A stretch of DNA of 48,309 bases, taken from positions 1 through 48,309 of the IMG/VR virus record IMGVR_UViG_3300034418_005372; one strand, 5' to 3'. The notes beneath the pieces were generated by a model, which made no database searches, was not told the origin of the DNA, and saw only the letters and a list, made by a program, of their open reading frames with translations. Position numbers and translations under genes: made by a program. Numbering within the stretch: the stretch's first letter is position 1; every line of letters starts with the position of its first letter. Positions 1 to 48,309 of the stretch are shown piece by piece. This DNA is from a virus.

Positions 1-1
1 G

Positions 2-1942
2 TCTGGAGTTATATTCCACAATAACGGGAAAACCTGGTATCTACCAAGAGATTACTATTTCTGGATTAACTTCTTACCAATATATGACAAAATAAAAAAG
101 AAGTTTGATTTTCCTCAAGTATGGGATGTACAGTTACATATGTCTTTATACGAAGAATTGGCAGAAATACACTTTAAGCATGCTAGTATTACAAAGAAAA
201 GACAGATAGCATCTTCATATTTTCATATGGGAAAATTAATAAACCGTATCTGGTTTGATGAAGGGGTTGTTCTTAAAATAGGTGCTTCATTAAAAGATTA
301 TATTAACGGTAGTGGTTCATGGAAATTTTTAGATGAATATAAAACATTTTTGAATTCTAGTACAGCATGGTATAGACCTATGAATCCTGATAAAACTTTA
401 TTATGGCAACAAAAAATTGAAGTAACTCAAGGAGGTAGAAAAAAACAAGTAGGTTTAAAAGGTACTATGCAAGGAATGTCTTTTGAGCAATCAGCCACAA
501 AAGGGGTAGGGGGACCTTGTACAATATTCTTCTATGAAGAAGCAGGTATTGCACCTACTATGGATCAAACAGCAGAATACTTATTTCCTGCAATGCAGGC
601 TGGTGATATTACAACAGGATTATTTATTGGTGCAGGATCAGTAGGTAACTTAAAAGATTGTGAACCGCTGAAAGCTATGACTTTATACCCAGAAGACAAT
701 TCTATATATCCAGTAGATACAGATCTTATAGATGACAAAGGAACTGTTGGTAAATCAGGTTTATTTATTCCTGAACAATGGGGTATGCCACCACATATTG
801 ATAATTACGGTAACTCTCTAGTAGAACAAGCATTATTAGCTCTGGAAGAAAAATTTGCTGACTGGAAGAAAAAATTACGTCCTGAACTTTATCAGTTGAG
901 GATATCTCAGCACCCAAGAAATATAAAAGAAGCTTTTGATTACAGAGAAGAGTCTAAATTCCCTCTTACATTAGTAGGAGACCAAAAGAAAAAAATAGAA
1001 GATAAAGAGTATCCTTATGAACTAATTGATTTATCAGAAAGCTTACAAGGAGAGCTTATAGTTAAGAAAACAAATAAAGCACCAATCAGCACGTTTCCTA
1101 TTAAGCTTAATGAAGAAGATAAAACAGGTTCATTAGTAGTGTGGGAAAGACCTGAACCAAATGCACCTTTTGCTATGTATCTAGCGTCAATTGACCCTGT
1201 TTCAGAAGGTAAAACAACTACATCAGAATCATTGTGTTCTATCTATGTGTATAAGACAGGAACAGAAGTAAAACGTTATACAGAAGAGTCAGTACAAACA
1301 TTTGTAGAGGGTGATAAAATTGTAGCTGCATGGTGTGGTAGATTTGATGATATTAATGAAACACATAAAAGATTAAGACTTATTATTGAATGGTATAATG
1401 CATGGACACTTGTTGAAAATAATATATCTTTGTTTATTCAATATATGATTAAAGAACGTAAGCAAAAATATTTAGTACCAAAAAATCAGATGTTGTTTTT
1501 AAAAGAAGCTCAATCTAATAAATCAGTATATGCAGAGTACGGATGGAAAAATACTGGTACAATATTTAAAGCGCACTTACTTAATTATCTTATAGAGTAT
1601 TTAAATGAAGTTGTGGATGAAGATATACAAGAAGATGGTACTATAACTAAAAAGCATTACGGAATAAGAAGAATTCCTGATCCTATGGCAATGGTAGAGA
1701 TGGAACAATACCGTGACGGAGTCAATGTGGATAGATTAGTATCATTAGCAGCTTTAATTGCATTTGTAAAAATTAGAGAATCAAATTCTGTTAGACCAGT
1801 AAGGATTGAAAATGAAATAGAAGGGAACTTGCAAAATTCAGGAAATTTATATAAATTAAGTAGTAGTCCCTTTAGAAATATAGGAAGTAAAAAAGGTTAT
1901 TCAAAAGGTGTGAAGAAAACACCATTTAAACGCATACGTTGA
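2..1942 (+). CDS. terL: Terminase large subunit, 5' partial
   Basis: This is the DNA-packaging motor, an ATPase plus nuclease that docks on the portal. The reading frame is open from base 2 without a stop, and the segment before the first ATG at 140 (WYLPRDYYFWINFLPIYDK, then FPQVWD) is typical of crAss terminases, so the true start lies outside the window and the ATG at 140 is internal. Counting from that ATG, the ATPase P-loop region is residues 18-27 (TKKRQIASSY), Walker B is TIFFYEEAG near 130, and the RNase H-like nuclease shows acidic residues in ASIDPV, LVENN and VNVDRL. The P-loop lacks the usual Gly-Lys; I recall the same deviation in related crAss terminases. The TGA stop overlaps the portal ATG by one base and is followed in frame by a second TGA. 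Family assignment is confident. Confidence 0.95.
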   Translation, partial: SGVIFHNNGKTWYLPRDYYFWINFLPIYDKIKKKFDFPQVWDVQLHMSLYEELAEIHFKHASITKKRQIASSYFHMGKLINRIWFDEGVVLKIGASLKDYINGSGSWKFLDEYKTFLNSSTAWYRPMNPDKTLLWQQKIEVTQGGRKKQVGLKGTMQGMSFEQSATKGVGGPCTIFFYEEAGIAPTMDQTAEYLFPAMQAGDITTGLFIGAGSVGNLKDCEPLKAMTLYPEDNSIYPVDTDLIDDKGTVGKSGLFIPEQWGMPPHIDNYGNSLVEQALLALEEKFADWKKKLRPELYQLRISQHPRNIKEAFDYREESKFPLTLVGDQKKKIEDKEYPYELIDLSESLQGELIVKKTNKAPISTFPIKLNEEDKTGSLVVWERPEPNAPFAMYLASIDPVSEGKTTTSESLCSIYVYKTGTEVKRYTEESVQTFVEGDKIVAAWCGRFDDINETHKRLRLIIEWYNAWTLVENNISLFIQYMIKERKQKYLVPKNQMLFLKEAQSNKSVYAEYGWKNTGTIFKAHLLNYLIEYLNEVVDEDIQEDGTITKKHYGIRRIPDPMAMVEMEQYRDGVNVDRLVSLAALIAFVKIRESNSVRPVRIENEIEGNLQNSGNLYKLSSSPFRNIGSKKGYSKGVKKTPFKRIR

Positions 1943-4710
1943 TGAAGATATATAACGCATTAGATTTAAAGAAAGGTGCAAAAGCAGAACATAATAGATT
2001 ATGGTCTGTTTCACAACCCTTACAGTTTCTTTCAAAAAAAGAAAAAGATGACCAATGGGCATCATGGAATATAGACTGGCTAGAGTGGAACGGTATTAAG
2101 CAAATACGCAGAAATGCTAGAAAGCTTATGAAGAACTATAAGCTAGCAGAAGGCATCATTGATAAGAATGATTATTTAGTTGAAGAAGACAATGAGATGA
2201 AAGACATTGTCCAACAACTAGCTTCTGATGATGAGAATGATGCATTAGAATTAAAGTTTTATCCTATAATCCCTAATGTTATAAATACACTTGTTGCAGA
2301 ATTTGCCAAAAGGAATACAAGAGTAAGTTTTAGAGCAGTTGATGAATATACTTATAATGAAATATTAGAACGTAAAAGAAGTGATATTGAAAGTGTATTA
2401 GTACAGTATGCAGAAGCAAAGCTTGTAAACAAGATGATTCAAATGGGTGCAGATCCTAATGATCCTGAAATTGCAAAAGTAATGCAGGATGAATTATCAC
2501 AAGATAAATTAAAACAACTACCAGAGATTCAAGATTTCTATGCTAAAGACTATGAAGTAATTGCTGAAAAATGGGCATCTAAACAACATATTATAGATGA
2601 GGAAAGATTTAAAATGGATGAGTTAGAAGAAACAGCATTCCGTGATAAATTAATTACAGATAGAGAGTTTTGGCATTTTAGAATGATGGAAGATGATTAT
2701 GAAGTTGAACTATGGAATCCTGTTCTTACTTTTTATCATAAATCTCCAGATGCAAGATATATCTCTGATTCTAACTGGGTAGGTAAGATTGAAATGATGA
2801 CCGCTGCAGATGTTATTGATAAATACGGTTGGATGATGAATGAAGATCAGTTAACATCATTACAACAACATTATCCAATAGGTGCTGCAGGATATCCTAT
2901 TGCAGGTTATCAAAATGATGGAACTTTCTATGATGCTACAAAATCATATGAGTGGAATACAGGTTCACCATCATTACAGTATAGACAGCTTACTTCAATG
3001 AGAGATAATTTTGTTTATAATGGTGATGATATCATAGAATGGGTATTAGGAGAATCAGAAGATTACTTATCTGACGGTGCACCTAATATGTTACGTGTTA
3101 CAACAGCATACTGGAAATCACAAGTTAAAATAGGACACCTTACTAAAATTGATGATGCAGGTAGAGTTTTTACAGATATTATAACAGAAGATTATGATAT
3201 AACTGACAAACCTATTTATAATACTACTTTAGTTAAAAATAAAACTAGACAAAATTTAGTATTTGGTGAGCATATAGAGTGGGTGTGGATTAATAATGTA
3301 TGGGGAGGAGTAAAGATAGGTCCTAACGCTCCTACCTTTTTAGGTATAGAAAACTCAGGAGGAATTAATCCAATTTATTTAGGTATAAATCAAAATAATA
3401 TTAAACCTCTTAAATTTCAATTTAAAGGTGAGAATACATTATATGGAGCAAAATTACCTGTTGAAGGAAGAGTATTTTCTGATAGAAATACTAGATCACA
3501 TTCACTTGTAGATGCAATGAAACCTTTCCAGATTGGATACAATATAGTAAATAATCAAATCTCTGATATATTAATTGATGAGATTGGTACAGTTATTATG
3601 TTAGATCAAAATACTTTACCTAAACATTCATTAGGTGAAGATTGGGGTAAAGGTAATTTAGCTAAAGCATATGTTGCAATGAAAGATTTCAGCATGTTAC
3701 CTTTAGACACATCTATTACAAATACAGAGAATGCATTAAACTTTAATCATTTTCAACAACTTGATCTTTCTCAAACTCAACGTTTGATGTCAAGAATTCA
3801 GTTATCACAATATTTTAAACAACAAGCATATGAGCAAGTAGGTGTATCATTACCACGTATGGCACAACAGTTAGGTACTAATGTTACTGCTACAGAAGTA
3901 GAACAAGTTCAAGCTGGTTCATACGCGCAAACAGAAATGCATTTTGTTGAGCATTGTGATCATTTAATGCCTAGAGTACATCAAATGAGAACTGATCTTG
4001 CTCAATGGTATCATTCAACAAAATCATCTATTAGACTTCAGCATATGACTTCATTAGATGAAAGAGTTAATTTTGAAATCAATGGTCAAGATTTAATGCT
4101 TAGAGATATCAATGTATATTGTTCTACAAAAGCTAATCATAGACAAATGTTAGAAAGAATGCAACAGTTAGCAGTTCAGAATAATACAACTGGAGCTTCT
4201 ATATATGATTTAGGAAAAGTAATGCAAGCAGATTCTATGGGTGCTTTAGAAAGTACATTAAAAGCTGTAGAAGAAAAAGCTCAAAGACAAATTCAAGAAC
4301 AACGTGCTCATGAACAGCAAATGGCTGAGATGCAGATGCAACAAGCTGAAAAAGAAAAAGCAATGGAACTTGATGCTGAAGCTAGAGAAAATGAAAAAGA
4401 TAGACGTAAGGATATTATGGTTGCTGAGATTAGAGCTGCAGGATACGGTTCTATGCAAGATATAAATCAAAACTTACAGTCTGACTTTAAAGATACTTTA
4501 GATGCTTTAAAACAAACTGAATCTTATAAAGAAACAATGTCTATTCAAGCAGATAAGCAAAATTCAAATAGACAACAGCACATGGATAAGATGAATTTGA
4601 AGCGTGAAGAAATGATTATGAAACGTGATATGAAAGAAAAAGATTTACAAATAGCGCGTGAAAATAAAAATCAATATGATTTAAAAAGTAAGAAAGATGA
4701 AAAAAAATAA
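1942..4710 (+). CDS. Portal protein
   Basis: The portal forms the dodecameric ring at one capsid vertex through which DNA is packaged and ejected. The protein has 922 residues and sits directly after the terminase, as in crAss-like phages, with a one-base overlap (TGATG). I choose the ATG at 1942 rather than the in-frame TTG at 1939. The central part has long mixed alpha/beta segments rich in Trp and Tyr, consistent with portal stem and wing domains. From about residue 757 to the end it becomes a long, highly charged Gln/Glu/Lys/Met-rich helix, probably a coiled-coil crown reaching into the capsid. Length and position fit crAss portals, and no catalytic motif is expected. The identification rests on synteny and overall sequence character. 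Confidence 0.88.
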   Translation: MKIYNALDLKKGAKAEHNRLWSVSQPLQFLSKKEKDDQWASWNIDWLEWNGIKQIRRNARKLMKNYKLAEGIIDKNDYLVEEDNEMKDIVQQLASDDENDALELKFYPIIPNVINTLVAEFAKRNTRVSFRAVDEYTYNEILERKRSDIESVLVQYAEAKLVNKMIQMGADPNDPEIAKVMQDELSQDKLKQLPEIQDFYAKDYEVIAEKWASKQHIIDEERFKMDELEETAFRDKLITDREFWHFRMMEDDYEVELWNPVLTFYHKSPDARYISDSNWVGKIEMMTAADVIDKYGWMMNEDQLTSLQQHYPIGAAGYPIAGYQNDGTFYDATKSYEWNTGSPSLQYRQLTSMRDNFVYNGDDIIEWVLGESEDYLSDGAPNMLRVTTAYWKSQVKIGHLTKIDDAGRVFTDIITEDYDITDKPIYNTTLVKNKTRQNLVFGEHIEWVWINNVWGGVKIGPNAPTFLGIENSGGINPIYLGINQNNIKPLKFQFKGENTLYGAKLPVEGRVFSDRNTRSHSLVDAMKPFQIGYNIVNNQISDILIDEIGTVIMLDQNTLPKHSLGEDWGKGNLAKAYVAMKDFSMLPLDTSITNTENALNFNHFQQLDLSQTQRLMSRIQLSQYFKQQAYEQVGVSLPRMAQQLGTNVTATEVEQVQAGSYAQTEMHFVEHCDHLMPRVHQMRTDLAQWYHSTKSSIRLQHMTSLDERVNFEINGQDLMLRDINVYCSTKANHRQMLERMQQLAVQNNTTGASIYDLGKVMQADSMGALESTLKAVEEKAQRQIQEQRAHEQQMAEMQMQQAEKEKAMELDAEARENEKDRRKDIMVAEIRAAGYGSMQDINQNLQSDFKDTLDALKQTESYKETMSIQADKQNSNRQQHMDKMNLKREEMIMKRDMKEKDLQIARENKNQYDLKSKKDEKK

Positions 4711-4793
4711 TTCTATAGCGTTATACTAGAAAATTATTTATTATTTATCTAAATTTTTTAAATATATTATGTTTATTTTTAATAATATTGTAA

Positions 4794-4803
4794 CTATATT
4801 ATA
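4794..4803 (+). promoter_or_regulatory. Late promoter-like motif (copy 1)
   Basis: CTATATTATA lies in a 123-base AT-rich gap between the portal and scaffold genes, 30 bases before the scaffold ATG. It is a one-mismatch copy of the TTATATTATA element seen before several other gene groups here. A GTTTA lies about 22 bases upstream, where other copies have TTGTA. It is inferred to be a promoter from recurrence and position only. Confidence 0.4.
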
Positions 4804-4833
4804 ATAAGTCAGTCATAAACAAAAACCAATGTT

Positions 4834-6147
4834 ATGAATAAAAAAGAAGAAAGTACTAATGTTCAACAAATTGATATTGATATTGATGAATTATTAGGAA
4901 CAGGGTCAGACTCAATTATGTTAGCTGATGAAACGTCATCAGAAACTAAAGAAAAGAAAAGTGTTTTTTCACCAATGGACCCTGATTTATCGTTCCTTGA
5001 CAAACCGGAAACTCCGGTTAAAGAAACTAAAGTAGATGATGAAACAAAATCAAATGCTGAAACTACAGATAATGGTCAATTAGAAACTGTGGTTGATGAA
5101 AGTGATGATGATGATTTTGATCCATTGGCTATACCTAATGATTCTACTGATGATCAAAATGATAATTCAGAAAATGAAAAGAAAACAGGTAGACCAACGG
5201 CATTAGTTACAGCTGCAAAAAAATTAATTGAAAAAGGAATTCTTACACCTTTTGTAAATGATAAAGGTGAAGAAGAGTCTGTTGAAAATTATACAGCTGA
5301 AGATTTTGAAGAATTAATTTCACAAAATTTAGATTACAAGTATAATCAAGAATTACCTGAGAAATTTATTCAAGCTTTACCTGATGAATTACAAAGAGCT
5401 TATCATTATGTAGCTGAAGGAGGTACAGATTTAAAAGGTATGTTTGCTGCGTTATCAGCTTCTACAGAGATTAAACAATTAGATCCTTCAAAAGAATCTC
5501 ATCAAAAACAAATCATTAGAAATTACTTAAGTGCTACTAAATATGGTACACCAGAAGAAATTGAAGATGAGTTATACGCATTAGAAGATAGAGGTGATTT
5601 AGAAAAGAAAGCTATGCAGTTTAAACCTAAGTTGGATAAAATGCAAGATGAGATTGTAAATCAAAGAATTGCAAGACAACAGGCTGAAACACAACGTAGG
5701 CAACAAGCATCACAAATGTATATTGATAGTGTATATTCTACTTTAGAAAAAGGTGAGTTGAATGGATTACAATTAGACAATAAAACTCAGAATATGTTAT
5801 ATTCAGGTTTAGTACAATCTAATCATCCATCAATGAGCGGAAATGGGCATACAAATCTTTTAGGAGCTTTATTAGAAAAATACCAATGGGGTACAGAAAA
5901 AGAAGCACCTAGACATGATTTAATTGCTGAAGCATTGTGGTTATTAGCAGATCCTGATGGATATAAAACTAAATTAAGATCAGGTATTGAAAAAGAAACA
6001 CATGAAAAAACTTTAAGAACTTTAAAAACTACTGAGCAGTCAAATAGAACAGGAAGTAGTTATAACAGTTCTGATAATGAAACAAAAACACCAAGAGGTC
6101 ATAGCAGAGGTATACCGAAGCAAAGAAAAAACTTCTTTGGAAGATAA
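4834..6147 (+). CDS. Capsid scaffold-type protein
   Basis: This 437-residue protein lies between the portal and the major capsid protein, where tailed phages normally encode the scaffold. Residues 1-115 are very acidic and disordered (runs of Asp/Glu, including DESDDDDFD). The middle, about 120-300, is helical, and residues about 245-290 contain a Gln/Arg/Ala-rich segment that could form a coiled coil. The C-terminus, about 385-437, is Ser/Thr-rich and basic, ending KQRKNFFGR, which is the polarity usual for scaffolds that hold the MCP through a basic tail. No protease motif is visible. It is likely co-transcribed with the MCP from the motif at 4794. The role is inferred from position and composition; an internal core protein is the main alternative. 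Confidence 0.7.
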   Translation: MNKKEESTNVQQIDIDIDELLGTGSDSIMLADETSSETKEKKSVFSPMDPDLSFLDKPETPVKETKVDDETKSNAETTDNGQLETVVDESDDDDFDPLAIPNDSTDDQNDNSENEKKTGRPTALVTAAKKLIEKGILTPFVNDKGEEESVENYTAEDFEELISQNLDYKYNQELPEKFIQALPDELQRAYHYVAEGGTDLKGMFAALSASTEIKQLDPSKESHQKQIIRNYLSATKYGTPEEIEDELYALEDRGDLEKKAMQFKPKLDKMQDEIVNQRIARQQAETQRRQQASQMYIDSVYSTLEKGELNGLQLDNKTQNMLYSGLVQSNHPSMSGNGHTNLLGALLEKYQWGTEKEAPRHDLIAEALWLLADPDGYKTKLRSGIEKETHEKTLRTLKTTEQSNRTGSSYNSSDNETKTPRGHSRGIPKQRKNFFGR

Positions 6148-6187
6148 ATAGTAAATTTTTTAATTAATATATAAAACCTGTTACAAA

Positions 6188-7816
6188 ATGAGTACACCAA
6201 GTTTTAACAACGGCTTGTTTTTAAGAGATACTGCGTATCAAGCAAGCTCACACGTTGATTCATATCACTTAGCTAACATGCTAAAGGATGCAGAACCTAT
6301 GGACATGGGACCAGTAGATATCTGGGCTATGACACAAAAGGTTGAAATGCCTCTTTATCAAATGTCAAGCTTTGGTGGTAAGAATGTAATTGAAGTGGAC
6401 AATGTCAGAGGTGAGTATAAATGGCAAACTCCTATTTCTCAGGATTTACCATATGTTACTGAAGACGTTGAGCCTAAAAACCTTAGAAAAGGTATTGACG
6501 GAACTACGTTCAAAATCAAATTGAACAAGAGAGAGTTTGGTCACGGAGACATCATTACTTATGATAAGTATAACGGTGTCGAGTTAATTGTTTCTTCAGA
6601 AGAAGATATCTTACCATTAGGTGATGGATTTATCTACACTGTAAGTTTAGTTAACAATGACTCTTACAAATTCTTAGACAATAAGTTTTTGAAATCTGGA
6701 ACTAAATTCTTTAGAAAAGGTTCTGCAAGAGGTGAATACGGAGAAAGATTCTCTGATATCACAACTAAGTCTGGTTACAGAGAATTCTACAACTACGTAG
6801 GAGGTTCTGAAGCTCACGTACACTATTCAATCTCTTCTAGAGCTGACATGATGATTAAAGGAGGAATGAATGCTGACGGTACAGTTCCTGTAACTGAGAT
6901 CTGGAGAAACTTTGACAAATCTATGGATCCATCAGTTTCTTCTATTGAAGATATGGTAGGAAGAATGGGTAAAGACTACGTTAAAAGAGCAATTGCTAAC
7001 GGAGATTTATCTAGAACTTTCTTAACATCATTAGAAGCAGCTCACTTGACTAAAATTGCTACGGATATTGAGACTTACTTAATGTGGGGTCACGGAGGTA
7101 GAGTTAGACAAGACGGTCCAGATGATATCAGATTATCTGTAGGTTTATGGAAGCAGTTAGATAACTCTTTCAAAAGAGTATACAACAAGTCTTCTTTCAA
7201 CTTAGAATTATTTAGAGCTGAGCTTTATAACTTCTACAACGGAAGAGTTGACTTTACTGGTCCAGATCCACAAAGAAAAATTGTAGTTCAAACTGGTATG
7301 GGAGGAATGAGAATGGTAAATGAAGCTATTAAGCGTGAGGCAGCATCTCAAAACTTCTCAATTGATCCTTCTGATAAATCAGGTATTGGAGCTATCAAAG
7401 GTCAAGGAATGAACTTAGGATTTGGATATGCATACACTAGTTATGTAATTCCTTTCTTAGCAAACGTAGAGTTTGTAATTAACCCTGCATTTGACAATGT
7501 TCATACTAATGACATTGAAAACCCAATCATTGATGGTCACCCATTATCATCTTATTCATTCATCATTTTTGATATTACTGATAACACAAATGACAACATC
7601 TACATGTTGAAATTAAAGTATGATTCAGAATTAAAATGGTGGTACCAAAATGGTACAATGGATTACATGGGTAGAACTCAAGGATTCCAATCTTCAGGTC
7701 AGTTTAACGGATATAGAGTTTATATGACTCAATGTATGCCTGCAATCTGGGTTAAAGATCCAACTAAAGTATTAAAAATTGTAATGAGAAACCCTATTAC
7801 AGGAGGATCATTCTAA
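6188..7816 (+). CDS. Major capsid protein
   Basis: This is the crAss major capsid protein, expected to take the HK97 fold and form the icosahedral shell. It has 542 residues and many segments conserved in crAss MCPs: EAHVHYSISSRA, EAAHLTKIATDIETYLMWG, QTGMGGMRMVNEAI, NPIIDGHPLSSYSFIIFDIT and the C-terminal DPTKVLKIVMRNPITGG. The insertion around residues 115-185 (GHGDIITYD to KGSARGEYGERF) corresponds to the additional surface domain of this family. Codon choice differs from its neighbours: AAC, TAC, TTC and GAC are much commoner, as expected for the most strongly translated gene. A strong terminator follows at 7830, so it ends the scaffold-capsid transcription unit. Confidence 0.95.
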   Translation: MSTPSFNNGLFLRDTAYQASSHVDSYHLANMLKDAEPMDMGPVDIWAMTQKVEMPLYQMSSFGGKNVIEVDNVRGEYKWQTPISQDLPYVTEDVEPKNLRKGIDGTTFKIKLNKREFGHGDIITYDKYNGVELIVSSEEDILPLGDGFIYTVSLVNNDSYKFLDNKFLKSGTKFFRKGSARGEYGERFSDITTKSGYREFYNYVGGSEAHVHYSISSRADMMIKGGMNADGTVPVTEIWRNFDKSMDPSVSSIEDMVGRMGKDYVKRAIANGDLSRTFLTSLEAAHLTKIATDIETYLMWGHGGRVRQDGPDDIRLSVGLWKQLDNSFKRVYNKSSFNLELFRAELYNFYNGRVDFTGPDPQRKIVVQTGMGGMRMVNEAIKREAASQNFSIDPSDKSGIGAIKGQGMNLGFGYAYTSYVIPFLANVEFVINPAFDNVHTNDIENPIIDGHPLSSYSFIIFDITDNTNDNIYMLKLKYDSELKWWYQNGTMDYMGRTQGFQSSGQFNGYRVYMTQCMPAIWVKDPTKVLKIVMRNPITGGSF

Positions 7817-7829
7817 GAATACCTATATT

Positions 7830-7860
7830 AGGTAGGGGATTAATTTCCCCTACCTTTTTT
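7830..7860 (+). terminator. Rho-independent terminator after MCP gene
   Basis: A perfect 10-bp stem, AGGTAGGGGA (7830-7839) paired with TCCCCTACCT (7846-7855), closes a 6-base loop and runs into a T tract at 7855-7860. It begins 13 bases after the MCP stop codon and separates this unit from the next promoter-like motif at 7875. Confidence 0.92.
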
Positions 7861-7874
7861 ATTTTTAAAGTCAG

Positions 7875-7884
7875 TTATATTATA
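7875..7884 (+). promoter_or_regulatory. Late promoter-like motif (copy 2)
   Basis: TTATATTATA, an exact copy of the recurring element, lies 23 bases before the ATG at 7908 and directly after the MCP terminator, which is where a new transcription unit should begin. Confidence 0.5.
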
Positions 7885-7907
7885 AACAAACCAACAAATT
7901 AATTATT

Positions 7908-9050
7908 ATGGCAAAGAAATCTGTAAATCAAGTAGAAGGTGAAACAGTAGAAGTTAAAGGTGCACCTGAATTATCAGCACCAATTCAACCTTCAGTACCA
8001 GAATCATTGAGAACAAAAATTGTTACAAAAAAGAAAAAAGATCCTAATGCTTTCAAAAGTATTTTTGAAAAAGTAGGTAAAATTACTGTAAAACCATTTG
8101 TTGATCCTAATAAAGAAAATATGGGATTAGAAGATTACGGTTATGTTCTTTTTCCTGGTACATATCATGAAGAACAATTAGCTGCAATTGAAAGAAACGG
8201 TTTAGTAAGATTTATTACAGGTTTAGATGAATTTGCTCCTGAAGTTCAAAACATTAGAGATGAAGAACAAAAAGAAGCAGTTATTTTTAACATCAGATCT
8301 GTTGTTTCACATTTAGAAAAATTATTAGCAACTAATGTAATTGATCCAGAGGATTCAGATTTTTGGGCAAAAGTTAAATTATTAAGACCTGAGCATTTTG
8401 AGTTTTGGGGTAAGATATCATTAAGATGTGGTAATGAACCTATTCATTTAGATCCAGCAAATGATCCTTATGATTTAATTAAATATATGGCAATTGAAGC
8501 AGGAGGATTTGATTTAATTGGTAAATCATTTGAAGATGCAAATGCTCAAGCTGTTGCTCCTAAATTCTTTTTAGATAAAGAAGTACATACTGTATCTAAT
8601 AGAACTACATACAAAAAATTACGTAATGCTGCAATTGGATTACTTGATGAGATGTATAACAAGTTTCCTAAAAAATTATTTTATGTTACTAAAATATTAG
8701 ATTCAGATAGTGCATCATATAAAATTACTACACCATTGGATATTCTTTATGATGTAATGGATGAGTATATCAACGGTTATGGAATGGAGACAAATAAATC
8801 TAAAGCTGCTGAAATGTTTAGTGCAACTGCAGAATTAGATATGGAAACTTTAAAATTAAAAGCTATTGTTAAAGACGCTACATTTTTTAAGTTTATTCAA
8901 TTAAAAACTGACGGTATGTTATATCATGCAGCATCTTCTACAATGTTAGGAAGAAATGTATCAGATGTAGTAATGTATTTAAAAAATCCTTTAAATGAAG
9001 ATGTGCTAATTAGAGTACTAAATGAAGTTGAGGATTTTTGGAAAGATTAA
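7908..9050 (+). CDS. Conserved crAss virion protein after MCP
   Basis: This 380-residue protein has no catalytic motif that I recognise. Residues 1-50 are disordered and end in a basic patch (KIVTKKKKDPNAFKS). The rest is a compact, mostly helical domain with strings I associate with the conserved gene downstream of the MCP in crAss-like phages: EDYGYVLFPGTYHEEQLAAI, GLDEFAPEVQNI, IEAGGFDLIGKSFEDA and LKNPLNEDVL. Position right after the capsid gene suggests a capsid-interior or portal-vertex component, but that is inference. It appears to have its own promoter-like motif at 7875 and no terminator of its own. Confidence 0.7.
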   Translation: MAKKSVNQVEGETVEVKGAPELSAPIQPSVPESLRTKIVTKKKKDPNAFKSIFEKVGKITVKPFVDPNKENMGLEDYGYVLFPGTYHEEQLAAIERNGLVRFITGLDEFAPEVQNIRDEEQKEAVIFNIRSVVSHLEKLLATNVIDPEDSDFWAKVKLLRPEHFEFWGKISLRCGNEPIHLDPANDPYDLIKYMAIEAGGFDLIGKSFEDANAQAVAPKFFLDKEVHTVSNRTTYKKLRNAAIGLLDEMYNKFPKKLFYVTKILDSDSASYKITTPLDILYDVMDEYINGYGMETNKSKAAEMFSATAELDMETLKLKAIVKDATFFKFIQLKTDGMLYHAASSTMLGRNVSDVVMYLKNPLNEDVLIRVLNEVEDFWKD

Positions 9051-9060
9051 AATATTTTAA

Positions 9061-9070
9061 TTATATTATA
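9061..9070 (+). promoter_or_regulatory. Promoter-like motif (copy 3), unusual spacing
   Basis: TTATATTATA matches the recurring element exactly and lies in the only gap before the small-basic-protein cassette. It ends just 2 bases before the ATG at 9073, so if it acts as a -10 element the transcript would start at or after that ATG. Either the motif is not a simple -10 box, or this copy serves the later genes of the cassette, or it is chance in AT-rich DNA. Confidence 0.3.
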
Positions 9071-9072
9071 AT

Positions 9073-9288
9073 ATGAAACTTTTACAATATTTGGCATATA
9101 AGAAAGGAGGATCTACTAAAAGTAGAGTAAATGAATCCGGTAATTATACTAAACCAGGTTTACGTAAAAGACTTTTCAATAGTATTAAAGCAGGAAGCAA
9201 AGGGGGTAGACCAGGACAATGGTCTGCCCGCAAAGCTCAAATGTTAGCAAAGAAATATAAAGCTGCCGGAGGTGGATATAAAAATTAA
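9073..9288 (+). CDS. Small basic protein, GQWSARKAQ family
   Basis: This 71-residue, strongly basic protein carries a compact motif running from GNYTKPGLRKRLFNSIKAG through GGRPGQWSARKAQMLAKKYK to a final GGGYK. I know this motif as a small conserved family found in many phages and in nucleocytoplasmic large DNA viruses (I believe the Pfam DUF6321 type). Its function has not been established to my knowledge, but size, charge and company suggest DNA binding or condensation inside the virion. The N-terminus has AYKKGG (residues 8-13), the same Gly-Gly signature found repeatedly in the cargo proteins downstream. It is the first gene of a cassette of six small proteins. Confidence 0.75.
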   Translation: MKLLQYLAYKKGGSTKSRVNESGNYTKPGLRKRLFNSIKAGSKGGRPGQWSARKAQMLAKKYKAAGGGYKN

Positions 9289-9293
9289 TTGTT

Positions 9294-9485
9294 ATGAGTA
9301 ATGATAAATTTATATTAGACGTTAAGTTTTCTAAAGCTGATTCATATGCTACAAAAAAATACAATATGAAAAAAGGTGATCATATTTCTAAGTATAATAA
9401 GTACTTAGAAGTTAAAGAATCTTTTGAAGCTGGATTTGAAGAAGCTTTAAAAACTGTGAAAAATTTTCCAAATATATTTAATTGA
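9294..9485 (+). CDS. Small Lys-rich hypothetical protein
   Basis: This is a 63-residue protein that I do not recognise. It is rich in Lys and aromatic residues but also has several Glu, so it is less basic than its neighbours. The C-terminal half (ESFEAGFEEALKTVKNF) looks like an amphipathic helix. It lies 5 bases after the previous gene and 7 before the next, in the middle of the basic cassette, which is the main support for it being real. It ends with TGA followed immediately by in-frame TAA. Confidence 0.6.
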   Translation: MSNDKFILDVKFSKADSYATKKYNMKKGDHISKYNKYLEVKESFEAGFEEALKTVKNFPNIFN

Positions 9486-9492
9486 TAAAGTC

Positions 9493-10002
9493 ATGATGAA
9501 GAAAAAAACAACTAAGAAAAAGTATCAAACTAGTGGTGCTACAGGTTTTGAAAAAAGACAAGCAAAAAAAGTTGCTAGAGCTAAAACAAGAGCTGCTGTA
9601 GCTGAAATTGAAGGAGAAGGTACTGTAGCTCAAAAAAGAGATAGTAGAGCTAAACGTATTGCAACAGCAACTGGTACTGCAAGAAAGAAAACTCCAAAAT
9701 CTGTATCAACTTCTACAACCGCAATAGATAATAGAAATAGTGGTAACACTTCAAATGTTACTACTTCAAGAGGTGGTAGTGCAACTGGTGGTAAATCAGG
9801 TTCAATGTCAAGATCAGGTTCAGGTTCTTCATCAAGATCGGGATCAACTTCTAGATCAGGGTCTACATCTAAATCAGGTTCTACATCAACAATTGATAAA
9901 TCAAAAAAAAGATCTAATACTAAAGTAACTCAAAAACAAAAAATTGATAATAGTGTGAATAAGCGTTACAAAAAAGGAGGATCTGTAAAAAAGAGAAAGT
10001 AA
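9493..10002 (+). CDS. Histone H1/protamine-like basic Ser-rich protein
   Basis: This 169-residue protein is dominated by Lys, Arg, Ser, Thr and Gly and is probably disordered apart from a Lys/Ala helix at about 18-45 (EKRQAKKVARAKTRAAVAEI). Residues about 93-133 are a near-perfect repeat of SRSGS-like pentads. The N-terminal KKYQTSG and C-terminal RYKKGGSVKKRK resemble the Gly-Gly signatures of the cargo proteins. Composition is like eukaryotic linker histones or protamines, so binding packaged DNA is the obvious guess; nothing in the sequence proves it. Two adjacent ATGs (9493 and 9496) are possible starts. The stop codon overlaps the next ATG by one base (TAATG), suggesting coupled translation. 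Confidence 0.75.
   Translation: MMKKKTTKKKYQTSGATGFEKRQAKKVARAKTRAAVAEIEGEGTVAQKRDSRAKRIATATGTARKKTPKSVSTSTTAIDNRNSGNTSNVTTSRGGSATGGKSGSMSRSGSGSSSRSGSTSRSGSTSKSGSTSTIDKSKKRSNTKVTQKQKIDNSVNKRYKKGGSVKKRK
9793..9890 (+). repeat. Tandem coding repeat, SRSGS units
   Basis: Roughly 15-base degenerate units of the form tcaGGTTCnacatcaaga encode successive Ser-Arg-Ser-Gly-Ser or Ser-Lys-Ser-Gly-Ser blocks. Third positions vary between units (aga tca ggt, aga tcg gga, aga tca ggg), so the protein pattern is better conserved than the DNA. Such a tract could change copy number by slippage. Confidence 0.75.
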
Positions 10003-10256
10003 TGGCAAAAAAAGCACCTCAAAAAAGTCTAGATAAATGGACTAAACAAAAGTGGAGAACTGCAAGTGGAAAAAATTCTACTCAAGGCAGTAAAGCTACT
10101 GGTGAGGTGTATGCTCCTGCTAAGACTATTTCTAAACTGAAATCTACTGAATCAGGTAGAAAGAAATTAGCAGCAGCTAATGCTAAGAAAAGATCAGCAA
10201 CAAAAGCTGGTAAACAGCATGCAAAACACGGAATTCATAAAGGTAAAAAAAGATAG
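10002..10256 (+). CDS. Small basic protein, WTKQKWRTxSGK family
   Basis: The protein has 84 residues and about a third of them are Lys or Arg. The N-terminal half contains SLDKWTKQKWRTASGKNS followed by GEVYAPAKTISKL. This is a motif I recognise from small conserved proteins of diverse phages and large eukaryotic DNA viruses, where it is uncharacterised. The C-terminal half is a Lys/Ala/His tail (AAANAKKRSATKAGKQHAKH) like a histone tail. It starts inside the stop of the previous gene (TAATG) and ends with TAG, the only TAG stop among the genes here. A role in DNA compaction is inferred from charge and cassette context. Confidence 0.72.
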   Translation: MAKKAPQKSLDKWTKQKWRTASGKNSTQGSKATGEVYAPAKTISKLKSTESGRKKLAAANAKKRSATKAGKQHAKHGIHKGKKR

Positions 10257-10258
10257 TT

Positions 10259-10546
10259 ATGGCAAATAAAAAAGATTCAAGACTTGCAAGAGCTGGTGTA
10301 TCTGGTTATAACAAACCTAAAAGAACTCCTAATCATCCTACTAAATCTCATGTAGTAGTAGCTAAGGATGGTGATAAAGTAAAGACAATAAGATTTGGAC
10401 AGCAAGGTGTGACTGGAGCTGGTAAGAATCCTAAGTCTGCAAAAGATAAAGCTAGAAAGAAAAGTTACTATGCTAGACATAATGCACAAGATGCTAGTCC
10501 TAGTAAACTTTCAGCAAGATATTGGTCACATAAAGTTAAATGGTAA
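10259..10546 (+). CDS. Small basic protein, VVVAKDGDKVKTIRFGQQG family
   Basis: This 95-residue basic protein contains RAGVSGYNKPKRTPNHPTKS, VVVAKDGDKVKTIRFGQQGV, KARKKSYYARHN and a C-terminal LSARYWSHKVKW. These form a well conserved single-domain family that I know from many phages (including cyanophage and crAss-like genomes) without an assigned function. The KVKTIRFGQQG core looks like a beta-hairpin and the tail a helix, so this is probably a folded domain rather than a disordered tail. It sits 2 bases after the previous stop and overlaps the next start. Virion DNA binding is inferred from the surrounding genes. Confidence 0.78.
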   Translation: MANKKDSRLARAGVSGYNKPKRTPNHPTKSHVVVAKDGDKVKTIRFGQQGVTGAGKNPKSAKDKARKKSYYARHNAQDASPSKLSARYWSHKVKW

Positions 10547-10746
10547 TGAAAAAGAAACCTTCTTCTGGACTAACTAAAAAGCAGAAATCTTCTACCGTTA
10601 AAGCTGCAAAAAGCGGTAAAGACATTGGTAAGAAAGGAAAGACTTTTAAAAAGGTAGCTGAGAAAGCAGCCAAAAAATATGGTTCTAAAGAAGCAGGTGA
10701 AAGAGTAGCAGCTGCGGCAATGTGGAAAAATAAAAAACGTAAATAA
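10546..10746 (+). CDS. Small basic helical protein
   Basis: The protein has 66 residues from the ATG at 10546, which overlaps the preceding TAA. An ATG two codons earlier is in frame but lies inside the previous gene. The N-terminal half is a Lys-rich tail; the C-terminal half carries FKKVAEKAAKKYGSKEAGER followed by VAAAAMWKNK, a conserved helix-turn-helix-like pair found in small proteins of many phages. It closes the cassette of small basic proteins and its stop overlaps the following ring-protein ATG. The fold is probably two short helices and the function is unknown; nucleoid-like packing of phage DNA is a guess from composition and context. Confidence 0.72.
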   Translation: MKKKPSSGLTKKQKSSTVKAAKSGKDIGKKGKTFKKVAEKAAKKYGSKEAGERVAAAAMWKNKKRK

Positions 10747-11453
10747 TGAATAACGGCACTATAATATTAAAAGTACAACAAAGACTTAATAAACTTGCAA
10801 GTTCTGACTATGATAATATAGAAAGATGGCAGATTGTTGAGGCTTTTAACAAAGCTCAAGTAGTATGGTGTAGAAGAAACTTACACGGTTTGAATGTTAA
10901 GCAGACGGGTGATGAGCAATCTAAAAGACGTATTGATGATTTACAAAAGCTACTTACAGAACAAACAATATCTTTAACAAAAAAAGACGGTTATTATGTA
11001 AGTGTAAATGACTTACCTTCTGACTATTTAGAATGGAAAAGAATAAGTTCAAAAGTTACTAGCAGTTGTTGTGAAGAACCAAGAAGAATGGTGATTTATT
11101 TAGCTGAAGAAGCTAACGTAGATGAATTACTAAGAGATAATAATAAAAAACCTAGCTTTGAATGGGCAGAAACATTTTGTACATTAAAAGATAATAAAGT
11201 TAGAGTTTATACAAATAATGAATTTGATGTTAATACAGCATTACTTTCATATTATAGACAACCTATCAGAATTGAAATTGCAGGGATTACAGATCCTTAT
11301 ACGTTAACTGTTTCACCAGTTGATATTAACTGTGAATTCAAAGATGATATTGTTGAAATTTTTATTGATGAAGCAGTAAAAATATTAGCTGGTGATATTG
11401 AATCAATTAATCAGCAACAGATTGCTTCAGGACAAGTTGAAGGAAATAATTAA
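10746..11453 (+). CDS. Head-tail connector / ring protein
   Basis: This 235-residue protein matches a conserved crAss virion family whose members begin with a helix-rich segment like this one (LNKLASSDYDNIERWQIVEA, FNKAQVVWCRRNLHG). The N-terminal helical region to about residue 75 is followed by a beta-rich domain containing LPSDYLEWKRIS and LLSYYRQP, and a final helix. That arrangement resembles P22 gp4/lambda gpFII-type connector proteins, which form rings below the portal. Translation is coupled to the basic cassette (TAATG overlap). Family membership is fairly secure; which of the several crAss rings it forms is not decided here. Confidence 0.7.
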   Translation: MNNGTIILKVQQRLNKLASSDYDNIERWQIVEAFNKAQVVWCRRNLHGLNVKQTGDEQSKRRIDDLQKLLTEQTISLTKKDGYYVSVNDLPSDYLEWKRISSKVTSSCCEEPRRMVIYLAEEANVDELLRDNNKKPSFEWAETFCTLKDNKVRVYTNNEFDVNTALLSYYRQPIRIEIAGITDPYTLTVSPVDINCEFKDDIVEIFIDEAVKILAGDIESINQQQIASGQVEGNN

Positions 11454-11492
11454 TTTTTTTTTTTCAATTTATTGTAAATTGTAAAATATTAG

Positions 11493-11502
11493 TTATATTA
11501 TA
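11493..11502 (+). promoter_or_regulatory. Late promoter-like motif (copy 4)
   Basis: An exact TTATATTATA lies 36 bases before the ATG at 11539, with TTGTA 21 bases upstream of it (11472), the same arrangement as at 15481 and 18472. A T tract (about 11455-11464) and a small inverted repeat (CAATTT/AAATTG, 11465-11481) precede it and may end the upstream transcript weakly. Confidence 0.5.
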
Positions 11503-11538
11503 CTATATTTTTGTTTGTTTAATTAAATTTTTTTAAAA

Positions 11539-12939
11539 ATGGCTTATTTCAATCACGCTTACAAAAAAGTGTTTTTAGCTACAGCAGGTGACGTTAGTAG
11601 ACCTGTTGATTCAGCATTTATTGATCCTGAGTTAACTACTGATGGTAATGTTGATGCTGTATCAGGTGTTCTTACTTCAGAGCATCACATTTCTTATTTA
11701 AAACTTGCTCAAGCAGGTTTTGGACCAGGTTTAACAGGATTCTTTGGTGCTTCAGATGCTGCTCCAGGTGGAAAAGATGTTTCTGCACCATTAGCAATTT
11801 TTGGTAAAGAGTGTTGTCCTTTTTATGTTGCATCAGCTTCAATTAAAGCGGATGATAAACAAGGACCTTTTCACGGTGGATACCAAGAATCTCACAAATC
11901 TAAAATTGTTAATCCTAAGTATGTAAGAAAAATGTGGGGTGTAAAAGGTACACCAGCATACAGATCTGTATTACAAATTGGAGGAACAGTAGATAATATT
12001 GCTGCAAATCCGGCATGTAATAAAGAGTTTTTATGTGGAGAAACATACTACTTAAGAGTAGAAGTTAAAGGTACTGCTGCATTAAGATTTGCAAACCACA
12101 ACTTGTATCAAACATTACAAGCTGATGGAGGATGTTGTGATGATCCTACAAATCCGTTACCAGTTTCACCAGAAGTAATTTATTTACAATATGCTAACGC
12201 AATTGTAGATAATCCTTATTTTAAAGATTTTGTAAGACCTTTAATTGAGGTTACTTATGATCCAGGAACAGGTGTAGTAACTGAAACATTAGCAGCTACT
12301 TCTGCTATTGCTTTAGCTGAAGGATTAGATGCTGAAGATACATTTGATAGATTAACAAATTCAGCAAATCCTAATTATATTGATCCTGCATTTATTCAAT
12401 CAGTTGGATTAATCTTAGTAGGTGCTTATGTTGATACTAAATTCCAAGATTGTACATTCCAAGTTTCAGATTACTATGGTAAAGAAGCATTACAATTATT
12501 TGCATCTGAAGTAGACTTAAATGGTGATCCATGTACTTTTGAAGGATTATGTGTAACTGAATCTTGTCCTGGTATTCAAGCAGAAGGTTTAGGTGAAACA
12601 GTAATCAGAGAATTAATTCAATCTGAAGCTTATTTACAAAACTTCATGCATTCTGATTTAAGAATTAGAGAAATTACTCAAGGTACTGCTGTATTTGATG
12701 TAATTGATAGAAATGCTTTATATGGTAAATTCTATATTTTACATTCAGTTCCAAGATTTAATAATCCAACAGGTGTATTTGATAATGATCAATATTTATT
12801 AGAGATTGTTACTGATAATGATGGTGTTGATTTCTTATTAAATGAAGGACAAATTTTAGCTGATCAGTGTGTTGGATGTGAAGTTGTTCCATCATATGAA
12901 ACAAGTGAGTGTCTTTATGACTTCAAGAACGAAGCATAA
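11539..12939 (+). CDS. Abundant virion protein, possibly auxiliary capsid
   Basis: This is a 466-residue structural protein with no catalytic motif. It begins MAYFNHAYKKVFLATAG, a start I associate with structural proteins of crAss-like phages. The central part is beta-rich (YYLRVEVKGTAALRFANHNL) and has paired cysteines (GKECCPF, GGCCDDP, CVGCEV). It is the only gene in a unit bounded by its own promoter-like motif (11493) and a strong terminator (12962), and it uses somewhat more C-ending codons at its start, both suggesting high expression. An auxiliary capsid protein present in many copies would fit. A tube or sheath-like domain is the alternative, less likely in a short-tailed phage. Confidence 0.6.
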   Translation: MAYFNHAYKKVFLATAGDVSRPVDSAFIDPELTTDGNVDAVSGVLTSEHHISYLKLAQAGFGPGLTGFFGASDAAPGGKDVSAPLAIFGKECCPFYVASASIKADDKQGPFHGGYQESHKSKIVNPKYVRKMWGVKGTPAYRSVLQIGGTVDNIAANPACNKEFLCGETYYLRVEVKGTAALRFANHNLYQTLQADGGCCDDPTNPLPVSPEVIYLQYANAIVDNPYFKDFVRPLIEVTYDPGTGVVTETLAATSAIALAEGLDAEDTFDRLTNSANPNYIDPAFIQSVGLILVGAYVDTKFQDCTFQVSDYYGKEALQLFASEVDLNGDPCTFEGLCVTESCPGIQAEGLGETVIRELIQSEAYLQNFMHSDLRIREITQGTAVFDVIDRNALYGKFYILHSVPRFNNPTGVFDNDQYLLEIVTDNDGVDFLLNEGQILADQCVGCEVVPSYETSECLYDFKNEA

Positions 12940-12961
12940 TTTAATTTAATGATTAATACAT

Positions 12962-12999
12962 AAAAGGAGAGTGGAGTTTTAACTCTTCTCTCCTTTTTT
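12962..12999 (+). terminator. Rho-independent terminator
   Basis: AAAAGGAGAG (12962-12971) pairs with CTCTCCTTTT (12988-12997), and inside it GAGTT (12974-12978) pairs with AACTC (12981-12985). A T run at 12994-12999 follows. It ends the single-gene unit of the abundant structural protein, 23 bases after its stop. Confidence 0.9.
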
Positions 13000-13012
13000 A
13001 TTTTTAAAAGAT

Positions 13013-13567
13013 ATGGGACAACATATATTAAGTTTAGAAGCACCAGATACAATGAATGATTGTATATTGCGTGTAGTTGATACAACAGTGTATGATCCTA
13101 TTTTACAAGTTGATTGTCCTAGATTAGAAGTTACACTTCCAGGATTTTCTTATAGTGTTCAGTTAGGAGAAGATAAAATAGCTCCAGGATTTATATTAAA
13201 TTTAACAGCTTGTGATTTAGAAGTACAAAAGTCAAATTGTGGTAAATCATTTGATTCTTTACCTGATGGTGTATACATTATAAAATATAGTGTTTCACCT
13301 AATGATCAAGTTTATGTAGAATATAATCACCTACGTATTACATCTGCATTAAATACATATAAAAATGTTATGTGTGATATTGATGTAGCAGGATGTGAAC
13401 CTAATTCAGAAACTGCAAAAAAATTAGAGCAGTTAAGAAAAATAAAATCTTATTTAGAAGCAGCTAAAGCAAAAGTAGAAATTTGTCATGAACCAAAAAA
13501 AGGTATGGAAATTTATAACTATGCTACAAAACTTTTAAGTAAATTTGAATGTAATAGTTGTCAGTAA
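13013..13567 (+). CDS. Conserved crAss ring/adaptor-type protein
   Basis: The protein has 184 residues. Residues 1-115 look like a beta-sandwich with conserved strings (LRVVDTTVYDPILQVDCPRL, SLPDGVYIIKYSVSPNDQVY), and residues 130-184 form a helical tail (KKLEQLRKIKSYLEAAKAKV, KKGMEIYNYATKLL). I recognise this family as a conserved neck/tail component of crAss-like phages, but I cannot say from sequence which ring it forms. Six Cys residues are present, including a C-terminal CNSC. It begins 13 bases after the T tract of the preceding terminator with no motif copy of its own, so read-through from upstream is likely. It is followed by the tiny Cys-rich gene. Confidence 0.65.
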   Translation: MGQHILSLEAPDTMNDCILRVVDTTVYDPILQVDCPRLEVTLPGFSYSVQLGEDKIAPGFILNLTACDLEVQKSNCGKSFDSLPDGVYIIKYSVSPNDQVYVEYNHLRITSALNTYKNVMCDIDVAGCEPNSETAKKLEQLRKIKSYLEAAKAKVEICHEPKKGMEIYNYATKLLSKFECNSCQ

Positions 13568-13588
13568 ATAATTTTAAAACCAATAGAT

Positions 13589-13741
13589 ATGAAATGTACA
13601 AATTGCGGAGCAAATTATAGTTGTGGATGTAAAAAAAGAATAGCTAAAGATGGTACATCTTGTTGTGCTTCTTGTATCACAACTTACAATAATAAATTAA
13701 TAGCATCTGGAACCGTTAAGAGTTCTGATGGAAATAAATAA
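13589..13741 (+). CDS. 50-residue Cys-rich protein, zinc-knuckle-like
   Basis: This is a short gene between two larger ones, with ATG at 13589 and TAA at 13739-13741. Its 50 residues contain Cys at 3, 6, 12, 14, 25, 26 and 29, arranged as CxxC, CxC and CCxxC, which is the pattern of a small zinc-binding or disulfide-knotted domain. The sequence KRIAKDGTSCCASCITTYNN resembles small proteins found at the same place in related Bacteroidota phages, as far as I recall. Placement with close spacing on both sides and the same codon style as neighbours support it being real. Its function is unknown; it may be a structural zinc clip or an assembly factor for the Cys-rich tail/fibre proteins around it. 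Confidence 0.72.
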   Translation: MKCTNCGANYSCGCKKRIAKDGTSCCASCITTYNNKLIASGTVKSSDGNK

Positions 13742-13755
13742 TTCAATACATCATT

Positions 13756-15477
13756 ATGTGTGATTTTGTAGCAAAAATTAGAAACTGTTCTACTAGTAAT
13801 ATTGAGTATATCACTGTTTCTGAATCTTCTATTAATAATTTAGTAGGTGATATATGTAATCTTGAAGCAGGTAGTTATTTTAAATTTACACATTCTGATG
13901 TAGAAGGGGGTCAAACATTAATAATTCACTGTGCTGAATTTTTAGAATTAGGTATTAATTGTAATCAAATTATAAATCCATGTACTAATGAATATTATCC
14001 AAAATTCACTCCTGCATCAAAAACTGAATGGGATTTTGATTCATATTGTTTACCTAAGTATATTTTAACTGATTGTGCTGGAGTTTATCCTACAAAAGAA
14101 ACAACAAATACGGCTTTTGAATTTTATTTAGATAAGGTAATAAGTATAATATCTGAAACACAAACTAAAGTTTGTTTATCTGTAGAAAAAACAATATGTA
14201 GTTCTACAACCTATCCAGAGTTTGATTTAAACAATGTTGTTATTGTTGATTACTCTACAAATTGTGTTGAATGTTTAACTGAGAAACCAGTTACTGAAGA
14301 AGAAGTAAAAAAGAGAACAGTTACACCAGGTTATAATACTCCCGGATGTTCACCTGAATATTATGATAAAGTTAGTTGCAAATTTAGTGAAGCTTTTTAT
14401 CAAGAAGTAATTAGTAAAAGATATGGTATAAGTTTTTGTTGTGAAAATGATTTAGACAAATGGGATGTTAAAAAAGAACTTCTCTATTTAGAAGCAAAAA
14501 AAGATCCTAATATTTGTGAAACAATCTGTAATACAGAAATTGAATGCAACATTAAATGTATCAATTTAAACACTTGTGATTTAGACATTCTAACTTTTAG
14601 TGCATTAGTATCAAACGGTGCTGTAAATTTTAATGATCTTCTTGCAGAATATCAAGGTTATGAAACTTCTAATCCAGAATTATATGCAGACTTAAGTTTT
14701 GTTGAATGTCTTTTTGAAAAAACTTACTGTATAAATTTATGTTATCAAACAACAAGTTGTTATGAAATAATAACGGAACAGTTAGTATATGAAATAGAAA
14801 AAATTGCAAGTTGTGAAAAATTTGCTGCAGCAGTGCATTACAACCAAGTTAAAATTTATGAAGAATTAATAGACGTAAAAACAGAGTGCATTAAATCACA
14901 AGAATTCATAATAATAAATATTGAAAATTTAGAAGCTGCATCATTAATTTGTCAACAAGAATTAGCAGACTTAATTGCATCTGGTGCAGATCAAATTCTT
15001 ATTGATGCAAAAGAAGCTGAATGTACAGAGATAATTGTTGAATTAGAAGCAGAACAAACTGCATTAGAAAAGACTATTCTTAGTTGTGGTGGTACTATTA
15101 CAGAATTACAAACAGAAATAACTAATATAGAATTTATTTTAACAACTTTTGAAACATTTTATAATTCTTATGATACACAGTTAGATTTGTTAAGAGTTGT
15201 AATAGAAGATTTAATAGATGAACTTGCTTTAAATACTTCATGTGATTTATTATTTCCTTTCTTATTTAATTCTTCTGTTAGTTATACAGCATGTAATGGT
15301 TCAACAATTTTAGCACCATTAAGACATACTTTAAAAATTTATAGTCAGTATACTTCAGATTTTACTTTTGTAAATAATTCAGGATATCCATTAGATGATT
15401 TTACAACACTAATTAATAATATTGTTACTATTTCTGATGAATGTTCTGAAATACCTGATTGTGCAAATCAACCATGA
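13756..15477 (+). CDS. Large Cys-rich virion protein with coiled coil
   Basis: This 573-residue protein is not one I can name. I count about 34 cysteines spread along it, often as CxxxC or CC pairs (FCCEND, CNIKCINLNTC). Residues 1-100 are beta-rich; 100-340 mix helices and Cys pairs; residues about 360-485 form a long, Glu/Ile/Leu-rich coiled coil (DAKEAECTEIIVELEAEQTA); the C-terminal 80 residues are Ser/Thr/Tyr-rich and probably beta. A trimeric fibre shaft with globular ends is one possible architecture. The gene lies between a ring protein and the head-fibre gene, supporting a fibre or adaptor role. It ends with TGA backed by TAA. Confidence 0.6.
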   Translation: MCDFVAKIRNCSTSNIEYITVSESSINNLVGDICNLEAGSYFKFTHSDVEGGQTLIIHCAEFLELGINCNQIINPCTNEYYPKFTPASKTEWDFDSYCLPKYILTDCAGVYPTKETTNTAFEFYLDKVISIISETQTKVCLSVEKTICSSTTYPEFDLNNVVIVDYSTNCVECLTEKPVTEEEVKKRTVTPGYNTPGCSPEYYDKVSCKFSEAFYQEVISKRYGISFCCENDLDKWDVKKELLYLEAKKDPNICETICNTEIECNIKCINLNTCDLDILTFSALVSNGAVNFNDLLAEYQGYETSNPELYADLSFVECLFEKTYCINLCYQTTSCYEIITEQLVYEIEKIASCEKFAAAVHYNQVKIYEELIDVKTECIKSQEFIIINIENLEAASLICQQELADLIASGADQILIDAKEAECTEIIVELEAEQTALEKTILSCGGTITELQTEITNIEFILTTFETFYNSYDTQLDLLRVVIEDLIDELALNTSCDLLFPFLFNSSVSYTACNGSTILAPLRHTLKIYSQYTSDFTFVNNSGYPLDDFTTLINNIVTISDECSEIPDCANQP

Positions 15478-15502
15478 TAATTGTACAACTTAAAAATTTT
15501 AA

Positions 15503-15512
15503 TTATATTATA
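15503..15512 (+). promoter_or_regulatory. Late promoter-like motif (copy 5)
   Basis: An exact TTATATTATA lies 31 bases before the ATG at 15544, with TTGTA exactly 22 bases upstream (15481). It lies in a 66-base gap ahead of the head-fibre and FN3-protein unit, which ends at the terminator at 18412. Confidence 0.5.
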
Positions 15513-15543
15513 TATAAGGATCTTGATAAAAAATTAGATATAA

Positions 15544-17040
15544 ATGAAACCTACAAATAGTAATAAAGACGGATGCAGTCCAATATCATCAAACTGCGTT
15601 ATTTGGCAAGGACCAGATATTGAATGTATCAACTTATGTAAAGGTGATACAGTATCTGATGTTGTGTATGCATTGGCAACAGAACTTTGTTCAATATTAG
15701 AGCAAATAAATATTGACATATATGATTTAAGTTGTTTAAATTTAATTCAACAAGATCCTGCTGATTTTCAAAAATTAATACAATTATTAATTGATAAAAT
15801 TTGTGAGTTAGAAGGTATTGAACCTGGAAGTGGCGGAACATCTTCATCTACAGGTTGTCCTGATTGTAAAGTTGATGTTGCATTTTGTTTAATACAAACA
15901 GATGAAGTTTCAGGTAATCCTATTTTAAAAGAACAATTAACTACATACGTAGAAAGAATAGGTCTTAAAATTTGTGATATATTAAATCAAATTGCTGATA
16001 TTAATTTATCAATTAGTAATTTAGAAGATGTTACTAATAATTTACAAATTCAAATTAATAATTTAGTAATTCCTGATCCTGTACCATTAGTTACACCATC
16101 TTGTGTTACTGATAATCCAGGAACTCCGCAAGATGTTGATGTAGTACTAGCAGCATTAGAGCAAGAGTATTGTGATTTAAGACAAATAACTGGTGATAAT
16201 AATTCATTATTAAATGCTATTGTAGCATTATGTTCTAATTTAGGTACTAATTTATTAACAGGAAATCCTATTCAAGGTTTTGTTTCTAATCCTACAAACA
16301 TTGCTGAATTATTAAATAATATGGCTTTAAAAATATGTGATACTACAAATGCTATTACATACGTTTTAAATACTTGTTGTGACACAAGTTGTTCAGCAAT
16401 TGACTTAGGATTTTCAGCTGAATTAATTTCTCCTACACAATTAAGAATAATTTATAGTGGAACAGTACCTGGAAACTTTGTAGATGATGCACCTAGTTCA
16501 TCTATTGAAATTATTGATACTGTAACAGGATTAACATTCATAGTACCAACTGTAACAATATTATCTTCATATTTTAATCCTGGTCAACCACAAGTAATAA
16601 CACTAGGATCACAAATAGATGGTAATAATAACATTAATGTTAAAGTTACTTATAGATTTACTGATCCATCAACACAACAAGATTGTTCAGGAACTGTACA
16701 AAACTTAGTTTTAGGAGCGGCAACTTGTCCAGATGTAGTATTAACACCAACATTTAATACTGTTCAAGCAGACTTTACATATACTGGAGGTTTACCTACA
16801 ACACTTATAGCACAAGTTTATGATGTTACAGGGGTTAATTTAGTAGCAACTCAAACATTTATTGTAACTACAGCAACACAAAGTATAACACTAAGCAACT
16901 TGATTTATAATACGGATTACAAGTTTGCTTTAATTATAGATAATATACCTTGTGATTTTGTTGACTTTACAACACCGGATTACCCTTGTATTCCTCCAAG
17001 TGATATTACGTTTAGTGGTAACATAAATGATGCAGTATAA
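15544..17040 (+). CDS. Head-fibre-type virion protein, Cys-rich
   Basis: The 498-residue protein begins with a segment (residues about 16-60) that I recognise from crAss fibre proteins: CVIWQGPDIECINLCKGDTV followed by SDVVYALATELCSILEQI. In crAss001 proteins with this kind of N-terminus are head or tail fibre components, the motif probably serving as the attachment domain. Residues 100-290 hold further helical units with a KICDxxNxI pattern (GLKICDILNQIADI, ALKICDTTNAI). From about 300 the protein turns into beta-sandwich domains with FN3-like features (TQSITLSNLIYNTDYKFALI). A GSGGTSSSTG linker near residue 97 separates the first units. Receptor contact by the C-terminus is inferred. Confidence 0.65.
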   Translation: MKPTNSNKDGCSPISSNCVIWQGPDIECINLCKGDTVSDVVYALATELCSILEQINIDIYDLSCLNLIQQDPADFQKLIQLLIDKICELEGIEPGSGGTSSSTGCPDCKVDVAFCLIQTDEVSGNPILKEQLTTYVERIGLKICDILNQIADINLSISNLEDVTNNLQIQINNLVIPDPVPLVTPSCVTDNPGTPQDVDVVLAALEQEYCDLRQITGDNNSLLNAIVALCSNLGTNLLTGNPIQGFVSNPTNIAELLNNMALKICDTTNAITYVLNTCCDTSCSAIDLGFSAELISPTQLRIIYSGTVPGNFVDDAPSSSIEIIDTVTGLTFIVPTVTILSSYFNPGQPQVITLGSQIDGNNNINVKVTYRFTDPSTQQDCSGTVQNLVLGAATCPDVVLTPTFNTVQADFTYTGGLPTTLIAQVYDVTGVNLVATQTFIVTTATQSITLSNLIYNTDYKFALIIDNIPCDFVDFTTPDYPCIPPSDITFSGNINDAV

Positions 17041-17058
17041 AAATAAATTTAAAATAAA

Positions 17059-17571
17059 ATGTCAAATAAAAATTGTAATCATAAAGTACCTTGCGGATGT
17101 GGAGATAGTTCATTAACTACTCCACCTCCTTGCAATTCATTAGGTGATTGTCTAGGAGAACTTTGTCAAGAATCTGTAGGACAAAAGTGTGTAGTGTATG
17201 ATAACCATAGCTTTACATATGATGTTAATGGTACAGAATTTAATGTTAATCAAGGTGACCGTTTAGATGAAATAATTCAAAAAATATTAATTTATTTAAA
17301 TGATCCTACGTGTATTAATACAGCTCCTGTTGGAATGTATGCTACACTTGTACTTAAAGATTCTATTACATTAGTTTGGGAAGGTAGTGATATAATTGGT
17401 TATAATGTGACTTATACTGACGGTATAGCACCTATAACAGTATCTACATTAACAAAGTCTATTACAATATCAGCTTTAGTTCCTGATACAGAATATTCAA
17501 TAACAGTAGTAGGACAAAGTACACCATTATGTCCTTCAGTAACAATTAAAATTAAAACCAAAATAGCATAA
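17059..17571 (+). CDS. FN3-domain virion protein
   Basis: This protein has 170 residues. Residues 1-50 are Cys-rich (NCNHKVPCGCGD, CLGELCQ). Residues about 50-85 carry a shortened version of the fibre N-terminal motif (NVNQGDRLDEIIQKILIYLN). Residues about 93-170 form a clear fibronectin type III domain with the family pattern SITLVWEGSDIIGYNVTY and SITISALVPDTEYSITVVG. FN3 domains are common on Bacteroidota phage surfaces and often bind carbohydrate. It lies 18 bases after the fibre gene and 2 before the next one, so the three were probably made together as parts of one fibre. The exact partner is unknown. Confidence 0.65.
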   Translation: MSNKNCNHKVPCGCGDSSLTTPPPCNSLGDCLGELCQESVGQKCVVYDNHSFTYDVNGTEFNVNQGDRLDEIIQKILIYLNDPTCINTAPVGMYATLVLKDSITLVWEGSDIIGYNVTYTDGIAPITVSTLTKSITISALVPDTEYSITVVGQSTPLCPSVTIKIKTKIA

Positions 17572-17573
17572 AG

Positions 17574-18365
17574 ATGGCATCAATAACAGTAAACTTTACA
17601 CCTGGTACAATAGGAAATCATATCATACGTTACAGAAATCAAGCAGTTGGTGGAGCATATTTTTCCTACGATGTAACCGTACCTTTAAATGAGGTTAATA
17701 TACCAAGATCTGAAGTAATTGATATAGGTTCTTTTGATATATATTGTGATCAATTAGTGTACGAATGTTACATTCTTGCAGAATGTGAAGGTTTTGTAGA
17801 TGCATCACCTATTGATGGAGTACCTGATGCGGCTTTTGAATTTACAGTAAATATAAATCCTGAAGAAGATCCTTGTAAATTGTATGAATTAACTTATTTA
17901 AATTTAACAACAACTTTTGATTTAAATTGGGATGATTTAACTTGTGCCGGTAGATCTGGTGTAAAAAATAATGATGTAAGATATGATGCAAGCATTGCTT
18001 ATCAAAATAGTCAAATATTATGTTCTTCAGATTCTGTAATAAATCAATTTATAGTAGCAAATCCTGATTGGTCTGCAGCAGTAATTCAACAACCTGAAAA
18101 AAATAATCCTGGTAGTAGTACAACTTCTAACTGTCATTGTGTTTGTTATAATACAGTAACTATAACAAATACAGCAGGAGTTCTTCAAGAAGTAAATTAT
18201 ATTATTTGGAATCCTGGTAATGCTGACCATTTACAAATTACTTCTGAAATTATACCTGCAGGATTAAGTATTACAAGAGATATTGTAGCTAATAGTTGGA
18301 AAGGTACTACAGCTTCAGTAACAGCTAATTTTACTGTAAGCGTAGATAATGATTGTGTTTCATAA
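17574..18365 (+). CDS. Beta-rich fibre-associated protein
   Basis: The protein has 263 residues and is predicted mainly beta. Residues 1-95 resemble an FN3/Ig-like sandwich (NFTPGTIGNHIIRYRNQAVG, then YDVTVPLNEVNIPRSEV). A Cys-containing region with CHCVCYN sits near residue 185. Residues 185-263 form a second sandwich-like domain (VTITNTAGVLQEVNYIIWNP) ending DNDCVS. I do not recognise a named family. Gene order (third in the fibre unit, just before the terminator) suggests a tip or decoration domain of the fibre. Carbohydrate or receptor binding is plausible but unproven. Confidence 0.55.
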   Translation: MASITVNFTPGTIGNHIIRYRNQAVGGAYFSYDVTVPLNEVNIPRSEVIDIGSFDIYCDQLVYECYILAECEGFVDASPIDGVPDAAFEFTVNINPEEDPCKLYELTYLNLTTTFDLNWDDLTCAGRSGVKNNDVRYDASIAYQNSQILCSSDSVINQFIVANPDWSAAVIQQPEKNNPGSSTTSNCHCVCYNTVTITNTAGVLQEVNYIIWNPGNADHLQITSEIIPAGLSITRDIVANSWKGTTASVTANFTVSVDNDCVS

Positions 18366-18411
18366 TAAAGATATGTCATAGTTTGTTGGTTTTACTGTGA
18401 CTGACAACAAA

Positions 18412-18442
18412 CCCTGGATATTTATTTATCCGGGGTTTTTTT
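18412..18442 (+). terminator. Rho-independent terminator closing the fibre unit
   Basis: CCCTGGATA (18412-18420) pairs with TATCCGGGG (18427-18435) with one G-U pair, a 6-base loop, and a run of T from 18436 to 18442. A second hairpin sits directly upstream: GTTTGTTG (18381-18388) with CAACAAAC (18405-18412), sharing one base. The tandem arrangement could stabilise the 3' end. Confidence 0.92.
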
Positions 18443-18493
18443 ATTTATCAATTATGATTAACTTAACAGGTTTGTAAAAACAAGAAAAATTGA

Positions 18494-18503
18494 TTATATT
18501 ATA
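18494..18503 (+). promoter_or_regulatory. Late promoter-like motif (copy 6)
   Basis: An exact TTATATTATA lies 16 bases before the ATG at 18520, with TTGTA 22 bases upstream (18472). Its position argues against a GTG start at 18508, because the transcript would begin near there. It probably drives the IHF-like to muzzle unit. Confidence 0.5.
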
Positions 18504-18519
18504 TTAAGTGTATTGTATT

Positions 18520-19095
18520 ATGAAACCAGATTTAAATGCTCCAAGATTTAGAGAAAAGTATACTACTTTGTTAACCAAAGAGTTTGCTGAAAAATTCAAT
18601 GAAAAATATTCAGAACACAAAGATATTACTAGTGAAGAATTTAAAACAATAGTACGCAAGTTTAATGAGATTTTAGTACAAGGAGCAATAGACAATAGGA
18701 GTGGTATAGAATTACCAGATGGTTTAGGATATATTTTTTTAGGAACTTGTCAAGCTTCTAAGAAAAAAACTAATGTGGATTTTAAAAAATTGATTGATCA
18801 TGGTATTAATACTACACATAAAAACTGGGAATCAGATAATAAACTTCTAAAAATATTTTATAGTAATTCTAAAGCAAGATACGGATTTGCTAATAAGGAA
18901 GTATGGTATTTAGTACCTTCAAGATATTTTAAAAGAACTGCTTCTGCAGCATACAGAAAGAATTGGTCAAAGTATGTAGAAATATCTTCTACAGTTAAAA
19001 TATCAGACATGTTTGAAAGACAGCGTAAGAAGGATTATAAACATAACTTAAAACCAATTGTTCCTGAAAACTATGATGAATTTAAAATAGATTAA
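18520..19095 (+). CDS. IHF/HU-like DNA-binding virion protein
   Basis: This 191-residue protein resembles the conserved IHF-like gene found among crAss structural genes. Residues 1-60 are helical (EKYTTLLTKEFAEKFNEKYS, FKTIVRKFNEILVQGAI), followed by an IHF-type turn and beta strand (GIELPDGLGYIFLGTC) and a basic arm region (KARYGFANKEVWYLVPSRYF, KRTASAAYRKNW). In IHF/HU the beta arms bend DNA; here the protein could organise DNA at the portal or act in packaging, which is inference. I choose the ATG at 18520 over an in-frame GTG at 18508 because the promoter-like motif ends at 18503. The next gene begins one base after the stop. Confidence 0.65.
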   Translation: MKPDLNAPRFREKYTTLLTKEFAEKFNEKYSEHKDITSEEFKTIVRKFNEILVQGAIDNRSGIELPDGLGYIFLGTCQASKKKTNVDFKKLIDHGINTTHKNWESDNKLLKIFYSNSKARYGFANKEVWYLVPSRYFKRTASAAYRKNWSKYVEISSTVKISDMFERQRKKDYKHNLKPIVPENYDEFKID

Positions 19096-19096
19096 G

Positions 19097-19771
19097 ATGA
19101 CAAAAGTAGGTGAAGCAATATCAAGAGTACGTAATGTACTTAAAGCTGTAAAAGAAGATCCGTTTATGACGGATCGGTTTATTTACAGTATAATACTTAA
19201 ACATGCTAAAGCATTAATTAAGAGAGAAGCTAATATGGCAAACATCTTTAAATACACTAGCTTATTTAAAGAAATTCCATGTTTAGAACTTATTGAAGTT
19301 GATAAAATTGACGCATGTTGTTCAGGTATAAGAACAGGTTGTACTTTTAAAAGAAGTAAATATAAACTACCAGGATTTTATCAACTAGATATGGGGCCTG
19401 TTATAAAATCTGTAACATCATTAGACTACTCGCAAGATCTTGTAAGAACACAACCAGAACTTTATACAACACTTACAAAAGCATCTAGTTTTAAATATAA
19501 TAAACAAAAGTATTACTGGATAATTAATGATTATTTATATCTTCCTAATGCCGATTGGGATGCAGTAAGAATTACAGCTATGTTTGATGAAGATATATCT
19601 AGTGAATTATGTGGTAAAGAAGAAAACAATTGTGTAATTGAACAAGAAAGAGATTTAAATATACCAGAACATTTATTTACAGAAATAGAACAATTAACTT
19701 TAACAGAAATTTTAACTGCTGGACAGATACCTTCAGATGGAGCAGATGACAGTCAAAATATAATGAGATAA
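19097..19771 (+). CDS. Ring/tail structural protein
   Basis: The protein has 224 residues and no catalytic motif. It starts with a helix (VGEAISRVRNVLKAVKEDPF), then KHAKALIKREANMANIFKYT, and a beta domain with KLPGFYQLDMGPVIKSVTSL and WIINDYLYLPNADWDAVRIT, ending in a helix and a disordered acidic tail. A pattern of N-terminal helices, a central LPG strand and a second beta sheet is shared by crAss proteins placed between the IHF-like gene and the tail tubular gene, which form part of the tail barrel. The ring or hub identity cannot be settled here. It is coupled on both sides: one-base gap before it and one-base overlap with the next gene. Confidence 0.6.
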   Translation: MTKVGEAISRVRNVLKAVKEDPFMTDRFIYSIILKHAKALIKREANMANIFKYTSLFKEIPCLELIEVDKIDACCSGIRTGCTFKRSKYKLPGFYQLDMGPVIKSVTSLDYSQDLVRTQPELYTTLTKASSFKYNKQKYYWIINDYLYLPNADWDAVRITAMFDEDISSELCGKEENNCVIEQERDLNIPEHLFTEIEQLTLTEILTAGQIPSDGADDSQNIMR

Positions 19772-20070
19772 TGAAAGAAATTTTACAAGAAATAGGAATC
19801 AATATAGGGATATCTGTAGCAGGACTTTTTGGAAGTTTACTATTAATAGGTAAACAAGCTACTGCAAATTTAAGAAATACTTTTTTTGCAATCATATCAG
19901 GAGTAGCTTCTGCTAATTATATTACTCCTTTAGTTATGGATATATCTAAAGTTGATGTAAAGTATCAAATGTCAGTAGCATTTGTATTAGGATTTTTAGG
20001 ATTAAAAGGTGTAGAGTACATCACTAATAAATTAATAAAAAAAGAAAAAAATGACACTAACGTTAATTAA
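19771..20070 (+). CDS. Holin-like 3-TM membrane protein
   Basis: This 99-residue protein has three hydrophobic segments (about 7-26, 36-56 and 68-87) and a short, highly charged Lys/Glu/Asn tail (KKEKNDTNV). That is the build of a phage holin, which makes pores in the inner membrane at lysis. The gene overlaps the previous stop by one base and the next gene by 20 bases in another frame. No endolysin is present in the window, so the lysis role is inferred from topology alone. A virion or tail-assembly membrane protein is the alternative because of its place among tail genes. Confidence 0.55.
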   Translation: MKEILQEIGINIGISVAGLFGSLLLIGKQATANLRNTFFAIISGVASANYITPLVMDISKVDVKYQMSVAFVLGFLGLKGVEYITNKLIKKEKNDTNVN

Positions 20071-20338
20071 TGCTTTTTGCAATGTTGTTATTTGCTTAAG
20101 CGTAAGTGCCTTTATGGTATTTGTATTTGGCAGATTAGATGTAACTGCTAAGTTTGGTATAGTACAAAAATGGATTGTTAAATCAGGACTTGCATTAGTT
20201 TCTGCAGGAGCTTTATTTAATTTTATTACATTAAGTAAACCACCATTTACTGAGATATTAATGAACATTGGATTAGCTATCTTATTTTTATGGGCAGCTA
20301 TATTTCATTATACATATTTTGTAAAAAAGAAAAAATAA
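20051..20338 (+). CDS. Second small 3-TM membrane protein
   Basis: The protein has 95 residues with three predicted membrane helices (about 4-27, 41-62 and 67-91), the last holding a conserved-looking NIGLAILFLWAAIFHYTYF, and a KKKK end. I have seen similar small membrane proteins in diverse aquatic and gut podovirus-like phages at the same place, without assigned function. It overlaps the holin-like gene by 20 bases in a different frame, so the two are likely translated together. Holin/antiholin partnership is plausible but not shown by the sequence. It is followed by a 22-base gap before the tail tubular gene. Confidence 0.6.
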   Translation: MTLTLINAFCNVVICLSVSAFMVFVFGRLDVTAKFGIVQKWIVKSGLALVSAGALFNFITLSKPPFTEILMNIGLAILFLWAAIFHYTYFVKKKK

Positions 20339-20360
20339 TAACTTTTTAAAATGATTTCAT

Positions 20361-21353
20361 ATGAGTTATAATCATACTTTAAAATATAGAACTTTTGACA
20401 GTCTTCTTGCAGATGTAGCAAATGATTTTAAAAAGTATCAGTTAAAAGATTTAATTGATCCTAGTGATACTATTAAAGTTGCTAGAAGAGTAAACTATGA
20501 TTTAGGCTTACGTATAAATCAAACTAAAGAAGTTGTAATAGAAATAGAAAAAGGTAAAGCAAAATTACCTAATGATTTTTATGTTTTAAATTTTGCATTA
20601 GCTTGTGGAAAATATGAAGCTAAAGTTTATTATCCGCAAGGTACACGTACAGAAGAAAAAATTATAGGAACTGTTGCACCTGAGTATCAGGTAGCACCAC
20701 CGGAAATAATAGATTTATGTGAAACACCAATAGAAAGCTCATGTGATCCTTGTGATCCATGTTCTCAATGTGGTGCTGAAACAAATTGTGAACCATGTAA
20801 TACGTGCTGTTCTAATCCAAGTTCCTGCACTTTGAACTGTAAGGGAGAGGTTACACAATTAGTGCAGGTTCTTACTTCTGAAACAAGAACATATAGTACA
20901 CTACACCCAATTAAGATGATTAGTAATCCTAGAGAAATAGATTGTGATTGTCCTAATTTATATTGGGACAGTACTATTACAGGTTACATTAAAGACGGAT
21001 GGTTTTATACAAGTTTTGAAACTGGGACTGTATATATTAATTATCAAGGTGGGTTAGAAGATAATGAGGGTAACTTATTAGTTGTTGATCATGAAGTAAT
21101 TAATGAGTATTATGAATACGCATTAAAACAGAGAATAATTGAAAATCTTATTATGAATGATGAAGAAGTCAATCCTAATAAAATTCAGTTAATTGAACAA
21201 AGATATAGAGCTGCTAGAAATAATGCATTATCAATTGTAAATATGCCTAACTTTGCTGAATTAAAACAACTATATCAAGCTAATAGAAATGCTCAATACA
21301 GTAAATATTATGATATGTTTAGCAGTTACCCAAGAGTATACAATAGAAGATAA
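20361..21353 (+). CDS. Tail tubular protein (P22 gp4-like)
   Basis: This 330-residue protein matches the crAss tail tubular family: an N-terminal helical part (RTFDSLLADVANDFKKYQ, IKVARRVNYDLGLRINQTKE), a strand with KAKLPNDFYVLNFALACGKY, and a C-terminal beta then helical part (GYIKDGWFYTSFETGTVYIN; EYYEYALKQRIIENLI). P22 gp4-like proteins form the ring between portal and tail. Residues about 119-160 are an insertion with 11 cysteines (CDPCDPCSQC, then CEPCNTCC), and CDC follows near residue 195. Such a Cys cluster is not usual for the P22 family and might bind metal or form a cross-linked loop. It is separated by 2 bases from the muzzle gene. Confidence 0.72.
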   Translation: MSYNHTLKYRTFDSLLADVANDFKKYQLKDLIDPSDTIKVARRVNYDLGLRINQTKEVVIEIEKGKAKLPNDFYVLNFALACGKYEAKVYYPQGTRTEEKIIGTVAPEYQVAPPEIIDLCETPIESSCDPCDPCSQCGAETNCEPCNTCCSNPSSCTLNCKGEVTQLVQVLTSETRTYSTLHPIKMISNPREIDCDCPNLYWDSTITGYIKDGWFYTSFETGTVYINYQGGLEDNEGNLLVVDHEVINEYYEYALKQRIIENLIMNDEEVNPNKIQLIEQRYRAARNNALSIVNMPNFAELKQLYQANRNAQYSKYYDMFSSYPRVYNRR

Positions 21354-21355
21354 TT

Positions 21356-24300
21356 ATGGCAAAGAATAATAATGTACAAAATACAAGTTCTGCAGGAGGT
21401 GGAAGTTTTGATAAAAGTCTTAATGAAGATAATCAAGGCTTTGCTAAATCTCCTCAAGAATGGACACAAGCAAGAAATGCTGTAAACAATACAGTATCTG
21501 GAGATTTGTTTACATTAAGTAATGAATCTTCTAATTACTTATGTTCTGCTGTTCCTGATGGATATTCTATTATAGGTAAAATACGTTTATTAGGAGGTAT
21601 GTGGGCAATATTCTCTACAGATGATACTGACTCAGAGATAGGTGTATTTAATGAAGATAGATGTACTTATGAAAAATTAGTAAATGATGCTTGTCTTAAT
21701 TTCAAAACAACTAATTTAATTACAGGATCATCAAAAGAAAACTTTGATTGTAGCCGTCATATATACTGGGCAGATGGATTAAATCCAGATAGACATTTAA
21801 ATATAAATGATATACCTTATATCTCACAAGATGTACCAGAACCCGGTAATCCAGACTGTATAGTTTCTCAACCTATTACACCATTACAATTAGACTGTGA
21901 AAAAATTAGATTAGAACCTATTGTTGACAATCTTGCGTTTAAAGTAACTGAAGGTACTACAGCTGGTGAATTACTTAATGGTTCTTATTATGTAGCAGGT
22001 GCATACTTAAAGAATGGTGTTAGAGTTACTGATTACTCATTACCTTCAAATGTTGTAGGCTTATGGAAGCATGATAACCTAGGTTCATCTTTAGAAATTG
22101 AAGTAGTAAATATAGACAAAGATTATGACGAGTATCAACTTGTATTATTACAATTTGCAAACTTTCAAGGTCCTTTAGCATTTGTTGTAGGTCAATATAC
22201 TACAGATCAGAAAAGAATTACAATAACTTCTATTAATACAAAATGGGAACAGTTGCCTGAAGGTGAAGGTTCTATTTTAAGACGTAATCCTATTGCAGAT
22301 AAATCAGATGCTATTTATAAAGCAGCAGATTATTTAATGCGTGTAGGTCCTACAGATAAACTTGATTTTAATTATCAACCATTAGCTAATCAAATTACAG
22401 CTAAATGGGTTTCAGTTGAATATGATTCAGAATATTATAAAAATGGAGGTTATGAAACTGGATATATGCGTGATGAAGTATATCCGTTTTTTATAAGATG
22501 GGTATTTAACACTGGTGATAAATCAGCATCATATCATATACCTGGTAGAGCGGCATTGCCGGCAGATTTAACTTTAGCAGGTACACAAAACTTATTACCT
22601 ACTGAAAGTAATTCTTTAAAGAAATGGGAAGTATATAATACAGCAACAATAGATGCACCTTTTACACCATATACATTACCCGATGGTGGTAAAGTTATTG
22701 GTCAAGGTAAGATGTCATACTGGGAATCAACAGAAGAATATCCAGGAGATAAACCTGAAGTATGGGATGCGTTATGTGGTAAAAAAATAAGACATCACAA
22801 ATTTCCTGATAATGCATCAGATACAAGTGCTAATATGGTTACTAATCACTATGATCCTAATGATGGTTCTAAGATTAGAATTATGGCAGTACAGTTTGAT
22901 AATATTCAAGCACCTGTAGATAATGCTGGAAACCCTATTACTAATATTGTAGGTTATGAACTATTAAGAGGTTCAAGAGAAGGTAATAAAACAGTATTTG
23001 CAAAAGGTATGATTAATAACATGCGTGAATACTTTACGGATGGTGACTTTGATGATCCAAAATTTGCAAATGATACTTTACCTTTTAGAATTCTTGATGG
23101 TGATGGAAAACGTAAACTATATGCAAACTATCCTTTTAATCCAACAGGAGATGAGAGATTTTTGTCCCGTACTGAAACTGTTAATCAAGGTACGGCAAAT
23201 GATACAAATTTAGATCCTGATGACAATACAGATTCTAATAATAATCCATATCCTAAATATTATTTAGATGCGGATAATCCATATGAATCAGATTATGTAA
23301 GAAAAGATTTCTTTACTTTTCATTCACCTGAAACAAACTTTAGAGATCCGTTTTTATCAGCCAAAGAAATAAAAGTTTATGGTGAATTAAATGGTCAAGC
23401 ATTAGGTTCATTTGAATTTCCTGCAGATCATCCTAAACATAAGTTTATAGGTAATGGTGCTTTTTATACTTCAGTAATATTAGGTATTGGTTTTACATTA
23501 GTAAAAACAGCAGGTAGGAGAACTGTTGAAACACAAGGTATTAGATCACCATTAATAGGAGGTTTAACCGGTACATTACCTGGTGCTTTTAGTGCTTTTT
23601 TAGGTTACGCTCCAATTTTAGCAGCATCTTCTACAGCAAATGTTAGTGCTGCTGTAACAAAAACATTCTTAAACAACACGTCATTAGCTCCTATATTAGC
23701 AGGTATTAATCCTAATTTAATTTTAGATTCATCATTACTTACAATTAAAAGTACAGCTGCTATTGCTGGTGCAGATGGTGGAGAAACTCTTGAAAGACGT
23801 GAAGTATCAGATTGGGAAATGATACCAGATTGGATGAAACTTTTAGTAGGTGTTCCATCATTTTTAATGAATTTAGCAGAAGGTATTCAAAACTGGTTAG
23901 ATATTTTTTATGCGTTTACTTCTTATAAACAACACGCATTACAATATGTATCACATTGTTTCTATGATAAGTTTTTACCACCAGATGCTAATAACTTAAG
24001 AAGAGGTATTAAACGTTCTTTATACTTAGATAATCAATTACAAGATTTTGATAACCAGTATAGAGTAAATAACATTTATAGAATCCGTACAGTTGGTATA
24101 AATACTGAGGATGATATTGCACATACTAAAACTACGGATGATACACAAAAGACAATAACAGAAGCTTTTGAATCATATGGTATTCAACAAACAACGCAAG
24201 GTAAAACTTTTAACAAATACGTTGGAAGAACTTTTCCTACAACTGCTGCATCACATTATGTAGGATTAAAACAACCTTTCAAAAATCAATATGGTCAAAT

Positions 24301-26869
24301 ATCTGATATAATACAATTACCAGTATCTACTAAAATGACAGACAAAACTAAGACAAAGTCTGATGTAATGTTTAATGGAGATACATATATAGGAAGATAT
24401 ACAGAAAAGAACACAATGTACTTTTTCCATAATTGGTTAAAAGGTCAACCTGACGGAGCAGAGATTAATTATTTAGATTATAAAATGGTAGCTCATCCAA
24501 GATTCTGGATGGATACTGATTTATTTGATGTTAATGAGTTTATTACATCATTAGGTTCAGTTTTTAAATCAAAAGGTAATTCAAATGCACCAAGTGATTT
24601 TGATTTCTTTCAAGGCACAAGTTCTACAGCTAATTGTGGATGCGGGTCAGGACAAACTATTGACGCAGTAAATTGTAAATTAATTGCAGATTGCGGTGAT
24701 ATAAATGCTGGTGATTTAAATGATTTATGTGATTTACAACAAGATGTTGATGAGGCAATAAATTATGCAACATTCTTAGAAGATTTATTAGATTGGCAAA
24801 TTGAACATTGTAATGATTCTTCTTTTTCAGATCCAATTCCAGATCCTTTAAATTATCAACCTTGTCAAGAATGTATTGACTTACAAAGTGGAAGTAGACC
24901 TGTTACAAATGATTATAGCGGTTTTGGTTCTAACGGATGGAAGTTAGACAGTGAATGTGAACCAAAAGGTAAATGGAATAGAAGAATAAGAAAAGCTAGA
25001 AAAGCTATTGATAAAGCATTAGAAAAACTTAACAAAAAACAGAATAAAATTTATGATGATTATGTTGATTGTGCTCAAAGTGATGACGGATGGATAGCAG
25101 AATTATTTAGTGATGTAATATTTCCTAATAGAAAATATGCATTTGATAGAAAATTTTCAGCATTTGCTTTTGGTGTAAAAAATGCTTTTATGTATTTGTT
25201 TAACTCAGGTGTAAGAGATTTTTATGTTGAGTCTGAAGTAAACCTTGATTACAGAGACTATGGTGATAAAATAGATGAACAACATTATGACGCATATAGA
25301 TTTTCTGATCTTAGACAAATCTTTCATACAGATAGAATTAAAGTAGGTAACTACTATAAGTATGATTATAGTTTAAGTATTAGTAAATTATTTGCAGGTT
25401 TTATTTCATGGGGTAACGTACAACAAAGAACATATGATCCAACAATTGCAGAAACTTGCTATGTATATAGACCAGACCGTATTATATATTCTCTTCCTAC
25501 TAAAGATGAAAATAAAGCAGATTTTTGGACAGTCTATTTACCAAATAATTATGAAGATTTCAGCAGCCGTCCTACAGCTATTACAACAATAGGGCGTAAT
25601 GGTGTTATGATATTCTTTGAAAGTAAAAGTCCAATACAGTTTGCAGGTGTTGATCAATTACAGACAGATGGTGGTACTAAAATTACAATAGGTGATGGTG
25701 GATTATTTCAACAACCTAGACAACAGTTTACTAATGCTGATGGAGCATATCAATATGGTTCATGTCAAGACGGATTATCTGTAATTAATACACCAGGAGG
25801 AGTATACTATATATCTCAAGAACAAGGTAAAATATTTCAAGTAGGTGAAGGTTTAAAAGAAATATCTAACTTAGGATTAAAATGGTGGTTTGCTAAATAC
25901 CTACCTTATAAATTAACAGATTACTTTATCAATTTTGATATTACAAACAATCCTGTTGCGGGTATAGGATGTCAAACTATTTTTGATAATGAAAACCAAG
26001 TAGTATATTTCTGTAAAAAAGATTATGTACCAAGAGCAGATAAACTTCCTAAAATGAGTTATGATCCTGTACTAAATCAATTTTATTATAAACCGTTTTC
26101 AGTTAAAATACCAATTCAATTAGGTGATCCTATATATTTTGAAGATGCATCATGGACGGTTTCATTTGATCCTAAATACAATATTTGGGTATCATATCAT
26201 GATTGGCATCCTGACTTAGTTATACCTAGTAGAAAAACTTTTATGACTACTAAAAATAATTCAATATGGGTGCATAATGATGATTGTCAAAGCTATTGTA
26301 ATTTCTATGGTAAATATTACCCGTTTGAAGTTGAGTTTACTATACATAATCAAACTGAAGTATTTTCTATTAGAAATATAGTTTATTATTTAGAAGCTTA
26401 TAGATACAATGATAATTGTGATGATAGATTTCATATATTAGATGAGAACTTTAATGAAGCAATTGTATTTAACTCAGAGCAATGTTCAGGATTATTAAAA
26501 TTAAATTCTGCACCAAAAAATGCTCCAGATCAATTGATCACATATCCTCAAGTAAATATTGCAGATATTGATATAGTATTTCATAAAGAAGAACAAAAAT
26601 ATAGATTTAATCAATTCTGGGATATTACAAGAGACAGAGGTGAATTTAATCCTGCTGCAACACAAACGGTATTTAATACTGCAGCAAATGGTTATGTTAA
26701 AAATCTAAATCCTTTTTATTTAGATTATGCAAAAGCAGAGTTTGAAAGAAAGAAATTTAGACACGTTAAAAATTCAGTATTATTAAGAAAAACATTTAAT
26801 GATTCAAATAAAAATGTTAACTTAATAATTTCTTTAGCTATTCAAATGAACTTAAAATCTTCTAGATAA
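21356..26869 (+). CDS. Tail stabilisation / muzzle protein
   Basis: The 1837-residue protein corresponds to the very large tail protein that in crAss-like phages forms the distal muzzle and is distantly like the P22 gp10 stabilisation protein. Residues about 20-165 carry family strings (PQEWTQARNAVNNTVSG, WAIFSTDDTDSEIGVFNEDR, NLITGSSKENFDCSRHIYWA, GLNPDRHLNINDIPYI). A long hydrophobic stretch at about 698-775 (GAFYTSVILGIGFTLVKTAG) could be buried or membrane-active. Residues about 1092-1180 are Cys-rich (NCGCGSGQ, CQECID), and the last third is beta-propeller-like with many Trp and Tyr. Its stop overlaps the ATG of the first cargo gene by one base. Confidence 0.8.
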   Translation: MAKNNNVQNTSSAGGGSFDKSLNEDNQGFAKSPQEWTQARNAVNNTVSGDLFTLSNESSNYLCSAVPDGYSIIGKIRLLGGMWAIFSTDDTDSEIGVFNEDRCTYEKLVNDACLNFKTTNLITGSSKENFDCSRHIYWADGLNPDRHLNINDIPYISQDVPEPGNPDCIVSQPITPLQLDCEKIRLEPIVDNLAFKVTEGTTAGELLNGSYYVAGAYLKNGVRVTDYSLPSNVVGLWKHDNLGSSLEIEVVNIDKDYDEYQLVLLQFANFQGPLAFVVGQYTTDQKRITITSINTKWEQLPEGEGSILRRNPIADKSDAIYKAADYLMRVGPTDKLDFNYQPLANQITAKWVSVEYDSEYYKNGGYETGYMRDEVYPFFIRWVFNTGDKSASYHIPGRAALPADLTLAGTQNLLPTESNSLKKWEVYNTATIDAPFTPYTLPDGGKVIGQGKMSYWESTEEYPGDKPEVWDALCGKKIRHHKFPDNASDTSANMVTNHYDPNDGSKIRIMAVQFDNIQAPVDNAGNPITNIVGYELLRGSREGNKTVFAKGMINNMREYFTDGDFDDPKFANDTLPFRILDGDGKRKLYANYPFNPTGDERFLSRTETVNQGTANDTNLDPDDNTDSNNNPYPKYYLDADNPYESDYVRKDFFTFHSPETNFRDPFLSAKEIKVYGELNGQALGSFEFPADHPKHKFIGNGAFYTSVILGIGFTLVKTAGRRTVETQGIRSPLIGGLTGTLPGAFSAFLGYAPILAASSTANVSAAVTKTFLNNTSLAPILAGINPNLILDSSLLTIKSTAAIAGADGGETLERREVSDWEMIPDWMKLLVGVPSFLMNLAEGIQNWLDIFYAFTSYKQHALQYVSHCFYDKFLPPDANNLRRGIKRSLYLDNQLQDFDNQYRVNNIYRIRTVGINTEDDIAHTKTTDDTQKTITEAFESYGIQQTTQGKTFNKYVGRTFPTTAASHYVGLKQPFKNQYGQISDIIQLPVSTKMTDKTKTKSDVMFNGDTYIGRYTEKNTMYFFHNWLKGQPDGAEINYLDYKMVAHPRFWMDTDLFDVNEFITSLGSVFKSKGNSNAPSDFDFFQGTSSTANCGCGSGQTIDAVNCKLIADCGDINAGDLNDLCDLQQDVDEAINYATFLEDLLDWQIEHCNDSSFSDPIPDPLNYQPCQECIDLQSGSRPVTNDYSGFGSNGWKLDSECEPKGKWNRRIRKARKAIDKALEKLNKKQNKIYDDYVDCAQSDDGWIAELFSDVIFPNRKYAFDRKFSAFAFGVKNAFMYLFNSGVRDFYVESEVNLDYRDYGDKIDEQHYDAYRFSDLRQIFHTDRIKVGNYYKYDYSLSISKLFAGFISWGNVQQRTYDPTIAETCYVYRPDRIIYSLPTKDENKADFWTVYLPNNYEDFSSRPTAITTIGRNGVMIFFESKSPIQFAGVDQLQTDGGTKITIGDGGLFQQPRQQFTNADGAYQYGSCQDGLSVINTPGGVYYISQEQGKIFQVGEGLKEISNLGLKWWFAKYLPYKLTDYFINFDITNNPVAGIGCQTIFDNENQVVYFCKKDYVPRADKLPKMSYDPVLNQFYYKPFSVKIPIQLGDPIYFEDASWTVSFDPKYNIWVSYHDWHPDLVIPSRKTFMTTKNNSIWVHNDDCQSYCNFYGKYYPFEVEFTIHNQTEVFSIRNIVYYLEAYRYNDNCDDRFHILDENFNEAIVFNSEQCSGLLKLNSAPKNAPDQLITYPQVNIADIDIVFHKEEQKYRFNQFWDITRDRGEFNPAATQTVFNTAANGYVKNLNPFYLDYAKAEFERKKFRHVKNSVLLRKTFNDSNKNVNLIISLAIQMNLKSSR

Positions 26870-29800
26870 TGAAAGGTGAATTTAAATATACTAGACGTGA
26901 AGGTCTACCAGGAGGAGCAAATGAAATGAAACAATTTGCACAAGGAAAATTTTCAATTGATGGATATAAAAGATTTAGTCCTGATGTAAATAATCCGTTT
27001 AATATTATACCATCAGGAGATATCACCATGAAAGATGTAGACTTTCCTGTACACGGTGTAGATAACTTAGGAAACTCTCAAATAATGTATCCGGGTAATG
27101 ATTATAAATTTCCGGGTAGCACTGTATTTGAAACTCCTTTACATGATTTAGATGATTATGAAGAAGCAGAACTTACAGATGAACAGATTGCTGAATTACG
27201 TGCACAAGGAATTAAGGTAGAAGAAGTTGATAAATTTCCTGATGGAGGACCTGTAAATACATACAAATGGGGAGATGTTAATGAAGAAGCTTTTACAGGT
27301 GCTGCAGGTTTAAATTCTAAAAAATTTGATTTAGATGTTTATGGTTCATATCCTTTAAATGTAAGAGAAAGACAACATCAAAGAGAACAGGGTGTAAGAC
27401 TACCAGGTGATTATGAAGCAAATGCAAGTTATAGATTTAATCCTAAATTTAATATTAATGCGGGTGCATCATATAATTATGGTCATCCTTCTTATAATGT
27501 AAATACAAGATATAACACAGGCCCTTTTAATATAAATGCTGGTGCAAGTTTTAATAGAGGTCAATTAGCTTCATATAATTTAGGATTAGGTTATAATAAA
27601 GGTCCTTTTAATATAAATGCTGGTGCAGCATATAATTATGGTCAGCCTTCATATAATTTAGGATTAGGTTATAATAATGATAAAGTAAACTTTAATGCTG
27701 ATGTAAATTTTCAAAATGGAAATCCTTATTATAATGCAGGAGTTAACTTTTTATTTCAAGACGGTGGTGAGAAAAAGATTTCTTTTGAAGAATGGTATAA
27801 GACTGTACCTGAAAGTAAAAATGATACTATTCATTATGATTTAAGAAGAGCTTATGAATTAGCTCCTCAAGAAGAACTAGATGCTTTTGTAAATTCAGAT
27901 GCTCATTTGAGAAGTGTTTATAAACAAGCTGATGGTATATATGAGTTTGTAAAAAGAAAAGATCATCCTACAGTACAAAAAGAAATAGAGTGGTTTAATT
28001 CTCCAGATGCTGCTGAGTTTAGAGAAAATTATGAATTAGATGACTCTGGTGATTACTACAGATATATTCCTAAACAACAAACAGGTGGTGAGGAAAAAGA
28101 ACTTCCTAAAGCTCAAAGTTTAGGAGAAGTAAAAAGTGATTTATTTGGTCCAAAGCCCTCTTTAACTCCATTTACAGGTCGTGATTTAGAATATGAAAGA
28201 CAGTATGTAAAAGATAACTTTGGTAACCCTAATAGAGAAGTTGCTAATAAAGTTTTTGCTTACATGAAGTTAATTGAAGAAGCAGATGCAAAAGATGCTC
28301 AAAGAAAAGAAGAAGCTTACTTAAAAAAGTCTGTACCAGTTTCAGATAAAACAAAAGTTGAAACTGGTATTATTAAACTACCTTCTCCTCAAGAAAAAAT
28401 TGCAGCTGATCAACGTGCAAAAGCTAAAAAAGAGGAACAAGAGCAGTTTGAAAAAGAAGTATGGCAAGACTATAGTAAAATGTCAACTGCTGAAAAAGTT
28501 TTTGATAGAGCTCAAGCTTTTATGGTTGATCCATATGGGATGACAGCAAGATTTTTAACAGGAGATCAAGCTTATATTCCTGGAATGGGTAGAGGTTTAT
28601 TAAATCATGATAATCCTTTTTATGATAACTATCTTAGAGCTGTTGGTTATACACCAGGACAAATAGAACCATATGATATAGGTCATATAGTTAATCCAAT
28701 GTATTGGGGTACTTCAATTGGTAATAACATACGCAAAGGTAATTATGGTACAGCTGCTTTAGAGTCAGCTTTAACTTTTGCACCTTTCTTACCTAAAGGT
28801 ACAGTTAGTATAGGTAATGTAGCTAGAGGTACAAGAATGTTAGGAGATGATTTTACTAGAGCTGGTAAATATCTTACTGAAGGTCCTTTAAGAAATGCTT
28901 ATAAATTGAATTCTGAAGCTTTAAAAGAAGCACCTTTAAACACTCTATATCATGGAAGCAACAATCCTAATTTACAATTTGATGATATAATTTTTACAGA
29001 TGTAAATCCAAATGTTGGAGCAAGACCCGGTCAATTTAAACAGAGAGCATTAGCTAGTGGAGATCCTTTAGAGTTACCTGGTGGATTTTACACTAATGAT
29101 TTATCTACACCAAAGTTTATGGGTAATTTTGATTACAGATATAGTATGAATATCCCTGCTGATGCAAAAGTTTTTAAATGGACTTCTGGTATTTCTGATA
29201 ATATTTCTGTAAAAAAATTACAAGAATTAAAAAATAAAGGTTACGATATTATTGAAGGAAAAAATGTATTAGGACAAACTGAGTACATACCGTTAAATAA
29301 AGATATTATAAGTAATTGGAAAAAATTTGAAGCAGGTGCGCCTGAGTTAGAAGCAGCTAGAAATATAAGATTTAAAACAGAAACACCACATTGGTGGAAA
29401 GGTTATCCTAAACAACTATCAGGTTCTAGTCAAATTGAAAAACAATTTGGTTTATCAATAGATGAATTAAATACAAAAGGTATAGTTAAAAAACTTAAAG
29501 ATGTAGAAAAAAATGTAGACTTAGGAATAGGAAAATATGACCATACAAATTTAATTGAATATGAAAATGGATTACAGCTGCATACATATTCTAAACCTGG
29601 GAGTAAAGTAGATGATGTTATTCTTGTTTTTGATCCAAAAACAAATGAAAACATTGCTTACATGAGAAAATATTTAAAAGGAGATTTTCCTCCTAAAGGA
29701 GGTGTTTGGGAAGATTTGCCAACTAATGAGTGGCATATTAAAGCAGATATGCCTACAGTAAATAAAGACTTAGTTAAATTTGCTAATAAAGAATTAGAAA

Positions 29801-32800
29801 AAATTGTACAAGTTAAACCTATAAAGTATGAAAGTAACACTATTTCTACAGATGGTTTAAGATATTGGAATCAGCAACAAAAACATGGGTATTCTGCAAT
29901 AGATGACTTTACCACGCCTAGTGTAAGTGCTGCTGGTAAAGATGATTTATTTAAAAATCTTAAATATTCTAATGATGATAATGCTTTTGAAGCAGTGAAG
30001 TTTGCAACTAAAGAAGATGCTATTGAAGGTGCTGCAAGATTGGAAAACTTAATGAAAAACCAAGGATTAGATTATAAAGTAATCATTAATAACGATAATA
30101 CTTTAAAAATAGATTTACCTAAATTACAAAGAGCTTATTATAAGGGAGGTCCAGTATTTCAAGATGGTGGTGAATACATAGAAGCTAAACTAAGTCTTGA
30201 AGAAATTAAAGAATTAAAAAAACATGGATATCATATAGAAGAATATCAAGATGGTGGTGAGGAAAAAGATCCAGATCCTGTTACAATGCAAGAAGTTACA
30301 ACAACACCATTATCAAGATTTTATGGAGAATATGATACTCAAAATCCTTATACTGATTTCTTCAGAAGTAAGAAAGATAAGTATTTGAGTAGAGGGGATA
30401 TGGGTTTACAAAAATTGTTTAATATTAATGAACGTAATTTTCCTGAAGCTGAGATTAATAGAATCTATGATGAGTATCAATATAATAGAAACAACTATGC
30501 TATAGAACAATTTGCTAAAGAAAATAATATTGATTTAACAGATAGAGAGTCTATAATGAATAATCCTGCTAATGCTAAAGTACTTTCTAAAGCAATGGCT
30601 AATTCAAAGTATGGTAAATATTTGCAACCATCACTTTGGGCAAGAACTAAAGCAGGAGCAGTATCTGCAGCTAATGCTTTATTAGATGGTCCTCAAGGAA
30701 TATATGGTCCAACATTTACACCAGACATTAAAGGATTAACAACTGCTGAAGAATATGAATATTATTATCCAAATAGTACTTTACAAAAGGTAGGAAATGT
30801 AGCTGATGTACTTTCTTTTGTAGATATACTAGGTGTACCTCTTATGAATCAATTAACTGATAATAGAGATTATGCAGAGAACCCTTCTACATTAGGAGAG
30901 ATAGCTTCTGGTACATTAAATGCAAGAACTTCTCCTATGGCTGCTTCAGTACCTAGTTTAGCATTAGCACCAGCAGGTATACTAGGAGCACCTGATGCAA
31001 TAAGTTTAGGTTTAAAAGGATTAGGTAAAGTTGGTAAAGTTGCAGATGATGCTGTAGAATTATTAGCTAATAATTTTACTAAACAACTACCAGGTTCACC
31101 TAACATTTTAAATAATCCTTTTATAGAATCTAGAAATAGTTTATCAAATGCTACATCAGGTACTAGTAGTTTTTTAAGTGAACTATTAGGAGAACTAACT
31201 CAAGGTTCATTAAATAGAAAAAAAATTGAAGAAGGTAATCAATGGTTACAAGAGTGGATAAATCATCCTAGCACTCAATGGAAAATTCATAATGATTTAA
31301 ATAAAGTAAGAAAACAATATTCAGATTTTTATCCAAAAAATTCAAGTGCACTTACAGGGGCTAATGAACTAGCTGACTTAATAGAAATACAGTCAAGAAT
31401 TTTTAACCCTAATAGTAAAGAATATAGTCTGTTAAAACAATTTAAAGATAATTTAGATCTGTATACTAAAGTGTTAGGATTTAATAGAAATAAATTTATA
31501 AAACCTATGCATGTTGGAAATTGGGGAGTAAGTTACCAACATAGATTTCATCCTGAAAGAAGACAAGAATTTCTTGATGATCCAACTAAAATTCCTGATA
31601 GATATGGTAGTTATATTTCTAGAACTCCTAATATGAGTCCTGAAGATAGAGTAAGTACTACAATTCATGAAGGTACTCATGATTGGATTAGCGAAGAAGC
31701 TTTTAAATTACCGGGAGGAATGCAAGATTTATCTTTAAAATACACAGATCCTGAAATTAAAAAAGATTATTTTCAGTATAGAAAATTAAGAGACTTTGGT
31801 GAAGATCCTGATATTGTGATGGGAAAAGAAAAAGCTTATCAAGCTTATTTGGCAGAACCAACGGAAATGCATGCTAGGATAATGGAATTAAGACACCATT
31901 TAGGTATAAAACCTGATGATGTAATAGATGATGACTATGTAAAAAAAGTAGTAGAATATATAAAATCTGGTAATTCTCCTATTGACGGTGAAGGATTTTT
32001 ACGTGTGTTAGGAAAAGATAATGAAACACAAGCTAAAGGATTAAAAGAATTATTTAATGGATTTTGGGCAGCGGCTCCTATAACAATTGGTGTAGGTGCA
32101 GGATTAATGGATAATAAAAAAATAGGAGGTGAAACTGAACTTACTAAATATCAAACTAAAGGTGAAGTAAAAAATAGAAAAGCAGAATGGGAAAGATATG
32201 AAAAAGAATTAAGTATGCCTAAAATAGTTGCTAAGTCTAAATACTTACAAGAGTTATTAGCAGCAAAACAAGAATGGGAAAAAGCTCAAACTAATAAGGT
32301 AGAAAGTTCTTATATGCCTATTGAAGCTAGAATGAATAAACTTGATCCTAGAAATAACCCGTTTATTCAAAGCTCTCTACCTGATGCAGAATATTATAAA
32401 CCTGAGAGAAAAGTTATAGACAGATATATACCAGAAGACGTAACTCAAGGTAATAATGCTGGTAAATATAATAATCCAAATTTATATGAAAATGTTATAA
32501 AAGACAATTATATACCAGAAAATTATAATTTTAATCAACCTAATAATGCTGGTAAATATAATAATCCTGATTTATATGAAAATGCTGCAGAAGAAAAAAC
32601 ACAACCAATAGAAAAAGTACAAGCAGATGCTTCAAATATTAATTTACAAGATTATACAGCATTATTAAATCCTTTAAATAATCCTATATTAAAGGCAGCA
32701 TTAAATGTAGATCCGAGTTATTATGCTCCAAAAAAAGTTAGTAAATATAATAATCCTAATTTATATGAAGATCCTCAATTACATAAAGTTTCAGATGATT

Positions 32801-33942
32801 CATTTAATTGGTCTGATTTATTTAATATTGAAGAATCAATGGGAGGTAAACATATGAGTCCTGCACAAGGTGTATTAGACGCAATGCATCAATATGGTGA
32901 TTTAGCAAGTAACTATTTAACAAGACAAAGTTTAAAAGGTAATAAAGAAGCTGAAGTTAAAACTAAATCTTTGTTTGAATTAGGTAATGAAGAAATTACT
33001 GATGGTCAAGAGTCTGTATTAACAGAACCGTTAAAATTTAGTGAAGACTTTGAAATAAAAGATAAACATTTTAATCCATTAGGTAGAAGGGTGTATAGAC
33101 AAGAATATTTAGATTTGAATAATTTAAAGTTTGGTTATAGAAATAGAGGTAATTTTAATCCAATAAATACTCAAACTGGAGCTATAACAAGCTTTCATCC
33201 TTTTGAAAAAAAGAATAATTATTTAAAAAGATTTAAATCAGTTTCAGATAATGCAACGTTTATAGGAATTAATCCAAACGGTGAATTTAAATCAGGTTCA
33301 ATTTCTGATTTTGACTCAAATGATTTTATTACAAGAACTGTATCCAATGTGATAGATGACTTTTTATTAAATAATGATGGAACTGTAAAATTAGATAAAC
33401 GTAATAAAAGCAATCCTAATGATCTGGTTCCTGTTGTAAAAGTTATTGAAAATGGTAAAGAAAAGTTAGGTAGTTTAAATTTACTCGCTAAAGATAAAAA
33501 AGATGCTATAAATGAGTATGGTCCAATACAAGGAGGTAGAGTAATTTTAAAAGGTGCTGATGGTTCTCATGTATTTGTTTCAGGTTCTATACAAAATGTA
33601 TATGAAGCTTTTAAGGAAATGAGAGAAAGAACTAATAAGCCTGTTACAATTATTACTTTAGATAACGGTGCTTATAATATGGGTATTAGAACTAAAGATA
33701 ATAGACTTACAACACAAGATTTACAAGCATACGATAAACAACATGTTGGTGGAGGTAACTTTTTATATTTAATGCCGAATGATAATCAATCTTTTTACCC
33801 GCAAAATGATTTTGATTATAATAAATTGATACCTCAGTCTGAAAAGTTTAAAACAGGTGGTGAATATTTTGATGCTGAGTTAACACCAGAAGAAATCAAC
33901 TGGTATCTTAGTCAAGGATATAAATTAGATATCTTGGAATAA
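26869..33942 (+). CDS. Giant multi-domain cargo protein (ART-like, zincin)
   Basis: This 2357-residue protein is probably stored in the virion and ejected. Residues 1-95 show the crAss cargo signature (DVNNPFNIIPSGDITM, MYPGNDYKFPG). Residues 97-127 hold the first copy of a helical Gly-Gly module. Residues 182-297 are Asn/Gly/Tyr repeats resembling outer-membrane beta-hairpins. Residues about 690-825 look like an ADP-ribosyltransferase: YHGS (H695), GGFYT (Y741), TEYIPL (E805). A second module copy lies at 1097-1130. Residues 1595-1675 have a zincin motif HEGTH (1600-1604) and a possible third ligand in AEPTEMHAR (E1663 or E1666). Residues 1865-1968 carry three KYNNPNLYE repeats. The conserved C-terminal domain includes LDNGAYNMGIR and GGGNFLYLM, and the last 31 residues are a third module copy. 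Enzyme roles are inference. Confidence 0.7.
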   Translation: MKGEFKYTRREGLPGGANEMKQFAQGKFSIDGYKRFSPDVNNPFNIIPSGDITMKDVDFPVHGVDNLGNSQIMYPGNDYKFPGSTVFETPLHDLDDYEEAELTDEQIAELRAQGIKVEEVDKFPDGGPVNTYKWGDVNEEAFTGAAGLNSKKFDLDVYGSYPLNVRERQHQREQGVRLPGDYEANASYRFNPKFNINAGASYNYGHPSYNVNTRYNTGPFNINAGASFNRGQLASYNLGLGYNKGPFNINAGAAYNYGQPSYNLGLGYNNDKVNFNADVNFQNGNPYYNAGVNFLFQDGGEKKISFEEWYKTVPESKNDTIHYDLRRAYELAPQEELDAFVNSDAHLRSVYKQADGIYEFVKRKDHPTVQKEIEWFNSPDAAEFRENYELDDSGDYYRYIPKQQTGGEEKELPKAQSLGEVKSDLFGPKPSLTPFTGRDLEYERQYVKDNFGNPNREVANKVFAYMKLIEEADAKDAQRKEEAYLKKSVPVSDKTKVETGIIKLPSPQEKIAADQRAKAKKEEQEQFEKEVWQDYSKMSTAEKVFDRAQAFMVDPYGMTARFLTGDQAYIPGMGRGLLNHDNPFYDNYLRAVGYTPGQIEPYDIGHIVNPMYWGTSIGNNIRKGNYGTAALESALTFAPFLPKGTVSIGNVARGTRMLGDDFTRAGKYLTEGPLRNAYKLNSEALKEAPLNTLYHGSNNPNLQFDDIIFTDVNPNVGARPGQFKQRALASGDPLELPGGFYTNDLSTPKFMGNFDYRYSMNIPADAKVFKWTSGISDNISVKKLQELKNKGYDIIEGKNVLGQTEYIPLNKDIISNWKKFEAGAPELEAARNIRFKTETPHWWKGYPKQLSGSSQIEKQFGLSIDELNTKGIVKKLKDVEKNVDLGIGKYDHTNLIEYENGLQLHTYSKPGSKVDDVILVFDPKTNENIAYMRKYLKGDFPPKGGVWEDLPTNEWHIKADMPTVNKDLVKFANKELEKIVQVKPIKYESNTISTDGLRYWNQQQKHGYSAIDDFTTPSVSAAGKDDLFKNLKYSNDDNAFEAVKFATKEDAIEGAARLENLMKNQGLDYKVIINNDNTLKIDLPKLQRAYYKGGPVFQDGGEYIEAKLSLEEIKELKKHGYHIEEYQDGGEEKDPDPVTMQEVTTTPLSRFYGEYDTQNPYTDFFRSKKDKYLSRGDMGLQKLFNINERNFPEAEINRIYDEYQYNRNNYAIEQFAKENNIDLTDRESIMNNPANAKVLSKAMANSKYGKYLQPSLWARTKAGAVSAANALLDGPQGIYGPTFTPDIKGLTTAEEYEYYYPNSTLQKVGNVADVLSFVDILGVPLMNQLTDNRDYAENPSTLGEIASGTLNARTSPMAASVPSLALAPAGILGAPDAISLGLKGLGKVGKVADDAVELLANNFTKQLPGSPNILNNPFIESRNSLSNATSGTSSFLSELLGELTQGSLNRKKIEEGNQWLQEWINHPSTQWKIHNDLNKVRKQYSDFYPKNSSALTGANELADLIEIQSRIFNPNSKEYSLLKQFKDNLDLYTKVLGFNRNKFIKPMHVGNWGVSYQHRFHPERRQEFLDDPTKIPDRYGSYISRTPNMSPEDRVSTTIHEGTHDWISEEAFKLPGGMQDLSLKYTDPEIKKDYFQYRKLRDFGEDPDIVMGKEKAYQAYLAEPTEMHARIMELRHHLGIKPDDVIDDDYVKKVVEYIKSGNSPIDGEGFLRVLGKDNETQAKGLKELFNGFWAAAPITIGVGAGLMDNKKIGGETELTKYQTKGEVKNRKAEWERYEKELSMPKIVAKSKYLQELLAAKQEWEKAQTNKVESSYMPIEARMNKLDPRNNPFIQSSLPDAEYYKPERKVIDRYIPEDVTQGNNAGKYNNPNLYENVIKDNYIPENYNFNQPNNAGKYNNPDLYENAAEEKTQPIEKVQADASNINLQDYTALLNPLNNPILKAALNVDPSYYAPKKVSKYNNPNLYEDPQLHKVSDDSFNWSDLFNIEESMGGKHMSPAQGVLDAMHQYGDLASNYLTRQSLKGNKEAEVKTKSLFELGNEEITDGQESVLTEPLKFSEDFEIKDKHFNPLGRRVYRQEYLDLNNLKFGYRNRGNFNPINTQTGAITSFHPFEKKNNYLKRFKSVSDNATFIGINPNGEFKSGSISDFDSNDFITRTVSNVIDDFLLNNDGTVKLDKRNKSNPNDLVPVVKVIENGKEKLGSLNLLAKDKKDAINEYGPIQGGRVILKGADGSHVFVSGSIQNVYEAFKEMRERTNKPVTIITLDNGAYNMGIRTKDNRLTTQDLQAYDKQHVGGGNFLYLMPNDNQSFYPQNDFDYNKLIPQSEKFKTGGEYFDAELTPEEINWYLSQGYKLDILE
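27412..27759 (+). repeat. Coding repeats, beta-hairpin-like Asn/Gly/Tyr units
   Basis: Units of about 26-27 codons repeat within the cargo gene. CCTTTTAATATAAATGCTGG occurs near 27524 and 27604, and TTTAGGATTAGGTTATAATA near 27580 and 27658. The encoded residues 182-297 alternate between strand-like stretches (FNINAGASYNYG, SYNLGLGYN), nine in all. The repeats are conserved at both DNA and protein level, pointing to recent duplication. Confidence 0.75.
32461..32793 (+). repeat. Coding repeats, GKYNNPNLYE units
   Basis: Three copies of GGTAAATATAATAATCC-type sequence encode G/S-KYNNP(N/D)LYE(N/D) at residues 1865, 1895 and 1958 of the cargo protein. The first two are 30 codons apart, and the third follows a related LNPLNNP segment that echoes LDPRNNPF near residue 1824. 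They are Pro/Asn-rich and probably disordered linkers or short binding motifs. Confidence 0.7.
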
Positions 33943-33999
33943 ACTTTTTATATTTACAATTATTTACTCAAAATTTACTATATTTAATTATAACATGTT

Positions 34000-36474
34000 A
34001 TGATGAAAAAGAAAGTAAGAATATATAAGAAACCATGTATGAAATGTGGTGGACAAACTCATATGAAAGAAGGAGGTCAGTTTGAACCTCATATGATGTA
34101 TAATCCTGAAACAGGTCAAGGTTTCCCTGCTGAATCAATGGAGGATCATTTAAGTATGAAAGAACAAGGCTTCTTACATAAAGAAGAGATGCCTAAAAAA
34201 CAATTTGGTGGTAATCAATTTTCTAAAAGACTTGCTAAAGAATTAAAATCTACTTATAAACCTTTTTCATCTACGGCTCCTCAAAATCAAAATACTGATG
34301 AAGTTGTAGGAGAACGTAAAAACATGTTTGTATCCAAACTTTCTAATAATGCTATGGTAAGCATGGCTGAACAAGAAAGACAAAATATGATTCAAGAACA
34401 ATCTCAAAATCCTTTTATGAAAATGGGAGGATCACCTTTCTACAATATGGGAGGTAATTATATGTCAGATCAATTTGGCGGACAATATACACAAGACATG
34501 TATATGCCTATGATGGAAAATGGTGGAGATACAGAAAATACACAAAACCCAGAAGTAGATCCTATAGAAGAAGCTTTAAAAGATCCTTATGCTTTTGATA
34601 GTTTATTTTACAAATATTTTGGTACAGATTATTCAACATATGAAAAATCTAAAAAAACTATTAAAGGTTTTGGTGACGTTAAAAACTTTGTAAGTTTTGT
34701 TGAATCAGGACCTATGCAGAAAAAAGCAGCTACTATGTTCTTAGGAGCTTTATTATCTAATAATCCTAAATTCTCTTATGATATTGGTAATCAATTAGAC
34801 AATTTAGATGTAAGTACATGGTACTCATTAGATGTTTTACCATGGTCTAATGAAGATAAGTTAGAGGATATGGCTGCCATTGCAAGAGAAGAAGCTAGAG
34901 GTAAAGTTTATGATGAAGCTCAAACAAAAATGAAAGAGTTTGATCAGAAGTTTGATGATGAATTGTATTTAGAGTTAAAAACAACTTTAAATGAAAAGTT
35001 TAATACTGCAACAGGAAAAGATGCTAAACGTTATGAAAAACAATTAAACAATCTAGAACGTATTAAAGGAGTTATTCAACAACATAAAAAAGATCCTAAC
35101 AGTATTATTAATTATCATTTACCTAATCAAATTGATTGGGATCCATCTAATTGGGGAGAAGCATATGGTGATTTTATTGATATGTATGATGCTGAATTTG
35201 GAACTGATAAAAATCCAACACCTTTAACTGATCAATATCAAGTAATTTCATATGCTGGTATTGCAAGTGATATACGTAACAAAATTACTGGAATTAGTCC
35301 TAATGCACCAGGTGTAAAAACAGCTTGGACTAAACAAAATTTTATCAACGATGATATTGTATTTAATAAAAGCGGTGTAGATAATTATCTTGAAAGAGGT
35401 GAACTTTTAGAACCGGTAGAAATTACAGACGAATCTGAAGGTGATAATGATGAAGATGCTTTATTGGAAGAAGCATTAAAAAATCAAACTCCTCCTGCTG
35501 AAGCACAAACACCTGTTCAACCAAAAGTAGTTGTACCAAAACCTAAAAAACAACAACCAGTACAGAATACACAACCTACTATATATGAAGGTCAAGGTAA
35601 AAAAGGTTTATCTGAAAGAGCAAAAAAATTATTGTTGATGAAAAGTCAACAAAACAAGTATGGAGGTAATATTAATACTTATGAACACGGTGGTCAACAT
35701 GAAAATTATATGAATGTTCCAGGAGATGCTTTTAGTAACATTTATAGTAATGATGAGTTAAGAGAAAAACTTAATAATAGATTTTTGCAAGCAAATCCTC
35801 AAAACATTCAAGACATTCAAGCTGAAGAACAACCAGAAATGTTTCCTGCTTTTAAAGATTTAAAATGGTATGATAAACAAACTACCGGATTTGACAAGTA
35901 TGCTACTAAAGGTGAGGTAGGTCCAATCCCAACAGGTATTGGTCCTTATTTTAATAAAATTGGAAACATGTTTGAAAATGTTGCTCAACCTTTTAGAAAA
36001 GCCGGTTGGCATATGAAAGAAGCAATGTATAATCCTAATGCTGATTTTGGATATAGTAGAGAAGATGGTATGCAAGTGCGTATGAACAAAGACGGTGAAG
36101 AAAAGTTTGATGTATTAGGTTCTTACGGAAATGCATTAAGAATGAATCCTTTCATGACAATTGGTGCTACTATAGGTAATATAGGACAAGTTGCAGGTGA
36201 CGTAGCTTTAAATATGAAAAGAATGAATGAAGATAGAAGATTTCAAGATTTTGTTCAACGTAAAACTATGGCAGATCAATCTTTTAGTCCTGTTGATAAT
36301 GAGTTAAAAAGAGGTAACTGGACAGTTAATCAAGGATATTTTAATCCTGATTTAACTACTATGCAACCTTGGTTTACAGGTCAAGCTAAATATGGCGGTG
36401 ACATAGTTAATATGAGTGATGAAGAAATAAAAAGATTTTTAAGAGCAGGTGGTCAAATTGAATACCTAGATTAA
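34000..36474 (+). CDS. Cargo protein with CxxC head and Gly-Gly motifs
   Basis: The protein has 824 residues. Residues 1-170 are low in structure, with a CMKC pair at 13-16, many His and Met, and repeated Gly-Gly motifs (KEGGQF, KQFGGNQF, KMGGSPFYNMGGNY, DQFGGQY). Residues about 185-450 are a helical domain that I do not recognise. An acidic and Pro/Gln-rich linker follows (EITDESEGDNDEDALLEEAL, then PPAEAQTPVQP). The final 28 residues (797-824) match the helical module seen in the preceding gene (YGGDIVNMSDEEIKRFLRAG, then GQIEYLD). It is one of a series of crAss cargo genes downstream of the muzzle. A second ATG lies one codon after the first. Head-stored and ejected is inferred from family and context. 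Confidence 0.6.
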   Translation: MMKKKVRIYKKPCMKCGGQTHMKEGGQFEPHMMYNPETGQGFPAESMEDHLSMKEQGFLHKEEMPKKQFGGNQFSKRLAKELKSTYKPFSSTAPQNQNTDEVVGERKNMFVSKLSNNAMVSMAEQERQNMIQEQSQNPFMKMGGSPFYNMGGNYMSDQFGGQYTQDMYMPMMENGGDTENTQNPEVDPIEEALKDPYAFDSLFYKYFGTDYSTYEKSKKTIKGFGDVKNFVSFVESGPMQKKAATMFLGALLSNNPKFSYDIGNQLDNLDVSTWYSLDVLPWSNEDKLEDMAAIAREEARGKVYDEAQTKMKEFDQKFDDELYLELKTTLNEKFNTATGKDAKRYEKQLNNLERIKGVIQQHKKDPNSIINYHLPNQIDWDPSNWGEAYGDFIDMYDAEFGTDKNPTPLTDQYQVISYAGIASDIRNKITGISPNAPGVKTAWTKQNFINDDIVFNKSGVDNYLERGELLEPVEITDESEGDNDEDALLEEALKNQTPPAEAQTPVQPKVVVPKPKKQQPVQNTQPTIYEGQGKKGLSERAKKLLLMKSQQNKYGGNINTYEHGGQHENYMNVPGDAFSNIYSNDELREKLNNRFLQANPQNIQDIQAEEQPEMFPAFKDLKWYDKQTTGFDKYATKGEVGPIPTGIGPYFNKIGNMFENVAQPFRKAGWHMKEAMYNPNADFGYSREDGMQVRMNKDGEEKFDVLGSYGNALRMNPFMTIGATIGNIGQVAGDVALNMKRMNEDRRFQDFVQRKTMADQSFSPVDNELKRGNWTVNQGYFNPDLTTMQPWFTGQAKYGGDIVNMSDEEIKRFLRAGGQIEYLD

Positions 36475-36484
36475 TTATAGCATT

Positions 36485-39196
36485 ATGAGAAAAGTAAAGA
36501 TATTAAAACATCCTGAGATGAAAAATGGAGGTGCAACACAAATGTTTGGCGCACAAACTCCTCCTGTTGATAGAACAGTAAGTCCTGGTCCAGGATCATA
36601 TCACGGTGGTAATGATCCAGAAATTAAATTAAATCGTACTTTAAAACCTACTACTAAAGAAAATGCAACTTTAGAAGCTGAAGTAGGTGAAACTATTGTT
36701 ACTAATTTATCTGGTGATGGTATACCTGAATTTTATAATATAAGTGGTAAAAGACATTACAAAGGTGGTACATATTTAAATGTCCCTGAAAATTCATTTA
36801 TATTTTCAAGAGACAAATCTATGAAGATAGATGATCCTGAATTATTAAAAATGTTTGGTAAGTCTGGTAATAAAAAAAGTTATACTCCTGCTGAGTTATC
36901 TAAATCTTATGACTTAAACAAGTATAAAGAAATTCTTGCAGATCCTTCTTCTACAAAGAGAGAAAGAGATACTGCTGAACAAATGATTAAAAACTATAAT
37001 TTAAAGCTAGGAGCATTAGCTTTAGTACAAGAATCAATTAAAGGATTTGATGGAGGTATTCCTAAAATAGCAATGCCTTATCTAGAATCTGTAGGAATAG
37101 ACCCAACTCAATTTGTTAATCCTGAAATGGGACCAACACCTGAGCAAATGCAAACTGCTATGTACGGTAAAGAAATAAAATCTAAAAATCCTTTTGTTAA
37201 AGCACCAATGTTTAAGAAAGGTGGTGAACTTACTAAGTATCAAACTGAAGGTGATGTTAAAAAAGGCGATTCTGGTGATGCTGAAAAAGAAAAAAAGATA
37301 AAAGCTGGTGTAAATAAAGCTGTTAAAAAAGGTAGAAAAATCACAGTTTATAAAAACTCAAAAGGTAAAAATCAGTATTTTGATCATAGAGGTATGATGA
37401 TTAGTCCTGCTACTTTTAATGATGATGACATTTTTGTAGATAGCAAAGGTAATCCAGTACATAGAGATGGTTCAAAAAAAGGAACTGAATATATTGATTT
37501 AGGTCAAGGAGAATACATTGAAAAAGCTAAATATGATCAGTGGGTTAAAGATGGTGCTGATTCAGATAAGATGGATGATTATTTTGAATTGGTAAGTCCT
37601 GAAGTAGGAGGTGATGTTTTTACTATGACTGATGGTAGTTTATCAACTAGACCAAAAATCATAACTAAAAAAGATAGAGCAAGTGCTTTTGAAGGTGATG
37701 TTTCTAAATATTTACCAGAAGGTGAGCTTACAGATGAATATGCTGATGCGTATGCTAATTTAGCACAAAGATTAGAAAATGATCAACAGTTAAGAGATCA
37801 GATATTTGAACAGTATAAGCAAAATATAAAAAAGGCTACTCCTAATGCAAAAGGTAATATACAAGAAGCTGAAGGATTAAGTCAAGAAGAAGTTATTAAT
37901 AGATTTTTAAATGCACAAAAGCATTTTTTAATAATTCAACAAAAAGGTTTAGGTTATAAACCTGAAGATGGAGATACTTGGCAAAAAAATATACAAGGTC
38001 AACCAGGTTTTCAACATCCTAAAGCATATCTTGATGCAGCTGATAAAGCAGGATTACCTCCCTTATCAAATACTGATGCATTAGTATTTCAGACATTTGT
38101 AAACTCAGCAAATGATTTAATAAAAAATGGTGTAGATATACCTGGTTTTGTAACTAGTGCTACAGGATATCAAGGTGAGTTTTCATATGAAGATGGTGTT
38201 GTAGGTGGGATGACATCTCAACAAGGTGCAAATGCAGCAGAAGCAAAATATAAATATCAACTTGATGATATACAAGATCCTCAAATAGAAGACTATCAAG
38301 ATGTAGTTGATGAAGGTCAACCTAATATTGCACCACAAGGTGATTTACCTTGGCATACTCAAGATTTAATAAACTTATATGGTGCTCAACAAGATTTAGC
38401 AAGTATTAAAAAATACAGACCTTTTAGACCAGCATTACAATTTGATACTCCAGAATTTGCAGGTGTAGATTTTAGAGGAGCTGCCTCTAGACTTTCATCT
38501 GGTGTTTCAGGAGCTGCAGAACAACTAGGACAATTTGCAGGTCCTCAAGCTTATAATGCTAGAATGGCTGACATATTTGCTAAGAACGCTCAAGGTGTTG
38601 GTGATTTACGTCAACAAGAATATACAACTAATCAAGGTTTGTTAGATCAGTTTAATACTAATGTTGCTCAAATGAGTAATCAAAATGCTATATTGCAATC
38701 TAATTTAGATAAAAGATTCTATGATGAAAATGCAACAGCAAATCAACAGTTTGATAATGCTAGAAGAATGGCTAAAGCTAATTTAAGACAAGCATTTAAT
38801 CAAGGAATAACTAATGTTGATAAAACAAAATTGTATAATGAAATGTATGATGATTATGATATAATACCAGGTGGGTCTACACTTAGTTCTATTAACACTC
38901 GTAGAAATCAAAATCCTTCAAATATAACTGCAGATAATACATCTAGTACATATAATCAATTTGATACATATGCTGGTAACATTAGAAAATCACTTCCTAA
39001 TGCTACTGATGATGCTATATTAAACAGTTATTATAAAGATCAACAATTTAAAAATAAAAAGAACTCAAGTAATCCCGTAGTTTATCCTAATTATAATTAT
39101 AATGTTGGTCCTCAATATTATGATCCAAGATATATGACAGGATATAATCAAAATCCATACGGAAATTCTTATGATCCTTATGGTTATTATGATTAA
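36485..39196 (+). CDS. Conserved crAss cargo/internal virion protein
   Basis: This 903-residue protein starts with a short basic lead and a conserved domain at about residues 58-125 (ENATLEAEVGETIVTNLSGD, IPEFYNISGKRHYKGGTYLN, PENSFIFSRDKSMKIDDPEL) that I recognise from crAss virion proteins, followed by a helical part (AEQMIKNYNLKLGALALVQE). Residues about 245-265 contain FKKGGELTKYQTEGDVKKG, linking it to the Gly-Gly motifs of its neighbours. The middle is helical and the region 650-800 is Gln/Asn/Ala-rich with long amphipathic helices. The C-terminus is Tyr/Asn/Pro-rich and disordered (YNYNVGPQYYDPRYMTGYNQ). No enzyme motif is visible. It lies 10 bases after the previous gene. Internal virion location follows the family assignment. 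Confidence 0.7.
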   Translation: MRKVKILKHPEMKNGGATQMFGAQTPPVDRTVSPGPGSYHGGNDPEIKLNRTLKPTTKENATLEAEVGETIVTNLSGDGIPEFYNISGKRHYKGGTYLNVPENSFIFSRDKSMKIDDPELLKMFGKSGNKKSYTPAELSKSYDLNKYKEILADPSSTKRERDTAEQMIKNYNLKLGALALVQESIKGFDGGIPKIAMPYLESVGIDPTQFVNPEMGPTPEQMQTAMYGKEIKSKNPFVKAPMFKKGGELTKYQTEGDVKKGDSGDAEKEKKIKAGVNKAVKKGRKITVYKNSKGKNQYFDHRGMMISPATFNDDDIFVDSKGNPVHRDGSKKGTEYIDLGQGEYIEKAKYDQWVKDGADSDKMDDYFELVSPEVGGDVFTMTDGSLSTRPKIITKKDRASAFEGDVSKYLPEGELTDEYADAYANLAQRLENDQQLRDQIFEQYKQNIKKATPNAKGNIQEAEGLSQEEVINRFLNAQKHFLIIQQKGLGYKPEDGDTWQKNIQGQPGFQHPKAYLDAADKAGLPPLSNTDALVFQTFVNSANDLIKNGVDIPGFVTSATGYQGEFSYEDGVVGGMTSQQGANAAEAKYKYQLDDIQDPQIEDYQDVVDEGQPNIAPQGDLPWHTQDLINLYGAQQDLASIKKYRPFRPALQFDTPEFAGVDFRGAASRLSSGVSGAAEQLGQFAGPQAYNARMADIFAKNAQGVGDLRQQEYTTNQGLLDQFNTNVAQMSNQNAILQSNLDKRFYDENATANQQFDNARRMAKANLRQAFNQGITNVDKTKLYNEMYDDYDIIPGGSTLSSINTRRNQNPSNITADNTSSTYNQFDTYAGNIRKSLPNATDDAILNSYYKDQQFKNKKNSSNPVVYPNYNYNVGPQYYDPRYMTGYNQNPYGNSYDPYGYYD

Positions 39197-39219
39197 TAAA
39201 CTTATGAGGTTTGATAAAC

Positions 39220-39229
39220 TTATATTATT
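39220..39229 (+). promoter_or_regulatory. Promoter-like motif (copy 7, one mismatch)
   Basis: TTATATTATT lies 24 bases before the ATG at 39254, in a 57-base gap between two cargo genes. It has one mismatch to the recurring element and no TTGTA at the usual distance; TTTG is nearer, at 39210. It is weaker than the other copies. Confidence 0.3.
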
Positions 39230-39253
39230 TTTATAGTGTAATAAATATAAAAC

Positions 39254-42200
39254 ATGGCAACTTATTTACAAGGCGTAACAGATTATATACCACAAATACA
39301 ACCGTGGTCTCCAGATTTTAACTTATATGCAAAAGTTTTAGATTTTAAACAGTCTAGACAAGATGCTGCTGTTAAACAACTTTCTACATTATATGGTTCA
39401 TTACTTAATGCACCTTTAACTAGAGAAGATACTGCTGAGACTAGAGATAAGTTTTTTAAGACTATTGATCAAGACATTAAAAAAATGGCTACTCTAGATT
39501 TATCTAAAAGACAAAATGTAGAAGCTGCTAGAGATGTATTTAATCAAATACTAGATAATGATCTGTTTGTAAAAGACATGATATACACTAAAAATTGGAT
39601 GTCTGAATTTCAAAAAGGTCAATCATTAAAAGGTTGTACAGATCCTAAAAAATGTAACGGACAATGGTGGGACGGAGGAGATCAATATATGAACTTCAAA
39701 AGAATGGAGTTTAAGAATGCCTCTGCAGAAGACGCTATGAATTTTGGTAATGTAAATTATGTTGCAAAACAAGATGTTACGCAAAAAGCAATTGAGTTAG
39801 CTAAAGAACTTGATATAGAAATTGAAGCAGCTCCTCAATTAAGTGGAGGTTTTATCATTACTGGTGCTACTGATGATGTTGAGGAATTTAAGCAATACAA
39901 TCAAATATTTAGCGGTTTAATTGGAAATGATCCTTTAGTTAGAGAATATTACAAAGCTATAGCATATAATGAAAGAATGGGGTATGCTTATCAAAATGAA
40001 CAACAGTTTGGTTCTATAGATGCAGCAAATGCAGCATATATTAATCAAGCATATGATGTTTTAAATGGTATATCTTCAGATAAAGAATCAGCACAAGATG
40101 CTAAAGAAAATAATGCTAAGCAAATAAAACAAGTTAATCAACAAGCTGGAAATGATATACCTGCTAGAAGAGATAGTTATATTAGTATATATCAAGATCT
40201 TGTTAAAAAACAAGGTGCTTATGAAGCTACAGAAGAATTATTAACCCATACAGAAAATGTTGCTAAAACAGCATTAAACTATGCTGAAAATCCAAAGGTT
40301 AGTGGTTCTTATATGGATGAAGTATTAGGACTTAATTATTTAGAAAAAGATATTACAAATGCTGCTTATCAAATGGCTATGAAAAAAGTCAAAGCTGGTG
40401 ATATTAAAATAAATGAGTATGAACTTGAAGCTACAAAACTAAAAAATAGAATAATTTTTGAAGAGATTCAGCAAGAAAATAAACTTGATCTTATAGATTA
40501 TAAAAATAATTTAGAAAACATTAAGAAAAAAGTTGGTGAAAATGGTACTGCCAACATGAATACTCCAGAACAAATAGAAGTACCAGGAGCTACTGCTACA
40601 GGTAATTTAGAATCTGATAGTTATGATTTATTAACTAGAACATATAAAGCTTGGGAAGAAGATGCTGCATCAGCAAGAACTGATTTAAGTGGTGCTGAAG
40701 CAAGTTTATATAATCAAATGTTAAAAGCTGCTAAAGGAGAAGCTGACTTAGGTGATGTTCAAGCTAAGTATGATTATATCAAAATGACTAAAGCTTATTA
40801 CAAAGGTTTAAAACAGTTAGAGCAAGGATATAATTTAGGCGGAGGATTAACAGGAGAAGACATAGACCCAACAAAGGTTAATTACCTACCTAATTTAGCA
40901 GAGTATACAAAGGTGATCAATAAAATGAATAAAGCTACAACACTAGATGAAAAGTATAGAATTGCTAAAACAATGAATATAGACTTAAACAAGTTATCTG
41001 GAGCAGGTGTTGATCTTATTTATGAACAAACATTAAAACCTTTTTTAGATAAGAATAGCAAGCATGCAAAATTAAGAAAAGGTGTATATGGTAGCATATT
41101 AGAAAATAGTGGTGAGATTTTAAATGCAATTGAATCTAAAAATTTAATACTTGAGAATTTTGATGAGACTTATAAAAAACAATCAGCTCAAGTCATTAAA
41201 GACAGTAGAACAGGTGTTTATAAAAGTATGTCTCCTATATTTGAAGCATATATTGATCCTACTACAGGTAAACCTAGAAATGAAAGAGCATTTGTTCAAA
41301 CATTTAAACAAGTTAGAAGGACTGTAAAAGATGCTGATTTACGTGATAAATTAAATGATTTATCTGATGAAAATATTATTGAAATTTATAGAGGTACATA
41401 TGAAGATATTGAAGATTTTGTAAATTTATCATTTGATGAATTAAAGACGTTTGAAGATGTTCAGTTAAGAGATATATGGAAAGCTGCGTATACAGAGTAT
41501 GTGAAACCTGAAGCTAGTAGTACTTTAGTACCAGGAGCAGGTGATAAGTTTGCTATGGGTAATAAATTTTCAAATGTTGATCCTGATGCTGTTAATAGTA
41601 ATGGTATGAAAGGTGGTGTTTCATTTATTAAAGATGCATTAAAATCAGATGGTGCTATTGTAGATATTAATAATTTTTCTCAAACATTACCGGAATTAGC
41701 TGATGAAACAATTAAGAGAAATAAAAATATTTTAAATCAAATTTTAAATGGTATGACTCTTTACAAAGGTAAGGACTATAGACCATACTTTGATATTACA
41801 TATACAGATGTTGCAGGTGGTAATTCACAATATGCTGCAGTTAATTTAAAAGTTAATAACCCTGCATTTTTTGATAAAAATAAAGGTGATGAAAAAAATA
41901 GAACCGCTATATACCAAAATAAAGAAAGATTAATGTCTGAAGGTATGACTGTATATTTACCAAAACAAGACGCAAGTGCCTCTAATTTATTTGTTCAAAA
42001 TGCACAAAGAAATGATGTAGATAAGATTATTGATTGGAAAGGATATCTTGATTTAAAACAATATGACTTTAATGAATATGTTAAAGATTTAAAACTTGTA
42101 AGAAACCCTGATAATTCTTATGATTTAAAAGGAGCAGTTAGAGTAGGTGTTAATGAAAATGGGGTTGAAGAATTTGATGCTGCAGAAAAATATTTTCATT

Positions 42201-42307
42201 TTGAAGCTAACAAAAAAATGTCTGATATTTTAACAGCAATTAATAATGGAGTTAAGGTTATTACAGAGCAAGGTAAAGCACAAGATGAAAAATTAAAATC
42301 TAAATAA
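39254..42307 (+). CDS. Conserved crAss cargo protein, helical
   Basis: This 1017-residue protein opens with a conserved crAss string (TYLQGVTDYIPQIQPWSPDF, then SRQDAAVKQLSTLYGSLLNA and LTREDTAETRDKFFKTIDQD). In crAss-like phages proteins with this start belong to the large set stored inside the head and ejected before or with the DNA. Residues 1-700 are almost entirely helical. A short Cys motif, GCTDPKKCNGQWWDGGDQY, lies near residue 125. The C-terminal 250 residues are mixed alpha/beta (DKIIDWKGYLDLKQYDFNEY). There is no signal peptide, membrane segment or recognisable enzyme site. It ends with tandem TAA codons and the next ATG follows two bases on. Confidence 0.7.
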   Translation: MATYLQGVTDYIPQIQPWSPDFNLYAKVLDFKQSRQDAAVKQLSTLYGSLLNAPLTREDTAETRDKFFKTIDQDIKKMATLDLSKRQNVEAARDVFNQILDNDLFVKDMIYTKNWMSEFQKGQSLKGCTDPKKCNGQWWDGGDQYMNFKRMEFKNASAEDAMNFGNVNYVAKQDVTQKAIELAKELDIEIEAAPQLSGGFIITGATDDVEEFKQYNQIFSGLIGNDPLVREYYKAIAYNERMGYAYQNEQQFGSIDAANAAYINQAYDVLNGISSDKESAQDAKENNAKQIKQVNQQAGNDIPARRDSYISIYQDLVKKQGAYEATEELLTHTENVAKTALNYAENPKVSGSYMDEVLGLNYLEKDITNAAYQMAMKKVKAGDIKINEYELEATKLKNRIIFEEIQQENKLDLIDYKNNLENIKKKVGENGTANMNTPEQIEVPGATATGNLESDSYDLLTRTYKAWEEDAASARTDLSGAEASLYNQMLKAAKGEADLGDVQAKYDYIKMTKAYYKGLKQLEQGYNLGGGLTGEDIDPTKVNYLPNLAEYTKVINKMNKATTLDEKYRIAKTMNIDLNKLSGAGVDLIYEQTLKPFLDKNSKHAKLRKGVYGSILENSGEILNAIESKNLILENFDETYKKQSAQVIKDSRTGVYKSMSPIFEAYIDPTTGKPRNERAFVQTFKQVRRTVKDADLRDKLNDLSDENIIEIYRGTYEDIEDFVNLSFDELKTFEDVQLRDIWKAAYTEYVKPEASSTLVPGAGDKFAMGNKFSNVDPDAVNSNGMKGGVSFIKDALKSDGAIVDINNFSQTLPELADETIKRNKNILNQILNGMTLYKGKDYRPYFDITYTDVAGGNSQYAAVNLKVNNPAFFDKNKGDEKNRTAIYQNKERLMSEGMTVYLPKQDASASNLFVQNAQRNDVDKIIDWKGYLDLKQYDFNEYVKDLKLVRNPDNSYDLKGAVRVGVNENGVEEFDAAEKYFHFEANKKMSDILTAINNGVKVITEQGKAQDEKLKSK

Positions 42308-42309
42308 TA

Positions 42310-45300
42310 ATGGCTGTTGAAAATAATTTAAATGAGGAAGAACCAAAGTCAAATGCTAATTTAGGTTTTGATTTAGGTCAATATATACAAAGTAAATATG
42401 TAGCTCCTCCATCAGAAGAGTCTACTCAATCTGTACCAAGACCTGCTCCAAGAATAGATATAAATGCAGAATTAGGTTACAATCCAGCAGAAGAACTTAG
42501 TAAGTATATGGCAGAAAACTTTAAAACAAGTATTGATGCCGGAATGATGGATTTACAGGATCTAGAAGAAATCAATAAGAATATGAATAAAGATCCATAT
42601 TCTATTGATGCAACTAGAACTATGTTACAAAATCAATCTACATATAATCTTCCAGATGATCCTTTTGGAACATTTAAATCTATGATGGGTGACTTTAGGG
42701 ATCCTAATGAACAGAACACATTTTATAAAAGATATTATGAACACCCTAAGTTTGATCAATTAGGGTTTAGTCCATTTAGAAATAATGAAGAGTATTATAA
42801 TTCTAATTCTAGTGGATGGGATGACTTTAGAAGAGCTGGTGGTGAAATGCTTACTTTAGCTGGAATAGGTCTTGCTGAAAACTTTGGGTTATCAGATTTA
42901 GAAGATATTACAACTTCTAAAAGATATGCTGAAGCAGCAGCTATTGGTACATCATCTAGAAAAGGTTTAGGTGCATTTGCTACAAATACATTTTTAAATT
43001 CAGGATATACAGTAGGATTAATTTTAGGTTTTGCTGCTGAAGAAGCATTACTTATTGGTGCTGAAGCATTAGGTGCTACATTATCTCCTGCAACAGGTGG
43101 TACATCATTAGGATTAACTGGAGCTGCAGCAACAAGACAAGCTTTCTCAATAGGTAAGTTTGGTAAAAATTTAGCTAAGGCTTATGAAGCAGCAATGCGT
43201 ACTAGAAAATTAGTAGATAAAGTACAAGATGCATCTAAAGCTAGAAAGTTTTTTAATGCTACTATGAATTTTCTAAATCCTCTTGAAAATACAACAGATT
43301 TCTTTAAAACTATAAATCAATTAGATGATTTATCAAAGTTAACAAAAACGGTAAGAGGTGTTGGTGCATTTATTAAAGATACAAGAGGTGTTAGAGCAGC
43401 GTGGAATGAAGCTGCGTTAGAAGCTAATATGGTGCAAGATGAAATGCAACGTAACTTATTAGCTGAGTTCAAAGCTAGAAATAATGGTAGATCACCTAAT
43501 AAAGAAGAAGCTGCTAAAATGGCTGCTACTATTAAACAAGCTACATCAAGTACTGCTTTACATAATGCTGTTTTAATTTTAGGAACTAATAAACTTACAT
43601 TAGGTCCTCTGCTAAGACCTATGAATAGAGCATTAGGTGGTGGTATATATTCTTTAGGTAAAGGTGCTGGTAATTTTATTTATACAGCAAGTAAAAAAGG
43701 AGTACCTGAAGCATATAAGCTTTTATCAAAAAATTATGCAAAAAGAAGTTTACAATTATTAAGACATCCTAAAGCTCTCCTACAAAGACAGTTATTATAC
43801 AGTACTGATAACGTAATGGAAGGTATCCAAGAGGTATCACAAGAAGCTATTGCAGATTGGCAAAAAGAATACCATACTGCAATGTTTGAAGGTAATGAAG
43901 CCAGAGGTGCTTATTATGATTTCTTAGGAAGAAGTATAGAAAAACAAATGAGTCCAGAAGGATTTGAAGTTTTTATGTCTGGTTTCTTAATGCAAAAATT
44001 TGTAAGTCCTTTAACTATTGCGGGTGGGAAAGTATTTGATAAACAAAATTATTCAGATTTAAGATTATTTGCTACTGATCGTGAAGCTTATTATAAAGCA
44101 AAAAAAGATAGACAGAAGCAAGATGAAGATACTGTAGCAAAACTTAATGATTTTTACAAAAATAATACTGAGTATTTAGCAGGTGACCTTATGAATCTTG
44201 TAAGACAAGGTGAGTATGCAGCAATGCTTAAAAATGCAGAATCTATAGGTGATGCTAAATCATGGCATGATATTAAAGACTCATCACGTTTTGATCATTT
44301 TATGAATCTTATACGTCATAATAGATTAGACGGACATTTAGATTTACTAAAAGGGTTAAAAGATTTAACAGCAGATGAGGTTATGGAAGAATACAAAATG
44401 GATCTAAATACTTTCCATGATGTAATTGACAAGTCTGTTGAAAGAGCTGAATCTATACAAAATACTTATAAAGGCTTGCAGGCAAAAATGCCTAGTCCTG
44501 TAAATTATAAACAGTACAAATATGGTAGTCCTGAGTACATGGACGCTTTTAGATCTCATAAAGCTTGGAATGATGTTATAGAATCAATAGCATTTAATAA
44601 GTTTGCTTTTCAAAGAAGTTTGGAAAGAGCTGAATCTATTGTAGGAAATGCTCAAAATAATTTAGGTTTAAAGAATGTTGCTTTTTCAGAGTTCAGTGCT
44701 ATGTTTGGTAAAACATCTTTGAAAAAAGAGTTAGACACTTTGAGTCTTGAAATAAGTACTTTAGAAAAAAGTGCTATTTTAACTGATGATATTAAAGAAC
44801 AGTTAAAAGACAAAAAAGAAAGAATGAAACTTTTAAAAGAGTTTAATTCAAATGTAGATAATGTATTAAGCAGAAGTGCAAATGAAAAGTTTGATGATCC
44901 TGTACAATATGAATCATTATTAAAGGCATATACAGATTACGTAACTTACTTAGCTAAAAAAAGCGGAGATCCTATAGATTCAAGTGAAATTGAAAGTTCT
45001 TTAACTGAAGTTATTGATTATTACAAGTTAAAAGGAAGAACTGAAGGTATGGTTGAAATTGTTAATTTTATGATTGATCCTGAAGGTTTTAATCAATTAT
45101 TTAAAAGACAAGTAGACATATACCAAAATGCTGAGTCTTCTATGAAAGAAGAAATAAAAAAATCATATGATGCTTATAAAAAAGGAAATAAACTTCATAA
45201 TGATTTATTGAATGCATTAGCTGATATGGGAGTTTTTGTTAGACTTGAAGATTTACAAGCATTAAAAGATGAAGGTATATTTCCTGAACATTTCTTTTAT

Positions 45301-48132
45301 GTTAGTCCTGAAAAATCTGGTATTGAACTAGCACATAATACAAAAGAATATCAAGACCTGGTAGAGTTATTCAGTGAGTATTATGAAATTAAAGAAGGTA
45401 TTGATACAGTCCCTTTTAAAGAAAGATACAGTATTTATGATATCAAATCTAGAGCTAAAAAGAAAAATGATCAAAGAACTTATGAAGATCTAGCTACACA
45501 ATTTGGATTTGACGCTTCACAAGAAACTACTGAAGTTCCTTTAAAGCAAGTTTTACAATCTATAATTGACAGTAAGTTTGCTGATGAGAGAGAAAAAGCT
45601 TTAGCACAAGTTTTATTAAAAAGTGCAACAGATACTGATGTAGTTGTTTTTTCTAAGACTAATACTACACCTGCTGAATATAATGTTGGTGATGACAAAG
45701 TTATTGTTAATGCTACATTTAGTGCTAATGAATATAAACAAGGTAGGAGTAATGCACCTCTTGAAGCATTTATCCTACATGGTGAAATACAAAGAAAGTT
45801 AAGTGAGGCTCTAGATCAAGATGCTGATTTCAAATCTGATTTAGAAGATTTATTAAAAGACGCTAAAGAAGCATGGTCTAAGTTAACAGCACAAGAAAAA
45901 GCAGAGTATTCAGAATCATCTGCATTAAGAGGATTAGATAACATAAATGATTTTGCAGTTGCTGCAATGACTAACTTAAGATTTCAAAAGTTCTTAGGTA
46001 CTGTTAAAAGCACAACTCAAACAAATACTACTCCGTTATGGAAAAGATTTGTGGATACTATTCTTAAAAGAATCTCATCAATATTAAAAGTAAAAACTGT
46101 AAATGGTACTGTACTTAATGCTACATTAGGTATAGTTACAACCAAAATAGATCCTGCAGGATTTACACCAAACACACAAGCTCCAAAGACTAATGGTACT
46201 CAAACTGCTGTTACAAGAGATGAAAGTATTGCTTCTATAAGTGCAAATCATCCTGAATTATATAATGCACTTGTTGATGCATTTATAGAATATAATGAAG
46301 GAAGAATTGAAAGAGGTGAAGATTCTGTTATTCCAGAAAATACTTCTAGAAAAGACATTGCTAAATTACCATTCTTTAAACAGTTTGTTAGCAATAGAGC
46401 ATTTGTCAAACCTGAAAAAATCTTTAAAGATTATAACGCTAAGCTAGGTGTTAAACCAGGTGCAGGTACAACAACTACAACAGGAAGTGTTCCACTTACA
46501 ATAACAAAAGCTGTTAGACAGCAGTTACTAGATTTAGGATATAGTAAAACTGATATTGATAAAATGAAACCTGAAGAAGCTCAGGAGATTATTAAGAATC
46601 AAACTACTAAACCTAAAGCAACAGATAGTAAAGCTGGCGTAGAAAATGTTCTAACAGATTCTCAAAAAGAAAATTTAGAAAAAGCTAAAAAAGGTGAAAA
46701 AGCAGAACCTGCAAAAGTTAAGTTTAATACTATTGAAGAATTAATTAATCATGCTCAATCTTTAGCAGGTACTGTACATAATGTAAACGGACTTAAGGTA
46801 GAATTCGTTGATTATAAAGGTGAAATTCTAACAGGTGCTGGACAAAGAGTTTTTGTAAAAGTATTAATAAACGGCATTCCTGTAACATTTTATAGTTCAA
46901 CGGGATCTGGAAAAAAAGCTTTACAAGAAGGAATATTTTATCCAACATTAGGTATTGAATCTGATGAAAGATATAATGGCACCTGGATAAATAAGATAGA
47001 CGGTGTTGAGATGGCATCATATTACAATTCTCCAGCATTAGCTTTAGTAGGGGCTTTTATAGATAGTCAATTTGGAAACACAAATACTTATGCTTCTGAA
47101 ATAAATGAAAAGACTCTAGATATTCAGAATCCTAAAAGAGAATGGTTGACTAAAGAGCAAGCTTTAGATATAAGGAAAGAGTATAATAAGGATTTTTTAA
47201 ATAGTGGTAGAGAGACTTTTTCTAATAACGAGAAAAGTAAAGTAGTTCAAGCTTTTAAAGATTTAGTTCAAGAAATTGAAAACGCTACTGCAAATATTAA
47301 AGATGATTCAGGTAAACGTAATATACCTAAAGCTCCTGCTGAAGAAGTAACTTATATACCTCCAAAATCAGGTATTCCTACTCAAGATGTTTTAAGTAAA
47401 TTAAAAGATTTAGGTTATACACAATCTGAAATTAATGCATTATCTAATTCTAAAAAATATGATTATGCAAATGAAAACCTTACTAAACAAGAAAGAGTAG
47501 AATGGGAAGCATATTTAAATGAACAGCTTGATTCTGTTGCTGAAGAAGAAGTTATAATGGAAGAAGCTAAAGCTCAAATAAATGAATTCATTGATTCTGC
47601 TACTACTTATGAAGAATGGTTAGACGTTAGAGATAAAGTAAGAGGTCCTGAATTTGATAATGTACGTGAAGAAAGTAACTATTCTAATCAAAACATTAAA
47701 GATTTATTGGATGAAAAACTTAAACGTTTAGCATTTATTGCTAACTTTACTGATATCAAAGTAGGTGAGTTTGTAGGTGTTGAAAGAACAAATAAAGATG
47801 GTGTTAAATATGTTGCTATAGTGCAAGTTATAAAGAAAACCAAAGATAAAATTACTCTACAATATCAGAACGCAGACGGTAATACTTTTGAAATAAATAA
47901 GAAAGATTTAAAAGATACTAAGATGTATAGAAGCACAAAAGCATTAGATAATGTAGACATTGATGAAGGACCAAATGTAGATCCAATAGACAATGATGCT
48001 GCACAAGGTACAAAACAAACTGTAGAAGATTTTGCAGACACTACTAAAGAAGATGAAAGTATTGCTGATTCAAAAAGTATTGATGAGGTAAATGATGATT
48101 TTATTAACGCATTCAAAAATAATTGTAAATAA
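42310..48132 (+). CDS. Giant cargo protein with decayed metallopeptidase-like domain
   Basis: The 1940-residue protein has no RNA polymerase DxDGD motif and is best seen as another ejected cargo protein. Residues 1-180 are disordered then helical. About 218-282 is hydrophobic and Ala/Gly-rich (LNSGYTVGLILGFAAEEALL), possibly membrane-inserting. Residues 560-1000 are long helices. Near 1138-1250 the arrangement LEAFILHGEIQRKL, then INDFAVAAMTNLRFQKF, then PLWKRFVDTILKRIS matches metallopeptidases of polyvalent phage proteins, but the HExxH site reads HGEIQ (1157-1161). Two LxDLGYxxxxI helical motifs lie at 1406-1430 and 1698-1722, flanking a beta domain at about 1478-1595. The C-terminus is acidic. 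The stop overlaps the next ATG. Confidence 0.62.
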   Translation: MAVENNLNEEEPKSNANLGFDLGQYIQSKYVAPPSEESTQSVPRPAPRIDINAELGYNPAEELSKYMAENFKTSIDAGMMDLQDLEEINKNMNKDPYSIDATRTMLQNQSTYNLPDDPFGTFKSMMGDFRDPNEQNTFYKRYYEHPKFDQLGFSPFRNNEEYYNSNSSGWDDFRRAGGEMLTLAGIGLAENFGLSDLEDITTSKRYAEAAAIGTSSRKGLGAFATNTFLNSGYTVGLILGFAAEEALLIGAEALGATLSPATGGTSLGLTGAAATRQAFSIGKFGKNLAKAYEAAMRTRKLVDKVQDASKARKFFNATMNFLNPLENTTDFFKTINQLDDLSKLTKTVRGVGAFIKDTRGVRAAWNEAALEANMVQDEMQRNLLAEFKARNNGRSPNKEEAAKMAATIKQATSSTALHNAVLILGTNKLTLGPLLRPMNRALGGGIYSLGKGAGNFIYTASKKGVPEAYKLLSKNYAKRSLQLLRHPKALLQRQLLYSTDNVMEGIQEVSQEAIADWQKEYHTAMFEGNEARGAYYDFLGRSIEKQMSPEGFEVFMSGFLMQKFVSPLTIAGGKVFDKQNYSDLRLFATDREAYYKAKKDRQKQDEDTVAKLNDFYKNNTEYLAGDLMNLVRQGEYAAMLKNAESIGDAKSWHDIKDSSRFDHFMNLIRHNRLDGHLDLLKGLKDLTADEVMEEYKMDLNTFHDVIDKSVERAESIQNTYKGLQAKMPSPVNYKQYKYGSPEYMDAFRSHKAWNDVIESIAFNKFAFQRSLERAESIVGNAQNNLGLKNVAFSEFSAMFGKTSLKKELDTLSLEISTLEKSAILTDDIKEQLKDKKERMKLLKEFNSNVDNVLSRSANEKFDDPVQYESLLKAYTDYVTYLAKKSGDPIDSSEIESSLTEVIDYYKLKGRTEGMVEIVNFMIDPEGFNQLFKRQVDIYQNAESSMKEEIKKSYDAYKKGNKLHNDLLNALADMGVFVRLEDLQALKDEGIFPEHFFYVSPEKSGIELAHNTKEYQDLVELFSEYYEIKEGIDTVPFKERYSIYDIKSRAKKKNDQRTYEDLATQFGFDASQETTEVPLKQVLQSIIDSKFADEREKALAQVLLKSATDTDVVVFSKTNTTPAEYNVGDDKVIVNATFSANEYKQGRSNAPLEAFILHGEIQRKLSEALDQDADFKSDLEDLLKDAKEAWSKLTAQEKAEYSESSALRGLDNINDFAVAAMTNLRFQKFLGTVKSTTQTNTTPLWKRFVDTILKRISSILKVKTVNGTVLNATLGIVTTKIDPAGFTPNTQAPKTNGTQTAVTRDESIASISANHPELYNALVDAFIEYNEGRIERGEDSVIPENTSRKDIAKLPFFKQFVSNRAFVKPEKIFKDYNAKLGVKPGAGTTTTTGSVPLTITKAVRQQLLDLGYSKTDIDKMKPEEAQEIIKNQTTKPKATDSKAGVENVLTDSQKENLEKAKKGEKAEPAKVKFNTIEELINHAQSLAGTVHNVNGLKVEFVDYKGEILTGAGQRVFVKVLINGIPVTFYSSTGSGKKALQEGIFYPTLGIESDERYNGTWINKIDGVEMASYYNSPALALVGAFIDSQFGNTNTYASEINEKTLDIQNPKREWLTKEQALDIRKEYNKDFLNSGRETFSNNEKSKVVQAFKDLVQEIENATANIKDDSGKRNIPKAPAEEVTYIPPKSGIPTQDVLSKLKDLGYTQSEINALSNSKKYDYANENLTKQERVEWEAYLNEQLDSVAEEEVIMEEAKAQINEFIDSATTYEEWLDVRDKVRGPEFDNVREESNYSNQNIKDLLDEKLKRLAFIANFTDIKVGEFVGVERTNKDGVKYVAIVQVIKKTKDKITLQYQNADGNTFEINKKDLKDTKMYRSTKALDNVDIDEGPNVDPIDNDAAQGTKQTVEDFADTTKEDESIADSKSIDEVNDDFINAFKNNCK

Positions 48133-48309
48133 TGGCTACATGTAGTTTAAATCCAGAAGCTTTAAAAGCATTAAATGTTAAAGTAATTAAAGATTTAAAA
48201 GAACTAGCAAAAACTGAAGAGTCTTTTGATCTTAAATCATATTCAAATACAATATATGATTATATATACTCTGCAACTAATGATCATGCCTTAGCATTAG
48301 ATGCTACTA
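48132..48309 (+). CDS. Next cargo-region protein, 3' partial
   Basis: A new frame opens at the ATG overlapping the previous TAA and stays open to the end of the window (59 codons). It begins MATCSLNPEALKALNVKVIK, then DLKELAKTEESFDLKSYSNT, a helical start I associate with a large protein found at this place in crAss-like phages. The virion RNA polymerase genes normally follow close by in these genomes, but nothing in the visible part shows polymerase identity. Confidence 0.6.
   Translation, partial: MATCSLNPEALKALNVKVIKDLKELAKTEESFDLKSYSNTIYDYIYSATNDHALALDAT

What the first reader, a model, noticed from the sequence alone, without database searches (positions are those of the whole stretch)
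28936..29345. ADP-ribosyltransferase-like domain inside a virion cargo protein
Seen: residues about 690-825 of the 2357-aa cargo protein run LYHGS (H695), then GGFYTNDLSTPKFMG (Y741), MNIPADAKVFKW, GYDIIEG and TEYIPLNKDII (E805). Known: H-Y-E class ADP-ribosyltransferases have this order of His, Tyr and Glu in three strands, and ART domains are among those described in polyvalent proteins of phages. Inference: the phage may inject an enzyme that modifies a host target (for instance host RNA polymerase or translation factors) at the start of infection, comparable in idea to T4 Alt. I do not know of a described ART in crAss virions.
Basis: partly seen in the sequence, partly recalled or inferred. 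Interest (0 to 1): 0.68.

Follow-up and report, generated by a model that had tools for sequence, protein, structure and literature searches.

The report
ADP-ribosyltransferase module in crassvirus cargo-region protein
A very large protein encoded beside the tail-tip (muzzle) gene of a crAss-like phage contains a real but divergent ADP-ribosyltransferase domain, a tag-transferring enzyme that such phages probably inject to alter a host protein; it is a new member of a known class of phage weapons.

Summary
Window 28936-29345 is residues 690-826 of a 2357-aa ORF (26869-33942), with H695, Y741 and E805 as stated. The domain is an ADP-ribosyltransferase (ART) of the H-Y-E type. It aligns with a family of about 20 phage ART modules inside giant "PLxRFG/DarB-like" proteins (tblastn 7e-5; profile-profile 98.6%). 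His and Tyr are invariant in 23 sequences, Glu is kept in 19. Eight of the 23 match Pfam ART-PolyVal; the window sequence alone matches nothing. A moderate-confidence model resembles ART structures almost exclusively (49 of 50 best rows).

The gene lies between the crassvirus muzzle gene and the cargo genes. In a relative the next gene is a clear C1 cargo homologue, so this is an extra gene, not C1. Only the ART module (57-61% identical) and one short segment are shared between the three phages' proteins: probably a swapped effector cassette, under purifying selection.

Packaging, NAD use and target are inferred. Novelty is modest: polyvalent ARTs are described, and classical ART-PolyVal domains already sit in deposited Crassvirales proteins, one of them a virion-RNA-polymerase-type protein. 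T4 Alt is an analogue only; it is of the R-S-E clade.

The parts
26869..33942 (+). 2357-aa multidomain protein that carries the ART module; gene directly downstream of the muzzle gene (overlapping start)
   Evidence: ORF list
28936..29364 (+). ART domain core, residues 690-832
   Evidence: alignments A1/A6, AlphaFold2 models, fold comparison, profile comparison
28951..28953 (+). H695 codon, predicted strand-1 His of the active site (LYHGS)
   Evidence: invariant in 23/23
29089..29091 (+). Y741 codon, predicted strand-2 Tyr (GGFYTND)
   Evidence: invariant in 23/23
29281..29283 (+). E805 codon, predicted catalytic Glu (TEYIPL)
   Evidence: Glu in 19/23, Gln in L010/L011/L013/L014
28627..29448 (+). 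whole conserved module (residues ~587-860), the only long stretch shared with the cargo-region proteins of L001 and L002
   Evidence: blastp 57.5% and 61.0% identity; the rest of the proteins is not detectably similar apart from a ~50-aa segment
31666..31680 (+). HEGTH (residues 1600-1604), zincin-type metallopeptidase motif elsewhere in the same protein
   Evidence: motif scan; no Pfam or PDB sequence match, so motif only
21356..26869 (+). crassvirus muzzle protein, upstream neighbour
   Evidence: Pfam PF25731 crAss_MUZ 3.7e-25
42310..48132 (+). 1940-aa protein, distant relative of the gp47-type region of the two related contigs; marks the far side of the cargo locus
   Evidence: phmmer 6.5e-4 and 9e-5 to L001_15174/L002_12078; L001_15174 matches crAss001 gp47 at 1.7e-20

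Best explanation
The domain is an H-Y-E-type mono-ADP-ribosyltransferase module in a large multidomain (polyvalent-type) protein encoded at the cargo locus of a crassvirus. The protein is most likely packaged and injected together with the virion's RNA-polymerase-associated proteins. In the host cell H695 and Y741 would hold NAD+ and E805 would drive transfer of ADP-ribose to a host target, which would favour the start of infection by altering a host machine or blunting a defence. Shown here: homology to ART-PolyVal through intermediates, conserved H/Y/E, ART-like predicted fold, purifying selection, gene position, a module shared by otherwise unalignable proteins. Inferred: packaging, injection, NAD use, target. 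T4 Alt is a functional analogue only.
For: Distant copies in giant PLxRFG/DarB-like phage proteins, tblastn 7e-5. Profile of the three crAss-type sequences against the 20 others: 98.6% probability, E 1.2e-15, 117 columns, H, Y and E in register. 8 of 23 family members hit PF18760 ART-PolyVal, best 7e-4. Family profile against four ART-PolyVal sequences: score 33.6 against a best of 20.1 in 100 column shuffles. H and Y invariant, E in 19/23. AlphaFold2 pLDDT 71, pTM 0.67; 49 of the 50 best VIA rows are ART folds (NatT, diphtheria-type, MbcT, ParT, RES, cholix, PARP), Z up to 6.5 at 4.0 A over 108 residues, and the other row is a phage pre-ejectosome protein. BFVD matches at 5e-7 to 6e-4 include Salmonella phage 7-11 and PspYZU01 proteins. 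Gene order muzzle - ART protein - C1 homologue (L002), with a gp47-type protein further on (L001). The LASTA homologue is fused to transglycosylase and methylase domains. dN/dS 0.25-0.35.
Against: No direct Pfam, PHROGs or PDB sequence match for the window sequence itself. Foldseek against the PDB gives nothing below E 0.08 and Z stays under 8. In the crAss-type members the stretch after GGFY is seven residues shorter and lacks the A..YA residues of the relatives; F750 is a candidate for the second aromatic. Four relatives carry Gln in place of Glu. Nothing shows packaging: crAss001 has no such gene between gp44 and gp45.
Confidence: 0.68

Rival explanations
1. Same enzyme, but the target is a host defence component rather than transcription or translation: an anti-defence ART (in the manner of the anti-CRISPR ART AcrIF11) or an NAD-consuming activity against NAD-based defence.
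For: The best Foldseek PDB row for the second model is 6kyf, an anti-CRISPR protein (E 0.088; that it is an ART is from my own knowledge). The relatives are annotated DarB-like antirestriction and carry a methylase domain. A crassvirus brings its own RNA polymerase, which lessens the need for an Alt-like change of host RNA polymerase (inference).
Against: 6kyf is a weak match (TM 0.34-0.36) and not separable from other ARTs. No target information exists. 'DarB-like' is an annotation of the giant protein, not of the ART module.
Confidence: 0.3
2. Degenerate ART: the fold is kept but catalysis is lost, and the module serves as a binding or packaging domain.
For: Shortened segment after the conserved Tyr in the crAss-type members and Glu-to-Gln in one related group.
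Against: H, GGFY and E are all retained in the three crAss-type copies, and the module is the best conserved part of otherwise unalignable proteins.
Confidence: 0.15
3. The ART protein is not virion cargo but a late-expressed intracellular or tail-associated protein; it would act on the host during assembly, or be structural.
For: The N-terminal part has beta-repeats with a sub-threshold YadA-anchor-like match (8e-4). PspYZU01 carries the ART as a small stand-alone gene. crAss001 lacks the gene.
Against: Position directly after the muzzle gene and before cargo-type genes in three divergent phages, and the same ART-in-giant-protein arrangement in phages whose giant proteins are read as virion-borne polyvalent proteins (PMC5512222, PMC9503650).
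Confidence: 0.2
4. Not an ART: a chance resemblance of short motifs.
For: No direct family hit for the window sequence; moderate model confidence.
Against: Homology chain and shuffle controls and the near-uniform ART list of structural matches.
Confidence: 0.04

Closest known systems
ART modules of giant PLxRFG/DarB-like proteins of Klebsiella phages LASTA, SJM3 and SopranoGao, of Aeromonas phage phiARM81mr, and of Salmonella phage 7-11 (488-aa protein)
   Same: Homologous over ~117-130 aa with H, GGFY, G.TEY and NK/DK motifs; embedded in larger phage proteins
   Different: About 22-31% identity; the crAss-type module has a 13-residue insertion before GGFY and lacks seven residues after it; different partner domains
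Pfam PF18760 ART-PolyVal (polyvalent-protein ARTs, Iyer et al. 2017)
   Same: H in strand 1, Y in strand 2, same C-terminal pattern (GYD.V ... E..V.N..QIKS); found in giant phage proteins
   Different: Window sequence gives no PF18760 match; linked only through intermediates; acidic residue is E, where the described prototype clade has D
ART-PolyVal at the end of the gp47-type 'RNA-polymerase subunit' of crassvirus cr85_1 (QOR59483.1) and of the zincin-fused RNAP-associated protein of ctcc615
   Same: ART on a protein of the crassvirus cargo/RNA-polymerase group
   Different: Classical ART-PolyVal at the C-terminus of a core cargo protein; here a divergent ART in a separate extra gene after the muzzle gene
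Phage T4 Alt
   Same: Idea: head-packaged ART acting at the start of infection
   Different: R-S-E clade, not H-Y-E/H-Y-D; no sequence relation

Membership tests
ART superfamily, H-Y-E class | His, Tyr and Glu in this order in the core strands, conserved in the family | tested here: met
   H and Y 23/23, E 19/23; in the model H16 lies in strand 13-18, Y62 at strand 61-62, E126 in strand 125-129
ART superfamily, H-Y-E class | ART split beta-sandwich fold | tested here: inconclusive
   Strongly leaning to met: 49 of 50 best VIA rows are ART folds of several subfamilies, but Z at most 6.5 and model pLDDT 71
ART superfamily, H-Y-E class | NAD+-dependent ADP-ribose transfer or NAD hydrolysis | not testable with these tools
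   needs an assay
Pfam PF18760 ART-PolyVal | Direct profile match above the curated cut-off | tested here: not met
   No match for the window
Pfam PF18760 ART-PolyVal | Homology through intermediates | tested here: met
   8 of 23 family members match PF18760, best 7e-4; family profile against ART-PolyVal sequences beats 100 of 100 column shuffles
Tox-ART-HYD2 clade (polyvalent ARTs of Iyer et al. 2017) | H-Y-D active site | tested here: not met
   E805 where the clade is described with Asp
Phage polyvalent proteins | Several unrelated effector domains in one polypeptide | tested here: inconclusive
   ART plus an HExxH motif at residue 1600; the zincin domain is not confirmed by Pfam or PDB
Phage polyvalent proteins | Encoded among virion genes, packaged and injected | tested here: inconclusive
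   Among virion genes: met. Packaged and injected: not testable here
T4 Alt/VIP2 family | R-S-E active site | tested here: not met
   H-Y-E residues; clade definition from PMC5512222
Crassvirus cargo protein C1 (gp45) | Sequence homology to crAss001 gp45 | tested here: not met
   The 2357-aa protein has no match to gp45; in L002 the C1 homologue is the next gene, 2.7e-20

The most novel reading that the evidence does not exclude
The module defines an unrecognised subfamily of virion-delivered ARTs, shared by swapping between crassviruses, that modifies a host target not known for any ART; it may be released from its 2357-aa carrier by the carrier's own zincin-type protease or by cleavage at the repeated aromatic-xx-GG segments.
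Probability: 0.15. Interest if true: 0.7.

Novelty: new member of a known kind. Interest (0 to 1): 0.4.

Why it matters
Crassviruses are the most abundant viruses of the human gut (PMC10172136), and what they inject besides RNA polymerase and ejection proteins is largely unknown. A defined ART module at the cargo locus gives a concrete, assayable candidate effector. The three related proteins suggest that this locus takes up effector cassettes while its neighbours diverge, which points to where other injected effectors should be sought. The class itself (ARTs in polyvalent phage proteins) is already described, so the surprise is limited.

Tried and rejected
Direct Pfam, PHROGs, NCBIfam and PDB sequence searches with the window protein gave no ART match. 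The putative zincin region gave no Pfam or PDB match either. PF18760 searched in the whole window record found nothing, so no second, classical ART was detected in the window. Two scans of 84,980 bacterial and archaeal species genomes found no relative; these are limited to short peptide patterns. Close relatives of the crAss-type form are rare: only two other contigs found in IMG/VR. Plasmids gave one weak match, E 0.04. One search used a hand-written consensus of phage ART modules as a search query only; it led to loci L031-L035. The idea that the ART protein is the gp45/C1 cargo protein was rejected. One search failed and was rerun; part failed and was rerun. The cyanophage A4 pre-ejectosome and phi14:2 RNA polymerase papers are not in the library. 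Residue-level geometry of the pocket could not be measured because model coordinates are not exposed. Literature searches for ART in crAss-like phages returned nothing on the point.

Full report
What was checked. The ORF 26869-33942 (+) encodes 2357 aa. The reported stretch is residues 690-826 and reads as described; H695, Y741 and E805 are exact. No shuffle of the protein out of 2000 reproduces the motif order.

Homology. The window sequence alone finds no ART family in Pfam or PHROGs and no PDB relative. Translated searches find two phage contigs, L001 and L002, at 66-70% identity. In annotated phages they find ART-bearing stretches of giant proteins called PLxRFG or DarB-like in Klebsiella phages (tblastn 7e-5), a putative virion structural protein of Aeromonas phage phiARM81mr and a giant protein of Arthrobacter phage Atuin. 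Further scans widened this to a 23-sequence alignment. In it H16, G17, G59, G60, Y62, G118, G123 and K132 (numbering of the 153-aa query; H695, G696, G738, G739, Y741, G797, G802, K811) are invariant, and E805 is kept in 19 of 23, Gln replacing it in the other four.

Link to known ARTs. Eight of the 23 match PF18760 ART-PolyVal (best 7e-4) and one matches the diphtheria-type catalytic family weakly (0.044). The three crAss-type sequences against the other twenty give a profile-profile probability of 98.6% over 117 columns. The family against four ART-PolyVal sequences scores 33.6 where 100 column shuffles reach at most 20.1; the aligned part (41 columns) is the C-terminal stretch around the acidic residue. 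The crAss-type three alone do not reach ART-PolyVal (score 20.2), so the link runs through the LASTA-type intermediates.

Fold. Two AlphaFold2 models (pLDDT 68 and 71, pTM 0.65 and 0.67) were made. Foldseek against the PDB is weak (best E 0.09-0.12), but the VIA second look on the second model gives ART folds in 49 of 50 rows: NatT 6.5, diphtheria-type 6.4, MbcT 6.3, ParT 6.1, RES 6.0, cholix 5.6, PARP 5.1; the remaining row is the cyanophage A4 pre-ejectosome. These Z values lie under 8, so the fold alone would not settle it; with the homology the case is strong. The viral structure library returns the same phage relatives at 5e-7 to 6e-4, and lower down an entry named PolyVal ADP-Ribosyltransferase of crAss-like virus ctelJ1 (0.03). 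In the crAss-type module the stretch after GGFY is seven residues shorter than in relatives, and a 13-residue insertion precedes it.

Gene context. The upstream neighbour, whose stop overlaps the start, is the crassvirus muzzle protein (PF25731, 3.7e-25); terminase, portal and major head protein matches lie upstream. In crAss001 the order is gp44 muzzle, gp45 C1, gp46 C2, gp47 RNA-polymerase subunit; gp45, gp46, gp47, gp49 and gp50 are in the virion by mass spectrometry (PMC10172136). In L002 the order is muzzle (2e-20), ART protein, C1 homologue (2.7e-20); in L001 it is muzzle, ART protein, two proteins, gp47 homologue (1.7e-20). The window's 1940-aa protein at 42310 is distantly related to the L001 and L002 counterparts; C1 itself was not identified in the window. 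So the ART protein is an additional gene at the head of the cargo locus. Packaging is a reasonable inference but not shown.

Modularity. Between the window and L001/L002 the ART module (residues ~587-860) is 57-61% identical, while the rest of the proteins is not detectably similar except for a ~50-aa segment that is N-terminal in the window and C-terminal in L001. The muzzle and one further virion protein are only 22-32% identical. The module has therefore been exchanged or is under unusual constraint; dN/dS is 0.25-0.35.

Known and new. ARTs are the commonest protein-modifying domains of polyvalent proteins, which are thought to be packaged and injected (PMC5512222; PMC9503650). Classical ART-PolyVal domains are present in deposited Crassvirales genomes: at the end of the RNA-polymerase subunit of cr85_1 (2.4e-22), in the zincin-fused protein of ctcc615 (2.2e-16) and in cr130_1 (7.8e-27), and in a second ORF of the L001 phage. 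I found no paper that discusses them. What is new here is a divergent subfamily, not reached by Pfam or PHROGs from the crAss side, in an extra gene at the cargo locus. Alt of T4 is of the R-S-E clade and only analogous.

Verdict (my estimates). ART fold: about 0.95. Active H-Y-E enzyme: about 0.8. Injected with the virion: about 0.75. The target is unknown; host transcription or translation and host defence are both open.

Noticed in passing
window 26869-33942, residues 125, 298, 405, 1092, 1099, 1128, 2329; L002 ORF 3551-7270: Short aromatic-xx-GG segments recur in the ART-bearing proteins (window 7 against 1.6 expected in shuffles, L002 11 against 1.0); linker, packaging tag or cleavage site is open.
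   Followed up: partly
window residues ~97-121, ~1100-1125 and ~2330-2357 of the 2357-aa protein: A ~25-aa element of the form Y..A.L[ST].E[EQ]I..L...G[YI].[IV] occurs three times in the protein, one copy at its very C-terminus.
   Followed up: partly
window 31666-31680: HEGTH with a downstream LAEPTEMHARI segment suggests a zincin-type protease in the same protein; crAss001 gp47 has an HExxH too.
   Followed up: partly
L029 ORF from 12739 (1947 aa), phage of L001: The related phage carries a classical ART-PolyVal (PF18760), apparently interrupted by a long insert, in a protein with weak similarity to crAss001 gp49.
   Followed up: partly
L029 from base 1 with the end of L001 (ORF from L001:15174): The gp47-type protein of the L001 phage appears to be over 4600 aa, about twice crAss001 gp47, with stretches similar to both gp47 and gp50.
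   Followed up: no
window 21356-26869; L001 2-4240 and 4240-5106: The muzzle protein is one 1837-aa ORF in the window; the related phage has its C-terminal ~200 residues as a separate ORF.
   Followed up: no
window residues ~190-295 of the 2357-aa protein: Tandem beta-rich repeats (NINAGASYNYG...) near the N-terminus, with a sub-threshold YadA-anchor match (8e-4).
   Followed up: no
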